NCBI RefSeq assembly: GCF_016616235.1
Contig: NZ_CP067100.1
Span: 3,345,001-3,409,000 of the forward strand
Length of the DNA stretch: 64,000 bases
Origin: Bradyrhizobium diazoefficiens
GTDB lineage: Bacteria > Pseudomonadota > Alphaproteobacteria > Rhizobiales > Xanthobacteraceae
Reading direction: 5' to 3'
Below, piece after piece: positions 1 to 64,000 of the stretch (position 1 is its first letter; each line of letters opens with the position of its first letter). The notes under the pieces are model-generated. The model had not been told where the DNA came from. It saw nothing but the letters and a program-made list of their open reading frames with translations, and ran no database searches. The translations under genes were made by a program, and so were the position numbers.

Positions 1-971
1 TCGCTGATGCCGCCGACCTCGAGACTCCAGGCCGTCGGCAGGAAACCGCCGCTGTAGCCGACGATGACGATCGGCATGTTGGCGAAGGCCCGCGCGCTGT
101 TGGGATCGCCGGTGAGGCGCGCGAGGTGATTGGCCGATTCCTCCATGAAGCGCTTGAAGCCGCCGGCCTGCCAGAACTTTCCGGCGCTGGAATCGGCGGC
201 ATCGACCGCCATCTGCGGCGCGAGTAGGATCGCATTGGCGCCGGAATCGGTGATCTGCTGCGGCACGAGCTGGCGGTCGCGTACGTCGCGCTCGAGCGTT
301 GCGCCATTGCCGTGGAAGAACACCACGATCACGCCCGGCTTGCGCACGTCGAAATGCTCGGGCACGTGCACCAGCACACGGCTGTCGCTATAGGTCTCGT
401 CCTGCCAGTAGACGCGCCCCGAATAGCTGCGGTGGCCGCGGCGCTCGCCCTTGGAGATGTTGAGGAACGGGGCGTCGGAAGCGGGGTTGTTGCCGAAATA
501 CGGGAAGGCCGACGACTTCATGCTGACGAGTGTCGTCAGGTCTTCGCGCGGCGAACGCTGGTACGGCACCTCCGGGGCGAGCGAAGCGACCTTGTAGGGC
601 GCCTGCTCGGGCTGCGGTTGCGGCTGCACGGCGCGGTTGGGCGAGGGGTCCGAGATCTGCCGTTGCAGAAGACTCTCGCTCGCCGAGGGGAAGCGCTCGT
701 TGAACTGCGGGGCAGGGAAGCGATCCTCGAACGTGTCGCCGCTCACGACCTGAGTGCTGGTCCTCGCGCTGGTCTTGGCGACCACCTGGACATTGGCCTG
801 CGAGTTCGCCGCGAGCGCCGCCGGATTGGGCGCCTGGCCGCATTGAACCAGCGCAAGCGAGAGAGGCACCAAGGCTGAGATCAGGCCGACCCGGAGCGCA
901 CGACCGTGCCGACCGGAATTGGTCCGGTCGGCACGAATGTCGGCTCTCACGTTCGGAACGGCCCCGACCAT
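1..971 (-). CDS. alpha/beta hydrolase, C-terminus beyond the window
   Basis: The reading frame is open from an ATG at 971 to the window edge, giving 323 codons without the C-terminus. After about 28 residues comes one hydrophobic segment ending near a Cys, probably a signal or anchor. A low-complexity Pro/Gln-rich linker follows, then an alpha/beta hydrolase core. An HGNG element (about residue 217) could form the oxyanion hole, and a GYSGG nucleophile elbow puts the catalytic Ser at about residue 307. The acid and His residues would lie in the missing part. The product is probably a cell-envelope esterase or peptidase-like hydrolase; the substrate is unknown. It is transcribed divergently from the amino acid permease gene. 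The fold is fairly sure, the function is not. Confidence 0.75.
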   Translation of the reverse strand, partial: MVGAVPNVRADIRADRTNSGRHGRALRVGLISALVPLSLALVQCGQAPNPAALAANSQANVQVVAKTSARTSTQVVSGDTFEDRFPAPQFNERFPSASESLLQRQISDPSPNRAVQPQPQPEQAPYKVASLAPEVPYQRSPREDLTTLVSMKSSAFPYFGNNPASDAPFLNISKGERRGHRSYSGRVYWQDETYSDSRVLVHVPEHFDVRKPGVIVVFFHGNGATLERDVRDRQLVPQQITDSGANAILLAPQMAVDAADSSAGKFWQAGGFKRFMEESANHLARLTGDPNSARAFANMPIVIVGYSGGFLPTAWSLEVGGIS

Positions 972-1308
972 CCACCCACGACCCCAAGTCACTTCAAGTC
1001 AGCCGGCAAGCTCTCAGGCACAAGCTCTCAGACAAATGAGCCGACTGGCGTTTAGGTAACGTTAAGCGTCCGGAGAAACTTCCCCACTTCCGGAACGCTC
1101 AAAAGGACCATGCAATCGTGTCCTGATTGTGGGGGAGGAAAACGGGATTTTCCGGTGTTTGAGCAGGTTTATTGCCCGAGATCATGCAGAAGGGTGCTCA
1201 ATTACCTATTTTGCCTGCCTCATTTAACCCTTGTTAACCCTGCTTGAATTGACTGACCAAACTGCACGATGCTCCCACGAGGCGCGACGCCTGAGGTTTA
1301 GGACCCCG
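972..1308. other. intergenic region between divergent genes
   Basis: This 337-base gap separates the hydrolase gene (leftward) from the permease gene (rightward), so it should hold both promoters. It is visibly more AT-rich around 1190-1250 and contains two close TTAACCC-like copies near 1225-1240. I see no convincing gene, tRNA or terminator. A longer permease reading frame could begin at 1231, but the ATG at 1309 has the better ribosome binding site. Confidence 0.5.
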
Positions 1309-2676
1309 ATGACGGCATCAGATGCGGGTACCGCCCCCTGGACTGGCCGGCTGACCGGAAGCGGGTCGGGGGTCTCCGCTCTGGTCGCAACCGCGATCGT
1401 CGTTGCCGACATGATCGGGGTCGGCGTCTTCACCAGCCTAGGCTTCCAGGTCAAGGACATCCCCTCGGGCTTCTCGATCCTGCTGCTGTGGACCGTCGGC
1501 GGCATTGTGGCGCTGTGCGGTGTGTTCTCCTACAGCGAGTTGGGAGCGATGTTTCCGCGCTCGAGCGGCGAGTACAATTTCCTCGGCCGCGCCTATCATC
1601 CCGCCTTCGGCTTTCTTGCCGGCTGGGTCTCGGCGACGGTGGGTTTTGCGGCGCCGGTTGCGCTGGCGGCGATGGCGTTCGGCGAATACGCCAAATCGGT
1701 CGCGCCTGATCTGCCGCCGATCCCGCTCGCCATCGGCCTGGTCTGGCTGGTCTCGCTCGTGCAACTGACTGGCGTCCGGCACTCCTCGGCCTTCCAGCTG
1801 ATCTCGACCATTTTGAAGGTCGTGCTGATCGTCGCCTTCCTCGCGGCCGGCTTCATCATCGGCATGCCGCAGCCGATCGCCTTCACGCCGCAGCCGGGCG
1901 ATCTCGCGCATATCGTCAGCGCGCCCTTCGCGATCGGCCTCGTCTTCGTGATGTACTCGTTCTCGGGGTGGAATGCCGCGACCTACATCATCGGCGAGAT
2001 GAACATGCCGCAGCGGGACCTGCCGCGCGCGCTGCTGGCGGGCACGTTGATCGTGCTGGTGCTGTACGTCGCGCTCAATGCGGTCTTCCTCTTCTCCACG
2101 CCGGTCAGTGCGCTCGCCGGTCAGATCGACGTGGCCAGCGTCGCCGGCAGCGCGATCTTCGGCAGCTTCGGCGGCCGGATCGTCGGCGCCATGATCTGCT
2201 TCGGCCTGATCTCGTCGATCAGCGCGATGATGTGGATCGGCCCGCGCGTGATGATGACGATGGGGGAAGACATCCCGGCGCTGCGCGTGTTCTCGAAGCG
2301 ATCGGTGAGCGGCGCGCCGGCCTACGCCATCCTGTTTCAGCTTGCCGTCGCCAACCTGCTGCTGTTCACGCGCAGTTTCGAGGCGGTGCTCGACTTCATC
2401 CAGTTCGCGCTCTTGTTCTGCTCGTTCTTCACGGTCGCCGGCGTCATCAAGCTGCGCATCACCGATCCCGAGTTGCCGCGGCCCTATCGCGCCTGGGGAT
2501 ACCCGTTCACGCCGCTGGTTTTCCTGCTCGTGACCGGGTTCATGATGTACTACCTTTTGACCGAGCGGCCGCTACAGTCGCTCTCGGGGATGCTCGTCAT
2601 GCTCTCGGGCCTGTTGATTTATGCTGTTTTCCGCAGGCGGCCGGTTGCCGCTGGCAATACACCACATCGCGAATAG
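1309..2676 (+). CDS. APC-family amino acid permease
   Basis: This 455-residue protein is almost entirely hydrophobic, with about 12 predicted membrane helices. The first helix carries a DMIGVGVF stretch typical of the substrate-binding unwound helix of APC-superfamily transporters (LeuT fold). It probably imports or exchanges amino acids or polyamines across the inner membrane; the substrate cannot be read from sequence. The ATG at 1309 was chosen because AGGA lies five bases upstream, while the in-frame start at 1231 would add a polar 26-residue tail with no SD. The stop is two bases before the next ATG, so it is probably co-transcribed with the periplasmic protein that follows. Confidence 0.88.
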   Translation: MTASDAGTAPWTGRLTGSGSGVSALVATAIVVADMIGVGVFTSLGFQVKDIPSGFSILLLWTVGGIVALCGVFSYSELGAMFPRSSGEYNFLGRAYHPAFGFLAGWVSATVGFAAPVALAAMAFGEYAKSVAPDLPPIPLAIGLVWLVSLVQLTGVRHSSAFQLISTILKVVLIVAFLAAGFIIGMPQPIAFTPQPGDLAHIVSAPFAIGLVFVMYSFSGWNAATYIIGEMNMPQRDLPRALLAGTLIVLVLYVALNAVFLFSTPVSALAGQIDVASVAGSAIFGSFGGRIVGAMICFGLISSISAMMWIGPRVMMTMGEDIPALRVFSKRSVSGAPAYAILFQLAVANLLLFTRSFEAVLDFIQFALLFCSFFTVAGVIKLRITDPELPRPYRAWGYPFTPLVFLLVTGFMMYYLLTERPLQSLSGMLVMLSGLLIYAVFRRRPVAAGNTPHRE

Positions 2677-2678
2677 AC

Positions 2679-3893
2679 ATGTTTCGTCCCATCAGAATTG
2701 CGGCCGTCGCTCTTGCCCTTCTGGCTGCGGCCATCTCGCCGGCGCGCGCCGCCGACGTTACCTTCGACGATACCGCCCGCTTCCTCGCGGGCATGCAACC
2801 TTCGGCGGACTCGCCGCTGGTGCCGCTCACCAAGGATCCGGGCTGGCAGCGCCACGCAAGATTCTTCGACGGCGCCTTCGCCCAGCTCGAGCAGCGGCAG
2901 CTCTCGAAAATCCGCAGTTGGGCCGACGTCAATCTGGCGGCGCCCAGGCCGACCATGTTCTATTTGTTCAGCGGCCCGGATTTCCTCTACGCCAACGCCT
3001 TTTATCCCAAGGCCAGCACCTATGTGCTCGGCGCGCTGGAACCGGTCGGCGCCGTGCCCGATTTGACGCGATTGCCGCGCGGTTCGGTCGGTGCTGCGCT
3101 CTACAATGTCGAGCGCTCGCTCGGCTCGATCCTGAGCTTCTCCTTCTTCATCACCAAGCAGATGAAGGTCGACCTGCACGCCAACCAGGTCAACGGCACT
3201 TTGCCGATCCTCTATGTCTTCCTGGCGCGCTCCGGCAAGACCATCCGCAACGTCGAGATGGTCGCGCTCGACGACAAGGGCGGGATGCATGCCGGCAACG
3301 ATAATCCCGGACCGAACGCGACGCGCGGTGTCCGCATCACCTTTGCAGGCCCGGATGGCGAAGCACGCACGCTGTATTATTTCTCGGCCGATCTCTCCAA
3401 CGCGAGCGCGCGCGCGACGGGCTTCCTGAAGTTTTGCGAGACGCTCGGGCCCGGCAACAGCCTGATCAAGAGCGCATCCTATCTGCTGCACTCCGGCAAC
3501 TTCACCGTGGCGCGCGACTGGCTGCTCGCCAACAGCGCGACCATCATTCAGGACGATTCCGGCATTCCGCTTGCGAATTACGGCGCCAGGCAATGGCGGT
3601 TCTTCCCGTTCGGCCGCTATCTCGGACCGATCAGCGAATTCCCCGGCCGCTACCAGGAGCGCTACGCCGAATTGTTCACGCGCGCCCAGCCGATCGATTT
3701 CGGCGTCGGCTATCGCTGGCGCATGCATGAATCGAATTTGCTGCTCGCGGTGAAAGTGCCGGGCAATGAGGCCCTGCCTGCCGCGGAGACCACGTCATCC
3801 GCCGAGCCGCTGCCAAGACCGGCGCGCCCGAAGCGGCCGCGTCCGCCCGAGCCTGTCCCGCCGCCGCCCGGACGTTTCTTCTGGTTCCGCTAA
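2679..3893 (+). CDS. conserved periplasmic protein of unknown function
   Basis: This is a 404-residue protein with a clear Sec signal peptide (hydrophobic core, then SPARA-A near residue 24) and no later membrane helix. The middle is an ordinary globular sequence with no motif I recognise. The last 40 residues are rich in Pro, Arg and Ala and look like a disordered tail ending in FFWFR. The start follows the permease stop by two bases, so translation is probably coupled. The pairing suggests a role in uptake or surface processing, but this is inference from position only. A short repeat-like sequence begins just after the stop. Confidence 0.75.
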   Translation: MFRPIRIAAVALALLAAAISPARAADVTFDDTARFLAGMQPSADSPLVPLTKDPGWQRHARFFDGAFAQLEQRQLSKIRSWADVNLAAPRPTMFYLFSGPDFLYANAFYPKASTYVLGALEPVGAVPDLTRLPRGSVGAALYNVERSLGSILSFSFFITKQMKVDLHANQVNGTLPILYVFLARSGKTIRNVEMVALDDKGGMHAGNDNPGPNATRGVRITFAGPDGEARTLYYFSADLSNASARATGFLKFCETLGPGNSLIKSASYLLHSGNFTVARDWLLANSATIIQDDSGIPLANYGARQWRFFPFGRYLGPISEFPGRYQERYAELFTRAQPIDFGVGYRWRMHESNLLLAVKVPGNEALPAAETTSSAEPLPRPARPKRPRPPEPVPPPPGRFFWFR

Positions 3894-3925
3894 AGCATGA
3901 TCCGGAAAGGTCATGCGCAAACATC
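3894..3925. repeat. partial Bradyrhizobium-type palindromic repeat
   Basis: Right after the preceding stop codon is an AGCATGATCCGGAAA core followed by a reversed GGTCATGC arm. The same core heads a fuller inverted repeat at 41691-41736. It looks like a shortened copy of a dispersed REP-like element and may serve as a transcript 3'-end hairpin. Confidence 0.55.
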
Positions 3926-3928
3926 GCG

Positions 3929-4141
3929 CTACCAGTGCACACTCTGGCTCGGCACGATGAAGGCCGTGGTGCTCGGCGGCGTGGCAAAACTCGTCGCCAG
4001 ATACCAGCCGGAGCCGGCCGCGAGCACCAGCAGGGCGACAATGGCAAGCATGTCGAGGGTTCTGGGATCGTGATGATGCCCGCCGCGACCTGGACGGGGA
4101 CCGGGCCTGAGGTGAAAACGAGGGCTGATTCTCCAGCGCAT
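3929..4141 (-). CDS. small single-pass membrane protein
   Basis: This encodes 70 residues. An Arg/Pro/His-rich N-terminal segment precedes one strong transmembrane helix (LAIVALLVLAAGSGWYL), followed by a short polar tail. The ATG at 4141 is favoured because GGGAGGAAA lies just upstream, one of the best ribosome binding sites in the region; an ATG farther upstream lacks this. The function is unknown. It sits between the periplasmic protein gene and yidD. Confidence 0.6.
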   Translation of the reverse strand: MRWRISPRFHLRPGPRPGRGGHHHDPRTLDMLAIVALLVLAAGSGWYLATSFATPPSTTAFIVPSQSVHW

Positions 4142-4235
4142 TGTTGTTTCCTCCCGTGGGAGCATCACAATAACGCGAGGGCGAAGTTCCGGTTCCGCTC
4201 AGGGCAGCGCGATGCGCAAAACACCGCAGCAGAGC

Positions 4236-4652
4236 TCAGGGAGTGTTGACGCCGCGCCAGCGGCCGTAGCGCCAAGGCAGATACCAACGCGCGCCTTGCG
4301 GTGCGGCGAGCGGCACGTTGTCGATGCCTGACGTGCCGAACGGATTGCAGCGGAGCAGGCGCGCCAGCGTCATCCAGCCGCCGGCCCAGAGTCCGAACCG
4401 TTCGATCGCTTCGTCGCCGTAGACCGAACAGGTCGGCAGGTGCCGGCAATTGTAGCCGACCAGCGGGGAGAGCGTATGGCGGTAGAGCCAGATCAGCGCA
4501 CGGCCGAATCGGCGCGGCAGTCGCAGCGCGCCCTCGATGGGACTGGAACAATGCTCGCAGGCTGAATGCTTGATGTGCGGTGTGCCGCAATCGTGGGCGC
4601 GATGTTGCACGGTTCCGACGCAGGGAACATTAAGCTGTTGTTTTCGCGCCAT
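4236..4652 (-). CDS. yidD: membrane protein insertion efficiency factor YidD
   Basis: The 138-residue product carries the YidD core: a short amphipathic/hydrophobic stretch (ALIWLYRHTLSPL), the HLPTCSVY motif, and the closing LLRCNPFGTSG motif. YidD is a small inner-membrane-associated protein thought to aid YidC-dependent membrane protein insertion. The core begins only about 48 residues in; the N-terminal stretch contains several Cys and His residues and is longer than in E. coli, so an internal start is possible. The usual partners rnpA, yidC and rpmH are not adjacent, which is common in rhizobia. Confidence 0.88.
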   Translation of the reverse strand: MARKQQLNVPCVGTVQHRAHDCGTPHIKHSACEHCSSPIEGALRLPRRFGRALIWLYRHTLSPLVGYNCRHLPTCSVYGDEAIERFGLWAGGWMTLARLLRCNPFGTSGIDNVPLAAPQGARWYLPWRYGRWRGVNTP

Positions 4653-4792
4653 ATTTTGCGTGCTTTTTGGGAGCAGTGCAGCAAGTACCTGTGGACGAGC
4701 TGTATTCCCCCGGATACCATTTTTATGACACTCGTGAAAACATACACCCGTATGATGGACTCATCGAGCGCGAAGCGGGGATAATCGCGCCA

Positions 4793-5722
4793 ATGGGCTT
4801 GGGGGAAGGGATCGGTTTGAAACTTCTGAAGTCGCTCAATCTTCGCGGCTGGTTGCTGGTGGGAACCGCCGCTTGCGGTGTCGTGCTGGCTGGCGCTGCC
4901 GCGACATTCGGCTCGTCCGCGCGAGCCGGCGCCGCGCTCGAAGAGCGCAAGCTGCCGATGAAGTTCAGTTGGGTCGCTTGCGAGCCGAACTGCCGCGGCT
5001 GGGTCAGCGCTGTCGGCATCATCACCGCAGATACGCCTAAAGATTTCGAGGAGTTTGCTCGCGGACGCCAGCTCGGCGGCGCCACCGTGGTGCTCGATTC
5101 CAGCGGCGGCTCCGTCAACGATGCGATCACGCTCGGCCGGCGCTTCCGCAATCTCGGACTTCTGACCACGGTCGGAATCAGCCTTCAGAGCCGCGGCGGG
5201 CAGTCGGCGCGTCCGGCGGTCGCGCCCGAGGCTTACTGCGAATCGATGTGCGTGTTCCTGCTGCTGGCCGGCAAGAAGCGCTACGTGCCGGAAGCTGCCC
5301 ATGTCCGTGTTCATCAGATCTGGATGGGCGACCGCGCCGACGATGCCAAGGCGGCGAGCTACAGCGCGCAGGACCTGATGATCGTGGAACGCGACATCGG
5401 CCGGCTTGCCAAATACACTTTCGACATGGGCGGTGCCGGCGATCTGCTCTCGCTCGCGCTCAACGTGCCGCCGTGGGAAGATCTGCACGAGCTCGACGCC
5501 GGCGAGCTCAAGCTCACCAATCTCGTGACGACCGATCTCGTCGCCGACGTGCTGCCGCATGTGGACGTCTCGGCGCCGGCCATGGCGGAATTGGCACCGA
5601 AGACGCAGGCGAGGTTCGGCGCCGGATCGGAGCAGCCGCAGTCCGCCAAGTCGACCAAGACGGCGGAAGCGCTGGCGCCGACCGGCGGCGTGGCCGTGCC
5701 GGCTACGGCGGCGCAGAAGTAA
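4793..5722 (+). CDS. ClpP/crotonase-fold envelope protein (COG3904-like)
   Basis: The product is about 309 residues with an N-terminal hydrophobic segment (signal anchor), then a domain of the ClpP/SppA/crotonase superfamily. A VVLDSSGGSV strand-turn is followed by helix ITLGRRFRNLGLLT, and later CESMC, where the Ser occupies the place of the ClpP/SppA nucleophile. Members are found across rhizobia and have no established substrate. The C-terminal 50 residues are Ala/Thr/Lys-rich. The ATG at 4793 is conservative. A TTG at 4817 has a much better SD (GGGGGAAGGG six bases upstream) and would give an N-terminus starting KLLKSLN. Protease activity is inference. Confidence 0.72.
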   Translation: MGLGEGIGLKLLKSLNLRGWLLVGTAACGVVLAGAAATFGSSARAGAALEERKLPMKFSWVACEPNCRGWVSAVGIITADTPKDFEEFARGRQLGGATVVLDSSGGSVNDAITLGRRFRNLGLLTTVGISLQSRGGQSARPAVAPEAYCESMCVFLLLAGKKRYVPEAAHVRVHQIWMGDRADDAKAASYSAQDLMIVERDIGRLAKYTFDMGGAGDLLSLALNVPPWEDLHELDAGELKLTNLVTTDLVADVLPHVDVSAPAMAELAPKTQARFGAGSEQPQSAKSTKTAEALAPTGGVAVPATAAQK

Positions 5723-5738
5723 GCGAAACCTTTTGGCA

Positions 5739-5829
5739 GTCATTCCGGGGCGCGCGTTTGCGCGAACCCGGAATCTCGCGCTGCAAGCTTTCGAGTCCGG
5801 TTCGTCGCCCCGCGACGCCCCGGAATGAC
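5739..5829. repeat. REP-like inverted repeat
   Basis: A 14-bp perfect inverted repeat (GTCATTCCGGGGCG at 5739-5752 and its complement at 5816-5829) encloses about 60 bases with further GC-rich pairing. It lies between two convergent genes. Related arms with the ATTCCGGG core recur at 7691-7723, marking a dispersed family. It may fold at the 3' ends of transcripts from both sides. Confidence 0.7.
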
Positions 5830-5841
5830 GTCGATCTGGAA

Positions 5842-6297
5842 TCAGCCCTGCGCCGCAGCCGGCTGCTTGGCCTTGGCCTCGATCTGGCCGATGGCATCGA
5901 CCACGGCGTCGAAGGTCAGGAGCGTCGAGGCATGCCGCGCCTTGTAGTCGCGGACCGGCTCGAGGAACTTGATCTCTTCCCATTTGCCTTCAGGAGGCGC
6001 GCCATTCTCCTTCAGCATCTTGCGAACGGTTTCGCGTAACGCACGGAGTTCGCTCGCAGTCGAGCCGACGACGTGACTTGCCATGATGGATGAAGAGGCC
6101 TGGCCCAGCGCGCAGGCCTTCACGTCATGCGCAAAGTCGGTGACGGTGTCGCCCTCCATCTTGAGATCGACCTTCACGGTCGAGCCGCACAATTTGGAGT
6201 GGGCGGTGGCGGTGGCGTCGGCGTCCGGTAGCCGTCCGAGGCGCGGAATATTCCCGGCCAGCTCGATGATCCGCTTGTTATAGATGTCGTTCAGCAT
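5842..6297 (-). CDS. NifU/IscU-like iron-sulfur cluster scaffold protein
   Basis: The 151-residue product starts MLNDIYNKRIIELA and matches the IscU/SufU fold. Cysteines occur at SKLCGSTV and in KACALGQASSSIM, the first two cluster-ligand positions of the family. The third position, usually a Cys in the last third, reads RHASTLL here, so one canonical ligand is missing. The C-terminus is Lys/Ala/Gln-rich. The likely role is assembly or delivery of Fe-S clusters in the cytosol. It is divergent from folE and not next to any visible suf or isc gene. Confidence 0.8.
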   Translation of the reverse strand: MLNDIYNKRIIELAGNIPRLGRLPDADATATAHSKLCGSTVKVDLKMEGDTVTDFAHDVKACALGQASSSIMASHVVGSTASELRALRETVRKMLKENGAPPEGKWEEIKFLEPVRDYKARHASTLLTFDAVVDAIGQIEAKAKQPAAAQG

Positions 6298-6541
6298 GTG
6301 ATGGAGTCCAACACTTCCGGGCCGGATCGGCCTTGGCGAGCGCCGTCCAGGGCCCTATATAGGGTCGGAACTGGTGGAAAAACAGTCCAGCGGTGCGCCG
6401 GTTGCGATCCAGATCTGCGCTATCGGGGCGTTGTGACTAAAGGGCCTTTTCGCCAAGATTTGTTTTCTTCAGGCGTCCGGCGGCTTGCCGCCCCGTCTGC
6501 CGGTGACACTCCGGCCGTTGAGGCCGTCGAACGGAGAAGAT

Positions 6542-7234
6542 ATGGACGCTGCAATCAAATCCATCCGCCCCAACAAGCCCACCGACCGGCAGCCCGAGAG
6601 CCGTCCGGCCGAGCTTGATCCTGCCGAATTCCTCGCAGTCGCCGTCCGCGCCGATCAGCCGCGCCCCGTGCGCGCCGAGGCGGAAGCCGCGGTCAAGACG
6701 CTGCTCGCCTATATCGGCGAGAACACCGAGCGCGAGGGCCTGCTCGACACGCCGCGCCGCGTGGTCGAAGCCTTCGACGAGCTCTATCAGGGCTATCACC
6801 AGTGCCCGGCCGAGGTGCTCGACCGCACCTTCGGCGAGACCGCCGGCTACGACGACTTCGTGCTGGTGCGCGACATCGAGTTCACCTCGCAATGCGAGCA
6901 TCACATGATGCCGTTCTACGGCAAGGCGCACATCGCCTATACGCCGGTGGAGCGCGTGGTCGGCCTATCCAAGCTCGCGCGCCTCACCGACATCTTCGCC
7001 CGCAGGCTCCAGACCCAGGAGCATTTGACTGCGCAGATCGCAGCCGCCATCGATGAGATCCTGAAACCCCGCGGCGTTGCCGTGCTGATCGAGGCCGAGC
7101 ATACCTGCATGTCGGTGCGCGGCGTCGCCAAGCATGGCGCCTCCACCTTCACCAGCCGCTTCACCGGCATGTTCCGCGACAATCCGGCGGAGCAGGCCCG
7201 TTTCCTGTCCCTGGTGCGAGGCCTGCAGCGCTGA
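6542..7234 (+). CDS. folE: GTP cyclohydrolase I
   Basis: GTP cyclohydrolase I converts GTP to 7,8-dihydroneopterin triphosphate, the first step of folate/pterin synthesis. The 230-residue protein has the zinc and active-site motifs [10 protein letters not shown] (Cys118, His120, His121) and HTCMSVRG (Cys189), plus the conserved [13 protein letters not shown] segment [11 protein letters not shown]. The first 40 residues are a variable extension. The ATG is preceded by GGAGAAG at good spacing. hisI follows after 27 bases on the same strand, so the two are probably co-transcribed. Confidence 0.96.
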
Positions 7235-7261
7235 CCTCGCGAGTTAACCGGCGAGGTCCCT

Positions 7262-7681
7262 TTGTCCACTCACTCCCATGAGATCGAGGAAGGTCTTGTC
7301 TTCCTTCCCAAGTTCGACGCCGCGGGCCTCGTGACCGTCGTCGCGACCGACGTCGCCAGCGGCGACGTGCTGATGGTCGCCCACATGAATGACGAGGCGC
7401 TACGCAAGACGATCGCGACCGGCGAAGCCTGGTACTTCAGCCGCTCGCGCAATGCCTTGTGGCGAAAAGGTGAGACCTCAGGTCAGACCCAGCGCGTCAT
7501 CGAGATCCGCACCGATTGCGATCAGGATGCAGTCTGGATTCGGGTCGAGCAGATCGGCGCGGCCTGCCACACCGGGCGGCGGTCGTGCTTCTACCGCAAG
7601 GTCGAAGCCGAGGGCGGTGGCGCCAGGCTTGTGTTCGTCGATGCCGAACGGCTGTTCGATCCGGACGCGGTGTATGAGTAA
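7262..7681 (+). CDS. hisI: phosphoribosyl-AMP cyclohydrolase
   Basis: HisI opens the ring of PR-AMP in step three of histidine synthesis. The 139-residue sequence shows the metal-binding run TDCDQDAVW (Asp85, Asp87, Asp89) and the zinc cysteines in [12 protein letters not shown] (Cys102, Cys109), plus the [14 protein letters not shown] substrate loop. It is a stand-alone cyclohydrolase without the HisE pyrophosphohydrolase domain. The start is a TTG with GAGG five bases upstream; I find no better ATG or GTG in frame. The gene follows folE closely, and a REP-type hairpin lies just after the stop. Confidence 0.95.
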
Positions 7682-7690
7682 GCCTTCGTT

Positions 7691-7723
7691 ATTCCGGGTT
7701 CGGCTCTTCGAGCCCCCCGGAAT
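7691..7723. repeat. REP-like hairpin after hisI
   Basis: ATTCCGGG (7691-7698) pairs with CCCGGAAT (7716-7723), and an inner GGCTC/GAGCC stem extends it. It is a short single-hairpin version of the repeat at 5739-5829. It lies ten bases after the hisI stop and could end or protect that transcript, although no T-run follows. Confidence 0.6.
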
Positions 7724-7833
7724 GACGGAAGCTGCCAAATTAACCCCGCATTAACCATACCTGTCCCACGGTGAGACGACAGGGCGCCGAATTGCCGGCG
7801 CCGCTCAACGCCGCGCGGGGCGGGGCCTTCAGC

Positions 7834-8853
7834 ATGTCGGTCGACAATTCCAGTGCCTCTCAGACGGCGGGTCTCGATCCGTCGCGGGCACGCGTCGCCG
7901 GTGCAATCAAGCAGGTCTCCAGCCGCACCGGTGTCAGCTTCCAGTACATGCTGACCACCGCCAAGATGGAATCGGATTTCGATCCGAGCGCGGGGGCCAC
8001 GACGTCATCTGCGCACGGGCTCTTCCAGTTCATCGACCAGACCTGGCTCGGCACCGTGAAGGAGGCGGGGGCCCAGCTCGGCTACGGCAACTATGCCGAC
8101 GCGATCACCAAGACGTCCTCCGGCAGCTACACCGTCGACGATCCCTTCATGAAGCGCTCGATCATGAAGTTGCGCGACGATCCGGAAGCCGCCTCCAGCA
8201 TGGCCGCGGCGCTGACGCAGTCGAACAGCTTCAAGCTCACCGGTCTGCTCGGCCGCAGGCCGAGCGACAGCGAACTCTACATGGCCCATTTCATGGGCGT
8301 CGGCGGCGCGGCGAAACTGATTGCCAATGCCGAGGACAATCCGCAGGCCGTCGGCGCGCGGCTGTTTCCCAATGCGGCATCCGCCAACCGCTCGATCTTC
8401 TATGCCAAAGATGGCCGCGCCCGCAGCGTCTCCGAGGTCTATTCGGTGCTGGATGCCCGCTATGCCAGCGCAGCGAACTCGAAGGTCACCCGTACCGCGA
8501 TGGCGATGTATGGCGATACGCCCTCGGCCACGCAGGTCGCAAGCGCAAATGGCGTGCAGCCGACCGCGCCTCTCATCGATAATGCCGCCTATCTCCAGAC
8601 TTTCCCGGATTCGCGCGGCGTGACGCCGGTGAGCACGACGTCCTCAGCGACGGCTGCGGACAACGCGCCGGTCACCCCCGCATTTCGTTCGATCTATCAG
8701 CCCGGCGACACCACGCAGCCGGTCTCGACCACGGTGCAGACATTGTGGGGCAACAACGCCTCGCTCACCTCGGTCGCCTCGACCGCGCCCGACGTGCGTG
8801 CGCCGCAGCCGCTCGATCTCTTCAGTGATCGCAGCGGCACGTTCTCGAGCTGA
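7834..8853 (+). CDS. lytic transglycosylase domain protein
   Basis: The 339-residue protein has an SLT-type domain in its first half: the catalytic Glu lies in AKMESDFDP (about Glu46), followed by the GLFQFIDQTW motif. Such enzymes cleave the MurNAc-GlcNAc bond of peptidoglycan. There is no obvious signal peptide at the ATG 7834, so export may use another route, as for flagellum-associated transglycosylases. A GTG at 7771 would add 21 non-hydrophobic residues. The last 130 residues are Ser/Thr/Ala-rich and look disordered. Neighbouring DUF2336, Hpt and response-regulator genes hint at a cell-surface or motility link, which is only inferred. Confidence 0.83.
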   Translation: MSVDNSSASQTAGLDPSRARVAGAIKQVSSRTGVSFQYMLTTAKMESDFDPSAGATTSSAHGLFQFIDQTWLGTVKEAGAQLGYGNYADAITKTSSGSYTVDDPFMKRSIMKLRDDPEAASSMAAALTQSNSFKLTGLLGRRPSDSELYMAHFMGVGGAAKLIANAEDNPQAVGARLFPNAASANRSIFYAKDGRARSVSEVYSVLDARYASAANSKVTRTAMAMYGDTPSATQVASANGVQPTAPLIDNAAYLQTFPDSRGVTPVSTTSSATAADNAPVTPAFRSIYQPGDTTQPVSTTVQTLWGNNASLTSVASTAPDVRAPQPLDLFSDRSGTFSS

Positions 8854-9012
8854 CATCTGCTCGCGCGTTGCGGCGCAGCTTTGTTCCCTTAACAAAACGT
8901 CAATGAAACCAGCCGGTTATGGTGAACGCTTTGTTAAGCGTCGTGGTTTATTTTGTGTTGCAGGTGACGGGCCGTCACCATTTTCGTCTTCGTTGCGTAA
9001 GCCGGAAGCAGC

Positions 9013-10188
9013 ATGATCGTTCGGCAGTTCATCAATTGGATCAGGACGGCGCCCGCCGGCGAGCGGGCCGAGGCAACACGGGCATTGGCCCGGGCCTGGC
9101 TGATCTCAGACCTTTCGACAGACAACCGCATTGCCGCCGAAGGCGCGCTGCTGATGCAGCTCGACGATCCCTCGCCGCTGGTGCGGCAGGCGATGGCCGA
9201 GGCGTTTGCGCGCAGCCTCGATGCGCCGGCCGCGATCGTGCGGGCGCTGTCGGCAGACCAGCCGACGGTCGCATTGCCCGTGCTCGAACATTCGCCGCTG
9301 CTGATCGACGCTGATCTCGTCGACATCGTCGCAACCGGCAATGACGAGGTGCAATGTGCTGTCGCCCGCCGCACTGCGCTGCCGGTGTCGGTCTGCGCCG
9401 CCATCGCCGAAGTCGGCTGCGCGGCGGCCGCGCTGGAGCTGATCGAAAATCCGCACGCCGAGCTCACGCCGTTCTCCTGGCACCGCATCGTCGAGCGCCA
9501 CGGCCAGCTCGCCGCGATCCGCGAGGCGATGCTGGTGCTGGACGATCTGCCGTCGGCAACGCGCGCTGCTTTGGTGGCAAAGCTTTCGGAAACTCTGGCG
9601 CAATTCGTCGTGGCGCGAAATTGGCTGAGCGCCGATCGCGCCGAGCGCATCGCCACCGAGGCGCGCGATCGCTCCACCATGCACATCGCGGCGCGCTCGC
9701 GCGGCGAGGACATGGCGGGCCTGGTACATCATTTGCGCGTCACCGGCCAGCTCACTGCGGGGCTGATCCTGCGCGCGTTGCTGTCGAGCAATCTCGATCT
9801 GTTCGACGCATCGCTCGCCGAGCTCGCCGATCTGCCGCTGGCGCGCGTCTCGGCGCTGCTGCACGATCGCGGCGGCAACAGCCTGCATGCGCTGCTTCGC
9901 CGCGCCGGGCTGCCCGAGGCGACGTTCGCCGCGTTCCAGGTCGCGCTCGATGCCTGCCACGAGCAGGGCTTTGTCGGCAGCGACGACGGGGCCGCCCGGC
10001 TGCGCCGCCGCATGGTCGAGCGCGTGCTCACCCATTGCGAGACCGACCGCGGCGCCGCCGAGCCGCTGATGGTGCTGCTCCGCCGCTTTGCCACGGAGTC
10101 GGCGCGCGAAGAGGCGAGGCTGTTCTGCGACGAGCTCGTTGCGGATGACGCGATCGAGCCGGTGTACGAAGATTTGATCGCGGCGTGA
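9013..10188 (+). CDS. DUF2336 domain-containing protein
   Basis: The 391-residue all-helical protein is rich in Ala, Leu and Arg, with HEAT-like helical pairs in the N-terminal half (DDPSPLVRQAMAEAFARS) and a DUF2336-type region. It has no signal peptide or membrane helix. DUF2336 proteins are frequent in rhizobia and often lie near signalling genes; no biochemical role is established. The ATG has a GGAAGCAGC leader. The gene is followed by a palindromic repeat and then by Hpt and receiver genes on the opposite strand. Confidence 0.78.
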   Translation: MIVRQFINWIRTAPAGERAEATRALARAWLISDLSTDNRIAAEGALLMQLDDPSPLVRQAMAEAFARSLDAPAAIVRALSADQPTVALPVLEHSPLLIDADLVDIVATGNDEVQCAVARRTALPVSVCAAIAEVGCAAAALELIENPHAELTPFSWHRIVERHGQLAAIREAMLVLDDLPSATRAALVAKLSETLAQFVVARNWLSADRAERIATEARDRSTMHIAARSRGEDMAGLVHHLRVTGQLTAGLILRALLSSNLDLFDASLAELADLPLARVSALLHDRGGNSLHALLRRAGLPEATFAAFQVALDACHEQGFVGSDDGAARLRRRMVERVLTHCETDRGAAEPLMVLLRRFATESAREEARLFCDELVADDAIEPVYEDLIAA

Positions 10189-10198
10189 CGAGATGCCA

Positions 10199-10292
10199 TA
10201 GGGTGGGCAAATGCGCATAGCGCCGTGCCCACCATCTCTCCGCAAAGTTGGCGTTGATTGATCGGTGGGCACGCTTCGCTTTGCCCACCCTA
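10199..10292. repeat. REP-like element with nested inverted repeats
   Basis: The outer arms TAGGGTGGGCAAA (10199-10211) and its complement (10280-10292) are perfect over 13 bp. Inside, CGTGCCCACC (10224-10233) pairs with GGTGGGCACG (10264-10273). The element fills the gap between two convergent genes and is a familiar type of Bradyrhizobium dispersed repeat. A related TAGGGTGGGTTAG head occurs at 51759. Confidence 0.75.
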
Positions 10293-10316
10293 CGATATCT
10301 TGCGAACCGCGAGAAC

Positions 10317-10895
10317 CTACTCCGTCGGCACGATGCTCGGCGCGAGGATCGCCTCGAGATGCTCGGGGCGGTCGCGGTTGACGTGGGCGAGATAGTCGTC
10401 GGCGACCTTGCGCAGACGGCGGCTGAGCTCGGCGGAGACGCTGATGCGGTCGAGCTGGGTGTTCTCGTGCACGATGGCGAGGATGGCGTTGATGTGGTGC
10501 GTGAACAGCTCGGCCGGCACTCGCTCCAGATCGGGAGCGTGCTCGATGATCCGGCACAGGCTCTCGGCGATTCCCGCAGCTGCCGGATAGCCGAACGTTG
10601 CAGCATCGCCCTTGATGTCGTGCGCAGCGCGGAACAGCTCGTCGCGTCGTTCCTTGGTGAAGCCGTCATTGCGAATGGCGACATAGGCGGTCGAGAGACG
10701 GTTGACCTCGGTCGTCATCCAGTCCTTGAACTCGCCGGAAAGGCCCGCGAGCGCCTGTTCGGCGCGGCCGATCGGATCGTCCATGTCCTTGTCTTCGACG
10801 CGGCGCAGAACTTTGCGCAGCGGATTGGGCTGCGTGATGATCTGATGCGTGGCGAAGGCCGTGACCTCGATGTCCTTTGCGCTGTTCTTCGCCAT
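10317..10895 (-). CDS. Hpt (histidine phosphotransfer) domain protein
   Basis: This 192-residue protein has an Hpt four-helix bundle. The phospho-accepting His is His92 in AAHDIKGDAATFG, a textbook Hpt motif. There is no membrane segment. Its role would be relaying phosphate between a histidine kinase and a response regulator. The single-receiver protein encoded just upstream on the same strand (28-base gap) is the natural partner; no kinase is encoded nearby. The ATG at 10895 was chosen because it starts the conserved sequence; longer frames overlap the upstream gene. Confidence 0.87.
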   Translation of the reverse strand: MAKNSAKDIEVTAFATHQIITQPNPLRKVLRRVEDKDMDDPIGRAEQALAGLSGEFKDWMTTEVNRLSTAYVAIRNDGFTKERRDELFRAAHDIKGDAATFGYPAAAGIAESLCRIIEHAPDLERVPAELFTHHINAILAIVHENTQLDRISVSAELSRRLRKVADDYLAHVNRDRPEHLEAILAPSIVPTE

Positions 10896-10923
10896 GATGC
10901 CTGCCTCGTCTGAAGACGTTGCG

Positions 10924-11469
10924 CTAGATGGAGGAGCGGGCCTTATCGAGCAACGAAGGCTGCTGGAGCACCTCGTGCTTTTCGCCGACGCGGCGCTCGG
11001 GGCCCATATAGGCGGAGTTGGTGTTGCGGCGCCGGTCCGGACCGAAATAGGTCTTGGTCTTGATGAAAGGCCGGGGATTGGCGACGACGTTGAGGATGCG
11101 CTGGTAGAGGCCCTTGGCCGAGATCGGCTTGGCCAGGAATTCGGTGACGCCGGCATCGCGCGCGACCGTGACGCGGCGCTTCTCGGAATGGCCGGTCAGC
11201 ATGATGATCGGCGCGTAAGGATTGCCCTTCGATTCCGGCTGCCGGATCATCTGCGCGAGCTCGAGCCCATCGAAGATCGGCATCGCCCAGTCGGTGATGA
11301 CGATATCCGGGACGTAATGGCTGTACATTTCCAGCGCCGTGGCGCCGTCCTCGGCCTCATAGACCTCGCGCGCGCCGAACGAGTGCAGCAGCGTCCGCAG
11401 GATGCGGCGCATGTGCGGATTGTCATCGCAGACGAGGAAGCGCAGCTTGTTGAAATCGATGCGGAACAT
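10924..11469 (-). CDS. CheY-like response regulator
   Basis: The 181-residue protein has one receiver domain with the acidic pair Asp15/Asp16, phospho-acceptor Asp60 (VITDWAMP), Thr92 and Lys114. After the receiver there is a 55-residue tail with YFGPDRRRN and MGPERRV, two similar short Arg-rich blocks, but no DNA-binding domain. It probably signals by protein contact. It is directly upstream of the Hpt gene and likely shares its transcript. The ATG at 11469 fits the domain start; an extra 11 residues are possible from an upstream in-frame ATG. Confidence 0.88.
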   Translation of the reverse strand: MFRIDFNKLRFLVCDDNPHMRRILRTLLHSFGAREVYEAEDGATALEMYSHYVPDIVITDWAMPIFDGLELAQMIRQPESKGNPYAPIIMLTGHSEKRRVTVARDAGVTEFLAKPISAKGLYQRILNVVANPRPFIKTKTYFGPDRRRNTNSAYMGPERRVGEKHEVLQQPSLLDKARSSI

Positions 11470-11566
11470 GACGCCTGGGCCAGAGCGGTCAACCTTCATT
11501 AACCATATCGCGCCGGGAGTTAATGAAGGGTTGCCGACGGGCCCCGGCCGGCACCGGACAGGGCGC

Positions 11567-12346
11567 TCAGTAGCCGAACTGTTCGCGCAGAATGCGTTCT
11601 TCCAGGCTGTGGCCGGGGTCGAATAGCATGCGCATCGAGATGGATTTGTCGGAGAGCACCTCGACGCGGCGGACCCTGCGTACCTCTTCATGGTCGGCGA
11701 CGGCCGCGACCGGGCGCTTGTCGTCTTCCAGCACCTCAATCATGACATAGGCCGTGTTAGGCAACAGGGCGCCGCGCCAGCGCCGCGGCCGGAAAGCGCT
11801 GATCGGCGTCAGTGCAAGGAGCGCCGCGTTGATCGGCAGGATCGGGCCCTGCGCCGAAAGATTGTAGGCAGTCGAACCTGCCGGCGTCGCCACGATGATG
11901 CCGTCGGCGATCAACTCGGGCATGCGCTCGCGCTCGTCGATCAGGATCCGCAGGCGTGCGGCCTGGTAGGTCTGCCGGAACAGGTAGACCTCGTTGATGG
12001 CGTGATGCAGGTGCACGCGGTCGTTGCTATCCGTGGCGCGCATCAGGAGCGGGTTGATCTCGGACTCATGCGCCGCCGCGAGTCGCGCGCGGAGGTCGTG
12101 GGTCGAGTACTCGTTCATCAAGAAGCCAACCGTGCCGCGGTGCATGCCGTAGATCGGCTTTCCCGTGCGCATGTTGTGGTGCAGCGTCTGGAGCATCAGG
12201 CCATCGCCGCCGAGCGCGACCACGACGTCCGCGTCATCAGGGTCGCAATTGCCATAGTCCCTGGTGAGCTGGCTGAAGGCGGTCTGCGCCTCGCTGCTGG
12301 GGCTCGCGACGAAGGCGATCCGGTCGTATCGCACTGGCTTGGTCAT
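11567..12346 (-). CDS. nadK: NAD kinase
   Basis: NadK phosphorylates NAD to NADP. The 259-residue protein has the ALGGDGLML motif (Gly46-Gly47-Asp48-Gly49), the NE of INEVYL, and the [15 protein letters not shown] substrate loop. The N-terminus is short, as usual in alphaproteobacteria. The ATG at 12346 begins the conserved [12 protein letters not shown]; a longer reading frame upstream shows no family similarity. It reads divergently from the S10 peptidase gene. Confidence 0.95.
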
Positions 12347-12596
12347 GGCTTCCGGGCAGGGCCGCTGCTGGAGAAAGTTCCGCCGGGCTCGTCTATACGA
12401 CCTGGGCCCGCATTGTCGAGGAGGACCGCCTTCAAGGCAAACGGACGATTGGGCATCTTGAGGACAAAACCGGCTCAATTTGAGCTCCGGCCGGCCTCCT
12501 CGGCGCCCGCTGGACCGGTGATCCCCCAAACCGTCGCATTTGCTCGCTAGCCTTCGGATGTGCACCGGTCCTCGCGGCCGGGCAGGGAGAACGATC

Positions 12597-14165
12597 ATGG
12601 TCACGAGCTTGCCGGCCCTGCGCCGTGCGTTCCTGGTGCTGGCGGTGTCGATCTTCGCGTTCGCTAGCTTTGCGCGCGCAGACGATCCGCCGCAGCCGCG
12701 CGCGGAGGCGGCCTCGCCAGCCGGTCAGAAGGGCGGACGCAGCAGCGGCGCGCCAGGCGCCCCGCAGAATGCGGCGTCGGCGCCCGAACTGCATCGTCTC
12801 CCGCCGGACTCCAGCACGCAGCAGACGCTGGATCTGCCGGGCCGCACTCTGAGCTTCGCGGCGACTGCCGGTTCGATCCGGGTGTACGACGGCAAGGGCG
12901 AGCCGCTGGCCGACATCGCTTACAACTCCTACGAACTCGACGGCGTAGATCGCGCCGCCCGTCCGGTCACGTTCCTGTTCAACGGCGGGCCCGGCGCCTC
13001 CTCGGCCTGGCTCCAGTTCGGGGCTGCCGGGCCGTGGCGGCTGCCGCTCCATGGCGAAGCCCTGTCGCCCTCGGCCTCGCCCGAGGTGAAGCCGAACGCG
13101 GAGACCTGGCTCGATTTCACCGATCTCGTCTTCATCGATCCCGTCAGCACCGGCTACAGCCGTTTTGTCACGAGCAGCGAGGACGCACGCAAATCGTTCT
13201 ACTCCGTTGACGGCGACGTCAACACGATCGCGCTGGTGATCCGCCGCTGGCTCGAGAAGCACGACCGGCTGACCTCGCCGAAATACGTCGCTGGCGAGAG
13301 CTATGGCGGCATTCGCGGGCCGAAGGTCGTGCGCCAGTTGCAGATCCAGCACGGCGTCGGGGTCAGGGGATTGGTCCTGGTGTCGCCGCTCTTGGACTTC
13401 CGCGAGTTCACCGGCACCAGCCTTCTGCAATATGTCGCAACGCTGCCGAGCTATGTGGCGGTGGCGCGCGAAGCCAAGGGGCCTGTCACCCGTGCCGATC
13501 TCGCCGACGTCGAGGCTTACGCGCGCGGCGAATTCCTGGCCGACCTCGTCAAGGGCGAGGCGGACAAGGAGGCCACCACCCGGCTCGCCGACAAGGTCGC
13601 CGAGCTGACCGGCATCGACCAGGCGGTGAGCCGCCGGCTCGCCGGGCGCCTCGACGTCGGAGAATTCCGCCGTGAGCTTGATCGCAAGAACGGCAAGGTG
13701 ACGGGACGCTATGATGGCTCGGTGCGCGGCCTCGATCCCTATCCGGACTCGAGCAGCTCCCGGTTCGGCGATCCCTCGGGCGACTCGCTCCAGGCACCGC
13801 TGACGAGTGCCGCGGTCGACGTGCTGACGCGCAAGCTGAACTGGCGCCCCGATGGCTCCTATGAAGTCCTGAACGGTGCTGTAGAGGGCCACTGGGATTT
13901 CGGCCGCGGCATCAACCCGCCGCAGTCGATTTCGGAGCTGCGCCAGATCCTCGCCACCGACGCGAGGCTGAACGTGCTGGTCGGGCACGGCCTGTTCGAT
14001 CTCGCCACGCCGTATTTCGGAACGAGGCGGGTGCTCGACCAGCTGCCGGCCTTCGCGAGCCAGCGCGTGAAGTTCGTCGCCTATCCCGGCGGGCACATGT
14101 TCTATTCGCGCGACGGCTCGCGGCAGGCATTCCGCAGCGAGGTCGAGGCCCTGATCAGGGAATAG
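12597..14165 (+). CDS. S10 family serine carboxypeptidase
   Basis: The 522-residue secreted peptidase has a signal peptide ending near ARAD, a disordered Gly/Ala/Pro linker, then the S10 alpha/beta-hydrolase fold. NGGPGASS forms the oxyanion region, GESYGG carries the nucleophile Ser235, and a C-terminal GHMFY supplies the His. S10 enzymes remove C-terminal residues from peptides at acidic pH. The ATG at 12597 has AGGGAG seven bases upstream. The 3' end overlaps the convergent beta-lactamase-fold gene by 11 bases. Confidence 0.9.
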
Positions 14166-15540
14166 AGCGCCGTTTGCGTGGCGCATATCTGCGTGCGATC
14201 TCGCGCGCCACGACGGCTTCCTGCTTGACGTTGGCACCGGCGATCCAGATGTCGCTGACCTTGCCGCGCTTGTCGCGGACGCGGCGGACCGACTCGCCGT
14301 GGCTGGAATGGCCGGCGGCCCAGGCGAGCTTGCCGGTGTCGCGGCCGGTGACCTCGATCTCGGCGGCGTCCATGAAAGGGTTGTTGAGCTGCGGATTGGC
14401 GACGAGGACGCGGTTGCCCGCCGGTACCAGGTCGGTCGCACCCCAGATCGTCCACCAGCGGCCGGTCCAGTCCCGCACGCGCCGGTCGGGCGCGCCGCGC
14501 GAGTGGAAGACGCGCAGGATCTGCATCGCGCCGTCCATCCAGAACGGCGCGGCGCCGTCGATTGAGTTGCTGAGGATGCTGATCGCGAGCTCGCAAGAGG
14601 GGATCGAGCAGGTCCGCGAGATGTAGCCCTGGAAGTGGCCGCCATGACCGAACCAGTCCCAGCCGTCGAGCTTGCCGATGCCGATGCCCAGGCCGTAATA
14701 GCCCTCGAAACTCTGCGGGATCCGCCAATGATGCCGAGTCATCTCGCGGCGGCTTGCGGCTGACAGTACGCTCTTTTTCGTACTGGGCGTGAGCTGTGCG
14801 AAGAAGCGCGCGGTATCGGCGGCGGTCGCAGCGAAGCCTGTGGCCGATGCCATCGCGTTTGTAGGGTTGTCGCCGGGGATGACGCATCGCTCGCCCAGTG
14901 GCACTCTTCGCGTGTGGCCGCGCGCGAACGGGGCCTCTTTGGGAAACGGCGCGTCTGGCTCCGTCTCGCGCAGACCGGCGGCCTCGATGATCTCGCGCTT
15001 GATCCACGCCGTGTAGGGCTCCTTCGCCACGGCTTCGATGGCGAGGCCGAGCAGGCCAAAACCGTGATTGGAATATTTGAAGCGTGTGCCGGGCTCGATC
15101 GCAGTCGGCAGCTTCAGCTCCGCGAGCAGTTCCTTCGCACTGAGATACGGACGGCGATCGATGAACTGCCCGGAATCGGCGCCGTCGCGCGTCAGCCCCG
15201 CGGTGTGCGAGAGCAGCTGCGCGATGGTCGTTTCAGCCACGCGCGGATGCAGGCCGCCGACATATTGGCCGACCGGATCGTCGAGCCGTAGCTTGCGCAG
15301 CTCGCGCAGCTTCATGATGCCGGCCGAGGTAAAGCTCTTGGAGTGCGAGGCGATGCGGAAACGGTGGCGCGGGGTCAGCTTCTCGCCGGTGTCGAGATTG
15401 GCAAGGCCGAACGCATGCTCGGCGACGACCTCGCCGCGATGGACGAAAGCGACGACGACGCCCGGCTGCTGAATTGTCCTGTGTTGGAATTCGATCCATG
15501 AGCCGATGTAGTCGATCGCGGATCGCAGCCACCTATCCAT
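14155..15540 (-). CDS. serine hydrolase, beta-lactamase/DD-peptidase fold
   Basis: The 461-residue protein is of the class C beta-lactamase/D-aminopeptidase family. It has SHSK (Ser65, Lys68), YSN (Tyr156-Ser-Asn158) and an HGG element near residue 290, which together make a complete active site. A C-terminal domain of about 110 residues follows, as in many esterase-like members. No signal peptide is visible, so it is probably cytosolic. The substrate is unknown; true antibiotic resistance is unlikely from this subfamily. It overlaps the S10 peptidase gene tail-to-tail. Confidence 0.88.
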   Translation of the reverse strand: MDRWLRSAIDYIGSWIEFQHRTIQQPGVVVAFVHRGEVVAEHAFGLANLDTGEKLTPRHRFRIASHSKSFTSAGIMKLRELRKLRLDDPVGQYVGGLHPRVAETTIAQLLSHTAGLTRDGADSGQFIDRRPYLSAKELLAELKLPTAIEPGTRFKYSNHGFGLLGLAIEAVAKEPYTAWIKREIIEAAGLRETEPDAPFPKEAPFARGHTRRVPLGERCVIPGDNPTNAMASATGFAATAADTARFFAQLTPSTKKSVLSAASRREMTRHHWRIPQSFEGYYGLGIGIGKLDGWDWFGHGGHFQGYISRTCSIPSCELAISILSNSIDGAAPFWMDGAMQILRVFHSRGAPDRRVRDWTGRWWTIWGATDLVPAGNRVLVANPQLNNPFMDAAEIEVTGRDTGKLAWAAGHSSHGESVRRVRDKRGKVSDIWIAGANVKQEAVVAREIARRYAPRKRRSIP

Positions 15541-15592
15541 TGCGCACCATATGTGGGGAGGATTCGTGCGCGAAGGCTAGCCGAGAAAACAG

Positions 15593-15622
15593 AACCGGCA
15601 CAACCCTGAGGTTGTGCCGGTT
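15593..15622 (-). terminator. intrinsic terminator of the TPR gene
   Basis: A perfect 13-bp stem (AACCGGCACAACC and its complement) with a four-base loop lies 24 bases after the TPR gene stop. On the minus strand it is followed by CTGTTTTCTC, giving the U-rich tail expected for rho-independent termination. It separates the TPR gene from the downstream hydrolase gene on the same strand. Confidence 0.85.
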
Positions 15623-15645
15623 CGTGCCGTTCGAAACGAGATGTC

Positions 15646-16188
15646 TTAGTAGACCAGCGTCGCGCCGGTCGGCTTGTCGAGCGCGGCGGCAAGCGAGCGA
15701 TACTCGGAGCTGTCGGTGCCGGCGAGCGAAGCGATCTTGCTCAGGTGATACTGCGCCTGCTCGCGGTTGCCCTGCTCGAGCTGCCAGAGGCCGTAATACT
15801 GCCAGGTGCGGACGTGGTTCGGATCGTCCTTCAGCGCCAGCTCGTAATAGACCTTGGACGATTGGTAGTCGCCGAGCTTGCGATAGGAATAGCCGATCAG
15901 ATTGGCGACGTCGGCGACGTCGTCGCGCTGGAGCGACTTCAGCTGGCTGATCGCGCCGGTGTAGTCGTGGTTGTCATAGATCGTGGTGTAGGCGGTGCGA
16001 TAGGCGGCGAGGAATTTGGGATCGCTGACGGAGGAGCTCTTCTTCTTGCCCTTCTTGGTCGAGGAGTCCGATTTCGGCGGCGAGGAGGGCTCGTCACTTC
16101 CGGCGGCGTAAGCGCTGGTCAGCGCCGGCGCGACCGCCAGCGACATGGCGACGAGTCCCGGCACAACAAGCATTGAGAGTTTGCGCAT
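15646..16188 (-). CDS. periplasmic TPR-repeat protein
   Basis: The 180-residue protein has a signal peptide (ending around AYAA), a Ser/Lys-rich linker, then about three tetratricopeptide-like helix pairs (YTTIYDNHDYTGAISQL, LIGYSYRKLGDYQSSKVYY, YGLWQLEQGNREQAQYHL). Such repeats mediate protein-protein contacts in the envelope; the partner is unknown. The ATG has GGAG eight bases upstream, while a TTG one codon earlier is less likely. A strong terminator follows the gene. Confidence 0.8.
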   Translation of the reverse strand: MRKLSMLVVPGLVAMSLAVAPALTSAYAAGSDEPSSPPKSDSSTKKGKKKSSSVSDPKFLAAYRTAYTTIYDNHDYTGAISQLKSLQRDDVADVANLIGYSYRKLGDYQSSKVYYELALKDDPNHVRTWQYYGLWQLEQGNREQAQYHLSKIASLAGTDSSEYRSLAAALDKPTGATLVY

Positions 16189-16297
16189 CAAAATTCTCCG
16201 GTATGGAACGTGGCGATCCTACACGATTGCCCGAAGACCGGAACACCCGGCGGGTAAAAACATTCCCGCCGGCCCGGCCTATTCGCCCTGCGAGCAC

Positions 16298-16313
16298 ATG
16301 ACAAAGTTGTCAT
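16298..16313. promoter_or_regulatory. 16-bp palindrome, candidate operator
   Basis: ATGACAA and its complement TTGTCAT flank a two-base centre, making a perfect dyad in the divergent intergenic region between the TPR gene and the small secreted protein gene. The form fits a dimeric regulator site. I cannot assign a regulator. Confidence 0.4.
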
Positions 16314-16438
16314 CCAGATGAACGGAAGCCGGCGATCGGCTTCAGATTGGGTTCAGTGCGCGACGCCTAGGCTCCACCTACGATCAAAGGGTAGGCGAGA
16401 GGGCGCCGCCTCAAGATCCTTCAAAGAGGAGACCAACC

Positions 16439-16795
16439 ATGTTGAAGACCATTTCTGCAGCCTTGCTCGCAGCTTCCGTGGTCGCAGCCCCGGCCTTCGC
16501 GGCTGAGGCCGGCAAGACCACCACGACCGCGCCGGTGATCAAGGCGGACCAGACCAAGACCAAGGCGTCGACCACCGCCGCGAAACCCGAGACGGGCATC
16601 AAGGCCGACACGAAGGCGGCCGACGTCAAGGCCGACACCAAGTCGAAGGCGATGAATGCGAATGCCGCGGTTACGCCCGACGAGCACAAGACCGTGCGCA
16701 AGCATCGCCATCACCACAAGCATCTGTCGGCCAAGAAGTCGCTGAAGGCGCAGCCGGACGTGACCAAGCCGATGGCCACCGAGAAGCACAGCTAA
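16439..16795 (+). CDS. small secreted Lys/Thr/His-rich protein
   Basis: The 118-residue product has a clean signal peptide (ending PAFA-AE) and a mature part that is almost all Lys, Thr, Ala, Asp and Val. It has near-repeats of the KADTKAADVKADTK type, followed by a cationic KHRHHHKHLSAKKS stretch. The mature part should be disordered and could bind metal or buffer acid, in the manner of acid-shock-type proteins; that is analogy only. The SD GAGGAG is well placed. A 10-bp hairpin (16809-16843) follows the stop but lacks a T-run. Confidence 0.7.
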   Translation: MLKTISAALLAASVVAAPAFAAEAGKTTTTAPVIKADQTKTKASTTAAKPETGIKADTKAADVKADTKSKAMNANAAVTPDEHKTVRKHRHHHKHLSAKKSLKAQPDVTKPMATEKHS

Positions 16796-17001
16796 CGACT
16801 GAATCCCGCGCGGCGGCATCCCTGGCATTGCCCTGCCGCCGCGTGCGGAATTCAGGCCCGGTCCGTTCGTCAGACCTCGTGCGCAAGCACGGGATGCTGG
16901 GGGCGGGCCGGTGCGCTGTCTGGGCTGCGAAGCGAATTCCCTTTGCGCAACCTTGGAGCTAGAACGTCTTCCGAGTCTGACTGGCCGGAGAATGTGGTCC
17001 C

Positions 17002-17424
17002 TTGGGGCGATTGACGAAACGTGCGGCGATCCTCGTGCTGCCGCTGGCGCTCGCGGCCTGTTTCGGCAGCGAGGGTGACCGCCCAACGCTGATGGACGGG
17101 ACCCAGGCCGGAGGGCCGCAGCCCTTTCCCGACAATTTCCGCAGCGACACGCTGGCCCTGATGCGCACCTATCTCAACAACCCGGTGGGCGTGCGCGAGG
17201 CCAGCATGGCCGAGCCAGTGCAGCGCGAGGTTGGCGGCCGGCAGTTTTATATCAGCTGTCTGCATTTCACCCCGCGCGAGACCGATGGCAGCTACAAGGC
17301 CATGCGCGAGCGCGCGGTGATCTTCGTCAACGGCCGGGCGGACCGCGTCGTCGACCGCACCAGCGACCTCTGCGCCGGTGCGGTTTACGCACCGTTTCCG
17401 GAACTGGAAAAGATGACGCGGTAG
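17002..17424 (+). CDS. probable outer-membrane lipoprotein
   Basis: The 140-residue protein has a lipobox (LALAAC, Cys about residue 20) after a short hydrophobic segment, so it should be lipidated. The mature part has two further Cys that could form a disulfide. No ATG is available; TTG codons at 17002 and 17011 are the candidates, and both give a good signal peptide. I do not recognise the family. It stands alone between a small secreted protein gene and an outer-membrane beta-barrel gene. Confidence 0.68.
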   Translation: MGRLTKRAAILVLPLALAACFGSEGDRPTLMDGTQAGGPQPFPDNFRSDTLALMRTYLNNPVGVREASMAEPVQREVGGRQFYISCLHFTPRETDGSYKAMRERAVIFVNGRADRVVDRTSDLCAGAVYAPFPELEKMTR

Positions 17425-17709
17425 CGCAAAGCCCGCCTTCATCGGTGCCTGCTAGAACGAAGCTGCCGGAGCCGCTGGATCACATTTTGGCGAGCTTTGA
17501 ACGGGGTGGTTTTCTCTTGTGACAAATCGGCACGGCAAGCTTCGCGTCGAGGACGAAATCTGTCGATGCAGGGGGCGCGACGGAACAAAATCACGTTGTT
17601 GCCGCTCCGTCACAGTAACGAACGATCAACGTTCCGGCATCGTCGCGAAGCAACCCCATTCACGCCACGTTGTTTCCTGAGTGTCGCAAATGAAAGAACG
17701 GGGATGACC

Positions 17710-18417
17710 ATGAAGACGACTTTGCTGGGCGCTGCCGCCCTGCTTGCGCTGGTCGGGCCGGCTGCAGCAGCCGACATGCAGCCGCGCACCTATACCAAGG
17801 TTCCGGCCTATACACCGCCGCAGGTGATCTACAACTGGACCGGTTTCTATATCGGCGGCCATGTCGGCGGCGCGTTTGCCGGCGACAGCAGCTTCCAGTC
17901 GAGCGACGCCCGCTTCCTGGGCGGCGTGCAAGGCGGCTTCGACTACCAGTTCGCGCCCAACTGGGTGGTGGGCATCGAGGCCCAGTATTCGTGGCTGCCG
18001 ACCAACAATAACGGCGTCACGTTCCCGCTGGGGACGCAGGTGACGTCCAACACCGACCAGCTCGGCTCGGTGACCGGCCGCATCGGCTACACCTGGGGGC
18101 CGACGCTGCTCTACGCCAAGGGCGGTTACGCCTGGCGCAATGGCGGCCTCGGCGTCAACGTCGCCGGCGTGCCGCAGACCTTCACCGCGACCGGCAACAA
18201 CAAGGACGGCTACACCGTCGGCGCCGGCCTCGAATATATGTTCGCGCCGAACTGGTCGGCCAAGGCCGAGTACCAGTACTACAACTTTGGCAACACCACC
18301 TTCACCTCCGGTCCGGCCGACATCGTCGGCGTCCGCGGTCGGGAGGACGAGCATACCGTCAAGGTCGGTGTGAACTACCGCTTCGGCTGGGGCGGTCCGG
18401 CAGCCTCGCGCTACTGA
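17710..18417 (+). CDS. outer membrane beta-barrel protein (Omp25/31-like)
   Basis: The 235-residue porin-like protein has a signal peptide ending AAAA-D, then the WTGFYIGGHVGG motif that opens Omp25/OmpA-like barrels of rhizobia. Alternating strands follow, ending HTVKVGVNYRFGW with a short tail after the usual terminal aromatic. Its role is structural in the outer membrane and possibly immune- or plant-exposed. ATGs occur at 17704 and 17710; both keep the signal peptide, and the second leaves better room for the ACGGGG SD. A strong terminator follows. Confidence 0.88.
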   Translation: MKTTLLGAAALLALVGPAAAADMQPRTYTKVPAYTPPQVIYNWTGFYIGGHVGGAFAGDSSFQSSDARFLGGVQGGFDYQFAPNWVVGIEAQYSWLPTNNNGVTFPLGTQVTSNTDQLGSVTGRIGYTWGPTLLYAKGGYAWRNGGLGVNVAGVPQTFTATGNNKDGYTVGAGLEYMFAPNWSAKAEYQYYNFGNTTFTSGPADIVGVRGREDEHTVKVGVNYRFGWGGPAASRY

Positions 18418-18447
18418 CCTCCTGCCAGCTCTGATCCAGGATCTGAC

Positions 18448-18471
18448 AAAGGCCGGCTCGCGCCGGCCTTT
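18448..18471 (+). terminator. intrinsic terminator of the Omp gene
   Basis: AAAGGCCGGC and its exact complement form a 10-bp stem with a four-base TCGC loop, followed by CGTTTG. It lies 30 bases after the outer-membrane protein stop codon. Confidence 0.8.
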
Positions 18472-18690
18472 CGTTTGTAGGCCTTGCGTTTGCCGGCCTC
18501 GCATTGCCGGCTGACCGCCGTTTGCTTTGCGTGAACCATCTGGCGCGTCATTTGCTAGCAAACATTCCGGCGCGCGCCTTCTCACGCGCGTCATGGGGCG
18601 GGAGTAAAGCAAAAATAATTTTTGCCGCTTACGGAACTCGCGCTCCGGGGCGCGTTATATGAGAATTACCGGGCTGGTGGGACGACGGAC

Positions 18691-18933
18691 ATGCGTATCT
18701 TTGTGTCGGCAGTGATGCTCTCGTGCTTCACCTGCCTGCCGTGCTCTGCACAGACAATCCTCAAATCCGAGCCTCTGATGCTGGCACCGTATGAGGTGGC
18801 CTTCGTCAAGGACGCCACCTGCCCGTCGGGCAAGGTGCTGAAGGTGACAGGCGCGATCCGCGGACTGCATCGGCGCAAGGCCTGCGTGGCCCTGGCGGGC
18901 GAGCAGGCGTCGCTCGCGACCGCGACCCCCTGA
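18691..18933 (+). CDS. small secreted protein, DUF6719-like
   Basis: This 80-residue product has a signal peptide (VSAVMLSCFTCLPCSA) and a mature part with the pattern ILKSEPLMLAPYEVAFV, then CPSGKVLKVTGAIRGLHRRKAC, in which two Cys may pair. I associate it with a small secreted family common in Bradyrhizobium (DUF6719), from memory and not verified. The ATG at 18691 starts the signal peptide; the upstream in-frame codons look non-coding. The function is unknown. Confidence 0.62.
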   Translation: MRIFVSAVMLSCFTCLPCSAQTILKSEPLMLAPYEVAFVKDATCPSGKVLKVTGAIRGLHRRKACVALAGEQASLATATP

Positions 18934-18959
18934 GATCTTCCGGCTCACGCGGGCCGGTC

Positions 18960-19214
18960 TTACGAATTCAGCTCTAGCTCCAGCCTGGACTGCCGGTCGG
19001 CCTCGGCCTTGTTTTTGGCGGGGTCCTCGCCTCGGGCTGCCCGGCACGGTTTGATCTCGTAGTCATTGTCGAGCACCCGCCGCGGGCCATGGCGCTCGTC
19101 ATCGGCACTGATGTCGACGACGAGGCCGCTCCGCTGCGCGATCTTCCAGACGTCGGACTCGCTCGGATAGGCCTTGCTGATCTGGGCGTCGTTGCAGAAC
19201 AGGGCGTAGGGCAT
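18960..19214 (-). CDS. conserved hypothetical small protein
   Basis: The product is an 84-residue soluble protein starting MPYALFCND, with a globular first half and a highly charged C-terminal tail (EDPAKNKAEADRQ). It has no signal peptide and no known motif. The ATG at 19214 fits the apparent conserved start; the longer frame upstream is Arg/Pro-rich and probably not translated. It is convergent with the preceding small secreted protein gene, 26 bases away. Confidence 0.6.
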   Translation of the reverse strand: MPYALFCNDAQISKAYPSESDVWKIAQRSGLVVDISADDERHGPRRVLDNDYEIKPCRAARGEDPAKNKAEADRQSRLELELNS

Positions 19215-19390
19215 TCTTCCCGCTCCCGGAAAACGCATCAACGACTTGACGCGGCGAGGGGTTCCGAGTCGATCACGGGGCCGTGATCGATGGGCGAGGG
19301 CCGCCGGGCCCTGAGTCCTTAACGAGTCCTGAATCCCCAAAAAAAGAAACCCTGGGACTCATTTGCCGGAATCAGCGGATGTTTCCGGCC

Positions 19391-19498
19391 ATGACGACCG
19401 ACCTCAAAACCTGCTGCGGGCACATGCTGCTGCCACTAACGCTGGCACTATTGGGCGCCTGTGCGGCCAATCTCTGGTTGGTGTGGTCTTGGCTGTAG
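19391..19498 (+). CDS. possible 35-residue membrane peptide
   Basis: The frame gives MTTDLKTCCGHM followed by one hydrophobic helix (LLPLTLALLGACAANLWLVW) and a stop. An ATG four codons earlier (19379) is also possible. No strong SD is visible, so this is a tentative small membrane protein. Confidence 0.35.
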   Translation: MTTDLKTCCGHMLLPLTLALLGACAANLWLVWSWL

Positions 19499-19519
19499 GC
19501 GTCTGACCGGCCGCCGGCC

Positions 19520-19897
19520 TTACTCTTCGGCCGACGGGCGGAGGGAGGGGTCGCGGATCGCGGCGCGCAATTTGGTCAGGGTCGCCGCGCAATATTCCTC
19601 GCGCTCGCGCTCGAACCGCTCCTGATGCTTGCGGAAGTTGGCGATGCGAGCCTGCATCTCGGTGCGGAAATCGCCGGTCATCCGAGGCGTGGTGAGCTGG
19701 ATGGCTGGCGGCTGTGGCGCGGGCTCGGCGGGCGGCGGTGCGGCCTCGACCGGGACAGGCTGGACGGTGACGGTCTCCCTTGTGAACGTGAACGCAGCCG
19801 AATCCGGCGGCAGGAGGTCATCCTTCCTGCCGGTCACCGATTGGACGAAGGCCAGTGTCTGCGCGATCAGTGCGTCGCGTTCCCTGATCCACTTCAT
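19520..19897 (-). CDS. hypothetical protein with Pro-rich linker
   Basis: The 125-residue soluble protein has a helical start (MKWIRERDALIAQTLAFVQS), a Pro/Ala/Glu-rich linker in the middle, and a charged helical C-terminus likely to form a coiled coil (RKHQERFEREREEY). GAGGTGG just upstream supports the ATG at 19897. It is divergent from the next small gene. I do not recognise the family. Confidence 0.55.
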   Translation of the reverse strand: MKWIRERDALIAQTLAFVQSVTGRKDDLLPPDSAAFTFTRETVTVQPVPVEAAPPPAEPAPQPPAIQLTTPRMTGDFRTEMQARIANFRKHQERFEREREEYCAATLTKLRAAIRDPSLRPSAEE

Positions 19898-20010
19898 GAT
19901 CCACCTCAGCCGTGCCCATTCCAGCAAAGCGGCCGCGCCGAATCAAGATCGTTTACGGGGATTTGCTTATTCGGGTTGCATATTTTTCCCGATCGCCCGA
20001 CAGTGGGCGG

Positions 20011-20175
20011 ATGGATGCCGGAAAAGAACGCTCGATCGAGGCGGAGGGCTTGAGGCTCATCCGCGCGTTCCTGTCACTGCCGCCCGACAAGCGGGCAGAG
20101 GTCATCGCGTTCGTCGAGGAATTGGTGCGTGCCCAGGACCGGCCCGAGGAAGGCTCGGAGGCCTCGCCAAGGTGA
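20011..20175 (+). CDS. small helical hypothetical protein
   Basis: The 54-residue product is mostly one helical hairpin, with [17 protein letters not shown] as its core, followed by an acidic tail. This core resembles the short tails of some regulator-like proteins, but there is no DNA-binding motif here. A longer start at 19912 would add 33 residues. The downstream chemotaxis-receptor remnant begins 22 bases later. Confidence 0.45.
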
Positions 20176-20197
20176 GCCTTGGCCTATTTGCTTGTGC

Positions 20198-20347
20198 ATG
20201 ATCGAGCGGCTGTCTGAAGTATCTTCGACCATTGCTGCGGCCGTCGAGGAGCAGGGCGCCGCCACCCAGGAGATTTCGCGCAATGTTCAGCAGGCCGCGC
20301 ACGGCACCCAGCAGGTCTCCTCGAACATCACGGACGTGCAGCGCGGC
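20198..20347 (+). pseudogene. remnant of a methyl-accepting chemotaxis protein
   Basis: About 50 codons translate to a stretch typical of the C-terminal signalling helix of rhizobial chemotaxis receptors, including [18 protein letters not shown] and [11 protein letters not shown]. Upstream there is no HAMP or sensor domain, and downstream the frame loses similarity at once. It is a broken internal fragment of a receptor gene, left by deletion or insertion. Confidence 0.75.
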
Positions 20348-20360
20348 GGAACGCGGCTTG

Positions 20361-20468
20361 CTACAGCAGAAATGCAAGCGCGACGACGAACAGCACGGCC
20401 GTCATGATGATGGCGGTGGCCGCACCGGCGACGATCCTGGCCTTCTGTCTGGCGGTGGTTGGGTGCAT
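20361..20468 (-). CDS. possible 35-residue membrane protein
   Basis: The sequence [13 protein letters not shown] is followed by a single hydrophobic helix ending in AFLL at the C-terminus. The cationic N-terminus then helix arrangement fits a small inner-membrane protein. No close SD is obvious. It lies antisense to the edge of the chemotaxis-receptor remnant. Confidence 0.45.
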
Positions 20469-20578
20469 GGGGTCTGAACGGGGCCGATGAGGTGAGCGGG
20501 TTCGCTCGACAATTTCGGACAAGATGCTTTCGCTGTATAGTCCGGTTGCGCCTGAATTCCGGATAGCGTCCCGCCCCG

Positions 20579-21259
20579 ATGATCGCCGATCGTCCTCCCG
20601 TGCTCGCTCATGAGCGGTTCGTCGCCGACCGCGACAATTTTGCGGGCCTCGATCTCGCCGCGCGGTTCGCGCGGATCGAGAAGACGAACCTTTGGGGCGC
20701 GGCGAGCTCAGTGTCCGGCCTCGGCTCGGAGGGCCTCGCCACCGCTGCGATCCGGGACGCGCTTCCGCCATTGCTGCAACGGCTCGGCGCGCGCTCGCTG
20801 CTCGATGCGCCCTGCGGCGATGCGGGCTGGATCGACCGCATGAAGCTCGATCTCGACTACACCGGCGTCGACATCGTGCCGTCGCTGATCCGGGCGAACA
20901 ACCAGCGCGTGGCGCGAGGCGAATTGATTGGGCGGTTTTTCGTGGCCGACATCACGCGCGATCCGCTGCCGCACGCGGATGTCATTCTGTGCCGGGATTG
21001 CCTGGTTCACTTGAGCTTCGACAACATCGCGCGCGCGGCCGCGAACTTTCGTGCCAGCGGCGCGCGCTTCCTGCTGGCCACGACCTTTCCCGAATGGGAT
21101 GCAAATCGCGATTGCGAGGACGGCGACTGGCGCGCGCTGAACATGGAGAAAGCGCCGTTCAACTGGCCGGCGCCGCGCGAACTGATCAACGAACGCTGCG
21201 AGGAGGGTGGTGGCGGCTGGCGCGACAAGAGCCTCGGGCTGTGGCGGCTCGCCGAATGA
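20579..21259 (+). CDS. class I SAM-dependent methyltransferase
   Basis: The 226-residue protein has motif I at LLDAPCGDAGW, an acidic motif II at YTGVDIVPSL, and a motif-IV-like VILCRDCLVHLS. This is a Rossmann-type methyltransferase fold of the DUF/Methyltransf_25-like sort. The substrate is unknown. It is followed by a second methyltransferase gene on the same strand, 61 bases away, so the two may form an operon. The patch contains gene remnants and looks accessory. Confidence 0.82.
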   Translation: MIADRPPVLAHERFVADRDNFAGLDLAARFARIEKTNLWGAASSVSGLGSEGLATAAIRDALPPLLQRLGARSLLDAPCGDAGWIDRMKLDLDYTGVDIVPSLIRANNQRVARGELIGRFFVADITRDPLPHADVILCRDCLVHLSFDNIARAAANFRASGARFLLATTFPEWDANRDCEDGDWRALNMEKAPFNWPAPRELINERCEEGGGGWRDKSLGLWRLAE

Positions 21260-21320
21260 GGGCAGGCTGAGCGACCAACGCGGGTTGCGGCGAGGAGGCC
21301 TCGTCTATACGTTGCGCCCC

Positions 21321-22136
21321 ATGGATTGGCGACTCAAGGCATTGGCATTTCGCGCCCTCGAACTTCCGGGAGGGAGCGCAATCCATTATTGGCTGCAACG
21401 CCACGTCACGCGAACATGGCCGAGACCGACAAGGACGCTGGATTCGCTGGCAAACAAGGCGAAGGAGGTCCTAGCCGAGTATGATCGCCATGTCGGCGGC
21501 GTGCCGGCATCCTTGCTTGAAGTGGGCGCAGGCCGGGATCTCGCGGTCCCGCTCGCGCTCCGCCGCATGGGCGTGAAGGATGTGACAGCCGTCGACGTCA
21601 ACCGGATTGCCAGGTTGGATTTGGTCCAGCATGCGGCCGGCCATCTCCTGGCCGGCCAGGTTCCGTTCGGCTCGTGGGAGGAATTGCAAAAATTCGGCGT
21701 ACGATACAGGGCGCCGCATTACGTCACGCGAGATGACGAGCAGGTCGACTGCTCCTGCTCGAACGAGGTGCTGGAGCACGTTCCGCCGGATCAGCTGCTC
21801 GAATTGCTGCGGGCGTTGCGTGCCGTCACCAGGCGTTTGACAGTCCACTCGATCGATTACAGCGATCACTATGCGCGGTCCGACAAGTCGGTCTCCCGCC
21901 TGAACTTCCTTCGCTACTCAGATGCGGAATGGAAGCCGTTCAACAGTGGCAAGCAGTATGTCAATCGGCTTCGGCACAGCGACTACGTGCGGATGTTTCG
22001 CGACGCCGGCTTCACCATTGTCGAGGAGAGTTGCGTGCCCGGCGAGCCCGCGCCGGAATTGAAGGTCGCAAGCCAGTTCGAGAGCTATGCCTCCGATGAT
22101 CTCTTCGCCGTCCGCGGACGCATCGTCGCCATGTAG
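21321..22136 (+). CDS. class I SAM-dependent methyltransferase
   Basis: This 271-residue protein has motif I LLEVGAGRDLAVPLAL and a downstream VDVNRI acidic loop. CSCSNEVLEHVPPDQL is typical of methyltransferases with an exposed post-motif loop. The ATG at 21321 starts MDWRLK; earlier in-frame sequence is Gly/Arg-rich and unlikely to be coding. Its pairing with another methyltransferase gene and a TylF-type gene suggests glycan or small-molecule modification, an inference from clustering. Confidence 0.8.
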   Translation: MDWRLKALAFRALELPGGSAIHYWLQRHVTRTWPRPTRTLDSLANKAKEVLAEYDRHVGGVPASLLEVGAGRDLAVPLALRRMGVKDVTAVDVNRIARLDLVQHAAGHLLAGQVPFGSWEELQKFGVRYRAPHYVTRDDEQVDCSCSNEVLEHVPPDQLLELLRALRAVTRRLTVHSIDYSDHYARSDKSVSRLNFLRYSDAEWKPFNSGKQYVNRLRHSDYVRMFRDAGFTIVEESCVPGEPAPELKVASQFESYASDDLFAVRGRIVAM

Positions 22137-22183
22137 GCTGGATTCCATTCTTCTTGGCTTCCAGGCATGGGCTAGCGGATCGG

Positions 22184-22303
22184 GCCCCGGCCTTCTCCGC
22201 GCCGGCACTGGCGCAGCAGGACGGTGCCGCGTTCTACGCAATGCACTGCGCGCAATGCCACGATGGCGGCAATGCCCAAAGCCGTGCCAGTCTGGTGCAA
22301 TCG
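22184..22303 (+). pseudogene. remnant of a secreted c-type cytochrome
   Basis: Translation gives the end of a signal-peptide-like APALAQ followed by DGAAFYAMHCAQCHDGG, with a CxxCH heme-attachment motif, after which similarity stops. This layout is the N-terminus of a periplasmic cytochrome c or of a quinoprotein dehydrogenase with a fused cytochrome domain. No downstream domain remains, because the convergent TylF-like gene begins within 45 bases. Confidence 0.65.
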
Positions 22304-22344
22304 TCAAGAGGGCATTTTTTGCTGGTTGGAGCGCCTCTGACCCG

Positions 22345-23106
22345 TCAGTCGGTCATCTTGATGGCGCTGCGCCCGGTATAATCCGTGCGGTGAAGCATCA
22401 GCGGAATCTTGTTTTCCGAAAGGTATTCGTCGACCGCCTTCTTGCAGCCAGACCATGCGCCATAGTCGTCGATCAAGAGCACGCCGCCCTTTACCAGGCG
22501 TGGAAACAGGATTTCGAGCTCAGCCTTTGTCGAGGCGTACCAGTCGGTGTCGAGCCGAAGAACCGCGATTTTGTCCGGAACATGCTGGCCCAACGTCTCG
22601 ACGACGTCGCCTTGAACGAAGGTGATGCGATCCTCGGGATAGCCGGTCGAGAGCATGTTTTTGCGAACCTCGGACAGAGGAGCATAACACCAGTCGTTCC
22701 GTCCATCGTTCTTGTGTTTGGACCAGAGGCGCACGGCGTTGTTGCCGTCCCAGGGGGATTGGTCCTCGGCGCCGGGCTTAGCCATGCCGGCGAACGTGTC
22801 GTAGAGCCATATCCGTCGCGACGCATCGGCGTGCGACAGCAATGTCAAGGCGCCCAGCATTGACACTCCACCGCGCCAAACGCCGCACTCGACGATATCT
22901 CCAGACACGCCGTGCTCCGACACGTACCTGATCGCTTGAAAATGGGCGTAAAGGCGCTCGCGCGAGACCATCGTATAGGGCGCGCAGGCCGCCGCATGAG
23001 AGCGGAACTCAGGTTCCAGGAACGGTGTGTCCTGGCGAGCAATATCGAGGCCAAATTGGTCGAGCACCTTGCGAGCGAAACGCGCTAGATTTGCGGGTTG
23101 AAGCAT
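22345..23106 (-). CDS. TylF/MycF-type O-methyltransferase
   Basis: The 253-residue protein resembles the macrocin O-methyltransferase family. The SAM site is at IVECGVWRGGVSMLGAL, the metal-binding acidic residues are in LRLDTDWYAST and LLIDDYGAW, and it ends with a charged tail. Family members methylate sugar hydroxyls on macrolides or surface glycans using a divalent metal. No antibiotic cluster is present, so a glycan or small-sugar target is more plausible. It is convergent with the two preceding methyltransferase genes. Confidence 0.85.
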   Translation of the reverse strand: MLQPANLARFARKVLDQFGLDIARQDTPFLEPEFRSHAAACAPYTMVSRERLYAHFQAIRYVSEHGVSGDIVECGVWRGGVSMLGALTLLSHADASRRIWLYDTFAGMAKPGAEDQSPWDGNNAVRLWSKHKNDGRNDWCYAPLSEVRKNMLSTGYPEDRITFVQGDVVETLGQHVPDKIAVLRLDTDWYASTKAELEILFPRLVKGGVLLIDDYGAWSGCKKAVDEYLSENKIPLMLHRTDYTGRSAIKMTD

Positions 23107-23283
23107 TGCGACCTCTGGTTAGCTTTTCGAGGTCCTATCGCCGCAATATCGAAATGTAAATCTCCCTGTTAAGTCGCTCCAATTCGGGAACGTCTCGTCG
23201 GGACATGTTCAAGGATCGCGCCGCTCGCGATTTCGACGCCGGGCAGCCAAAATCGTAAAGGTGAATAAAACAAGAAGCTGCGC

Positions 23284-23358
23284 TGGTGCCGGCTGAGGGG
23301 ATTGAACCCCCGACCTTCGGTTTACAAAACCGCTGCTCTACCGCTGAGCTAAGCCGGC
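23284..23358 (-). tRNA. tRNA-Thr (anticodon UGU)
   Basis: A cloverleaf with 7-bp acceptor stem GCCGGCT/AGCCGGC is visible, with D-arm AGCTCAGCGGTAGAGC, anticodon loop TTTGTAA (UGU) and T-arm with GTTCAAT. The 3' CCA is encoded. The methyltransferase patch with two gene remnants abuts its 3' side, which is a usual place for foreign DNA to land. Confidence 0.96.
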
Positions 23359-23476
23359 GACGCCAACGTGCGGGGCAGGGCTCGGCAATGCGCCGGAGCC
23401 GTTCGCCCGCTCGCGCGTCGCATATCAGACTTGGCTGGAAAGTGCCAGAACCGGCGCGACCGGCGCCGGCATGAAA

Positions 23477-23500
23477 ACAGGCGGCCCGAGGGCCGCCTGT
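23477..23500 (-). terminator. intrinsic terminator of the next leftward gene
   Basis: ACAGGCGGCC and its exact complement form a 10-bp stem with loop CGAG, 22 bases past the stop of the small secreted protein gene. On the minus strand TTTT follows the stem. Confidence 0.82.
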
Positions 23501-23522
23501 TCTGTCGCTTGATCCAGACGGC

Positions 23523-23972
23523 TTACTGGCAGCGATGCCGGCGGCCGTCTTCACCCTTGAACCAGGCACCGGGCGTGCAGACGAAGCCGTTGCGCTGGGC
23601 ATAGGTCCGGGTGTCCCAGCCGCGGTTATTCCAGGAGTTGTCATAGGCGTAGGAATTGTCCCAGGCGCGGAACGGTGCGGTCGCGATTGCGCCCGCGGTG
23701 CCGATCGCAGCACCGGCGACGTCGCCCGCGACGTCGGCCGGCCAGAAGCCGGTGTGAGTCCTGTTCCAGTCGCCGTTGCTCTGCCGGTAGGCGGCGCGGC
23801 GATGGCGATAGCGGCCATCGGTATACGGGTTTCCCGGACCGAGATTCTGGCAGTTGGCGTTCGGGAATTGAGCCGAGCAGCGGCCGGGATTGTTGACCAC
23901 CGCCTGGGCCATTGCCGGGCCTGCAAGCGTAGTGGCCGCGATGCCGACAGCGCCGAGGAGTTTGATGTTCAT
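23523..23972 (-). CDS. secreted hypothetical protein, Asn/Tyr/Arg-rich
   Basis: The 149-residue product has a signal peptide ending AMA-QA and a mature part rich in Asn, Arg, Tyr and Trp. A small hydrophobic Gly/Ala segment (AGDVAGAAIGTAGAIATAP) lies mid-protein. Four Cys could form two disulfides (GRCSAQF, NCQN, FVCTPG, RHRCQ). The SD GGGAGCC precedes the ATG. The mid-segment resembles the glycine-zipper-like stretch of small surface proteins of rhizobia. The function is unknown. Confidence 0.72.
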   Translation of the reverse strand: MNIKLLGAVGIAATTLAGPAMAQAVVNNPGRCSAQFPNANCQNLGPGNPYTDGRYRHRRAAYRQSNGDWNRTHTGFWPADVAGDVAGAAIGTAGAIATAPFRAWDNSYAYDNSWNNRGWDTRTYAQRNGFVCTPGAWFKGEDGRRHRCQ

Positions 23973-24246
23973 GATTGTTGGCTCCCGTTCTGATTGAACG
24001 GGAAGCTAAATGCGAGAGACAGAGGACGTTCCGCCAAAACTTGCCGGTCTTCGGTCAAACGCGTGTGAGCACGCAGGGCGGTTCCGGCAGTCGCCGGGTG
24101 CCGTTAACGCTTCGCTAGCCTGCGCTGCAGCATTTGAGCGGCGCGCAATCCTTGCACGTTAGGCTTACCGGAATTTGGTGAGTTGGCCTTAACCCTCTCC
24201 GCGGCGCGATCGGATAGGTTGTGTTCCGGATAACCGGAACATCCTC

Positions 24247-24726
24247 ATGCGCGCTGTGGCGCTCGCCGCTTTTCTGATCGGACTGCCCGCGACGGCGTTT
24301 GCCGGCGGCGGCTTCGACATCGTCGTGCCCGGCCGCCCGGGGGTGCCGATTACCATCAACAATATCGATGCGTCCTACAGCGTCGTCGAGGGTGTCTGGG
24401 GCCTCGGCAAGAACGTCCAGGTGCAGCCCACCATCTATGGCGGGCGCTATATCGCCGAGCGGCAGCCCGATGATGTCGGCCATTATTATCCGACACTGGG
24501 CCTGCGGCCCGGCTACGGCCGGCTCGAGGTCGAACCGCCCGCGATCCGCAAACTGCCAAGACCCGCCGAGAGCTATCATCAGAGTTGGGGCGCATCGTCC
24601 GCACCGCTGCCGCCGCAGATGGACGTGCCCGTCGATCCGCCGCCGGTGATCCTCGCGCCTGAGATCAACGACCATCCGCGGCGTCACCGGCCGCACGCAG
24701 AAATCCCCGGCAGACCGCCGGGTTAA
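24247..24726 (+). CDS. secreted Pro-rich hypothetical protein
   Basis: This 159-residue protein has a signal peptide ending AFA-GG, a compact N-terminal half (VVPGRPGVPITINNIDASYSV) and a Pro/His/Arg-rich C-terminal third that is probably disordered. No catalytic motif is seen. It is followed on the same strand, 43 bases away, by another small secreted protein gene, and the pair may be surface components. The family is not recognised. Confidence 0.7.
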   Translation: MRAVALAAFLIGLPATAFAGGGFDIVVPGRPGVPITINNIDASYSVVEGVWGLGKNVQVQPTIYGGRYIAERQPDDVGHYYPTLGLRPGYGRLEVEPPAIRKLPRPAESYHQSWGASSAPLPPQMDVPVDPPPVILAPEINDHPRRHRPHAEIPGRPPG

Positions 24727-24769
24727 GAAGCGACAGATCCAACAAAACGGAAATCAACAGGAGAGAGTA

Positions 24770-25258
24770 ATGCGTCAGATGATTTCGGGCCTGGTCGCGG
24801 CGGCTGCCGTGATGTTCGTCGCCACCGCGCCGGCCGCGGCCTGCGGCTTCACCGCCTGCGCGCCCGTCGCCCCGGTCTATTCCGGCTGCAACACCGGCTG
24901 CGGTGGTTACGGCTACGGCTACGGCGCCTATGAGCGTCTCGCCGAGCCGACCACGCAGTACTATTACGTCAACCAGGGCCCGACCTATACCGGCCCGGGC
25001 GCGTTCGCGCCGTATCCGACCTATCGCGAAGATGCGGTCGTCGCGCCCGCCGATTACGGCTATGGCTATGGCTATCGCGCCGCTGCGGTCGCCTATCCCT
25101 ATCACCGTCCGTACTACCGTCCGTATCGCTACGGCTACGGCCCGCGCTACGGCTATCTGCCGCGCACGCATTACGGCTACGGTCCGCGCTACGGCTACGC
25201 CCGTCGCCCCGCGCCGTATTATTACGGCGGCCATCGCGTGCTGCGCCGCTATTACTGA
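24770..25258 (+). CDS. secreted Tyr/Gly-rich repeat protein
   Basis: The 162-residue product has a signal peptide and four or more Cys just after it. The mature region is dominated by Tyr, Gly, Pro and Arg, with repeated YGYG blocks and two copies of YGYGPRYGY. Such low-complexity aromatic repeats suggest a disordered, adhesive or matrix-like surface protein. The SD AGGAGAG is strong. A terminator follows. Repeat expansion or contraction would be a natural source of strain variation. Confidence 0.75.
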   Translation: MRQMISGLVAAAAVMFVATAPAAACGFTACAPVAPVYSGCNTGCGGYGYGYGAYERLAEPTTQYYYVNQGPTYTGPGAFAPYPTYREDAVVAPADYGYGYGYRAAAVAYPYHRPYYRPYRYGYGPRYGYLPRTHYGYGPRYGYARRPAPYYYGGHRVLRRYY

Positions 25259-25282
25259 TCTCTGATCGGTTGAGCCATCGAG

Positions 25283-25319
25283 ACGCCTGTCCGCGCGATG
25301 CGGGCAGGCGTTTTGTTTT
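25283..25319 (+). terminator. intrinsic terminator
   Basis: A 12-bp stem with one G-T pair (ACGCCTGTCCGC against GCGGGCAGGCGT) is followed directly by TTTTGTTTT, 25 bases after the Tyr/Gly-rich gene. The T-run suits the plus strand; the convergent rlmB gene stops at its far edge. Confidence 0.88.
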
Positions 25320-25320
25320 G

Positions 25321-26151
25321 CTAGCGCTTCATCAGCCCGAGACGGCTCGCGCCGACATAGAGCGAGAGCACGGCGGCGTTCGACACGTTGAGGCTCTTGA
25401 TCGCGCCGGGCATGTCGAGCCGCGCCACGATGCTGCATGTCTCGCGCGTCAATTGCCGCAGGCCCTTGCCTTCGGCGCCTAGCACCAGCGCAAGCGGCTC
25501 GCGCAGCGTGACATGCGAAAGGTCGTCGGTGCCTTCGCTGTCCAGCCCAACGGTCTGGAAGCCGCGCTCGTTCAACTCGGTGAGCGCGCGCGCGAGGTTC
25601 TGCACCGTAACGATCGGCACCAGCTCCAGCGCGCCGGAGGCGGCCTTGGCCAGCACACCGGTCGCCTCGGGACTGTGGCGGGCGGTGGTGACGATCGCCT
25701 TCACCGCGAACGCTGCCGCGGAGCGCAGGATAGCGCCGACATTGTGCGGATCGGTGATCTGGTCGAGGACCAGCACCATGCCTTCCTGATCGAGGTCTTC
25801 GATATCAGGCGAGGGCAGGGGATCGGCCTCGGCAAGCAGGCCCTGGTGCACGGCGTCGGGCGAGAGCAGACGGTCGATCTCCTGGGGCCGGACGATCTCG
25901 GGGGTGACGCGGGTCTCGATGTTCTCGTCCGCCAGACGCCTTGCGGCGTTCTCGGTCAGCGTCAGCTTGCGGATCTGCCGCTCGGGGTTGGCGAGCGCCA
26001 TGCTGACGGTGTGCCAGCCATAGAGGATGACGGGTCCGTCGGGGCCCGAATCGCGGTCGCGTCGAGCCAGCCGGCCTGCCGATTTTCCGGGCCTGTTGAA
26101 GGGCTTAGGCCCGCCGCGGGGCCCCCTCGGGGTGAATTTTCGATCCTTCAT
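25321..26151 (-). CDS. rlmB: SpoU-family 23S rRNA 2'-O-methyltransferase
   Basis: The 276-residue protein has a basic N-terminal tail, an L30e-like substrate-binding domain (VILYGWHTVSMAL) and the SPOUT knot. Its motifs are NVGAILRSAAAF, LVLGAEGKGLR and SLNVSNAAVLSLY. RlmB-type enzymes methylate G2251 of 23S rRNA; TrmH-like tRNA action is the alternative. The ATG at 26151 opens the basic tail; a TTG 12 codons earlier is less likely. It is divergent from the tRNA-Tyr gene. Confidence 0.9.
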   Translation of the reverse strand: MKDRKFTPRGPRGGPKPFNRPGKSAGRLARRDRDSGPDGPVILYGWHTVSMALANPERQIRKLTLTENAARRLADENIETRVTPEIVRPQEIDRLLSPDAVHQGLLAEADPLPSPDIEDLDQEGMVLVLDQITDPHNVGAILRSAAAFAVKAIVTTARHSPEATGVLAKAASGALELVPIVTVQNLARALTELNERGFQTVGLDSEGTDDLSHVTLREPLALVLGAEGKGLRQLTRETCSIVARLDMPGAIKSLNVSNAAVLSLYVGASRLGLMKR

Positions 26152-26358
26152 GCGCTCGCTTGTGTCACGGGTCCCGGAATATGGCAATTTGGGCGCGATC
26201 GGGGGTGATTTTAGCTTTTCGCCTCGGTTGACTTTACCCCACCGCTTCGCCCATAACCGCGCCCGGTCGCGCCCCCATCCGGGCTGTTGCGGCCTTCACG
26301 TTCCATGGCCGTCTTCGGTCCGCCGGCAAGGTCCGGCCCGATTGTGCTGCCGTCGAGC

Positions 26359-26444
26359 GGGGGAGTGTCCCGAGTGGCAAAGGGAGCTGACTGTAAATCA
26401 GCCGCCTCATGGCTTCGCAGGTTCGAGTCCTGCCTCCCCCACCA
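26359..26444 (+). tRNA. tRNA-Tyr (anticodon GUA)
   Basis: The 86-nt class II cloverleaf has acceptor GGGGGAG/CTCCCCC, anticodon arm GACTGTAAATC (GUA), a long variable arm and T-arm GTTCGAGTC. The CCA end is encoded. It reads away from rlmB. Confidence 0.96.
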
Positions 26445-26564
26445 GCCTTCGCTCGCTTCGCGAGCTACGGCTCGGCAAGCCAGCCACAAATGCCTATGGC
26501 GCGAAGCGAGCGAAGGCCGTCACGCCGTGGCCCGCACGGCGTAGGCGGGCTGGCCCAGACGGTC

Positions 26565-27596
26565 TCACCCCATCATCTCCCGCACCATCGGCACCACCTT
26601 CCGCCCATAAAGCTCGATGCTCTTCATCAGCTTCTCGTGCGGCAATCGCCCTGCCGAATATTTCAGCTGGAATCGCGAAATGCGAAGCGCCTTCGCGGTC
26701 GCTGCGATCTTGCGCGCGACCGTTTCCGGCGCGCCGACATAGAGCGAGCCGTGCTCGGCCTCATTGACGAACTCGTCGCGGCCCATTGGCGGCCAGCCGC
26801 GCTCCTTGCCGATGCGGTCGCGCATCGCCTTGTAGTCGGGCCACAGCTCCTCGCGCGCCTGCGCATCCGTTTCGGCAACGTAGCCGGGCGAGTGCACGCC
26901 GATCGGCTGCACGGGGCGGCCGAACTCCTTGAAGGCGCGGTGATAAAGATCGACGTACGGCGCAAACCGCGCGGGATCGCCGCCGATGATCGCGAGCATC
27001 AAGGGCAGGTCGTGGTGCGCGGCGCGCACCACCGATTGCGGGCTGCCGCCGACGCCGATCCAGGTCTTGAGCCGGTCGTTCTCGACTGGTGGATAGACCA
27101 GCTGGTCTTTCAGCGGCGGGCGCAGCTTGCCCTGCCAGGTCACCGGCTTCTGCGACAGCAGCGCGGCGAACAAATCGAGCTTCTCCTCGAACAGCTCCTC
27201 GTATTTGCGTAAGTCGAAGCCGAACAGCGGAAAGGATTCGGTGAAGGAGCCGCGGCCAAGGATCACTTCGGCGCGGCCATTGGAGAGCGCATCGAGCGTC
27301 GCAAAACGCTGAAACACGCGAATGGGGTCGTCGGAGCTCAGCACCGTCACGGCCGAGCCGAGATGGATGCGGCTGGTGCGCGATGCGATTGCCGCCAGCA
27401 CGGTCTCGGGCGAGGAGATCGCGAAATCGGCGCGGTGATGCTCGCCAAGACCGATGAAATCGAGGCCGAGCTCGTCGGCCAGCACCGCTTCGTCGACGAC
27501 GTTGCGGATCACTTGCGCATGCGAAAGCAGGCTGCCTGAGCCGTCCTTGGTGACGTCGCCAAACGTATCCAGTCCGAATTCGAGCGGTGCGGTCAT
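26565..27596 (-). CDS. LLM-class flavin-dependent oxidoreductase
   Basis: The 343-residue bacterial-luciferase-like TIM barrel shows GLGEHHRADFAISSP, then HLGSAVTVLSSDDPIRVFQRFATLD. These are typical of F420/FMN-using LLM enzymes with unassigned function. No NADPH-reductase partner is adjacent. The ATG at 27596 was preferred over a TTG one codon earlier. It probably acts as an FMNH2-dependent monooxygenase or reductase in the cytosol; the substrate is unknown. It lies downstream of the helicase gene on the same strand. Confidence 0.87.
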   Translation of the reverse strand: MTAPLEFGLDTFGDVTKDGSGSLLSHAQVIRNVVDEAVLADELGLDFIGLGEHHRADFAISSPETVLAAIASRTSRIHLGSAVTVLSSDDPIRVFQRFATLDALSNGRAEVILGRGSFTESFPLFGFDLRKYEELFEEKLDLFAALLSQKPVTWQGKLRPPLKDQLVYPPVENDRLKTWIGVGGSPQSVVRAAHHDLPLMLAIIGGDPARFAPYVDLYHRAFKEFGRPVQPIGVHSPGYVAETDAQAREELWPDYKAMRDRIGKERGWPPMGRDEFVNEAEHGSLYVGAPETVARKIAATAKALRISRFQLKYSAGRLPHEKLMKSIELYGRKVVPMVREMMG

Positions 27597-27691
27597 CAAT
27601 CAGGTCTCTGCGGGGATGATCGACCAGAGTTAATGGATGGCCGTGACGTCGCAAGGCGGCATTCGGAAATGCTCGGTTTCCGTTTGTCGGT

Positions 27692-29749
27692 CTACCGCCA
27701 CATCCCGCGCATCCGCGCCCCGATATCGATTTTCGGCCCTTGCGCCGCGGTGCGCGCGGTGCCCGCGGCGGCCTTTGGCCAGGCGGTGCGCTCGAATAGA
27801 TAGACCAGTTGCTCCGGGATGAAGCGGGTGCGCGAGGCGTAGACGTGGCGGTCGCCCTTGGCCTGCTGGCCGTGGGTGAAGAAGCGCTGCGGCACCACGA
27901 GATGCAGATCGTCCTTGGCGCGGGTCATCGCGACATGGAGCAGGCGGCGCTCCTCCTCGAGCTCCGCCGAGGTGCCGGCGCCGAGATCGGAGGGCATGCA
28001 GCCGTCGACGACGTTGAGCACGTACACCGACTTCCACTCCTGGCCCTTGGCGGAATGGATGGTCGAGAGGATCAGATAGTCCTCATCGCGTAAGGGCGGT
28101 CCGGACTTGTCGCTGGTCGCATCCGGCGGGTCGAGCGTGAGCTCGGTCAGGAATTTTTCGCGCGAGGAATAGCCGCTCGCGATCTGCTCGAGCTGCATCA
28201 GGTCGGCGCGGCGCGTCTCGGAATCCTCATGGATGCGGTCGAGATGCGGCTCATACCAGAGCCGCACGCGCTCGAGATCGACAGGCCATTCCGAGTAGCG
28301 CAAATTTTCGACCGTGCGGACGAAGTCGGTCCAGTCGGCGCCGGTGCGTGCCGGCACCGGCAACTGGCCGAGCGCGTGCAATGGATCGCTGCTCTCCGCC
28401 ATCTGGTCGAGCACGCGCTGCGCGGTGGCGGGGCCGATGCCCGGCAACAGATGCAGGATGCGGAAGCCGGCGACGCGGTCGCGCGGATTTTCGGCGAAAC
28501 GCAGCAGTGCCAGCACGTCCTTGACATGCGCGGCGTCAAGGAATTTCAGCCCGCCGAACTTCACGAACGGGATGTTGCGGCGGGTCAGCTCGATCTCCAG
28601 CGGGCCGGAATGCGAGGACGTCCGGAACAGCACCGCCTGGTGCTTGAGCAGCGCGCCTTGCTCGCGGTTGGCCAGCACCTGTTCGACGATGTAGCGCGCC
28701 TGGTCGGCCTCGTCATGCACCGTGACGAGCTGCGGCTTCCGCCCTGCGCTGCGGTCGGTCCAGAGGTTTTTGGTGAAGCGCTCGCGCGCAAGCCCGATGA
28801 CGCCATTGGCCGCCGCCAGCACCGCTTGCGTCGAGCGGTAATTGCGGTCGAGCGTGATCATCTCCGCCCGCGGCGAAAAGCTCTGCGGAAAATCCAGGAT
28901 GTTGCGCACGGTCGCGGCGCGGAACGAATAGATCGACTGGGCGTCGTCACCGACCACGGTGAGCCCGCGTCCGTCCGGCTTGAGCGCCAGCAGGATCGAG
29001 GACTGCAGGCGGTTGGTGTCCTGATATTCGTCGACCAGCACGTGATCGAAGCGGCCGCCGATCTCCTCGGCAATCAGCGCATCGCTCATCATCTGCGACC
29101 AGTAGAGCAGCAAATCGTCGTAATCGAGCACGTGCTGAGACTGCTTGGCCTCGACGTAAGCGGCGAACAGGCCCTTCAGCTCGGCCGCCCAGCCCGCGCA
29201 CCAGGGATAGTGTTGACCGAGCACCTTTTCGATCTCCATCTCGGCGTTGACGCAGCGCGAGTAGATCGAGAGACACGTGCCCTTGGCCGGAAAGCGGCTT
29301 TCGGTCTTCGATAGGCCGCGCTCGTGCCGCACCAGATTCATCAGGTCGGCGGAATCCTCGCGGTCATGGATGGTGAAAGCGGGATCGACGCCGATCCGCT
29401 CGGCATATTCGCGCAGCAGCCGCGCGCCGATGCCGTGGAAGGTGCCGGCCCAGGTGAGGGCGTCGCGCATGATCGCGGCGTTGTTCTCGCCGAGCACTTT
29501 TCGCGCGATGCGCTCGACCCGGCCGGCCATCTCGGCCGCGGCGCGGCGGGAGAACGTCATCAAGAGGATGCGGCGCGGATCGGCGCCTGCGACGATCAGA
29601 TGCGCAACGCGATGGGCCAGCGTGTTGGTCTTGCCGGAGCCGGCACCCGCAATGACGAGCAGCGGAGCGCCCACGGTCGCGCCATCGGCCACGCCATGCT
29701 CGACAGCGCGGCGCTGCTCCGCATTGAGCGTGTCCAGATATGTCGCCAC
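27692..29749 (-). CDS. UvrD/PcrA-like superfamily 1 DNA helicase
   Basis: The roughly 685-residue helicase has Walker A GAGSGKT (about residues 35-41), the DHVLVDEYQDTN motif II, GDDAQSIYSFR motif III, LDRNYRST motif IV, STIHSAKGQEW motif V and VAMTRAKD motif VI. It is a 3'-5' SF1A helicase likely working in DNA repair or replication. The C-terminal tail (after YLFERTAWPKAA) is short and Ala-rich and lacks the Tudor-like domain of larger UvrD proteins. The start is uncertain: a GTG at 29749 is more plausible than a TTG 17 codons upstream. Another UvrD may exist elsewhere. Confidence 0.9.
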   Translation of the reverse strand: MATYLDTLNAEQRRAVEHGVADGATVGAPLLVIAGAGSGKTNTLAHRVAHLIVAGADPRRILLMTFSRRAAAEMAGRVERIARKVLGENNAAIMRDALTWAGTFHGIGARLLREYAERIGVDPAFTIHDREDSADLMNLVRHERGLSKTESRFPAKGTCLSIYSRCVNAEMEIEKVLGQHYPWCAGWAAELKGLFAAYVEAKQSQHVLDYDDLLLYWSQMMSDALIAEEIGGRFDHVLVDEYQDTNRLQSSILLALKPDGRGLTVVGDDAQSIYSFRAATVRNILDFPQSFSPRAEMITLDRNYRSTQAVLAAANGVIGLARERFTKNLWTDRSAGRKPQLVTVHDEADQARYIVEQVLANREQGALLKHQAVLFRTSSHSGPLEIELTRRNIPFVKFGGLKFLDAAHVKDVLALLRFAENPRDRVAGFRILHLLPGIGPATAQRVLDQMAESSDPLHALGQLPVPARTGADWTDFVRTVENLRYSEWPVDLERVRLWYEPHLDRIHEDSETRRADLMQLEQIASGYSSREKFLTELTLDPPDATSDKSGPPLRDEDYLILSTIHSAKGQEWKSVYVLNVVDGCMPSDLGAGTSAELEEERRLLHVAMTRAKDDLHLVVPQRFFTHGQQAKGDRHVYASRTRFIPEQLVYLFERTAWPKAAAGTARTAAQGPKIDIGARMRGMWR

Positions 29750-29877
29750 GAATCGCCCCGGTGAAAGGGTGAGGGTCGGCGATCCCGGCTCGAATCGCAA
29801 TGCGGCTGGACGAAACCGATGTTAAGACCTAGGGACAAGACAGCCCAAAGTTCCAGCCCGAGAAGCGTGCAACAGGC

Positions 29878-30468
29878 ATGACCGAGCTCAAACCCGACCA
29901 GTTCGAGATGCGGCGGCTGGAATCGCTCAGCAACACCATCTTCGGCGTCGCCATGACGCTGCTTGCCTATGATTTGCCCAAGGCCGCTGTCTTCACCAGC
30001 GCGCCCGACTGGAGCGATCTGGCCCAGGTCTATTCCGGCAAGCTGGCGGGCTTTGCGCTCAGCTTCATCATCGCCGGCCTGTTCTGGATCAGCCACCACC
30101 GCCGGCTGGCGCGTCAGGCGGTCGGCAGCCGCGGCGCGGTGATCCTCAATTTGTTCTTTCTGCTCTCGATCGTGCTGCTGCCTGTCACCAACGGGCTCTA
30201 CACCAATTACGCCATGAGCAGCGCGGCGGCGGTGCTGTACGGCCTGAATTTGACCGCGATCGCCGGCCTCAACGCCTTGCTGTGGTGGACGATCCTCGGC
30301 GGCTGGCGGCGCGAGACGATGGCCTCGTTGTTTCCGCTGCTGGTGTTCATCCCGGGCACGATCGTTGCGGCGTTCGCGCCGCATGTCGCACCCTTCGTGT
30401 GGTTCATCGCCTTCGGCGGGCTCCTGGTCCGGCGCTTCTATATCGCACCGGCGGACCAGGGTTCATAA
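29878..30468 (+). CDS. TMEM175-family (DUF1211) membrane protein
   Basis: The 196-residue integral membrane protein has about six helices. The first carries RRLESLSNTIFGVAMTLL, a bacterial TMEM175-like signature in place of the usual RxxxFSD, and WISHHRR follows helix 3. Bacterial members form potassium-selective channels, so a K+ leak channel is the likely function. It is convergent with the YciI gene nine bases away, so transcription is probably short-range on each side. Confidence 0.78.
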   Translation: MTELKPDQFEMRRLESLSNTIFGVAMTLLAYDLPKAAVFTSAPDWSDLAQVYSGKLAGFALSFIIAGLFWISHHRRLARQAVGSRGAVILNLFFLLSIVLLPVTNGLYTNYAMSSAAAVLYGLNLTAIAGLNALLWWTILGGWRRETMASLFPLLVFIPGTIVAAFAPHVAPFVWFIAFGGLLVRRFYIAPADQGS

Positions 30469-30477
30469 AGCGCGCGG

Positions 30478-30858
30478 TCACGGCGATGTCGTGCCGAACC
30501 CATCGGCTGCGACGTAAAGCTTCACCGGGCGGATCTCGTAGACCGCGGTCGGATTGACCTCGCGCAGCTTCCGCGCCGCCGCGATCGCCTCCTCGTCCGT
30601 GTCGTATTCGACGAGGTGGAAGCCGAGAAGCTGCTCCTTGGTCTCTGCAAACGGGCCGTCGAGCACCATGCCGGCGCCGGGGCCGCGCAGGGTGCGGGCC
30701 TTTCGGGTGTCGTCCAGACGTGCGGCCGGCCCGAAATGTCCGCTGGCGCGCAGCGGCGCCTGCACTTCGATGACTTTGGCCACGACCGCGGCGTCCTGCT
30801 CCGGCGTCCAGGACCGGATCTCGTCTTCCACATGGTAGGCCAGGATGGCGTAGAGCAT
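30478..30858 (-). CDS. YciI-like (YCII-domain) protein
   Basis: This 126-residue protein has the YciI fold with the DGPFAETKEQLLGF signature and a following basic/acidic beta-alpha pattern. Family members are small dimeric enzymes or regulators with a ferredoxin-like fold, often next to DGPF-type sigma factor genes in rhizobia, though none is seen here. The ATG follows GAGGTGACG. The gene lies downstream of the rreB terminator, so it needs its own promoter or readthrough. Confidence 0.82.
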   Translation of the reverse strand: MLYAILAYHVEDEIRSWTPEQDAAVVAKVIEVQAPLRASGHFGPAARLDDTRKARTLRGPGAGMVLDGPFAETKEQLLGFHLVEYDTDEEAIAAARKLREVNPTAVYEIRPVKLYVAADGFGTTSP

Positions 30859-30937
30859 CGTCACCTCGTTGATTTTTTGTTGCGCGCGTCCAAAGGACGT
30901 ATTGCCGCAGCTTGTGCCGACAAAACCCCAAAGAAAA

Positions 30938-30964
30938 GGCGCGGCGGGGAGGCCCCGTCGCGCC
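30938..30964 (-). terminator. intrinsic terminator of rreB
   Basis: The 12-bp stem (GGCGCGGCGGGG against CCCCGTCGCGCC, one G-T pair, three-base loop) is followed on the minus strand by TTTTCTTT. Counting from the promoter at 31106-31134, transcription would yield an RNA of about 166 nt, close to the 165 nt I recall for rreB. Confidence 0.88.
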
Positions 30965-31026
30965 CGATTTCTTGCTCGCTGGTCCAGGGCTGAGAGCGCC
31001 CCGATGCCAGGCCTTTGGTTCAAAGC

Positions 31027-31071
31027 CTAGCGGGCGATCCCAGCGAGGTGACAGCGCTTGAGATAAGACAC
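31027..31071 (-). CDS. rreB: rreB, 14-residue peptide with a 17-nt Shine-Dalgarno
   Basis: A GTG-started frame of 14 codons (VSYLKRCHLAGIAR) ends at TAG. I recognise it as rreB (ribosome-regulated expression in Bradyrhizobiaceae), described as a small mRNA of about 165 nt with an unusually long SD and a GTG start. In that description translation was weak, and binding to 30S subunits appeared to control RNA stability. The sequence here has every feature: extended SD, GTG, a near-consensus promoter and a tight terminator. The peptide's own function is not known to me. This peptide is far below usual gene-finder limits. Confidence 0.93.
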   Translation of the reverse strand: MSYLKRCHLAGIAR

Positions 31072-31087
31072 TGGATCACCTCCTTTC
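31071..31087 (-). promoter_or_regulatory. 17-nt extended Shine-Dalgarno of rreB
   Basis: On the minus strand GAAAGGAGGTGATCCAG runs up to and into the GTG start. It is complementary over 17 bases to the 3' end of 16S rRNA (whose sequence reads on the plus strand here). A normal SD matches 4-7 bases. Such long pairing should hold the 30S subunit rather than speed initiation. Confidence 0.93.
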
Positions 31088-31105
31088 GTTGGTTACGGGA
31101 GCCTC

Positions 31106-31134
31106 AATATAGGGTCGAATCGCCGCGCCGTTAA
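31106..31134 (-). promoter_or_regulatory. rreB promoter
   Basis: TATATT (31106-31111, minus strand) is the -10 and TTAACG (31129-31134) the -35, separated by 17 bases. The expected start is near 31099, about 28 bases before the GTG. This is the clearest sigma-70-like promoter in the neighbourhood. Confidence 0.8.
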
Positions 31135-31238
31135 GAGGAGGGGGCCGGAGGACGGGGAACAAGCCCGTTCGCGAGGCGGGAAAGGGCGGCCGGGGACAGT
31201 TGAGACCGCCAGCGGGCCGTGTTAGGTGATCGCAAGAT

Positions 31239-31312
31239 GCGGGTGTAGCTCAATGGTAGAGCAGCAGCCTTCCAAGCTGAATACGAGGGTTCGATTCCCT
31301 TCACCCGCTCCA
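31239..31312 (+). tRNA. tRNA-Gly (anticodon UCC)
   Basis: The 74-nt cloverleaf has acceptor GCGGGTG/CACCCGC, a standard D-arm, anticodon loop CTTCCAA (UCC) and T-arm GTTCGATTC. The CCA is encoded. The gene directly precedes a block of foreign-looking genes, and a degenerate copy of its 3' part lies at 36051-36097 in the same orientation, which suggests site-specific integration at its 3' end. Confidence 0.96.
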
Positions 31313-31340
31313 ATCTGGGACGTTGCTCACGTCCGGGAAA

Positions 31341-32216
31341 TCACCACGCCTGCGAGCGGTGGAGTTTCACGCATCCTCCAAGCAGGCAGCCCACCGGCCT
31401 GTCGTCGGCAAAGCCGAGTCGGATGCCGATTTCGGACAAGGAATTCATCGCCCGGCCTTGCAGGACGGTAATGCGCTCGCTGTCAGCCTTGACGAGCCGA
31501 TTCTTGAGCAACCCAAACGCGAGCGCCGCGGCAGCGATTCCCGTTGCTGCGTCCTCCGGGTAGCCCGACGATTTTGGGAATTGCCTGGCTTCAAAACGAC
31601 GGCTGCCCTGATGATCGATCGCATAAGGGTAGAGCCCGGTCGACCCAATGCTTTCGCAACACTGCTCGGTCGTTGGCATGTTCGAGACCAGATTGTTCAG
31701 GAGGTCGACGCTCTTCATCGGAATGAGCGTCTTCACGCGCGACGTCGCGGCGTTTTGAATCGGCAGGTCGAGCAGGTCGGCCCGTGAGATGTGAAGCGCC
31801 GCTAGTACCACCTCTTCTTCTTCGCGCGACAGATCGACCACTTTCCCGACCGGTTGAGTGATCTCAACGTAGGGGTCATCGGATCGAGCCGTGTCGATGA
31901 AACCGGTCACCGGTCCGCTGCGCGTGTCGATGCGCACCTGCCCGGTTCGCAAATCTCCTGTCGTGGCCAGGGCCCACAACGCGCCGATGGTGGCGTGGCC
32001 GCACATTTCCATCTCATGGCGGGGGACCCAGAATCGAAAGATGTAGTCCGCATCGCCACTGACCGCGGGCAGAACGAACCCGGACTCGTGCCCGAAATGT
32101 CTCGCGATGCGTTGCATATCATCGCTGGGGAGCGCGGACGCATCCATGACGATCGGACAAGGATTGCCGCCGGCACCCCTATGCGTGAAGACATTAACCA
32201 GCTTGATCTCGGTCAT
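31341..32216 (-). CDS. PhzF-family isomerase-like enzyme
   Basis: The 291-residue protein has the PhzF diaminopimelate-epimerase-like fold: Glu44 in FGHESGFVL (the general base in PhzF), MEMCGHATIGA, and EDAATGIAAAAL near the C-terminus. PhzF catalyses the isomerisation in phenazine synthesis, but most homologues outside phenazine clusters have no known substrate and no other phz gene is here. The stop is 28 bases from tRNA-Gly and the start is 14 bases from the substrate-binding protein gene. It is the last gene of a leftward ABC-transporter operon. Confidence 0.87.
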   Translation of the reverse strand: MTEIKLVNVFTHRGAGGNPCPIVMDASALPSDDMQRIARHFGHESGFVLPAVSGDADYIFRFWVPRHEMEMCGHATIGALWALATTGDLRTGQVRIDTRSGPVTGFIDTARSDDPYVEITQPVGKVVDLSREEEEVVLAALHISRADLLDLPIQNAATSRVKTLIPMKSVDLLNNLVSNMPTTEQCCESIGSTGLYPYAIDHQGSRRFEARQFPKSSGYPEDAATGIAAAALAFGLLKNRLVKADSERITVLQGRAMNSLSEIGIRLGFADDRPVGCLLGGCVKLHRSQAW

Positions 32217-32230
32217 CTCAATAGCCGATC

Positions 32231-33268
32231 TCAGTTCATCGATGGGGCGACGGCGTCGACGACGGCGTTGGTGTAGGAGGCCGCGATCGGCACGTTCACG
32301 GGCTTCTGCTCACCCTCCTCGAGAAACTTGTAGTTCTTCAGCATGCCACTCTCTTCGATCCTCGGATTGTCGCGGAAAGACGGCAGGGTCAGGCGCCAAG
32401 CCAGATCGAACTCGGCCTTCGGAACCTGAGTGAAGAATGGTCGTACCGCCTCCCGGGCGTCGTCCGAACTGGACTTCATGTAACGAAGGCCGTTCCAGAG
32501 ACCGCGCACCAATTTCTGCGCGAGCTCGGATTTTCCGACGATCCAGTCGTTGCGGGCGATAAGCGTATAGAACAGGATGTCGGCGAACGGGGGGTATTCA
32601 CCCCTGGCGAAGTCGAACAGCATCGCACCGCCGAACCGCGCAATTCCCGTGGTCGACGTCGGAGCGGACAACGCATATCCGTCGATCCGTTTTTGTCCCA
32701 AAGCGGCCAGCATGCTGCTTCCGCCCCCGATCGGCGTGATGGTCATATCCCGATCCGGATTTAGGCCGCCGAACACGGCGATGTGCCGGACCATCAGGTC
32801 CGTCAGGCTTCCAGGACCTGCCACCGCGATGGTCAGGCCCTTCAAGGCGGCTGCCTTTGCCCTGGGATCCTTCAAATTCGCAAGATCGATCTTTTTCGCC
32901 GCGTCGGCTGAAAGCACCAGATCCGATCCAAACTGCGTCTGAACCGCTGCGAAGGATTGCACCGGCTGGCGCTTTTCCTGCGCCCGCAACTGGACGCTCG
33001 GGCTGCCGACGTAGATGTCCGATTGGCCACCCAGCACTGCCGCCAACGCCTCGGCTCCGCCCTTGGAGAATGTGATCACCTCCGCGTCCAAGCCTTCTCG
33101 TTCGAAGAAGCCTTTCGTGCGCGCCACGTAGATCGGAAGGTAGATGAATCCCTCGCTCGGCTGTCCCAGCACGATCTTCTGCCTCGATTGAGCGATCGCC
33201 GGAGCGCAAAGCATGTTGGCAGCGCCAAGGCCTGCGATGGCAAATGCCTGTCTTCTCGAAACCTGCAT
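32231..33268 (-). CDS. ABC transporter substrate-binding protein, NitT/TauT type
   Basis: The 345-residue periplasmic protein has a signal peptide carrying SRRQAF, which may direct Tat export. It is followed by KGFFEREGLDAEVITFSKGGAEALAAVLGGQSD, the fingerprint of SsuA/TauA/NrtA-like binding proteins. Substrates of this class include aliphatic sulfonates, taurine, nitrate and thiamine precursors; the ligand cannot be set here. It forms an operon with the permease and ATPase genes upstream and the PhzF gene downstream. Confidence 0.88.
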   Translation of the reverse strand: MQVSRRQAFAIAGLGAANMLCAPAIAQSRQKIVLGQPSEGFIYLPIYVARTKGFFEREGLDAEVITFSKGGAEALAAVLGGQSDIYVGSPSVQLRAQEKRQPVQSFAAVQTQFGSDLVLSADAAKKIDLANLKDPRAKAAALKGLTIAVAGPGSLTDLMVRHIAVFGGLNPDRDMTITPIGGGSSMLAALGQKRIDGYALSAPTSTTGIARFGGAMLFDFARGEYPPFADILFYTLIARNDWIVGKSELAQKLVRGLWNGLRYMKSSSDDAREAVRPFFTQVPKAEFDLAWRLTLPSFRDNPRIEESGMLKNYKFLEEGEQKPVNVPIAASYTNAVVDAVAPSMN

Positions 33269-33311
33269 GATATCTCCCGATGCGAGAAGGAAAGGGGTGA
33301 ATTGGGCGCGG

Positions 33312-34100
33312 CTAAACCGTTACTTCCCGGTGTTCCTCAGCCTCTTTCCAAGGCATGAGGACGCGTTCCAGTATCTTGACGGCGAAGCTCAACAGCATGG
33401 TGAGGGCGACGATCGCAATCAGGGCGGCGAAGACGCCGGGTGTGTCGAACTTGGACGCGGCATTGGAGATCAGATAGCCGAGGCCTCTGTTCGAGGCGAT
33501 GATTTCCCCGACGATCGCTCCGATGAGGGCGTAGGGTACGGACAGCCGCAAGCCGGCGAAGACCCACGTGATGGCCGACGGAAGCACCAGCTTCGACATC
33601 AACTGCCGCTCCGATGCTCCCATCAATCTGATCACGGTGAGCTGTTCCCTGCTCACGCTCCGCACGCCGGTATAGGTGTTCAGAAACACCAGAAAGAACA
33701 CCGTAACGGCCGCCAGCACGATCTTCATCTCGATGCCGATGCCGAGCCAAAGCACGAACAGCGGCGCCAGCGCCACCTTGGGAAGGCTGTAGATCGCCGC
33801 CAGGAAGGGATCGAGGATACCGGCGAGGAGCCGTGAACGTCCGAGGACCAGCCCGGCGAAAACGCCCGCGCTTCCGCCGATCAGAAACCCGGCAAGCGCC
33901 TCTACCGTCGTGATCGAGGCGTGAAACAACAACTCTCCACTCCGCAGAATGGCCCAGAAGCTTGCGGCGATGGCAGAGGGCGTCGAGATGTAAAACTCGC
34001 TTCCGGACCAGACTGACCCCGACTGCCAGATGACGACGAGCACGGTGAGTAACCCCAGGCGCGCAAGCATGATTGAGCGATATGACGGGTGGTTTTCCAT
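33312..34100 (-). CDS. ABC transporter permease, NitT/TauT type
   Basis: This 262-residue inner-membrane protein has about six helices and the BPD-transporter EAA loop (VIRLMGASERQLMSKLVLPSAITW) in the cytoplasmic middle. It resembles SsuC/TauC. The SD AGGAGAG precedes the ATG. It should pair as a homodimer with the ATPase encoded just upstream, ten bases away. Together with the binding protein it forms a complete importer. Confidence 0.88.
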   Translation of the reverse strand: MENHPSYRSIMLARLGLLTVLVVIWQSGSVWSGSEFYISTPSAIAASFWAILRSGELLFHASITTVEALAGFLIGGSAGVFAGLVLGRSRLLAGILDPFLAAIYSLPKVALAPLFVLWLGIGIEMKIVLAAVTVFFLVFLNTYTGVRSVSREQLTVIRLMGASERQLMSKLVLPSAITWVFAGLRLSVPYALIGAIVGEIIASNRGLGYLISNAASKFDTPGVFAALIAIVALTMLLSFAVKILERVLMPWKEAEEHREVTV

Positions 34101-34110
34101 CGAGGCTCTC

Positions 34111-34929
34111 CTAGGCCGGGACCGCGATGGCGGATGGCGAGGGCATCGTCGCCAAATCCGGCGTCAGCATCGCCCAGAGTTCGTTGGTGAAATCGTGATG
34201 ACGGGAGTCGAACCTCAACCTTGCGAGGTCGCGGTCTTTGGGCAGAGGATTGTCGAAGACTTTCGCGATCGTGCCCGGGCGGCCATGAAACACGGCGCAC
34301 TTGTCACCCAGTGCCGCCGCCTCCTCGATATCGTGCGTCACGAACATCACGGTCAGATCGAGCTTGCGGCAGATCCTGAGCAACTCGGCCTGAAGCGTCA
34401 ACCTGAGCTGCGCATCGAGCGCGCCGAATGGTTCATCGAGAAGAAGCGTCTCCCGGTCGGCTGCGAGCAGCCGCGCAAGTGCGCAACGCTTGCGCATTCC
34501 GCCCGAAATCTGGTTGGGATAGGATTTGGCGAAGTCTCCGAGCCCGACAAGGGAGAGAAGTTGCTCTATGCGGGCTTCTCGATCGCGCTTCGCAAGTCCC
34601 GCGACCTCCAGCGGGATCGAAACGTTGCCTGCGACGGTCCTCCATGGCAGCAAGTGATCCTGCTGCGTCATGTAAGCGACTCGATTGTTCAACCCGCCGA
34701 TCGTTGCTCCGTCGTAGGTCACTCCGCCTTGACTTGGGCTGACGAGTCCCGCCGCCAAATTGAGAAGCGTGGACTTGCCGCATCCGGACGGGCCGAGCAG
34801 CATGGTGACCTCGCCGCGTCTCAGCGAAAGTGTGACGTCGCGGATCGCGGTGTAGCTCTGAGATCCCGATCGGAATGTCTTCGTGACATTGGAGAAGACA
34901 ATGAATCCGTCTGGCTGAAGAACTTTCAT
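34111..34929 (-). CDS. ABC transporter ATP-binding protein, NitT/TauT type
   Basis: The 272-residue ATPase has Walker A LLGPSGCGKST (about residues 45-54), Q-loop MTQQDHLLPWRT, signature ISGGMRKR and Walker B LLLDEPFGALD. It is most like SsuB/TauB. Its ATG is preceded by AGGGAGGG; a TTG eight codons earlier is less likely. It is the first gene of the leftward importer operon, with the AraC regulator gene just upstream on the same strand. Confidence 0.9.
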   Translation of the reverse strand: MKVLQPDGFIVFSNVTKTFRSGSQSYTAIRDVTLSLRRGEVTMLLGPSGCGKSTLLNLAAGLVSPSQGGVTYDGATIGGLNNRVAYMTQQDHLLPWRTVAGNVSIPLEVAGLAKRDREARIEQLLSLVGLGDFAKSYPNQISGGMRKRCALARLLAADRETLLLDEPFGALDAQLRLTLQAELLRICRKLDLTVMFVTHDIEEAAALGDKCAVFHGRPGTIAKVFDNPLPKDRDLARLRFDSRHHDFTNELWAMLTPDLATMPSPSAIAVPA

Positions 34930-35012
34930 GCCGCCGTCACCCTCCCTAGGCAATCCAGGAGAGTAGGGGGCGAGACCGGTCTAGTGCGCGACCGGGAGGG
35001 ACTTACAGCTTG

Positions 35013-35879
35013 TCAAATCGGGCCATGCCGGCGCGCGGCGGTCGGCGAGATGCCGGCTACCCGCCGCATCATCCTCGCGAGGGCCGAGCCGGATTCCAGT
35101 CCCACTCTCCAGGCGATCTCTCCGACGGGCAAATCCGTCGTGGTCAGCAGCAGGCGTGCTCGCGCGATCCGCTCCTGTTCGTGGAATTCGCCAATCGTCA
35201 CGCCGGTCTTTTCGCGGAACAATCGAGTGAGATGGCGTCTCGACAGGCCGAAAGTGGCGCCGATCAGGTCCAGAGAGAGGTCGCTGGCTGCGTTGTTCCT
35301 GATAAAGCATTTCATCTCGGAGACAAGCGCATCACCATGGCTTCCGGAAGTCGACGCCGGAAGCGGATCATTGCGTTCGATCTGGCTCAGGCAATTGATG
35401 AGCAGTGCGGCGACGAGATGGCTACGAGCCGATTGCGCGGCCAAGTTGTCGGGAGCGCCGGCTTGGCAAAGACCGAGCAGAGACCGCATCTCGCGCGAGA
35501 CCGCAAAGAACGTAGGAGCCTTGAGCTTGGTCCGGACGCGGTTCAGAGATCCGAGTCGGGTTGCCATTCCGGCCAATTGATCGTCCGTCGCATAGATAGC
35601 CAGGTGCTCGTGCCCCCTGCGGGGCGCAGTGGTCTGATGAGAGAGGTTCTTGGGCACGACAACGAACCGGTCTTCGCTCAGCCAGGCCGGGGTTTTTCTC
35701 GTCTCGTCCCGGAAATCAACGACGCCCACGCGCGGCAGGAGGATCATCAGGCAATCATGCCAATGCCATGGCATGTAATAATTGTCGCCACCCCCGATCA
35801 ACGCAAGCTGGTCGTCATCGGCCGCCAGTATCTGGGCATCGGACGATGTGTTGCGAAGTGTCTGAATGGATCTGAGCAT
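35013..35879 (-). CDS. AraC-family transcriptional regulator
   Basis: The 288-residue regulator has an N-terminal cupin-like sensing domain (WHWHDCLMILL) and a C-terminal two-helix-turn-helix AraC domain (SLDLIGATFGLSRRHLTRLFREKTG, then LARMMRRVAGISP). It is probably the local activator of the ABC importer and PhzF genes that follow on the same strand, 83 bases away. The ligand could be the imported compound. Part of the putative tRNA-Gly island. Confidence 0.88.
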   Translation of the reverse strand: MLRSIQTLRNTSSDAQILAADDDQLALIGGGDNYYMPWHWHDCLMILLPRVGVVDFRDETRKTPAWLSEDRFVVVPKNLSHQTTAPRRGHEHLAIYATDDQLAGMATRLGSLNRVRTKLKAPTFFAVSREMRSLLGLCQAGAPDNLAAQSARSHLVAALLINCLSQIERNDPLPASTSGSHGDALVSEMKCFIRNNAASDLSLDLIGATFGLSRRHLTRLFREKTGVTIGEFHEQERIARARLLLTTTDLPVGEIAWRVGLESGSALARMMRRVAGISPTAARRHGPI

Positions 35880-36296
35880 CTTCTAAAGTAGCATCTAGGG
35901 GCTCATTGGCAAGCCATCGAGTGCTCGCGACGAATCGGGGAGGCGGGTCTTGCAAATCGTCATTCCGACCAAGAGAAATCCAGTAGTTCAATTGCCCGGA
36001 AAGCTGCGAATTGCTAGAACAGTTCTTGAAAACTTGCGAAAATCACGCAACTTCCAGGTGGAATACGAGGTTTCGATCCCCTCCACCCGCTCCAATCCCG
36101 GTTGTGCAGTTTGCGGCGGATGGCGCCCGCGGATTGCGCCGGCCATACCTCCGGTTTCCTGATCTCCTGGAAATTTCTTGGCATTCCCCGAGTTGACCAT
36201 GGCTGCCATTCTGTCAAAGAAAGAATGTCGCGTTGTTTGCTGGCACGAACAAGTCGGCCTCGGTCAATCACGTCGCGTTGGGAGTTGAGATTTCAT
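35880..36296. other. intergenic region at the right edge of the putative island
   Basis: This 417-base gap separates the AraC gene from gmd. Its main content is the degenerate tRNA-Gly 3' copy at 36051-36097. The rest is unremarkable, with AT-rich stretches and no complete gene or clear promoter. A gene-like short frame crosses the copy but has no coding character. Confidence 0.55.
36051..36097 (+). repeat. degenerate duplicate of the tRNA-Gly 3' half (putative attachment site)
   Basis: Aligned to 31269-31315 of the intact tRNA-Gly region, 41 of 47 bases match, from the anticodon through CCA and on to a following ATC. It is a direct repeat of the tRNA gene. The segment between the two copies contains the AraC, ABC importer and PhzF genes. 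Half-tRNA copies of this kind mark the far end of elements integrated at tRNA genes; the mismatches suggest an old event or element-borne attachment sequence. Confidence 0.7.
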
Positions 36297-37367
36297 ATGG
36301 CTGAGCGGATTGCTCTCATCACCGGCGTGACCGGCCAGGACGGCGCCTATTTGGCCGAATATCTGCTGTCGCTCGGCTATGTCGTGCACGGCATCAAGCG
36401 CCGCTCGTCCTCGTTCAATACCGCGCGCGTCGATCATCTCTATCAAGACCCACATGTCGGCAACGTGCCGTTCCTGATGCATTACGGCGACATGACGGAT
36501 TCGACCAATCTGATCCGCCTGATGCAGCAGATCAGGCCGACCGAGATCTACAATCTTGCCGCGCAGAGCCACGTTGCCGTCAGCTTCGAGAGCCCGGAAT
36601 ACACGGCCAATGCCGATGCGATCGGCGTGCTGCGCCTCCTGGAGGCGATCCGCATCCTCGGCATGGAGAAGGAGACGCGGTTCTACCAGGCCTCGACCTC
36701 CGAGCTCTACGGCCTCGTGCAGGAGATCCCGCAGAAGGAGACGACGCCGTTCTACCCGCGCTCGCCTTATGGCGTCGCCAAGCTTTACGGCTACTGGATC
36801 ACGGTGAACTATCGCGAAGCCTATGGCATGTTCGCCTCCAACGGCATCCTGTTCAACCACGAGAGCCCGATCCGCGGCGAAACCTTCGTCACCCGCAAGA
36901 TCACCCGCGGCGTCGCCCGCATCGAGGTCGGGCTCGAGGACACGCTCTATCTCGGCAATCTTTCGGCCAAGCGCGACTGGGGCCATGCCAGGGACTACGT
37001 CGAGGGCATGCACATGATCCTGCAAGCCGACAAGGCGGACGATTTCGTGCTCGCCACCGGCGAGACGCGCTCGGTGCGCGAGATGATAGAGCTGGCTTTT
37101 GCGCAGGTCGGCCGACGCATCGCATGGCGCGGACAGGGCGTCGACGAGACCGGCGTCGACGAGAAGAGCGGCAAGACCGTGGTGCGGATCGATCCGACCT
37201 ATTTCCGCCCGACCGAGGTCGATCTCCTCGTCGGTGATTCCAGCAAGGCGCGGCAGGTGCTCGGCTGGAAGCCGAAGCGCACGTTTGCGGAGCTCGTCGC
37301 GGAGATGGTGGCGAGTGATCTCGCCGAAGCAAAACGGGACGCCGGCCGTGGCAAGCATCCCGTTTGA
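36297..37367 (+). CDS. gmd: GDP-mannose 4,6-dehydratase
   Basis: Gmd converts GDP-mannose to GDP-4-keto-6-deoxymannose. The 356-residue protein has the Rossmann motif TGVTGQDG (residues 9-16), [13 protein letters not shown], the SPYGVAK YxxxK pair and [11 protein letters not shown]. It is a short-chain dehydrogenase of full family length. The next gene (fcl) overlaps its 3' end by 20 bases, so they are translationally coupled in the GDP-L-fucose pathway. Rhizobial fucose is used in LPS, exopolysaccharide and, in some strains, Nod factors. Confidence 0.94.
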
Positions 37368-38304
37368 GCTGAAGGGCAAAAGTGTTTACGTCGCCGGCCA
37401 TCGCGGCATGGTCGGCAGCGCCCTGCTGCGCCGGCTCGCGCGCGAGGAGGTCGAGCTCGTCACGGTGGACCGCCGCGACGTCGACCTGTGCAACCAGGCC
37501 GCGGTGTTCGACTGGTTCGCGCGCGTGCGGCCGCAGGTGATCTTCCTCGCCGCCGCAAAAGTCGGCGGCATCGTCGCCAATAACACGCTGCGGGCCGAGT
37601 TCATCTACGACAACATCGCGATCGCGGCCAACGTGATCCACGCCGCGCACCAGAACGGCGCCGAGAAGCTGATGTTCCTGGGGTCCTCCTGCATCTATCC
37701 CAAGTTGGCGGCGCAGCCGCTGCGCGAGGATTCGGTGCTATCAGGTCCGCTGGAGCCGACCAACGAGCCCTATGCCATTGCCAAGATCGCCGGCATCAAG
37801 ATGGTGGAGGCCTATCGCAGCCAGTATGGCTCTGACTTTATCAGCGTGATGCCGACCAATCTGTACGGCCCCGGCGACAATTATCATCCCGAGCTCAGCC
37901 ACGTCGTCGCCGCCCTGATCCGCCGCTTTCACGAGGCCAAGGTCTCCGGCGCGAAAAGCGTCGTGGTCTGGGGCACCGGCACGCCCCGGCGCGAGTTCCT
38001 CTATGTCGACGACATGGCGGACGCCTGCGTGCACCTGATGAAGACCTATTCCGGCCCCGAGCTGATCAACATCGGCACCGGGAAGGACATCGCCATCGCC
38101 GAATTCGCGAGGGTCGTCGCCGAGATCGTCGGCTACAGCGGCGAGATCAGTTTCGATACCTCGCGTCCCGACGGCACGCCGCGCAAGCTGCTCGACGTCA
38201 GCCGCCTCGACAAGCTCGGCTGGCGCGCCAAGACCTCACTTCACGATGGTTTGAAGCGCGCCTATGATGCCTATCTAACCCAGACGGTGCGGTCCGCACG
38301 ATAA
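37348..38304 (+). CDS. fcl: GDP-L-fucose synthase
   Basis: Fcl (WcaG) is the epimerase-reductase that yields GDP-L-fucose from the Gmd product with NADPH. The 318-residue protein has the [11 protein letters not shown]ossmann start, LGSSCIYP (catalytic Ser), EPYAIAK (Tyr and Lys), and ends RAYDAYL. The start is a GTG inside the gmd 3' end, giving a 20-base overlap. In symbiotic clusters its counterpart is called nolK, but the context here is not a nod cluster, so fcl is the safer name. Confidence 0.93.
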
Positions 38305-38345
38305 CCTCGCACGCAGCCTGAGGCGCAGACGATGCGCCGAGCCGA

Positions 38346-38552
38346 CTATTCCCGCTCGGTGTCTTTCACCTGGCGCGCCTCTTTCGCGCGGTCCACGGCG
38401 CCGCCCTGAGGCTGACCGCTCACCTTGACGCCGGGCAGATGATCCACCTTGTTCTTAGCTGCCTCGTCGGTGCGCTTTAGCTCGCGCTCGATGATATCGC
38501 GTGATCCTTCGGCCGGTTCCTTGTCGAATGGACTCTGGGTTTCAGTGCTCAT
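38346..38552 (-). CDS. small hydrophilic hypothetical protein
   Basis: The 68-residue acidic/basic protein starts MSTETQSPFDKEP and has no hydrophobic segment. It is dominated by Glu, Lys, Asp and Arg, with helix-prone stretches, and is probably disordered and soluble. AGGA precedes the ATG. Family unknown. It sits between fcl (convergent) and the disrupted FNT gene. Confidence 0.55.
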   Translation of the reverse strand: MSTETQSPFDKEPAEGSRDIIERELKRTDEAAKNKVDHLPGVKVSGQPQGGAVDRAKEARQVKDTERE

Positions 38553-38640
38553 GGAGATCCTACTTATCGCGGCACTTGATCTGATGAGGCAAGCTCGGGA
38601 CGTGGCGCATCGTTCCTGTCGGGTTGGCGCGGGTGCAGCC

Positions 38641-39538
38641 CTATTCCCTGTGGTCGTCAATTTCCGCGGCAACTTGTCCATAGTTCAGCAGAGCAACCAG
38701 GGTCGTTCCACCCAGTATATTACCGAGCAACGTCGGCACGAAGAACTCGGCGGTATATTGGGCCAGCGACGCCTGGCCGCTCTGCACCAGAAAAGCGCAC
38801 TCGACCGAGCCCGCAACGATGTGCGCAAACTCGCCGAGCGCGACCACATAGGTCATCACGACGATGATGTGCGCGCGCGATCCTTTGGTAGCTGGAAGAA
38901 GCCATGCCATCAGGGCGATCACCCAACCGGCAAAGATCGCCCGGACGACCGTCGTCGCGAACGTCCCCTCGATGGTGTGGCGGCTGAGATCGACGAAGGC
39001 GTCCACGACACGCGGCTCGAAGATGCTGACTCGGGCAAGCACGGAACCAACGGCCCAGGTTCCTGCAATGTTCGAGGCGAGGACCAGGCCCCACAGCTTG
39101 AGCACGCTTCCCAAGGTCTCGAGATCCCTGTTGTGGCAACAGCGGCAGGATCGGCGTCAGCGTGTTCTCGGTGAAGAGCTGCTGCCGCCCCAGCACCACG
39201 ACCAGGAAGCCCACCGTGTAGCCGAGCGGAGCGACCAGGCGCCGGGTGCTTTCATCCAAGATCAGCGCGTGAAACTCGCCCTGGACGATCAGGGACAATC
39301 CCATCGATAGGCCGGCGGCAAGACCCGAGAGCACGATGGCCCACCATCGCCGCTCCAGCTCCTGCTCACCTTCGGCGCGGATGGTCTCGTGGATCAGTGC
39401 GGCGTTCGGCCGGCTCTGGGAGTCGATCTGCTCGGTCTGGCGGCGCGATACACCGTCGAGCTTGGAGGCTGGATTGAAAGAAGCGCCGTCGCCGGGCTGA
39501 TCCACGGTCTGTCTCCGAGTATGGTGGGTCGAGTTCAA
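38641..39538 (-). pseudogene. formate/nitrite transporter (FNT) family gene with a frameshift
   Basis: Two adjacent frames together encode an FNT channel. The upstream part has an N-terminal cytosolic tail, then VLSGLAAGLSMGLSLIVQGEF and FTENTLTPILPLL. The downstream part continues with LGSVLKLWGLVLASNIAGTW and helices to the end. One extra base in a GG run at 39135-39136 breaks the frame after LPLL; removing it restores LLHNRDLETLGSV. FNT proteins are pentameric channels for formate, nitrite or related anions. The long N-tail resembles YfdC-type members. Real decay and a sequencing or assembly error are both possible. Confidence 0.82.
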
Positions 39539-39670
39539 GGCAGCGATTCTCGATCAGTTCCTCGTCAGTGTTGGGGTGCTGAGTGCAGTTTGCCGCGCAC
39601 CGACGCTTGGAACCTTCAGCGCAAGCACGAGTTGGCCGGTCGGGGGGGTGAAAGCCACACGAGGCCAACC

Positions 39671-40123
39671 GTGCAAGAAGCTGTGCGCGTGCGTTCCACC
39701 GCGCAAATCGCGGGCCATCCTATTCATCCGATGCTGGTGCCGATCCCGATAGCGTGCTTCATCGGCGCGCTCTTGACCGACATCGCCTATGTCGTCAGTG
39801 CCGAGATCATGTGGGCGGACTTTTCCGCCTGGCTCTTGTTGGTCGGCGTCGTCTTCGGCGTGCTAGCGGCGATCGCGGGCCTGACGGACTTCCTCTGTAA
39901 CCGCCTGGTGCGTGCGCAGACGCCGGCCTGGCCGCATCTGATCGGCAACGCGATCGTGCTGATCCTCGCCATCATCAATGCGCTGATCCACACGCGCGAC
40001 GCCTGGACCTCGGTGTGGCCGACCGGACTCATTCTTTCGGTGATCACCGTGCTGATCCTGCCCGTCACCGGCTGGCTCGGCTGGTCCATGGTGTATCGCC
40101 ACGGCGTAGGAGTTGCGCGATGA
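39671..40123 (+). CDS. DUF2231 membrane protein
   Basis: The 150-residue membrane protein has four helices and the GHPIHPMLVPIPIACFIGALLTD opening that defines DUF2231. The His residues near the first helix may bind metal or heme. It begins with a GTG. Its stop overlaps the ATG of the next gene (ATGA), so it is coupled to the sorbosone dehydrogenase-like gene, a pairing often seen in proteobacteria. The role is perhaps electron transfer or membrane anchoring for the dehydrogenase, by inference. Confidence 0.82.
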   Translation: MQEAVRVRSTAQIAGHPIHPMLVPIPIACFIGALLTDIAYVVSAEIMWADFSAWLLLVGVVFGVLAAIAGLTDFLCNRLVRAQTPAWPHLIGNAIVLILAIINALIHTRDAWTSVWPTGLILSVITVLILPVTGWLGWSMVYRHGVGVAR

Positions 40124-41454
40124 AATCGTCGATTGCCCGCGCGCTGGTGTGCTCGTCACTGCTGTGTCTTGCCGGCTGCGACGACGGCAGCGGCGATCCC
40201 ACGGCGCAAATCGGCGCCAATCCGAAGCTGCCCGATATCCAGCAATATTTGCTGCCGCCGATGCACATCGCGCGCATCGTCGGCTGGAAGAAGGGAGAGA
40301 CGCCGACCGTCGCGCAGGGGCTGCAGGCCAAGGCCTTCGCCACGGGCCTCCAGCATCCGCGCTTCCTCTACGTGCTCCCCAACGGCGACGTGCTGGTGGT
40401 GGAATCCAAGGCGCCGAAATCCGCCCCGATCAAGCGGCCCAAGGAGATCGTGATGGGCTATATCGAGTCCTGGGCGACATCAGGCGGCGACACCGGACCG
40501 AGCAACCGCATCACGCTGCTCCGCGACAGCAACGGCGACGGCGTGCCGGATACGCAGAGTGTCTTCCTCGACCATCTCAACTCGCCGTTCGGCGTTGCGC
40601 TGGTCGGTAACGACCTCTATGTCGCCAACACCGATGCGATCGTGAAATATCCCTACACCGAAGGCGATACCAAGATCACCGCGCCGGGCACGGTGCTGAC
40701 AGAGCTGCCGGGCGGACCGATCGACCATCACTGGACCAAGAGCCTGGTCGCGAGCCTCGACGGCGCGAAGCTTTATGCGGGTGTCGGCTCCAACAGCAAC
40801 ATCACCGAGAATGGCATGGAGGCCGAGCACAACCGCGCCGCGATCCTCGAGGTTGACCGCGCCAGCGGCCGCTGGCGCATTTTTGCGAGCGGCCTGCGCA
40901 ATCCCAACGGGCTCAGCTTCGAGCCGCAGACCGGCGCGCTGTGGACGGTCGTGAATGAGCGCGACGAGATCGGTCCCGATCTCGTGCCGGACTATATGAC
41001 CTCGGTGAAGGACGGCGGCTTCTATGGCTGGCCCTACAGCTACTACGGCCAGCACGTCGATCCCCGCGTCAAGCCGGAGCGACCGGATCTCGTCGCCAAG
41101 GCGATTGTGCCCGACTACGCGCTGAGCTCGCATGTCGCGCCGCTCGGAATGGCCTTCTACACCGGAACCAGCCTGCCGAGCGCCTATCGCGGCGGCGCCT
41201 TCGTCGGCGAGCACGGCAGCTGGAACCGGCAGGTGCTGAACGGCTACAAGGTCGTGTTCGTGCCGTTCGCGGACGGTAAGCCGAGCGGTCCGGCGCAGGA
41301 CGTCGTCACCGGCTTCCTCGACAGCGACAACCACGCGCGCGGCCGTCCCGTCGGCGTTGCCATCGACAAGACCGGCGCGCTGCTGGTCGCCGACGACAGC
41401 GGCAACACGGTGTGGCGGGTGACCGCCGCGCATCCGCAGCTGACGCAGCGTTAG
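40120..41454 (+). CDS. PQQ-type sorbosone dehydrogenase-like lipoprotein
   Basis: The 444-residue protein has a lipobox (LCLAGC, lipidated Cys near residue 20) and a six-bladed propeller of the soluble glucose/sorbosone dehydrogenase type. Diagnostic segments are LQHPRFLYVLPNGDVLVVE, ITLLRDSNGDGVPD, NHW-like DHHWTKSLV, and GEHGSWNR with RGRPVGVAIDKTG near the end. These enzymes use PQQ to oxidise aldoses or aldehydes in the periplasm. It starts inside the stop codon of the DUF2231 gene. Confidence 0.88.
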   Translation: MKSSIARALVCSSLLCLAGCDDGSGDPTAQIGANPKLPDIQQYLLPPMHIARIVGWKKGETPTVAQGLQAKAFATGLQHPRFLYVLPNGDVLVVESKAPKSAPIKRPKEIVMGYIESWATSGGDTGPSNRITLLRDSNGDGVPDTQSVFLDHLNSPFGVALVGNDLYVANTDAIVKYPYTEGDTKITAPGTVLTELPGGPIDHHWTKSLVASLDGAKLYAGVGSNSNITENGMEAEHNRAAILEVDRASGRWRIFASGLRNPNGLSFEPQTGALWTVVNERDEIGPDLVPDYMTSVKDGGFYGWPYSYYGQHVDPRVKPERPDLVAKAIVPDYALSSHVAPLGMAFYTGTSLPSAYRGGAFVGEHGSWNRQVLNGYKVVFVPFADGKPSGPAQDVVTGFLDSDNHARGRPVGVAIDKTGALLVADDSGNTVWRVTAAHPQLTQR

Positions 41455-41486
41455 ACACGGATTTGAAACAGCTGGAGGAGGAGACC

Positions 41487-41690
41487 ATGGGCCTTGCTCA
41501 ATACGCGATCGTGCCAGTGCAGGACGAATGGGGCGTGCTGCACGATGGCGACGTCAAGAGCAGATATGCCACCAAGGAAGCGGCGTTCGAGTCCGCCGTC
41601 GCGGCAGCGTCCCTGGCGCTGCGTGAGGGCCACGAAGTTCATGTCAGCGTGCCCGGCCGCGACGCCGGCGAGAACGCGCTCGGGATCTAA
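41487..41690 (+). CDS. small hypothetical protein (DUF2188-like size)
   Basis: This 67-residue protein (MGLAQYAIVPVQDEWGVLHDGDV...) has a compact beta-alpha pattern in which ATKEAAFESAVAAASLALREGHEV forms the helix. It resembles small rhizobial stress-type proteins of the DUF2188 kind in layout, but this is not verified. The SD GGAGGAGGAG is very strong. A palindromic repeat begins directly at its stop codon. Confidence 0.62.
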   Translation: MGLAQYAIVPVQDEWGVLHDGDVKSRYATKEAAFESAVAAASLALREGHEVHVSVPGRDAGENALGI

Positions 41691-41736
41691 AGCATGATCC
41701 GGAAAAGTGCGCAGCGGTTTTCCGAAAGATCATGCT
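41691..41736. repeat. REP-like inverted repeat
   Basis: AGCATGATC-CGGAAAA (41691-41706) is complemented by TTTTCCG-aaa-GATCATGCT (41718-41736), with a short loop. It starts one base after a stop codon. The same head sequence occurs at 3895, so it belongs to a dispersed family. Confidence 0.75.
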
Positions 41737-41815
41737 CAAACAACGACCTGAAGCGCGATGACGATTCATCAAGGACTCATCGCGCCTTAGGGACAGCATT
41801 CGAGAGGAGGCCGCG

Positions 41816-41986
41816 ATGACCAGGCCACGTGAGCAAAACGGCGTCGAGCCGCCCCGGTCCGAAGACGACATCCAGCGCGAGCAACTCGGGCCCCGCGGTG
41901 TGCCTGATGCGCCGGACCCGGCCAGAATGACGCCCCAGCGCGAGAAGAAGACGCCGAAGCACATCGATCCGGGTCACACGTCCTGA
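41816..41986 (+). CDS. small hydrophilic protein
   Basis: The 56-residue protein is very polar (MTRPREQNGVEPPRSEDD and later MTPQREKKTPKHIDPG), with no hydrophobic segment, and is likely disordered. GGAGG lies at ideal spacing before the ATG. The gene is shorter than typical gene-finder limits. It stands between a palindromic repeat and the MFS gene, on the same strand as both neighbours. Confidence 0.6.
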   Translation: MTRPREQNGVEPPRSEDDIQREQLGPRGVPDAPDPARMTPQREKKTPKHIDPGHTS

Positions 41987-42111
41987 TGACCGCGCTGCTC
42001 TGCGGCTGACGCCGCCGTGCCATTCGGAACCGAACTTCCCGGCCGCCGCACCCAGGGGTAAGACTGACGTCACGGGCACGGTCTTCGCCCGCCGGGCAGG
42101 CGACCTTTGGA

Positions 42112-43317
42112 ATGCGGTTCTTGAAATCTGACGGCAGGCTTATTGGCATCCTGCTGGTGCTCGCGATCACCCAGCTCATCGCATGGGGCACGATCGGGCT
42201 GCCCGCCATCGTCGGGCGCGATCTTGCCGCCGATCTCGGCATGAGCCTGCCGGCAGTGTTCGGCGGGACCTCCGTTCTCTACGTCACCATGGGCCTGTGC
42301 GCGCCCTGGCTCGCCAGGGCGTTCGCGCGGCATGGCGCGCGCAAGGTCATGATGGTCGGGACCGTCCTCACCGTGCCCGGCTTCGTGCTGCTGTCCGTCG
42401 CGCGCGAGCCGGTGCTCTATTTCGCCGCCTGGACCATCTTCGGCGTGGCTGGCAGCGCCACGCTCTCGACCGGCGCTTATATCATGTTGAACGAGATTGC
42501 CGGGCGGCAGGCCAAGAGCGCGATCGGCGCGCTCATGCTGGTGACGGGCCTCTCCAGCAGCATCTTCTGGCCGACCACGTCGTTTCTGAGCGGTCATCTC
42601 GGCTGGCGCGGCACCTGCGTCGTCTATGCCGCCATGCTGATCCTGGTGTCGCTTCCGCTCTATGCGTTTGCCGCGCCGCGCCGGATTGTCGCGAAGGATG
42701 AGGGCGCCGCGCCGGCGAAGCGTGCGGAGGTCGCCCGGATTGCCCGGAGCACGTTCGGCCTTGTCGTCTCCGCGGTTACCCTCAACGCCTTCGTCAATTT
42801 CGGCCTCAACGCCGTGTTCATCGAATTGCTGCGGGCGGAGGGACTCGCGCCGGCGCAGGCGATCGCGTTCGGCTCCATGCTCGGCGTGATCCAGGTCAGC
42901 GCCCGCGGGCTCGATTTCCTCGGCGGCGGCCGCTGGGACGGGATCACCACCGGGCTCGTCGCCGGCACGGCGCTGCCCGTCGCGATGCTGCTGCTGATGC
43001 TGAGCGAGGGCGCGACCTGGGCGGTCGCCGTTTTCATCCTGCTCTATGGCGCTGGCAGCGGCGCGATGGCCGTGGCGCGGGCGACGATCCCGCTGGTGTT
43101 CTACGATCAGGCCGAATTCACCAAGGCGATGTCGATGATCGCGCTGCCGCTCAACCTGGCCTCTGCGATCTCGCCGCCGCTGCTGGCCGGCCTGCTCACC
43201 CAGTTCGGCAGCCGCGGCGTGCTCGGTCTCACTTTCGTGTTCTCCTGCGCCACGGTGCTGATCCTGGTCCTGCTCGGCCGGCGGCGGCCGCACATCGCCG
43301 CGGCGACCGCGACCTGA
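42112..43317 (+). CDS. MFS transporter
   Basis: The 401-residue inner-membrane protein has about 12 helices, with an MFS-type loop between helices 2 and 3 (ARAFARHGARKVMMVG) and a central cytosolic loop (RRIVAKDEGAAPAKR). It shows no drug-efflux or sugar-specific motif I can name. The cargo is unknown. It is followed on the same strand by the CoA-transferase gene, 164 bases away. Confidence 0.87.
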   Translation: MRFLKSDGRLIGILLVLAITQLIAWGTIGLPAIVGRDLAADLGMSLPAVFGGTSVLYVTMGLCAPWLARAFARHGARKVMMVGTVLTVPGFVLLSVAREPVLYFAAWTIFGVAGSATLSTGAYIMLNEIAGRQAKSAIGALMLVTGLSSSIFWPTTSFLSGHLGWRGTCVVYAAMLILVSLPLYAFAAPRRIVAKDEGAAPAKRAEVARIARSTFGLVVSAVTLNAFVNFGLNAVFIELLRAEGLAPAQAIAFGSMLGVIQVSARGLDFLGGGRWDGITTGLVAGTALPVAMLLLMLSEGATWAVAVFILLYGAGSGAMAVARATIPLVFYDQAEFTKAMSMIALPLNLASAISPPLLAGLLTQFGSRGVLGLTFVFSCATVLILVLLGRRRPHIAAATAT

Positions 43318-43481
43318 CGCTTTCTTCGCGGCACGGAAAGTCGCCGCTTCCGATTGGCGGGGCGGGGATGGCCGTATGCCCGGGGCGCAGTGCTCAGGAT
43401 GCGAAAATGGTGTATCCGCAAGGTGCGCGGCCCGCGATCTCGCCGCCGCGCCAAAGATCCAGTTCCCCGGAGGAAGCTTAC

Positions 43482-44711
43482 ATGTCGGCCCTGCCGCTCT
43501 CAGGCATCAAGATCCTTGACCTCACTCGCGTGCTTGCCGGGCCCCTGTCGGCCCAGATGCTCGGCGATCTCGGCGCGGAGGTGATCAAGATCGAGCGGCC
43601 GGGCACCGGCGATGACGCGCGCGCCTTCGGCCCGCCTTACCTGACCGACCCCGAGGGCAAGGCCAACAACAACAATTCATTCTATCTCTGCGCCAACCGC
43701 AACAAGAAGTCGGTGACCGTCAACATCGCCAAGCCCGAGGGGCAGGCGATCATCCGCGAACTCGCCAGGGATGCCGACGTCTTCATGGAGAACTACAAGG
43801 TCGGCGATCTCAAGCGCTACGGCCTCGACTACGAGACGATCAAGGCGATCAATCCCAAGATTATCTATTGCTCGGTGACCGGCTTCGGCCAGACCGGTCC
43901 CTACGCACCGCGCGCCGGCTATGACGCCATCCTCCAGGCGATGGGCGGCCTGATGAGCGTCACCGGCCATATCGACGGCGAGCCGGGCGAGGGCCCGATG
44001 AAGGTCGGCCCGTCGATCGTCGACTACATGACTGGCATGAACACCTCGATCGGCATTCTCTCGGCGCTCTACCATCGCGACGTCAATGGCGGGCAGGGCC
44101 AGCACATCGATGTCTGCCTGTTCGACACCGTCATCGCCTCGCTGTCGCACTGGCTCCAGATCTACCTCGTCAACGGCAAGATGCCGCCGCGCCGCGGCAC
44201 CTGGGGCAATGGCGGCATGCCGGCCGGCGTGTTCCGCTGCACCGACGGCGAGCTGATGCTGGTGGTCGGCAATGATGGCCAGTTCCAGCGCACCTGCGCC
44301 GTGCTCGGCGAGCCCCACCTCGCCAGCGATCCGCGCTTCATCAAGAACAACGACCGCGTCGTGCACGGCAAGGAGATCATGGCGATCTTCGCCGGCCTGT
44401 TCCTGAAGCAGCCGGTCGCCTACTGGCTGGAGAAGCTCGAGGAGGCCGGCGTGCCGTCGGGCCCGATCAACAATTTCGAGCAGGTGTTCTCCGATCCGCA
44501 CGTGCAGTCGCGCGGCATGCGCGTGAAGGTCAACCATCCCTTCGAACCCGACCTGTCGCTGATCCGCAACGCGCTGACCCTCTCGGAGACCCCGATCAAG
44601 ACTTACCGCGCCCCGCCGCTGCTCGGCGAGCACACAGAGGAGGTGCTCGGCGGCAAGCTCGGCTATGATGCGGGCAAGATCGAAGCGCTGAAGCAGCAGG
44701 GCATTGTCTAG
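43482..44711 (+). CDS. CaiB/BaiF-type class III CoA-transferase
   Basis: The 409-residue enzyme starts with the family hallmark ILDLTRVLAGPLSAQMLGDLGAEVIKIERP. Asp148 in RAGYDAILQAMGG occupies the catalytic aspartate position, and the glycine-rich loop GTWGNGGMP matches family pattern. It moves CoA between carboxylic acids; the acid pair is unknown. SD GGAGGAAG precedes the ATG. The BKACE-type gene follows 100 bases later, so the two may act in one carboxylate or amino acid breakdown route. Confidence 0.9.
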   Translation: MSALPLSGIKILDLTRVLAGPLSAQMLGDLGAEVIKIERPGTGDDARAFGPPYLTDPEGKANNNNSFYLCANRNKKSVTVNIAKPEGQAIIRELARDADVFMENYKVGDLKRYGLDYETIKAINPKIIYCSVTGFGQTGPYAPRAGYDAILQAMGGLMSVTGHIDGEPGEGPMKVGPSIVDYMTGMNTSIGILSALYHRDVNGGQGQHIDVCLFDTVIASLSHWLQIYLVNGKMPPRRGTWGNGGMPAGVFRCTDGELMLVVGNDGQFQRTCAVLGEPHLASDPRFIKNNDRVVHGKEIMAIFAGLFLKQPVAYWLEKLEEAGVPSGPINNFEQVFSDPHVQSRGMRVKVNHPFEPDLSLIRNALTLSETPIKTYRAPPLLGEHTEEVLGGKLGYDAGKIEALKQQGIV

Positions 44712-44717
44712 CGTGCT

Positions 44718-44756
44718 CTTACCCTCCCCCTCCAGGCCCCTCCAGGGGAGGGTAAG
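44718..44756. repeat. inverted repeat between two metabolic genes
   Basis: CTTACCCTCCCC (44718-44729) and its exact complement (44745-44756) flank a short pyrimidine-rich loop. The sequence matches a common Bradyrhizobium intergenic repeat type. It lies just after the CoA-transferase stop and could dampen readthrough. Confidence 0.65.
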
Positions 44757-44810
44757 ATAGCATCGCGGCCTCCGCGCCTTTCAGCTACGACGACATCGGG
44801 ACAGCACGCC

Positions 44811-45689
44811 ATGACCTCCGGCAAAACCATCATCACCTGCGCCATCACGGGCAATCTCACAAAACCCGAGCAGTCGCCGTATCTGCCCATCACGCCCGAG
44901 CAGATCGCGACATCCGCGCTGGAAGCGGCAGAAGCGGGCGCCGCCATTGCCCACATCCATGTGCGCGATCCCGCCACAGGGCGGCCCTCGATGGAGGTCG
45001 ATCTCTACCGCGATGTCGTGGATCGCATCCGCGCCCGCAACAAGAGCCTCGTCATCAATCTCACCACCGGCCCCGGCGGGCGTTTCGTTCCTTCCATCGA
45101 GGATCCCCGCATCGCCGGTCCCGGCACCACGCTCCTCCAGCCCGAAAAACGCGTCGAACACATCGAGCTCTTGAAGCCCGATATCTGCACGCTCGACCTC
45201 AACACCATGAATTCCGGCGGCGAGGTCGTGATCAACACGCCGCGCAACGTCCGCATCATGGCCGAGCGGATGAAGGCGGCCGGCGTGCTGCCCGAGATCG
45301 AGCTGTTCGATTCCGGCGACTGTCATCTGGCACGCGACCTGTTCGCCGACGGCACCCTGCAGGGACCGGGCCTGTTCTCGCTCGTGTTGGGGGTGAAGTA
45401 CGGCTTCTCCGCCACGCCCGAGACCATGTTCTATGCCCGCGGCCTGCTGCCATCAGGCGCAATCTGGTCCGGCTTTGGCATCGGCCGCGCCGAGTTCCCG
45501 ATGGTCGCGCAGGCCTATCTGCTCGGCGGCCATGTCCGCGTCGGCATGGAGGACAATCTCTATATGTCCAGGGGCGTCCTGGCGAAGACCAATGCCGAGC
45601 TGGTCGCGCATGCCGCCGGCATCCTCAAAAGCCTCGGCGCAAGCCTTGCGACCGCGGAGGATGCGCGCGCGATGCTGGGCTTGGCGTAG
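44811..45689 (+). CDS. BKACE-family beta-keto acid cleavage enzyme
   Basis: The 292-residue TIM barrel belongs to DUF849/BKACE. Zinc ligands His48 and His50 lie in AHIHVRDP, the substrate-binding GNLTK segment is present near residue 14, and ELFDSGD and GMEDNLY appear later. BKACE enzymes cleave a beta-keto acid with acetyl-CoA, as in 3-keto-5-aminohexanoate breakdown of lysine. The specific substrate is open, because the family is very diverse. It follows the CoA-transferase gene. Confidence 0.88.
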   Translation: MTSGKTIITCAITGNLTKPEQSPYLPITPEQIATSALEAAEAGAAIAHIHVRDPATGRPSMEVDLYRDVVDRIRARNKSLVINLTTGPGGRFVPSIEDPRIAGPGTTLLQPEKRVEHIELLKPDICTLDLNTMNSGGEVVINTPRNVRIMAERMKAAGVLPEIELFDSGDCHLARDLFADGTLQGPGLFSLVLGVKYGFSATPETMFYARGLLPSGAIWSGFGIGRAEFPMVAQAYLLGGHVRVGMEDNLYMSRGVLAKTNAELVAHAAGILKSLGASLATAEDARAMLGLA

Positions 45690-45857
45690 GCCACGCGATC
45701 GCTGCGCACAGTCCGGTGACGGAAGCATGACGCTGGCGTGGCCTTATGTGAGGCTTGCGCGCAATCCCCAGATAAACCCGGTCCGTACTCGCACAGGCTT
45801 CCGCTTCGCGCCCGACTCAGATTCGATCTCTCCACGCGAGTTCGGGAGGGAAGTGAA

Positions 45858-46073
45858 ATGTCCTACACGATCGGGTTCCAGGCCAAGAACCAGAAGGCAA
45901 TTCTGGCGACCGAGGCGGCCACCGCCAATCAGGCCGTCGCCATCATCGCCGCGCTGCGGCAGAGTGCGGACGAAATAAAGTTCATCCGCTCGCCGCAGGA
46001 AGGCGAGATGGGCATCGAAATGCTCCTGCTGCTCGCCAAGGAAGAGGCCGAGGAGATGCCGCGGCGGGTTTAG
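45858..46073 (+). CDS. small hypothetical protein
   Basis: The 71-residue protein (MSYTIGFQAKNQKAILATEAATANQAVAI...) has a beta-hairpin then helix pattern and an acidic C-terminus. It has no signal peptide. The SD GGGAGGGAA lies a little farther than usual from the ATG. The layout is similar to the 67-residue protein at 41487-41690, and the two could be distant relatives. The function is unknown. Confidence 0.58.
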   Translation: MSYTIGFQAKNQKAILATEAATANQAVAIIAALRQSADEIKFIRSPQEGEMGIEMLLLLAKEEAEEMPRRV

Positions 46074-46166
46074 CTCCCGCGATCACACTTCGGCCAAAAG
46101 CGAAACATGCCGGCTGCACAATAGTGTAGTCAGGCAGCAGTCTCGCTTGAACCGAAGGTGGCCGCC

Positions 46167-46559
46167 ATGAAACGCGAAGCGCTCCGCGTCGAACCGATTT
46201 CGGCCTTTCTCGACCGCGTCAAGGCGCCGGTCTCTCCGGTGACGCGCGCCGGCAATATGATCTTCGTCGCCGGCCTGCCGCCGTTCGACCCGGACACGGG
46301 CGAGATCGGGGGGATGCCGATCGAGCGGCAGAGCGAGATCATCATGGAGCAGATGAAGCTCTGCCTTGAAACGGCCGGCGCATCGCTCGACAATGTCATG
46401 AAGTGCAACGTCTACTGCACCTCGACCAAATACTTCGCCGCCTTCAACGCGGTCTATGCGCGCTATTTCCCGATCGATCCGCCCGCGCGCATCTTCGTCT
46501 GCACGCCGGAATGGTTCGGCCCCTTCGACGTCGAGATCGACTGCATCGCGATGATGTGA
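46167..46559 (+). CDS. RidA-family (YjgF/UK114) enamine deaminase-like protein
   Basis: This 130-residue protein has the RidA fold: APVSPVTRAGNMIFVAGLPPFDPDTGEI, then QMKLCLETAGASLDNVMKCNVYCT, and PPARIFVC near the end. Family members hydrolyse reactive imines from PLP enzymes. In classical RidA an Arg in the PPARxxV segment binds the substrate; here ARIFV keeps that Arg. A GTG three codons upstream is an alternative start. It is convergent with the TetR gene. Confidence 0.85.
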   Translation: MKREALRVEPISAFLDRVKAPVSPVTRAGNMIFVAGLPPFDPDTGEIGGMPIERQSEIIMEQMKLCLETAGASLDNVMKCNVYCTSTKYFAAFNAVYARYFPIDPPARIFVCTPEWFGPFDVEIDCIAMM

Positions 46560-46563
46560 GCGG

Positions 46564-47235
46564 CTAGCGCGCGTCGCGCGCCAGCGCACGTGCCGGCGTC
46601 CTGGTTTCGATCTTCCTTGTCGCCAGCGCCATCGTGGCGACGCCGACGACGCGCGCGACGATGCCTTCGACGTCATCGACGTCGCATTGGCCTTCCGACA
46701 GTTTCGTCAGCCGCTCGCTGTCGCGCACTGTCTGCTGCGCCATGGCGAGCGCGAAATGCAAGCCCCAGAACAGTTCGACATCGGGCAAGCCCGGCAGCGA
46801 CCGCCGCATTGCGGCGATGAACTTGCGCAAATGGTCGATCTCGCGATTGCGGATGCGGCGGATCGCCGGCACCGACTCGATGCTGACGCGGATCATGAAA
46901 CGCGCCGCGGTCGAGCGCGCATTGTCCGGGCCGAGGCAGCCGCGCAGGGTCGGCCCGACCAGCGCCCGCAGGATGTCGGCGATGTCGGCACGTCCGCCGC
47001 CTTGCTCTTCCGCCGCCCGCAATTCCTGCAGGCGCTCGCGGTTGAGCGCGAGGCTGCGCGTCACGAACAGCTCCGCGATCAATTCGTCCTTCGAGCCGAA
47101 ATGATAGTTCACGGCGGCGAGGTTGACGCCTGCCTCCGCGACGATGTCGCGCAGCGTGACGTCGCCGAAGCCGCGGTCGGCATAGAGCCGTTCGGCGGCG
47201 GCGAGGATGGCGGACCTTGTGTGATCGCTGGCCAT
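46564..47235 (-). CDS. TetR/AcrR-family regulator
   Basis: The 223-residue repressor has an N-terminal TetR helix-turn-helix (RGFGDVTLRDIVAEAGVNLAAVNYHFGSKDELI) and an all-helical ligand domain. It is divergent from the acyl-CoA dehydrogenase and phosphotransferase genes and probably controls them and itself, responding to an acyl-CoA or fatty acid. A candidate operator lies between the divergent starts. Confidence 0.88.
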   Translation of the reverse strand: MASDHTRSAILAAAERLYADRGFGDVTLRDIVAEAGVNLAAVNYHFGSKDELIAELFVTRSLALNRERLQELRAAEEQGGGRADIADILRALVGPTLRGCLGPDNARSTAARFMIRVSIESVPAIRRIRNREIDHLRKFIAAMRRSLPGLPDVELFWGLHFALAMAQQTVRDSERLTKLSEGQCDVDDVEGIVARVVGVATMALATRKIETRTPARALARDAR

Positions 47236-47260
47236 GGGCCCCTCAGGGAGGGAGTTGCAA

Positions 47261-47291
47261 TTCAAACAGTTGTATGAAACTATCGTTTGAA
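47261..47291. promoter_or_regulatory. candidate TetR operator
   Basis: TTCAAAC (47261-47267) and its complement GTTTGAA (47285-47291) form an inverted repeat around AGTT...AACT arms, in the intergenic region just upstream of the TetR ATG. The spacing and AT-rich centre fit a TetR-type dimer pair. The assignment rests on position and symmetry only. Confidence 0.5.
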
Positions 47292-47451
47292 GGCCGGCAA
47301 AAGTCAATCCGCAATCGCGGCTGGTTCGCAACGCGCGATCTGGTTCCGCAAAACGCTCGCAAGTCCGCTTTCAAGGCGCGCTTGCGGGCGGTGCGTGGCG
47401 GGAGGGCAGTCCGGCGCAAAACGATTGTGAGAGAGCAACGAGGAGCGTCCC

Positions 47452-48687
47452 ATGGATTTCGATCTGTCGCCGAAGCAGAAGGAATGGCTCGACCGCGTGC
47501 GGTCCTTTATGGCCAAGCACGTGCGTCCGGCGGTGCCTGTCTATGACGAGCAGGATCGCAGCGGCGAGCGCTGGAAGGTCATCCCGGTGCTCGAGGACCT
47601 CAAGAAGAAGGCGAAGGCCGAAGGCCTCTGGAACATGTTCATGCCGCCGTCCGAGCATGAGGACGATGAATTCCACGGTGCGGGATTGACCAATCTCGAA
47701 TACGCGCTGCTGTCGGAGGAGATGGGCCGCATCACCTGGGCCTCGGAAGTTTTCAATTGTTCGGCGCCCGACACCGGCAACATGGAAGTGTTCATCCGCT
47801 ACGGCTCGAAGGAGCAGAAGCGCAAATGGCTGCGCCCGCTGATGGACGGCGAGATCCGCTCGGCCTTCCTGATGACGGAACCGGCCGTCGCCTCGTCCGA
47901 TGCGACCAACATCGAGACCCGGATCGAGAAGGACGGCGATCACTACGTCATCAACGGCCGCAAATGGTGGTCATCGGGCGTCGGCGATCCCCGCTGCAAG
48001 ATCGCGATCCTGATGGGCAAGACCGATCCGTCGGCCGCCAAGCACCAGCAGCAGTCGCAGATCCTGGTTCCGCTGGACACGCCCGGCATCAAGGTCGAGA
48101 AGATGCTTCCCGTATTCGGGTTCGATGACGCGCCGCACGGCCATGCCCAGGTGCTGCTCGAGAACGTGCGGGTGCCGAAGGAGAACATCCTGCTCGGCGA
48201 AGGCCGCGGCTTCGAGATCGCGCAGGGCCGTCTCGGCCCAGGCCGCATCCATCACTGCATGCGCACCATCGGCAAGGCCGAGGAGGCGCTGGAGAAGATG
48301 GTGAAGCGGCTCGCCTCGCGCACCGCGTTCGGCAAGAAGATCATCGAGCACAGTGTGTGGGAGCAGCGCATCGGCGAGGCGCGCACCGACATCGAGATGA
48401 ACCGCCTGTTGTGCCTCAAGGCCGCGGACATGATGGACAAGGTCGGCAACAAGGCCGCGCAGCTCGAGATCGCCATGATCAAGGTCGCAGGTCCCAACAT
48501 GGCCTTGAAGATCATCGATCAGGCGATCCAGGCCTTTGGCGGCGCCGGCGTCTCCGACGAGGCGGGCCTTGCCAAGGACTACGCCCACATCCGCACGCTC
48601 CGCCTCGCGGACGGTCCGGACGAGGTGCACAATCGCGCCATTGCCAGACTTGAACTTCGGAAGTATGCAAACTCTCCCACGCATTAA
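47452..48687 (+). CDS. acyl-CoA dehydrogenase (ACAD10/11-type)
   Basis: The 411-residue FAD enzyme starts [13 protein letters not shown] and has [26 protein letters not shown] and the C-terminal [35 protein letters not shown]. The latter segment carries family positions of the flavin and active site. It is most like the ACAD10/11-type branch, which works with 4-hydroxy acyl-CoA chemistry in animals and bacteria. The kinase-like phosphotransferase gene follows at once, giving the same pairing as the fused ACAD10/11 proteins. Confidence 0.92.
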
Positions 48688-48708
48688 CGACGGGGAGGGC
48701 TTCGTGGC

Positions 48709-48734
48709 GCTCCCTTCAAGAAACTCAAGGGAGC
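48709..48734 (+). promoter_or_regulatory. hairpin that pairs with the phosphotransferase ribosome binding site
   Basis: GCTCCCTT (48709-48716) pairs with AAGGGAGC (48727-48734) around a ten-base loop. The right arm contains AGGGAG, the SD for the GTG start at 48741. In the folded state the SD would be blocked, so translation may depend on the upstream ribosome or a temperature or protein factor. Seen in sequence; regulation is inferred. Confidence 0.55.
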
Positions 48735-48740
48735 GTCACC

Positions 48741-49799
48741 GTGGCCGACGGCGTCAGGAAAGACGAAGAGTTCTCGGGCACCAAGCCGGTCGAGGAGCGG
48801 CATCGTTTCGACGAGCTGCGCCTCGAGGCGTGGATGCGCGAGCACGTCGAGGGTTTTGAAGGCCCGCTGGTCGTGCTCCAGTTCAAGGGCGGCCAGTCCA
48901 ATCCGACCTATCGCCTGAACACGCCGAACCGCTCCTACGTGATGCGCCGAAAACCGTTCGGCAAATTGCTGCCGTCGGCACATGCGGTCGATCGCGAGTA
49001 TCGCGTCATTGCAGCCCTTGGAAAGCAGGGCTTTCCGGTCGCGCACGCCTATGCGCTGTGCCAGGACGACAGCGTCATCGGCGCCGCCTTCTACATCATG
49101 TCGATGGAGGAAGGCCGGGTGTTCTGGGATCCGACGCTGCCGAGCCAGGATAACGATGCACGACGCAAGATCTTCACCAGCAAGATCGAGACGCTGGCCA
49201 AGCTGCACATGTTCGACCCCGTCGCGATCGGGCTCGGCGACTTCGGCAAGCCCGGCAATTATTTCGCCCGGCAGATCGATCGCTGGACCAAGCAGTACCG
49301 GGCGTCCGAGACGCAGCACATCCCGGAGTTCGAGAAGGTCGCCGAATGGCTGCCCAAGACCGTGCCGGAGCAGGCCCGCGTCTCGATCGTCCACGGCGAT
49401 TATCGCCTCGACAACATGATTTTCCATGCAACGGAACCGCGCGTGCAGGCCGTGCTGGATTGGGAGCTGTCGACGCTCGGCGATCCCATGGCCGATTTCA
49501 CCTATCTCTTGATGCAGTGGATCATGCCGGGCCTGCACGGCGCCGACCTCAAGGCGCTCAACATCCCAAGCGTGGAAGAGGCCGCGCAGATCTATTGCAA
49601 CGTCACCAAGATGACGGTGCCCGATCTCAACTGGTATTTCGCCTACAACCTGTTCCGCCTCGCCGGCATCACCCAAGGCATCGCCGGCCGCGTCCGCGAC
49701 GGCACCGCCGCCAACGCCAAGGCGCTGGAATCAGCCAAGCGCACCGTGCCGCTGTCGAAGGCGTCGTGGGAATACGCACAAAAGGCCGGCGCGGTTTAG
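48741..49799 (+). CDS. phosphotransferase (aminoglycoside-phosphotransferase-like), ACAD10/11 partner
   Basis: The 352-residue kinase-fold protein has VVLQFKGGQSNPTYRLNT (nucleotide-binding strands), IVHGDYRLDNMIF with the catalytic Asp around residue 217, and VLDWELSTLGDP with the metal-binding Asp. In ACAD10/11, this domain phosphorylates 4-hydroxyacyl-CoA before the dehydrogenase domain acts. Here the two are separate genes 53 bases apart. The start is a GTG. The SD lies within a hairpin. A terminator follows. Confidence 0.9.
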   Translation: MADGVRKDEEFSGTKPVEERHRFDELRLEAWMREHVEGFEGPLVVLQFKGGQSNPTYRLNTPNRSYVMRRKPFGKLLPSAHAVDREYRVIAALGKQGFPVAHAYALCQDDSVIGAAFYIMSMEEGRVFWDPTLPSQDNDARRKIFTSKIETLAKLHMFDPVAIGLGDFGKPGNYFARQIDRWTKQYRASETQHIPEFEKVAEWLPKTVPEQARVSIVHGDYRLDNMIFHATEPRVQAVLDWELSTLGDPMADFTYLLMQWIMPGLHGADLKALNIPSVEEAAQIYCNVTKMTVPDLNWYFAYNLFRLAGITQGIAGRVRDGTAANAKALESAKRTVPLSKASWEYAQKAGAV

Positions 49800-49807
49800 G
49801 TACGACG

Positions 49808-49831
49808 AAGGCGCGGCCGTTGCCGCGCCTT
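49808..49831 (+). terminator. intrinsic terminator of the ACAD/phosphotransferase operon
   Basis: AAGGCGCGGC and its complement form a 10-bp stem with CGTT loop, ten bases after the stop, followed by TTCGCTTT. Confidence 0.8.
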
Positions 49832-49848
49832 TTCGCTTTGACATCTCT

Positions 49849-49906
49849 CTCGTGTCCCGGACGCGGTGCAGCGCGCCGTGCTGCTCCGCAGAGCCGGGAC
49901 CCAGTC
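49849..49906 (+). repeat. REP-like repeat, copy A
   Basis: A roughly 58-base GC-rich copy starts CTCTCGTGTCCCGGACGCG and ends GAGCCGGGACCCAGTC. It recurs at 50271 (inverted), 50407, 52633 and 52718 (inverted). The stop codon of the GIY-YIG gene overlaps its right end. The ends carry complementary CCGGGAC/GTCCCGG-like blocks that would fold into a hairpin. Confidence 0.8.
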
Positions 49907-50201
49907 ATGTCGCCAACGTATTCAGCTCATCCGTGAGATCGCGCCAATCCGGATTGAGCTCTTCAATGAGTTTGAGCTTCCACGCACGTCGCCAGCGCTT
50001 CAACGAATGTTCGCGCGCACGAGCCTCGATCACCGACTCGAAGGTTTCAAAATAGACCAGGAGGGTGACGTCGTATTGCCGCGTGAACCCGGGAATGAGC
50101 TTGGCTTTGTGCTCGCTTATGCGCCGGACGAGGTCGTTCGTCACACCGATGTAGAGCGTGCCGTTTCGCTTGCTCGCCAGGATGTAAACGAAGAAGGGCA
50201 T
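49905..50201 (-). CDS. GIY-YIG nuclease-domain protein
   Basis: The 98-residue URI-type domain has FVYILASKRNGTLYIGVTNDLVRRISEHK (the GIY-YIG strand pair, with Arg), then the conserved Glu in EARAREHSLKRW and the Asn in LNPDWRDL. Such stand-alone domains (YhbQ-like) may nick DNA or act in repair or mobility. The gene lies inside a cassette bounded by REP-like copies A and B in opposite orientation, and its stop codon lies in copy A, which is an uncommon arrangement. Confidence 0.86.
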   Translation of the reverse strand: MPFFVYILASKRNGTLYIGVTNDLVRRISEHKAKLIPGFTRQYDVTLLVYFETFESVIEARAREHSLKRWRRAWKLKLIEELNPDWRDLTDELNTLAT

Positions 50202-50270
50202 GGCCGTGCAACCGGGGCTTCGGACGTTATCGACTTAAGATTGCATAACTGAAGGGTATCGCCAAGCATC

Positions 50271-50327
50271 TCTGGGTCCCGGCTCTGCGGAGCGTCACTT
50301 CGTGCCGCACCGCGTCCGGGACACGAC
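50271..50327 (-). repeat. REP-like repeat, copy B (inverted)
   Basis: Reverse-complement copy of the element at 49849-49906. It lies about 70 bases upstream of the GIY-YIG start, so the gene is bracketed by inverted copies. Confidence 0.8.
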
Positions 50328-50328
50328 C

Positions 50329-50373
50329 TATTTTACTGACGTCTATTTTACTGACGTCTATTTTGCTGACATC
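50329..50373 (+). repeat. tandem 15-bp repeat, three units
   Basis: Units TATTTTACTGACGTC, TATTTTACTGACGTC and TATTTTGCTGACATC are arranged without spacing right after REP copy B. The first two are identical and the third has two changes. This AT-rich run stands out in GC-rich surroundings. Confidence 0.9.
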
Positions 50374-50406
50374 TATAATGTCTCTCGGGCCGGAGTACCG
50401 GCCGCG

Positions 50407-50466
50407 CTCTCGTGTCCCGGACGCGCTGCAACGCGTCGCGTTGCTGCGCAGAGCCGGGACCCAGTC
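50407..50466 (+). repeat. REP-like repeat, copy C
   Basis: Direct-orientation copy of copy A, 80 bases beyond copy B; it starts GTGTCCCGGACGCG and ends CCGGGACCCAGTC. Its end is 16 bases from the ArgE stop codon. Confidence 0.8.
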
Positions 50467-50481
50467 AACTAGGAACTCCGA

Positions 50482-51675
50482 TTACCCCTTTGCGCAATGC
50501 GCGATCAGCCGCTCCACAAACGCCGCGCATTTCTCCAGCTCCGCCATCTCCACGAACTCATCAGGCGTATGCGCCTGCGCGATCGAGCCAGGTCCGATCA
50601 CCACCGACGGCACGTCGGCCATGCTGACGAACAGGCCGGCTTCGGTTCCGAAGGCGACCTTGGCGTGGTCGTTGCGCCCCGCAAGGCTCTTGGCCAGCGT
50701 GACGATGGCGGCATCAGCCTTGGTGTCGAGCGCGGGATAGTCGAGGATCTCCTCGAATGCGATGCCGCACTCGGCGTTCTGTGCCTTCATCGCCGGCTCG
50801 AGCTCGGCCTTGGCCCAGGCCACGATCGCGTCCGTCACCTGCCGCGATTCCGTGATGCCGATGCCGCGGCATTCGAACTCCACCGTGCAGGTATCAGGCA
50901 CGATGTTGAGCGCCGCGCCGCCATGAACGATGCTGGTGAGCAGGGTGGTGTGGGGCACGTCGTAGAGATTGTCGCGCGCACCATCGCTTGCAAGCTTCGC
51001 CGCGCGGCGACGGATCTCGGTGATCAGCTCGGCGGCGTATTCGATCGCGTTGACGCCATCAGGCGCGATCGAGGAATGGCGAGCGAGCCCCCTGAACGTC
51101 GCGCGGACGCCGTGCTTGCCCTTGTGGCCGATGATGACCTGCATCTGGGTCGGCTCGCCGACGAAGCAGCCGAGCGGCTTGACGTTCTTCTTCGCGACCT
51201 CGCGCAGCATTGGCCGCACGCCGACGCAGCCGATCTCCTCGTCATAGGAGATCGCGAGATGAATCGGCCTAGTCAGCTTCGCTTCCAGCATTTCCGGCAC
51301 CATGGCCAGGCACACCGCGACAAACCCCTTCATGTCGGTGGTGCCGCGGCCGTAGAGCTTGCCGTCGCGCTCGACCAGCTTGAACGGATCGTGGCTCCAG
51401 TCCTGGCCGACGACGGGCACGACGTCGGTATGGCCCGACAGCACAAAGCCCGGGCGATCCTCGGGCCCGATCGTGACCCACAGCGAGGCTTTCTGTCCGG
51501 TCTCGTCGGTGATGCGCTCGCTCCTGACGCCGAGGAACGCGAGATAACTCTCGATGTGGGCGATGAGAGGCAGGTTGGAGCGATCACTGATGGTGTCGAA
51601 GCCGACGAGGTCAGCAAGCAGTTCGCGGATGCGATCGGGTCGTGCGCTCGGGAAGATCGGGTTGGGCATTGTCAT
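50482..51675 (-). CDS. argE: acetylornithine deacetylase
   Basis: The 397-residue M20-family metallopeptidase has SGHTDVVPV (metal His and Asp), GTTDMKG, and ISYDEEIGCVG with the catalytic Glu pair. ArgE removes acetate from N-acetylornithine in arginine synthesis. Succinyl-diaminopimelate desuccinylase is the main alternative, but the length and motifs suit ArgE. The ATG at 51675 was chosen; another ATG two codons later has a comparable context. It reads away from a repeat-rich gap. Confidence 0.9.
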   Translation of the reverse strand: MTMPNPIFPSARPDRIRELLADLVGFDTISDRSNLPLIAHIESYLAFLGVRSERITDETGQKASLWVTIGPEDRPGFVLSGHTDVVPVVGQDWSHDPFKLVERDGKLYGRGTTDMKGFVAVCLAMVPEMLEAKLTRPIHLAISYDEEIGCVGVRPMLREVAKKNVKPLGCFVGEPTQMQVIIGHKGKHGVRATFRGLARHSSIAPDGVNAIEYAAELITEIRRRAAKLASDGARDNLYDVPHTTLLTSIVHGGAALNIVPDTCTVEFECRGIGITESRQVTDAIVAWAKAELEPAMKAQNAECGIAFEEILDYPALDTKADAAIVTLAKSLAGRNDHAKVAFGTEAGLFVSMADVPSVVIGPGSIAQAHTPDEFVEMAELEKCAAFVERLIAHCAKG

Positions 51676-51758
51676 TTCTGTTGGGAATTGCGGGGGCAGA
51701 GGCTGCTTGCACGAACATACCAACGTTGGAGCTGGTGACGCAAATCGAGATCGTTTCA

Positions 51759-51870
51759 TAGGGTGGGTTAGCCCTGAGGCCGCGCGAAGCGCAGCCCTCT
51801 GGGCGTAATCCACCGCTTCTGTTACCGCGGAAAATAAAGAGTTAGTTACGCTACGCTAACCCGTCCCACG
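51759..51870. repeat. REP-like repeat, TAGGGTGGGTTAG type
   Basis: The left arm GGGTGGGTTAG (51761-51771) is imperfectly complemented by CTAACCCGTCCC (51856-51867). Similar heads occur at 10199. The segment lies between argE and the long structured element that follows. Confidence 0.6.
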
Positions 51871-51879
51871 CATCTACAT

Positions 51880-52510
51880 GATCTTGCGTTGCCCGACGGG
51901 CAAAACACCCAAAAAGCTGGTCAACCCGCGCAGTCAAAAATATTCCACTTTACCGAAATTCGGAAATCACGTATGTGTTGCCGCAACCCGGCCCAAGGAA
52001 GAGGGGCGTATCGCGATCGTCACGAACGCGGGCCGGGCGGCGGTGGACGTGGGCCACACTGGTGCGAAGGGCTTTGCAGGGCGGGAAACCGTGAGCGAGG
52101 CACGTCGCACGCACGACCGGTATGATCCGCGTACGGCCAAATCGTGTCGTCCTGGCGCCCGGGGTCTGTGCGCCAAGTCTTGTGGTGATGCAAAGTGCCC
52201 AACCGGGCACGCGCGTCAGTTATCGGCAAGGCGACGGGGGCAATAGTGCATCGCTCCCCGGGGAGAGCACGACATAAGCCGTTCCAACCACTGCGCAGGG
52301 AAGGCCGGGATGTCCTGGCTACACCTGTATGCCGCTGTGCAAACTTCTTAACGCAACTTCGCACAGTGGACCGCGGGTGCCAGCGGGCTCCCGGCCTTCC
52401 CTGCGCCCTCTTTCAATTGAGGGTGAGGTAATAAGGCAAAGCTCGGGCGAAATGCGCCGCGAGGATGCGAAGCTGTGTCTGCGATTGACATGCGAATAAT
52501 GAAGCGACCG
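51880..52510. repeat. long non-coding repeat element with a strong inverted repeat
   Basis: This stretch of about 630 bases has no credible gene. From memory, similar sequence recurs in many Bradyrhizobium and related genomes and often yields spurious hypothetical ORFs. It opens GCGTTGCCCGACGGGCAAA and contains an 18-bp perfect inverted repeat near its right end (52292-52309/52389-52406). Its sequence seems conserved outside coding logic, so an RNA or DNA-structure function is possible. The claim of recurrence is recollection, not a search. Confidence 0.6.
52292..52406 (+). ncRNA. candidate structured RNA or stem with 18-bp base
   Basis: GCGCAGGGAAGGCCGGGA pairs perfectly with its complement 79 bases downstream. 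Within the loop CTGTGC (52335-52340) pairs with GCACAG (52361-52366), with TTAAC in between, giving a second stem. A further CCCTC...GAGGG hairpin follows at about 52406-52424. The layout resembles a long-stem RNA. There is no T-run terminator, and neither expression nor strand can be seen from sequence. Confidence 0.4.
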
Positions 52511-52525
52511 TGTCACTCACACTCC

Positions 52526-52603
52526 GTCATTGCGAGCGCAGCGAAGCAATCCAGAGTCTTTCCGCGGAGGGATTCTGGATTGCTTCGCTGCGCTCGCAAT
52601 GAC
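52526..52603. repeat. 30-bp perfect inverted repeat (REP-like)
   Basis: The left arm (52526-52555) begins GTCATTGCGAGCGCAGCGAA and the right arm (52574-52603) is its exact complement, with an 18-base loop. This is the longest perfect stem in the window and a well-known dispersed type in rhizobia. Confidence 0.9.
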
Positions 52604-52632
52604 GATGTTGAAACAGCTTCGCCCGAAACCGC

Positions 52633-52697
52633 GCTCTCGTGCCCCGGACGCAGCGCAGCGTCTCTTCGACGGTGCGCGGCAGGGCCGGGGCCCATGT
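52633..52697 (+). repeat. REP-like repeat, copy D
   Basis: A related version of copy A with several changes (GTGCCCCGGACGCAGCGC, then CCGGGGCCCATGTC at the end). It pairs in inverted orientation with copy E just downstream, forming a BIME-like pair. Confidence 0.7.
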
Positions 52698-52717
52698 CGC
52701 AGCTATCCGTGTGGCTG

Positions 52718-52776
52718 CTGGGTCCCGGCTCTGCGCCGCACCGCTACGCGCTGCGTCGAGTCCGGGACGCGAGAGT
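52718..52776 (-). repeat. REP-like repeat, copy E (inverted)
   Basis: Reverse-orientation copy beginning CTGGGTCCCGGCTCTGCG and ending GTCCGGGACGCGAGAG. It ends eight bases before the SDR stop codon. Confidence 0.75.
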
Positions 52777-52783
52777 GCAGTGG

Positions 52784-53569
52784 CTAAACCGGTTTGCCCG
52801 TATACGGCATCGATGCGGTCAGGCCGCCGTCCACCGGGAACGCCTGGCCGTTGACATACGAGGCCTCGTCGCTGGCCAGGAACAATCCCATCGCCGCGAG
52901 CTCGTGCGGCTGGCCGGGGCGCTTGAGCGGATTGAGCTGGCCGATCTTGTCCTGGGTGCCGCGCTCTTTCGCACGGTCGAAGATCGGTTTCGTCATGCCG
53001 GTTTCGATCAAGCCGGGGCAGACTGCGTTGATGCGCACGCCGGTGCCGGTGAGCGAAGACGCCGTGGTCTGCACCAGCGAGATCACGCCGGCCTTGCTGG
53101 CGGCATAAGGATGCCCGCTGGCGCCGGCCTTGAGGCCCGCGACGGATGCCGTCAGCACGATCGCGCCGGATTGCTGCTTCACCATGTGCGGCATCGCATG
53201 CTTCACCGCGAGGAATGGCCCGATCAGATTGACGCGCAAGACCTCCTGCCAGTGCTCGACGGTCTGCTCGCCGAGCGGGACCAGTCCGCCGCTGATGCCG
53301 GCATTGGCCCAGATCACGTCGAGCCTTCCATGCGTCTTCACCGCCTTGTCGATCATGGCGATGACGTCCGTCTCCGAGCCGGCATCCGCCACCATTGCTT
53401 CGGCGACGCCGCCGGCCTTCTTGATCTCGTCAACCGTCTCCTTCACCGCCTCGGTACGATCGACCGCGATCAGGTTTGCGCCTTCTTTGGTGAACAGCAG
53501 CGCAGCCGCGCGGCCGATGCCGCTGCCCGCGCCGGTGATGATGACGGATTTGCCTTGCAGGCGGCCCAT
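52784..53569 (-). CDS. SDR-family NAD(P)-dependent oxidoreductase
   Basis: The 261-residue short-chain dehydrogenase has TGAGSGIG (residues 12-19), the NAG strand (IWANAGISGG), the catalytic Ser (LTASVAG) and the YAASK pair, then NAVCPGLIETG. It would act on an alcohol, ketone or sugar. GGGGAG precedes the ATG at 53569. It is divergent from the histidine phosphatase gene. The substrate is unknown. Confidence 0.9.
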   Translation of the reverse strand: MGRLQGKSVIITGAGSGIGRAAALLFTKEGANLIAVDRTEAVKETVDEIKKAGGVAEAMVADAGSETDVIAMIDKAVKTHGRLDVIWANAGISGGLVPLGEQTVEHWQEVLRVNLIGPFLAVKHAMPHMVKQQSGAIVLTASVAGLKAGASGHPYAASKAGVISLVQTTASSLTGTGVRINAVCPGLIETGMTKPIFDRAKERGTQDKIGQLNPLKRPGQPHELAAMGLFLASDEASYVNGQAFPVDGGLTASMPYTGKPV

Positions 53570-53703
53570 GCGTTTCTCCCCTTGGTTTGCTCCGCGACGC
53601 TTGCCGCGCGACGGAATTTCAAACAGAATTTCAAACGGCAAAGTGTCTTGAGACACGTTCGCTCCTCACGTACAGCGACATCACACGGGATGGAAGGGTT
53701 TCG

Positions 53704-54402
53704 ATGATGTCCGACTCCGGCAAGAAGGTCGTCACGACGCGGTGGTGGTGGGTCCGTCACGCGCCGGTGCGCAATGACGGCGGCAACATCTACGGGCAGA
53801 GCGATATCGCCTGCGACACCAGCGACACCTACGTGTTCAATGCTGTTGCCAAGGTGCTGCCACGCAAGGCGATCTGGTATTCGAGCAATCTGATGCGCAC
53901 CCACCAGACCGCAGAGGCGATCTGGGCGGCGGGCTACCCGCGGCCGGCCTCGATGAAGCGGGAGGCCGATCTCGCCGAGCAGAATCTCGGGCGCTGGCAG
54001 GGCATGAATCGCGCCGAGTTCGTCGCCAGCCGCCCTGTCGGCACGAGCTGGTTCGCCGACATCAACGAGCCCGCGCCCGGCGGCGAAAGCTTCATGGATC
54101 TCTACAACCGCACGCGCCGCACCATCGAGCGGATCAATATCGAGGCGGCCGGCCAGGACGTGATCGCGGTCGCCCATGGCGGCACCATCAAGGCAGCGGT
54201 CGGACTCGCGCTCGGCGATCTGCCGGAGCAGGGGCTCGCGTTCGATATCGACAATGTCTCGGTCACACGGCTCGATTATTTTGCGAGTCCCGAGCGCAGC
54301 GTCTGGCGGCTGCCGATGGTGAACCAGCAGCCCTGGATCGCCGACGATGCGCATGCGGCGATGCATCAGCCGGCGGGGCCGGAAGTCAAGAAGCTCGCCT
54401 GA
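53704..54402 (+). CDS. histidine phosphatase-family protein
   Basis: The 232-residue protein has the RHA phosphohistidine motif early (WWVRHAPVRND, His19), the second His in AVAHGGT, and the Glu-containing ESFMDLYNRTRR. Such proteins dephosphorylate small molecules or proteins. A double-Met start and no signal peptide indicate a cytosolic location. It precedes the second SDR gene by 69 bases on the same strand. Confidence 0.86.
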   Translation: MMSDSGKKVVTTRWWWVRHAPVRNDGGNIYGQSDIACDTSDTYVFNAVAKVLPRKAIWYSSNLMRTHQTAEAIWAAGYPRPASMKREADLAEQNLGRWQGMNRAEFVASRPVGTSWFADINEPAPGGESFMDLYNRTRRTIERINIEAAGQDVIAVAHGGTIKAAVGLALGDLPEQGLAFDIDNVSVTRLDYFASPERSVWRLPMVNQQPWIADDAHAAMHQPAGPEVKKLA

Positions 54403-54471
54403 GCAATTGCGCGTTCGCGCGGACGCGGCGTAAGCTCCGCGCCAAATCAAATCGTACTCTGGGAGGAAAGC

Positions 54472-55239
54472 ATGACCTTGTTCGACATGAAGGGGAAAGT
54501 CGCCGTCATCACCGGCTCGACGCGCGGCATCGGGCTTGCGATCGCCGAGCGCATGGCCGAGCACGGCGCCAAGGTCGTGATCTCCTCGCGCAAGGCCGAT
54601 GTCTGCGACGAGGTGGCGAAGGGCATCAACGACAGATACGGCAAGGGCACCGCAGTCGCGATCGCCGCCAACATCTCGTCAAAGGAAAATCTGCAAAACC
54701 TCGTGGACGAGAGCAACCGCGCGTTCGGCAAGATCGACGTGCTGGTCTGTAACGCGGCGTCGAACCCGTATTACGGCCCGCTCGCCGGCATCTCCGACGA
54801 TCAGTTCAGAAAAATTCTCGACAACAACATCGTCGCCAACAACTGGCTGATCTCGATGGTGGTGCCGCAGATGATCGAGCGCAAGGACGGCTCGGTCATC
54901 ATCGTCTCCTCGATCGGCGGCCTCAAGGGCTCGACCATCCTCGGCGCCTACGCGATCTCCAAGGCCGCCGACATGCAGCTCGCGCGCAACCTCGCCTGCG
55001 AATACGGCAAGCACAACATCCGCGTGAACTGCATCGCGCCCGGCCTGATCAAGACCGATTTCGCGAAAGCGCTATGGGACAATCCGGAGAATTTGAAAGC
55101 CTCGACCTCGCGCTCGCCGCTGCTCCGCATCGGCATCCCCGACGAGATCGCGGGCGCGGCGGTGTTCCTGGGCTCCAAGGCCGGCGACTTCATGACCGGC
55201 CAGACCATGGTGATCGATGGCGGCGCGACGATCAGTTGA
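54472..55239 (+). CDS. SDR-family oxidoreductase
   Basis: The 255-residue short-chain dehydrogenase has TGSTRGIG (cofactor site), VCNAASNPYYGPLAG, VSSIGG (Ser) and YAISK, then NCIAPGLIKTDFA. SDRs of this kind often reduce beta-ketoacyl thioesters or oxidise hydroxyacyl groups. GGGAGGAAAGC gives a strong SD. Together with the ACAD, the phosphotransferase and the hydrolases, it supports a fatty-acyl breakdown theme in this stretch. Confidence 0.9.
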   Translation: MTLFDMKGKVAVITGSTRGIGLAIAERMAEHGAKVVISSRKADVCDEVAKGINDRYGKGTAVAIAANISSKENLQNLVDESNRAFGKIDVLVCNAASNPYYGPLAGISDDQFRKILDNNIVANNWLISMVVPQMIERKDGSVIIVSSIGGLKGSTILGAYAISKAADMQLARNLACEYGKHNIRVNCIAPGLIKTDFAKALWDNPENLKASTSRSPLLRIGIPDEIAGAAVFLGSKAGDFMTGQTMVIDGGATIS

Positions 55240-55280
55240 AGGAATTGCGCGAGAAGGGGCACGCGGCCGCTCAAAACACA

Positions 55281-55400
55281 GCTGTCATCGTCCGCGAAGG
55301 CGGATGATCCAGTACTCTGCGGCCCACATTGGAGAGCTCGCTCTCACCACATCTGCCGCGGCGTACGGGATGCCCCGCTTTCGCGGGGCATGACGGCGAG
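55281..55400. repeat. intergenic repeat with GC hairpin
   Basis: The segment contains CTGTCATCGTCCGCGAAGG and, later, a stem GATGCCCCGC/GCGGGGCATG around TTTC. It matches a common type of Bradyrhizobium intergenic repeat. It lies between the convergent SDR and serine hydrolase genes and may act as a bidirectional transcript end. Confidence 0.6.
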
Positions 55401-55420
55401 AGTGAAGAAACGGCGCCGCG

Positions 55421-56644
55421 TCACTCCACCGCCGCGTAAACCAGGTCCCTTACCAGCGTCCGCGTATAATCACGCTGGCCCGGGCCCTGGCTCATGAACA
55501 CCACGAACAGATCCTCCTTCGGATCGATCCAGAAGAACGTGCCGGCAATGCCGCTCCAGAAATACTGGCCGACGCTGCCGGGGAACGGCGCGATACCGGC
55601 CTCGCGGCGCACGGCGAAGCCGAGACCGAAACCGTGGCCGGGCGACAGCAGCGTGCCGTTGGTCACGACATCAGGCCCGAGATGATCGGACGCCATCAGT
55701 TCCAGCGTCTTGCGGCCGATGATCCTGTTGCCGTCGAGCGTGCCGCCGTTGCGCAGCATCAGAACGAAGCGGGCATAGTCCATCGTGGTCGAGACCAGCC
55801 CGCCGCCGCCGGACTCCATCACCGGTTGCTCGAGCATGTTGAACAGCGCGACCTTGTCGCCGGTCCAGGGATCGGCCGCGAACGGCTCGGCGAGGCGGCC
55901 GGCGTTGGCTTCGCTCGTCGAGAAGCCGGTCTCAGCCATCTGAAGCGGCGCGAGGATGCGCTCCGCGAGGTACGCGCCGAGCGACTTGCCGCTGATGATT
56001 TCGATGATGCGGCCGAGGATGTCGGTGGAGCGGCTGTAGTTGAACTCGTCGCCGGGATGGCAGACGAGGGGGAAGCTCGCCACCAGCGCGGCATGCTCGG
56101 CATTGCTGATCTTGCGGCTGCGGACGCGAGACTCCTGGTAGAGCTTGTGCACGGGGCCGTCGCCTTGGTGCTCATAGGTGAGGCCCGAGGTGTGGCGGAG
56201 CAGGTCCTGCACCGTCATCGGCCGCCTGGCCGGAACCAGCTCCAGCTTGCCGCCGCTAACCACGCCCACCTTCTGGTCGGCGAATTCCGGGATGAACTTG
56301 GCGACGGGGTCGCCGAGTAGCAGATGGCCGTCCTCGACCAGCATCATGATGCCGACCGAGACGATGGGCTTGGTCATCGAGAAGATCCGGAAGATCGAAT
56401 CAAGCGCCATCGGCGTCGAGCTCGCCGGGCTCTGCTTGCCGAGCGCCTCGAACCAGCCGACTTGGCCGCCCCTCGCCACCAGCACGGTCACGCCGGGCAC
56501 GGTTCCCTTGTCGATCTCGCGTTTGAACGCGTCCGACATCGCCTCGAGGCGGAGCCGCGACAGGCCGAGTGCTTCGGTCTTCGCCTCGGGCAATGGCGGG
56601 GTTTTCGGCGCGGTTGTGGAAGATAGGGCGGCTGTCGCGGTCAT
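55421..56644 (-). CDS. serine hydrolase, beta-lactamase/EstB-like fold
   Basis: The 407-residue protein has SMTK (Ser89, Lys92) and FNYSRS, where the usual YxN is Tyr203-Ser-Arg205, a variant of the second motif. A C-terminal GIAGTFFWIDPKEDL contains the third-motif region. It is probably an esterase or transacylase rather than a beta-lactamase, like EstB-type proteins. There is no signal peptide. It is the last gene before tRNA-Trp, on the opposite strand to the ribosomal cluster. Confidence 0.87.
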   Translation of the reverse strand: MTATAALSSTTAPKTPPLPEAKTEALGLSRLRLEAMSDAFKREIDKGTVPGVTVLVARGGQVGWFEALGKQSPASSTPMALDSIFRIFSMTKPIVSVGIMMLVEDGHLLLGDPVAKFIPEFADQKVGVVSGGKLELVPARRPMTVQDLLRHTSGLTYEHQGDGPVHKLYQESRVRSRKISNAEHAALVASFPLVCHPGDEFNYSRSTDILGRIIEIISGKSLGAYLAERILAPLQMAETGFSTSEANAGRLAEPFAADPWTGDKVALFNMLEQPVMESGGGGLVSTTMDYARFVLMLRNGGTLDGNRIIGRKTLELMASDHLGPDVVTNGTLLSPGHGFGLGFAVRREAGIAPFPGSVGQYFWSGIAGTFFWIDPKEDLFVVFMSQGPGQRDYTRTLVRDLVYAAVE

Positions 56645-56796
56645 GGGCGCTCCCGGTGGCTTTTTGTTGTCGGAAACGAACTGTGACCCAGAACGCGCGG
56701 CACAAACAAGCGAAGCCAGCGCGCTTCACCCTTGCAATCCGGCCGTCCCCTGTGCTTGAAAGCGCCCCTGATCCGCGTGGCGACGCGAGGGTCCAC

Positions 56797-56872
56797 AGGA
56801 GTGTAGCTCAATTGGTAGAGCACCGGTCTCCAAAACCGGGGGTCGCAGGTTCGAGCCCTGCCACTCCTGCCA
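56797..56872 (+). tRNA. tRNA-Trp (anticodon CCA)
   Basis: The 76-nt cloverleaf has acceptor AGGAGTG/CACTCCT, D-arm AGCTCAATTGGTAGAGC, anticodon CCA in GTCTCCAAAAC and T-arm GTTCGAGCC, with encoded CCA end. It precedes secE, the typical order in alphaproteobacteria and many other bacteria. Confidence 0.97.
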
Positions 56873-57162
56873 GTTAGCTGCCGGCTAACCCCTTGATCCC
56901 AAACTGTTCGACGGTGCCCGTCCAGAAGCCAAGGCCGACTGGCCGCACCCGTCCATCCTTGACCTTTGACCCCATCCGCAGTATCTACCCGACACTCGCT
57001 GCCGGCCCGCTGAGATGCGGATATCCGGCGCGGCTTTGAAATCCCCGAACAATCGAGCCCGATTTCCGGCTCATCCTTCGAGACAGAGGGCTGGGCCAAC
57101 GGCGGCTGTTCGGAATCCCTGAAATTCAGTTGCGTCTGTCGACGGACGTTGGACATCAAGCG

Positions 57163-57354
57163 ATGGCAGTCAGCCCGTTCAAGTTCTTGCAGGAAGTGCG
57201 CTCGGAGACCGCCAAGGTCACCTGGCCGACCCGTCGTGAGACCACGATCACCACCATCATGGTGTTCGTCATGGTCGCTGTGGCCTCGGTCTTCTTCTTC
57301 GCCGCCGACCAGATCATCCGCTACCTCATCACCTTCCTTCTGGGCATTCACTGA
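57163..57354 (+). CDS. secE: preprotein translocase subunit SecE
   Basis: SecE clamps the SecY channel for protein export. The 63-residue single-helix form typical of alphaproteobacteria has the FKFLQEVRSETAKVTWPTRRET cytosolic helix and a C-terminal membrane helix. Its stop overlaps the nusG ATG by one base (TGATG), so translation is coupled. Confidence 0.96.
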   Translation: MAVSPFKFLQEVRSETAKVTWPTRRETTITTIMVFVMVAVASVFFFAADQIIRYLITFLLGIH

Positions 57355-57914
57355 TGGCAACAGCAGCCGCCGCAACCCAATCGTCCGACAAGCGCTGGTA
57401 CATCGTCCACGCCTATTCGAACTTCGAGAAGAAGGTCGCCGAATCGATCCGCGAGCAGGCCAAGCAGCGCGGGCTCGAGGATCTGTTCGAACTGGTGCTG
57501 GTTCCGACCGAGAAGGTCACGGAAGTGCGCCGCGGCCGCAAGATCGATGCCGAGCGCAAGTTCTTCCCCGGCTACGTGCTGGTGAAGATGAAGCTGACCG
57601 ACGAGGCGTTTCATCTGATCAAGAACACGCCGAAGGTCACGGGCTTCCTCGGCGCGGAAAACAAGCCGATGCCGATCTCGGAAGCCGAGGCCATGCGCAT
57701 CCTGCACCAGGTGCAGGAGGGCGTAGAACGGCCGAAGGCGTCGGTGTCGTTCGAGATCGGCGAGAACGTGCGCGTGGCTGACGGCCCGTTCGCCTCGTTC
57801 TCGGGTGTGGTGGAGGAAATCGACGAGGCGCGCTCGCGCGTGAAGGTCGCGGTGTCGATCTTCGGCCGCGCGACGCCGGTGGAACTGGAATTCGGTCAGG
57901 TCGAGAAGGTCTGA
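57354..57914 (+). CDS. nusG: transcription factor NusG
   Basis: NusG binds RNA polymerase and Rho or ribosomal protein S10. The 186-residue protein has the NGN domain (WYIVHAYSNFEKKVAESI, RKFFPGYVLVKMK, VTGFLG) and the KOW domain at the end (GENVRVADGPFASFSGVVEEID). The start codon overlaps the secE stop. It precedes rplK by 130 bases. Confidence 0.97.
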   Translation: MATAAAATQSSDKRWYIVHAYSNFEKKVAESIREQAKQRGLEDLFELVLVPTEKVTEVRRGRKIDAERKFFPGYVLVKMKLTDEAFHLIKNTPKVTGFLGAENKPMPISEAEAMRILHQVQEGVERPKASVSFEIGENVRVADGPFASFSGVVEEIDEARSRVKVAVSIFGRATPVELEFGQVEKV

Positions 57915-58044
57915 CCGGACGAGGCGCGAGGCTTTGGTCTCGCGCAACAAGAGGCCGTGGGAGGGAGAGGGCGGTCGCCAGCCGCATCCGACCCAGACCA
58001 CGAACCTGAAACCGCCGGCCTTGCCGGCACAACAGGAGTGATAC

Positions 58045-58473
58045 ATGGCAAAGAAAGTGACCGGATACCTGAAGCTTCAGGTCCCGGCCGGTGCGGCGAA
58101 TCCTTCGCCCCCGATCGGTCCCGCGCTCGGTCAGCGTGGTCTCAACATCATGGAGTTCTGCAAGGCGTTCAACGCCCAGACCCAGAAGGAAGAGAAGAAC
58201 ACCCCGATTCCCGTCGTGATCACGATCTACGCCGATCGTTCGTTCACGTTCGAGATGAAGACGCCTCCGATGTCCTACTTCCTCAAGCAGGCCGCAAAAA
58301 TCCAGTCCGGCTCGAAAGCGCCGGGCCGTGACAAGGCCGGCAAGGTGACCAAAGCGCAGGTGCGCGAGATCGCCGAGAAGAAGATGAAGGACTTGAATTG
58401 CGACAGCATCGAATCGGCCATGAAGATGGTCGAGGGCTCGGCCCGTTCGATGGGTTTGGAAGTGGCGGGGTAA
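58045..58473 (+). CDS. rplK: 50S ribosomal protein L11
   Basis: L11 forms the base of the stalk and binds the GTPase-associated region of 23S rRNA. The 142-residue sequence has the L11 core ([31 protein letters not shown], and later [22 protein letters not shown]). The strong AGGAGTG SD precedes the ATG. rplA follows after six bases. Confidence 0.98.
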
Positions 58474-58479
58474 TCGGTC

Positions 58480-59172
58480 ATGGCAATCGGAAAGCGTTTG
58501 AACAAAGCCCGCGAAGGCATTGACCGTGAAAAGCTTTACCCCCTCGCGGACGCCATCAAGATGGTCAAGGAACGCGCGAAAGCGAAGTTCGACGAGACCA
58601 TCGAGGTCGCGATCAATCTCGGCGTCGATCCGCGCCACGCCGACCAGATGGTCCGCGGCGTCGTGACCCTGCCGAACGGCACCGGCCGCACGCTCCGCGT
58701 CGGCGTGTTCGCCCGCGGCGCCAAGGCGGACGAGGCCAAGGCTGCCGGTGCCGACGTCGTCGGTGCCGAGGACCTGGTCGAGAAGGTGCAGAACGGCACG
58801 ATCGAGTTCGACCGCTGCATCGCTACCCCCGACATGATGCCGCTGGTCGGCCGTCTCGGTAAGGTGCTGGGCCCGCGCGGCCTAATGCCGAACCCGAAGA
58901 TCGGCACCGTGACCATGGACGTCACCGGTGCGGTGAAGGGTGCGAAGGGCGGCTCGGTCGAGTTCCGTGTCGAGAAGGCCGGCATCCTGCAGGCCGGCGT
59001 CGGCAAGGCCTCGTTCTCCGAGGAGAAGCTGGTCGAGAACATCAAGGCTCTGGCCGATGCTGTCTCGAAGGCGAAGCCGGCCGGCTCGAAGGGCACCTAC
59101 ATCCAGCGCGTTGCGGTGTCCTCGACGATGGGCCCCGGCGTGAAGGTCGAGCCGGGCACCATTCTCGGCTAA
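58480..59172 (+). CDS. rplA: 50S ribosomal protein L1
   Basis: L1 binds the L1 stalk of 23S rRNA and its own mRNA for autogenous control. The 230-residue protein shows the L1 core ([52 protein letters not shown]). It is co-transcribed with rplK. A strong hairpin follows, before an unusual dehydrogenase gene. Confidence 0.98.
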
Positions 59173-59191
59173 GTCTGGAAATTGCATGAGG

Positions 59192-59227
59192 CGAGGGGCG
59201 GAATTGGGCAACCGATTCCGCCCCTCG
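59192..59227 (+). terminator. hairpin terminator after rplA
   Basis: A perfect 13-bp stem (CGAGGGGCGGAAT and its complement) with a ten-base loop lies 20 bases after the rplA stop, followed by TCGTTTG. It suggests rplKA transcription mostly ends before the dehydrogenase gene. Confidence 0.8.
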
Positions 59228-59302
59228 TCGTTTGTGGCGGCGTTGACCGGAAACAACAACAATGGCTGACAAGGTCCTGATCTATTCACGCTCCCGAAGT
59301 CG

Positions 59303-60214
59303 ATGACGGCGCGCTTTGCCGAGCGGTTCGACCTGCTCGACACCGGTAGCAAGCCCGCGCGGGAGGTTTTCGCGGCCGAGGAGCTGAGCGACATCCGTGC
59401 GCTGCTGACGGCGGGCGGCACGCCGCTCGGCGCTGAGGCGATGGACTTCTTCCCAAAGCTCGGCGCGATCGTCTGCTACGGCACCGGCTATGACGGCGTC
59501 GACCTGAAAGCCGCCGCCGCGCGCAACATCGCGGTCGGGCACAGCCCCGGCGCCAATGCCGCCTCGGTGGCCGACCTCGCGATGTCGCTGATGCTGGCCA
59601 CGACGCGGCGGATTTTGGTTGCCGACCAATATGTCCGCAGCGGCGACTGGGCCGCGTCGAAGCGATCGCCGATGATGCGGCCGCAGGCCGGCATGCCTGG
59701 CCGCCGCATCGGCGTCTTCGGCATGGGCGAGATCGGTCGCAAGATCGCCGCGCGCTGCGCCGCCTTCGAGAGCGAGGTCGGCTATTTCAGCCGCAGCCAA
59801 TACGATCTGCCCTATCAATATTTCCCGTCGCTGGAGGCGCTCGCCGACTGGTGCAGCGTGCTGATGATCGCGGTCCGGGCAGGGGCGGAGACGCAGCACG
59901 TCGTCAATGCGGATATCCTGGGGCGCCTCGGCGCGGACGGCTATGTCGTCAACATCTCCCGCGGCTCGGTGATCGACGAGAAGGCCTTGGTCGCGGCGCT
60001 CACCGACAAGGCCATCGCCGGCGCCGGCCTCGACGTCTTCGAGAAGGAACCGCACGCGCCCGACGCGCTGACCGCGCTCCCCAACGTCGTGCTCGCCCCG
60101 CATATCGGCGGCCACACCCTGGACTCGCACGTCGCCATGCAGAACTGCGTGCTGGCGAACCTGACCGCATTCTTCGCGGGCAGGCCACTGCCTTATGAAG
60201 TCAAATCGGCCTGA
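59303..60214 (+). CDS. 2-hydroxyacid dehydrogenase, 5' end frameshifted
   Basis: The 303-residue D-isomer-specific dehydrogenase has GHSPGANAASVADL, the Rossmann fingerprint GVFGMGEIG, CSVLMIAVRAGAETQHV, SRGSVID and AGLDVFEKEP with AP-HIGG (catalytic His). It would reduce glyoxylate or hydroxypyruvate with NAD(P)H. A preceding ATG at 59262 opens MADKVLIYSR, which should run into LPKSMTARFAERFD, but one base appears to be missing, so the frame hits TGA after 14 codons. Translation from the ATG at 59303 would give a slightly short protein. It sits between rplA and rplJ. Confidence 0.85.
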   Translation: MTARFAERFDLLDTGSKPAREVFAAEELSDIRALLTAGGTPLGAEAMDFFPKLGAIVCYGTGYDGVDLKAAAARNIAVGHSPGANAASVADLAMSLMLATTRRILVADQYVRSGDWAASKRSPMMRPQAGMPGRRIGVFGMGEIGRKIAARCAAFESEVGYFSRSQYDLPYQYFPSLEALADWCSVLMIAVRAGAETQHVVNADILGRLGADGYVVNISRGSVIDEKALVAALTDKAIAGAGLDVFEKEPHAPDALTALPNVVLAPHIGGHTLDSHVAMQNCVLANLTAFFAGRPLPYEVKSA

Positions 60215-60795
60215 ATCGGCCCTTATCGGCCCGCCTGAACCCCCGCCGGCAACGGATTGGAACTGGTGTGAATTTTGCTCTTGGCAAGCAGGCAGAGAGG
60301 GGTTAAAGAACCGCTTCCGGACGTGCCGGCTTCGGCTGGCGCGTTCGTGCACGCATTCCGAAAACCTGACACGACAGGAGATCATTCCTTTTCAGGACGT
60401 CCGCAAGGATTTGCCCGAAAAGGAAAGAAAGTCCGTCGGCTGGTGGAGTGCGGGCAGAGGTCGGGCGGTTCGCCGGCTGACCTTGTCCTGTCCAAGACTG
60501 CAGGCGCCCGCGGGAATTTCGATTTCTCAACGGCTTAATCGCATGGCCTGCATAGACGGGTGAAGACCGGATTTCACTTCGCTCCCAGCTTTGACGGCTG
60601 GCTTCGCGAAACGGGTCTGGTTCGGACCTCGACACGCCGTGGGCCTTTAGGGGTTCCCGGAGGGCAGGCTTTGAATTGTCGTCTTGCCCGGCGTGTCCGA
60701 AGGGTTTTGGCCCCGAGGTTCAGGTTTGGGCGGGACGATGGGTGCAACCCGGCGGTCCCGCTTTCGCGATGACCGCCAACCGGAAAGAGCTTGCT
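60215..60795 (+). other. gap before rplJ, expected L10 leader
   Basis: About 580 bases without a convincing gene precede rplJ. In most bacteria this place holds an RNA leader that binds L10(L12) for feedback control, and GC-rich inverted stretches occur here (for example CCAGC...GCTGG near 60590). I could not fold a clear leader or point to the promoter. Reading frames here lack coding character. Confidence 0.4.
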
Positions 60796-61314
60796 GTGGA
60801 ACGAGCGGCAAAGAAAGAAGCGGTCGAACAGCTCAACGGGGTCTTCAAGACCACGAGCGTCGCGGTCGTTGCTCAATATTCCGGCCTCACCGTCGCCCAG
60901 ATGCAGAAGCTGCGCACGCAGATGAAGCAGGCGGGTGCCTCGGTGAAGGTCTCGAAGAACCGTCTCGCCAAAATTGCTCTTGAAGGCACTGACGTCGTTG
61001 CCATCGGCCCCATGCTGAAGGGGCCGACCGTGATCGCCACTTCGAACGATCCGGTAGCGGCGCCGAAGGTCGCCATCGAATTCGCCAAGGCGAACGAAAA
61101 GTTCGTCATCATCGGCGGCTCGATGGGGAAGACCGTCCTGAATGTCGACGGCGTGAAGGCGCTTGCCTCGCTGCCGTCGCTTGACGAACTGCGCGGCAAG
61201 ATCGTCGGCCTCCTCGTGGCCCCGGCGACCAAGCTGGCCCAGCTCGCCAACGCGCCCGCGGGCAAGCTCGCGCGCGTCATCCAGGCTCATGCCTCAAAGG
61301 GCGAAGCGGCCTGA
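60796..61314 (+). CDS. rplJ: 50S ribosomal protein L10
   Basis: L10 anchors the L7/L12 dimers on the stalk. The 172-residue sequence begins [13 protein letters not shown] and contains [14 protein letters not shown] and [21 protein letters not shown], ending with the helical L7/L12-binding tail ([13 protein letters not shown]). The GTG at 60796 was chosen because GGAAAGAG lies upstream and it fits family N-termini; an ATG nine codons earlier has no SD. rplL follows after 54 bases. Confidence 0.97.
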
Positions 61315-61368
61315 CGCCCTTCGCAAAACTCAAACCCGAACCAGACTTACACTCAAGGAAACTGAACA

Positions 61369-61746
61369 ATGGCTGACTTGCAGAAGATCGTTGACGACCT
61401 CTCGAGCCTCACCGTGCTCGAAGCTGCTGAACTGGCGAAGCTCCTCGAAGAGAAGTGGGGCGTTTCGGCTGCCGCGGCTGTCGCCGTGGCCGGCCCGGCT
61501 GCTGGTGGCGCTGCCGCCGCTCCGGCCGAAGAGAAGACCGAGTTCACGGTCGTTCTGGCCGCCGCCGGCGACAAGAAGATCGAGGTCATCAAGGAAGTCC
61601 GCGCCATCACCGGCCTGGGCTTGAAGGAAGCAAAGGACCTCGTCGAGGGCGCGCCGAAGCCTGTCAAGGAAGGCGTGAACAAGGACGAAGCCGACAAGAT
61701 CAAGGTCCAGCTCGAGAAGGCTGGCGCCAAGGTCGAGCTCAAGTAA
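61369..61746 (+). CDS. rplL: 50S ribosomal protein L7/L12
   Basis: The multicopy stalk protein that recruits translation GTPases. The 125-residue sequence has the N-terminal dimer domain ([34 protein letters not shown]), an Ala-rich hinge and the C-terminal domain ([39 protein letters not shown]). The SD is AAGGAAAC. It is the last gene before a long leader of rpoB. Confidence 0.98.
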
Positions 61747-62230
61747 GCACCACTTGCTGGTACGAGATCCCGGACGCGCATCATGCGGGCCCGGGATCTT
61801 GGTCCACCCTTCCCGAGGGGCGGACCGGATGCAAAAGGCGTGCGACGGAACGTCCCGACGCAGGCCGAACACGAAAAAGTGTGGGGATTTGAGGGTTTAT
61901 CCCTCGAATCTGCACTATTGTCGCCCCATATCGGGTCGGCAGCACGAAAGCGCGGTGGGCAGGGATGCCGGATTCCCTGTAAGCCGTTGGGAGAGCAGGC
62001 TATTTCGGGCTTTTGCAGTCCGTGAAGACAATCGTTGTGACGGGCGGGCGCGCAGCAGCGCCCCGCGCGTCGTTTTGCGTTTTGAAGGTCTGAAGAACAG
62101 ATTCAGGACATTCCCGCCTGAAACTGAGTTTCCGGCCCCCAAGACGGGTTCGAAAAATTCAACCCGGGGAGCGGCGGCAGCCGCGTTCCGGACGGCGCGC
62201 CCAGAGCGGGCGACGAAATGAGAGGCCACG
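61747..62230 (+). other. rplL-rpoB intergenic region with attenuator-like hairpins
   Basis: This 484-base gap precedes rpoB. AGATCCCGG (61765-61773) pairs with CCGGGATCT (61791-61799) just after rplL. A second hairpin (61886-61910, GATTTGAGGG...CCCTCGAATC) lies farther on. In E. coli this place holds a partial terminator and RNase III site that separates ribosomal from polymerase expression; a similar role here is inferred. No gene is visible. Confidence 0.5.

Positions 62231-64000
<1,770 letters not shown>

Follow-up and report, generated by a model that had tools for sequence, protein, structure and literature searches.

The locus discussed here raises the question whether a reading frame of 14 codons, preceded by a Shine-Dalgarno sequence (SD) of 17 nt, is kept for its peptide or for its RNA. 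It lies on the minus strand of the window, that is, the whole stretch of 64,000 nucleotides from Bradyrhizobium diazoefficiens that was analysed (contig NZ_CP067100.1, positions 3,345,001 to 3,409,000), and is composed of the following parts, in window coordinates.

31106 to 31134, minus strand: sigma-70-like promoter, with the -35 box TTAACG at 31134–31129, a spacer of 17, and the -10 box TATATT at 31111–31106
31099, minus strand: estimated transcription start, placed from the spacing about 7 nt past the -10 box
31071 to 31087, minus strand: Shine-Dalgarno sequence GAAAGGAGGTGATCCAG, 17 nt, the last G doubling as base 1 of the start codon
31027 to 31071, minus strand: rreB frame, GTG at 31071–31069, 14 codons VSYLKRCHLAGIAR, TAG at 31029–31027
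30930 to 30964, minus strand: intrinsic terminator, a stem-loop at 30964–30938 with one A.C mismatch, followed by TTTTCTTT at 30937–30930

A sequence-only reading had described this promoter, 17-nt SD, GTG-started frame, and terminator and had named the unit rreB, and with all four parts matching the identification held. The TTAACG-17-TATATT promoter-like site was found once in 701 bp as against 0.1 expected from shuffles, and a CCTATATT-like box lies upstream in many relatives. No match in the window to the complement of a 22-nt 16S rRNA tail is longer than the SD, and no other reaches 17 nt. As the 16S 3' end of the B. diazoefficiens genome itself was masked, the tail was that of other Alphaproteobacteria; plasmid-borne rRNA operons agreed with it (380 records, with 203 at 99% or more; the 40 matches listed are all alphaproteobacterial). 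A simple scan reported a terminator-like site on the plus strand only, probably because of the A.C mismatch on the transcribed strand; the terminator of rreB could be aligned in the relatives. The leader between promoter and SD is short, the terminator stem-loop is GC-rich and follows the stop codon at about 60 nt. At the level of the sequence a transcript of about 165 nt appears to have its own promoter and terminator. For a 170-nt rreB RNA a fold of -84.1 kcal/mol was predicted (z -5.05), which none of 200 shuffles equalled. A single copy of the pattern AAGGAGGTGATCC is present in the unmasked genome of 7.67 Mb. The unit was present in 34 of 36 Bradyrhizobium genomes, this one included, the two without it being fragmented assemblies, and a family-wide DNA search with rreB matched 197 of 296 genomes, many over only about 32 nt around the SD. 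A divergent tRNA-Gly (tcc) gene lies just upstream at 31239–31312 on the plus strand, and the next gene downstream encodes a YCII-domain protein (30478–30858, minus strand).

The published rreB is reportedly a 165-nt mRNA for 14 amino acids with a 17-nt SD; its RNA is said to co-sediment with the 30S subunit, SD and GTG reportedly impede its translation, replacement of the start codon by a stop is said to stabilise the RNA, and Rhodobacter relatives reportedly carry an 18-amino acid counterpart, rreR. The window unit has the GTG-started 14-codon frame of the RCHLAGIAR type, which we take to be that of the published peptide, and the 17-nt 16S complement ending at the start codon. It shares GTG start, 14 amino acids, 17-nt SD, a predicted unit of about 165 nt, and lineage with the published gene, and no difference between the two was found. 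The minus-strand unit is thus the published Bradyrhizobium small mRNA rreB, a known gene correctly spotted. The sections consulted of PMC7298713 give, as reference 65, Hahn et al. 2017, RNA Biol 14:1353, on rreB.

One answer to the question would be an ordinary small protein gene, with a functional 14-amino acid peptide and a long SD that just secures its expression. The amino acids RCHLA are kept across the rreB clade, as this reading would have it, the 101 distinct units in which codons were compared having been selected by RCHLA and mostly found through DNA similarity. In all 101, however, codons 6–10 read CGC TGT CAC CTC GCT, so that every synonymous site of these codons is conserved too; by contrast, 11 different codons are found at position 3 and 10 at position 4. 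Retrieval of homologues by DNA similarity gives a bias toward conserved DNA; despite this bias variation was possible in the adjacent codons and in the 3'UTR, and it did occur there. Invariant in the 101 units were also positions -14 to -6 of the SD. Codons 6–9 are predicted to pair with the SD and the start codon.

31045 to 31082, minus strand: hairpin P1, in which GAGGUGA (31082–31076) and CAGUG (31073–31069) pair with codons 6–9, CGCUGUCACCUC (31056–31045)
31083 to 31087, minus strand: GAAAG, mostly unpaired beside P1, a putative toehold for the 16S 3' end

As the CAGUG strand includes the start codon, P1 is predicted to hide both SD and start codon. In alignment A1, with 75 rows taken from 103 distinct rreB-type units (near-identical rows omitted by eye), 99.1% of the P1 cells were paired as compared to 25–61% in slid controls, and all 12 pairs were present in 73 of the 75 sequences. 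The mean predicted probability of P1 was 0.95 over 97 units. The sole frequent change is an A to G in the SD which retains the pair as G.U (27 rows), and in two units (L082 and L083) P1 is lost. Two-sided covariation in P1 was not detected among the 75 aligned sequences, since P1 hardly varies. These comparisons suggest that evolution keeps the fold of the rreB RNA rather than its tiny peptide.

The amount of pairing is not what distinguishes the SD. In 100 rreB units mean pairing of the SD core was 0.73 against 0.72 in dinucleotide shuffles, hence no excess, and a general sequestration of the SD was rejected for the other kinds of unit described below as well (real against shuffled 0.67/0.71 in 73 units of type b, 0.66/0.65 in 18 of type d, 0.67/0.67 in 27 others); rreR is the only type with SD-core pairing above shuffles (0.85/0.66, 37 units). 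Pairing of the rreB start codon does exceed shuffles (0.96 versus 0.65). According to these predictions what is special in rreB is the fixed, conserved partner of the SD. Holding the SD of the window RNA single-stranded was computed to cost 12.7 kcal/mol, and the computed gain from the SD:anti-SD duplex was 10.3 kcal/mol for 7 bp, 13.8 for 9 bp, and 31.0 for 17 bp. Opening of P1 would thus cost more than 7 bp yield and less than 17 bp yield, which may explain why the SD is so long. The GAAAG segment has a predicted unpaired probability of 0.70 (sd 0.23, 101 units), and together with the energies this would allow the 16S tail to displace the ORF strand from a toehold beside P1. A complementarity of 17 bp worth -31 kcal/mol by calculation would equally suit an abundant RNA which does nothing but titrate 30S subunits, and the reported co-sedimentation with 30S fits such a decoy. 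We consider it quite improbable, because a pure decoy needs neither a masked SD nor an open frame with a conserved stop position.

The sequence-only reading had proposed a search for rreB-like units in Alphaproteobacteria, and units with such a hyper-SD and a short ORF indeed recur there in scattered lineages. Across the class 36 of 385 sampled genomes have the exact pattern AAGGAGGTGATCCARTG, and across the phylum 26 of 299 have it; all 26 belong to the same class or closer, and the reversed pattern used as control had no match among the rows listed. Most sampled genomes are without the exact pattern, and some matches are not small units: the exact SD patterns on which these cross-lineage counts are based also precede ORFs of 39–57 amino acids (L201, L204, and L214). 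Use of the unit as a lineage marker, which had also been put forward, therefore stands only in part, as the hyper-SD is found in other alphaproteobacterial lineages too, while the RCHLA segment does mark a narrower clade. A scan of named genomes yielded at least 116 stretches. Four recurrent peptide types were found behind the hyper-SD, namely rreB, VSHC...W, rreR, and MSSE. The VSHC...W units (type b) occur in Methylobacterium, Bosea, Microvirga, Ancylobacter, Brevundimonas, and others, rreR-type units of 18 codons in Rhodobacteraceae, and MSSE units in Nitratireductor, Pelagibacterium, and Hyphomonadaceae. Units of the Rhodobacter/Roseobacter lineage, for which we take rreR to be the name, resemble rreB in having the same SD and start, a short ORF, and a stand-alone unit. 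They differ in an 18-codon ORF (37 of 37 distinct units) with an unrelated peptide of the VSR.LERGVGT type and in the location of an anti-SD-like sequence (such as ACCTCC) in the 3'UTR, that of rreB being in the ORF. The window unit, with 14 codons and a different peptide, was accordingly rejected as an rreR.

In spite of the common SD the peptides are unrelated between lineages, and what is shared is the position of the stop codon. A stop in frame 0 at codon 13–28 was present in 98 of 98 rreB units, 70 of 72 of type b, 37 of 37 of rreR (type c), 17 of 18 of the MSSE type (type d), and 10 of 13 of the rest. The same stop window gave, in the same order of types, 61, 14, 10, and 2 (rest 3) in frame +1 and 33, 13, 5, and 2 (rest 1) in frame +2. 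Units with ORFs above 40 codons, more than one SD mismatch, or no detected terminator were excluded here and from the pairing comparisons below; the 40-codon cut limits frame 0 in the stop comparison, and the window of 13–28 is much narrower than this cut. With stops conserved and peptides unrelated, it seems that translation or the distance from start to stop is selected, a peptide sequence not being shared. An in-frame stop kept in every type is what a functional peptide would need, but lineages with the same SD have completely different peptides. The rreB peptide is also said to be unstructured and its translation weak. Together with the conserved synonymous sites this leaves the ordinary small protein gene a disfavoured and unlikely reading.

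Further hyper-SDs were seen outside these types. Five MAGs of Phycisphaerae/Planctomycetes (L094, L095, L097, L104, and L164) have a hyper-SD and GTG with ORFs of 9–16 codons, a GC-rich hairpin with a T tail downstream, and, in four of the five, GCTC(G/A)A soon after the stop; possibly this is the same principle outside Alphaproteobacteria. Two Myxococcota-like MAGs (L125 and L142) as well as L103, L160, and L179 carry a hyper-SD before ORFs of 14–15 codons with an internal GAGGTGG, the peptides of L125 and L142 being clearly related (VxxxCxYTAGEVVxF). In L114, L214, L138, L173, L187, and L201, the last four including three Azospirillum, the same extended SD precedes secreted-looking ORFs of 56–59 amino acids, which means that hyper-SDs are not confined to small structured units. 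Extended SDs near the start codon are reported for S. aureus in the portion of PMC13009471 consulted.

A short ORF followed by a terminator also recalls a leader peptide with an attenuator for the downstream gene, and an ArfB-like protein is encoded next in many, not all, Rhodobacteraceae loci. The neighbours vary, however, with the YCII-domain gene in B. diazoefficiens, RF3 upstream in Microvirga, an RNB-domain exonuclease in Bosea, and others elsewhere. As there is no conserved downstream gene in the same orientation across lineages, attenuation was rejected on synteny and is very improbable; the lists of neighbouring genes are qualitative only, one set of gene calls being noisy with spurious GC-rich ORFs. 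In Rhodobacteraceae loci such as L089, L090, and L113 the rreR-type unit lies between a transporter-like gene (..PGI.AMAAIVVASNILVQ) and the ArfB-like gene, the Pfam RF-1 domain of the ArfB-like homologue having been checked for L086 only. The rreR-type units beside ArfB-like genes may conceivably be linked to ribosome rescue. In four Microvirga loci (L151, L170, L182, and L196) the type-b unit adjoins a divergent gene for RF3, a peptide chain release factor (Pfam checked for L182 only).

Besides P1, pairing between the ORF and the stretch before the terminator was found.

31040 to 31047, minus strand: 5' strand of helix P3, CUCGCUGG, codons 9–11, from the alignment of rreB units
30975 to 30982, minus strand: 3' strand of P3, CCAGCGAG, in the 3'UTR just upstream of the terminator, with one covarying column and 18 both-side cells
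30989 to 31044, minus strand: predicted second hairpin of codons 10–14 with the 3'UTR, from the minimum free energy structure only

Each of the eight pairs of P3 (CUCGCUGR:YCAGCGAG) is kept in 72–75 of 75 rreB rows. The covarying column has GC in 49, AU in 18, GU in 5, and other combinations in 3 rows; support for P3 consists of this one column within the rreB clade and a single further unit, L196, in which two further compensated pairs are possible. Thermodynamic calculation did not predict P3 to form, with a mean probability of 0.06 that was 0.05 with the SD blocked, and blocking raised it in only 28 of 97 units. As P3 is not favoured thermodynamically its role in rreB is uncertain, and a clean switch between P1 and P3 found no thermodynamic support and was dropped. 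The second hairpin differs in other genera according to the minimum free energy structures. In types b and d a unit's own codons 2–8 pair with its own 20-nt preterminator better than with those of same-type units (z -8.5, n=72, every distinct type-b pair being taken, and z -5.0, n=18); the effect is weaker in type c (z -1.9, n=34) and in rreB (z -2.3, n=72). When the entire ORF and 45 nt were taken, the values were -11.8 (b), -7.6 (d), -0.7 (c), and -7.5 (rreB). Types b, c, and d pooled yield z -14.2 (n=124), which in part reflects how the types differ. As control a segment following the stop was used, with values of -0.9 to +1.9 within types and of +3.1 when pooled. In type b the pairing takes the form of a two-part helix with 84.1% of cells paired in 56 rows (alignment A2), a percentage which is favourable because of row omissions; it has 40 both-side changes as against 15.1 in shuffles, none of 500 shuffles having as many. 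A2 contains 55 of 74 type-b rows and L136, a near-duplicate of L080 from the same contig. The 19 rows left out comprise six of Ancylobacter type, in which the outer helix seems absent, L142, L150, L164, and L186, which are unlike the type-b family in appearance, near-duplicates, and rows without the AATGG anchor.

The type-b units lead to a family filed under another name. RF01867 of Rfam, CC2171, is a Caulobacter sRNA family of 159 positions with a gathering score of 75 bits. At E ≤ 0.001 the B. diazoefficiens genome matches it only in the window unit (E 8.4e-7, positions 1–159); the score is 41.2 bits, below gathering, of which the SD segment alone supplies 34.2. Of 41 genomes, this one included, 33 have exactly one match and one exceeds the cut-off; among 14 control genomes Caulobacter alone gave a signal. 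All eight matches outside the genus have a hyper-SD, one with two mismatches, and ORFs of 22–27 codons; a short ORF is present in each of the eight members chosen by RF01867 alone. Type-b units match RF01867 above its threshold, namely L136 (91.5 bits) and L151 (82.5 bits), which are the two type-b units among 18 sources, and L231 (98.7 bits) and L230 (78.6 bits), two of 20 sources. The consensus of RF01867 already holds the closing helix, and the ORF-to-preterminator helix covaries in CC2171. Shared by CC2171 and rreB are hyper-SD, short ORF, terminator, and one match per genome. The closing helix of CC2171 (CAUUGUC:GACAAUG) is not formed in the window unit, where the alignment is gapped or non-standard, and rreB has instead P3, another complementarity of ORF and 3'UTR located further in. 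A model from which SD and start codon had been removed (R1, 40 type-b units in alignment A3, rows of A2) misses the window unit; its other rreB-type matches are weak (best E 0.016), and those in types c and d are mostly short spans at the terminator. Membership of rreB in CC2171 on the Rfam score alone was rejected on account of the share of the SD in that score and of the failure of R1.

The two are connected by L196 from Microvirga pudoricolor, a type-b unit with an ORF of 14 codons which scores 70.9 bits with RF01867 and E 1.7e-6 with the SD-free model, which had been built without it. Five rreB ORFs align better to its ORF than to those of the 73 other type-b units, none of 2000 shuffles reaching this in each case. 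P1 is present in it with U-A changed to U-G; it can also form P3, as CTCGCCGTG:CACGGCGAG with two pairs compensated, and the helix of CC2171, as CATTGTC:GATAATG with one G.U. As L196 bridges rreB and CC2171, common descent of the two is likely from these sequences but not proven. The literature searched, with the text of Hahn et al. 2017 outside its scope, contained neither a link of rreB to CC2171 nor P1, and under the same scope the publications on extended SDs, Caulobacter sRNAs, and BjrC sRNAs had nothing on the fold of rreB. In the sections consulted, the Rfam 15 paper lists CC2171 as one improved structure (PMC11701678), and a Mesorhizobium survey has it as one table row (PMC5596092).

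If CC2171 is taken at its label, rreB might be a base-pairing regulatory sRNA in which the CACCUC of the ORF pairs with the SDs of other mRNAs, perhaps once 30S has freed it. The family, typed as sRNA, aligns along its entire length with the rreB locus, CACCUC has a sequence complementary to SDs, and sRNAs with an anti-SD-like motif, SisA-D, are known in Caulobacter from the passages available of PMC12559287. These share that motif with rreB; they differ, according to the same passages, in being Hfq-associated and acting in trans, with no hyper-SD described. We regard such a role as improbable for rreB, in view of P1, which locks CACCUC in 73 of 75 aligned units, and of the SD segment as source of most of the Rfam score.

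The reading preferred here, to which we would give an even chance, is that rreB is a self-masked small mRNA of about 165 nt opened by binding of 30S, with the RNA under selection and the peptide probably secondary. The comparisons demonstrate the parts of the unit, the invariance of codons 6–10 with their synonymous sites, the conservation of P1, and the stop position; the course of events would then be as follows. At rest SD and GTG would be zipped to codons 6–9 in P1, with GAAAG largely single-stranded. The 16S 3' tail would land on this toehold and displace the ORF strand, the 17-bp duplex paying for an opening of P1 which an ordinary SD could not afford. The captured 30S would clear slowly, and each passing ribosome would also melt the pairings of the ORF with the pre-terminator 3'UTR, so that fold and lifetime of the RNA would depend on ribosome traffic. 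In this way rreB RNA would read out, and may buffer, initiation-competent 30S. Against the self-masked mRNA stand the occlusion of the SD, which is not above shuffles, P3, which is not predicted, the two units without P1, the lack of two-sided covariation in P1, and the retrieval by DNA similarity. In the passages at hand of a Caulobacter ribosome profiling study, moreover, the listed ncRNAs are untranslated except for two previously predicted ones that are not named there (PMC4117421).

A wider and more tentative proposal is that rreB, rreR, and CC2171 form a single class of translated regulatory RNAs widespread in Alphaproteobacteria, in which a hyper-SD invades the fold with its own ORF, 16S rRNA is the switching ligand, the product is a ribosome-dependent RNA state serving to gauge free 30S, and the peptide arises as a by-product. 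Not noted in the sequence-only reading were the constraint acting on the ORF through the RNA, the hairpin that masks SD and start codon, and the broader set of such units to which CC2171 belongs; the present analysis adds a concrete mechanism for the long SD which can be put to the test, and probably unites rreB with a family classified as sRNA. The published oddity of a 17-nt SD is offered a quantitative reason, as a hairpin that resists a normal SD would yield to it, and the question of RNA or peptide becomes testable by synonymous changes in codons 6–9. The data suggest that the members of CC2171 would share a conserved short reading frame. If the wider proposal is true, the presence of comparable units in Planctomycetes, Myxococcota, and other groups would mean that the principle is either older or convergent.
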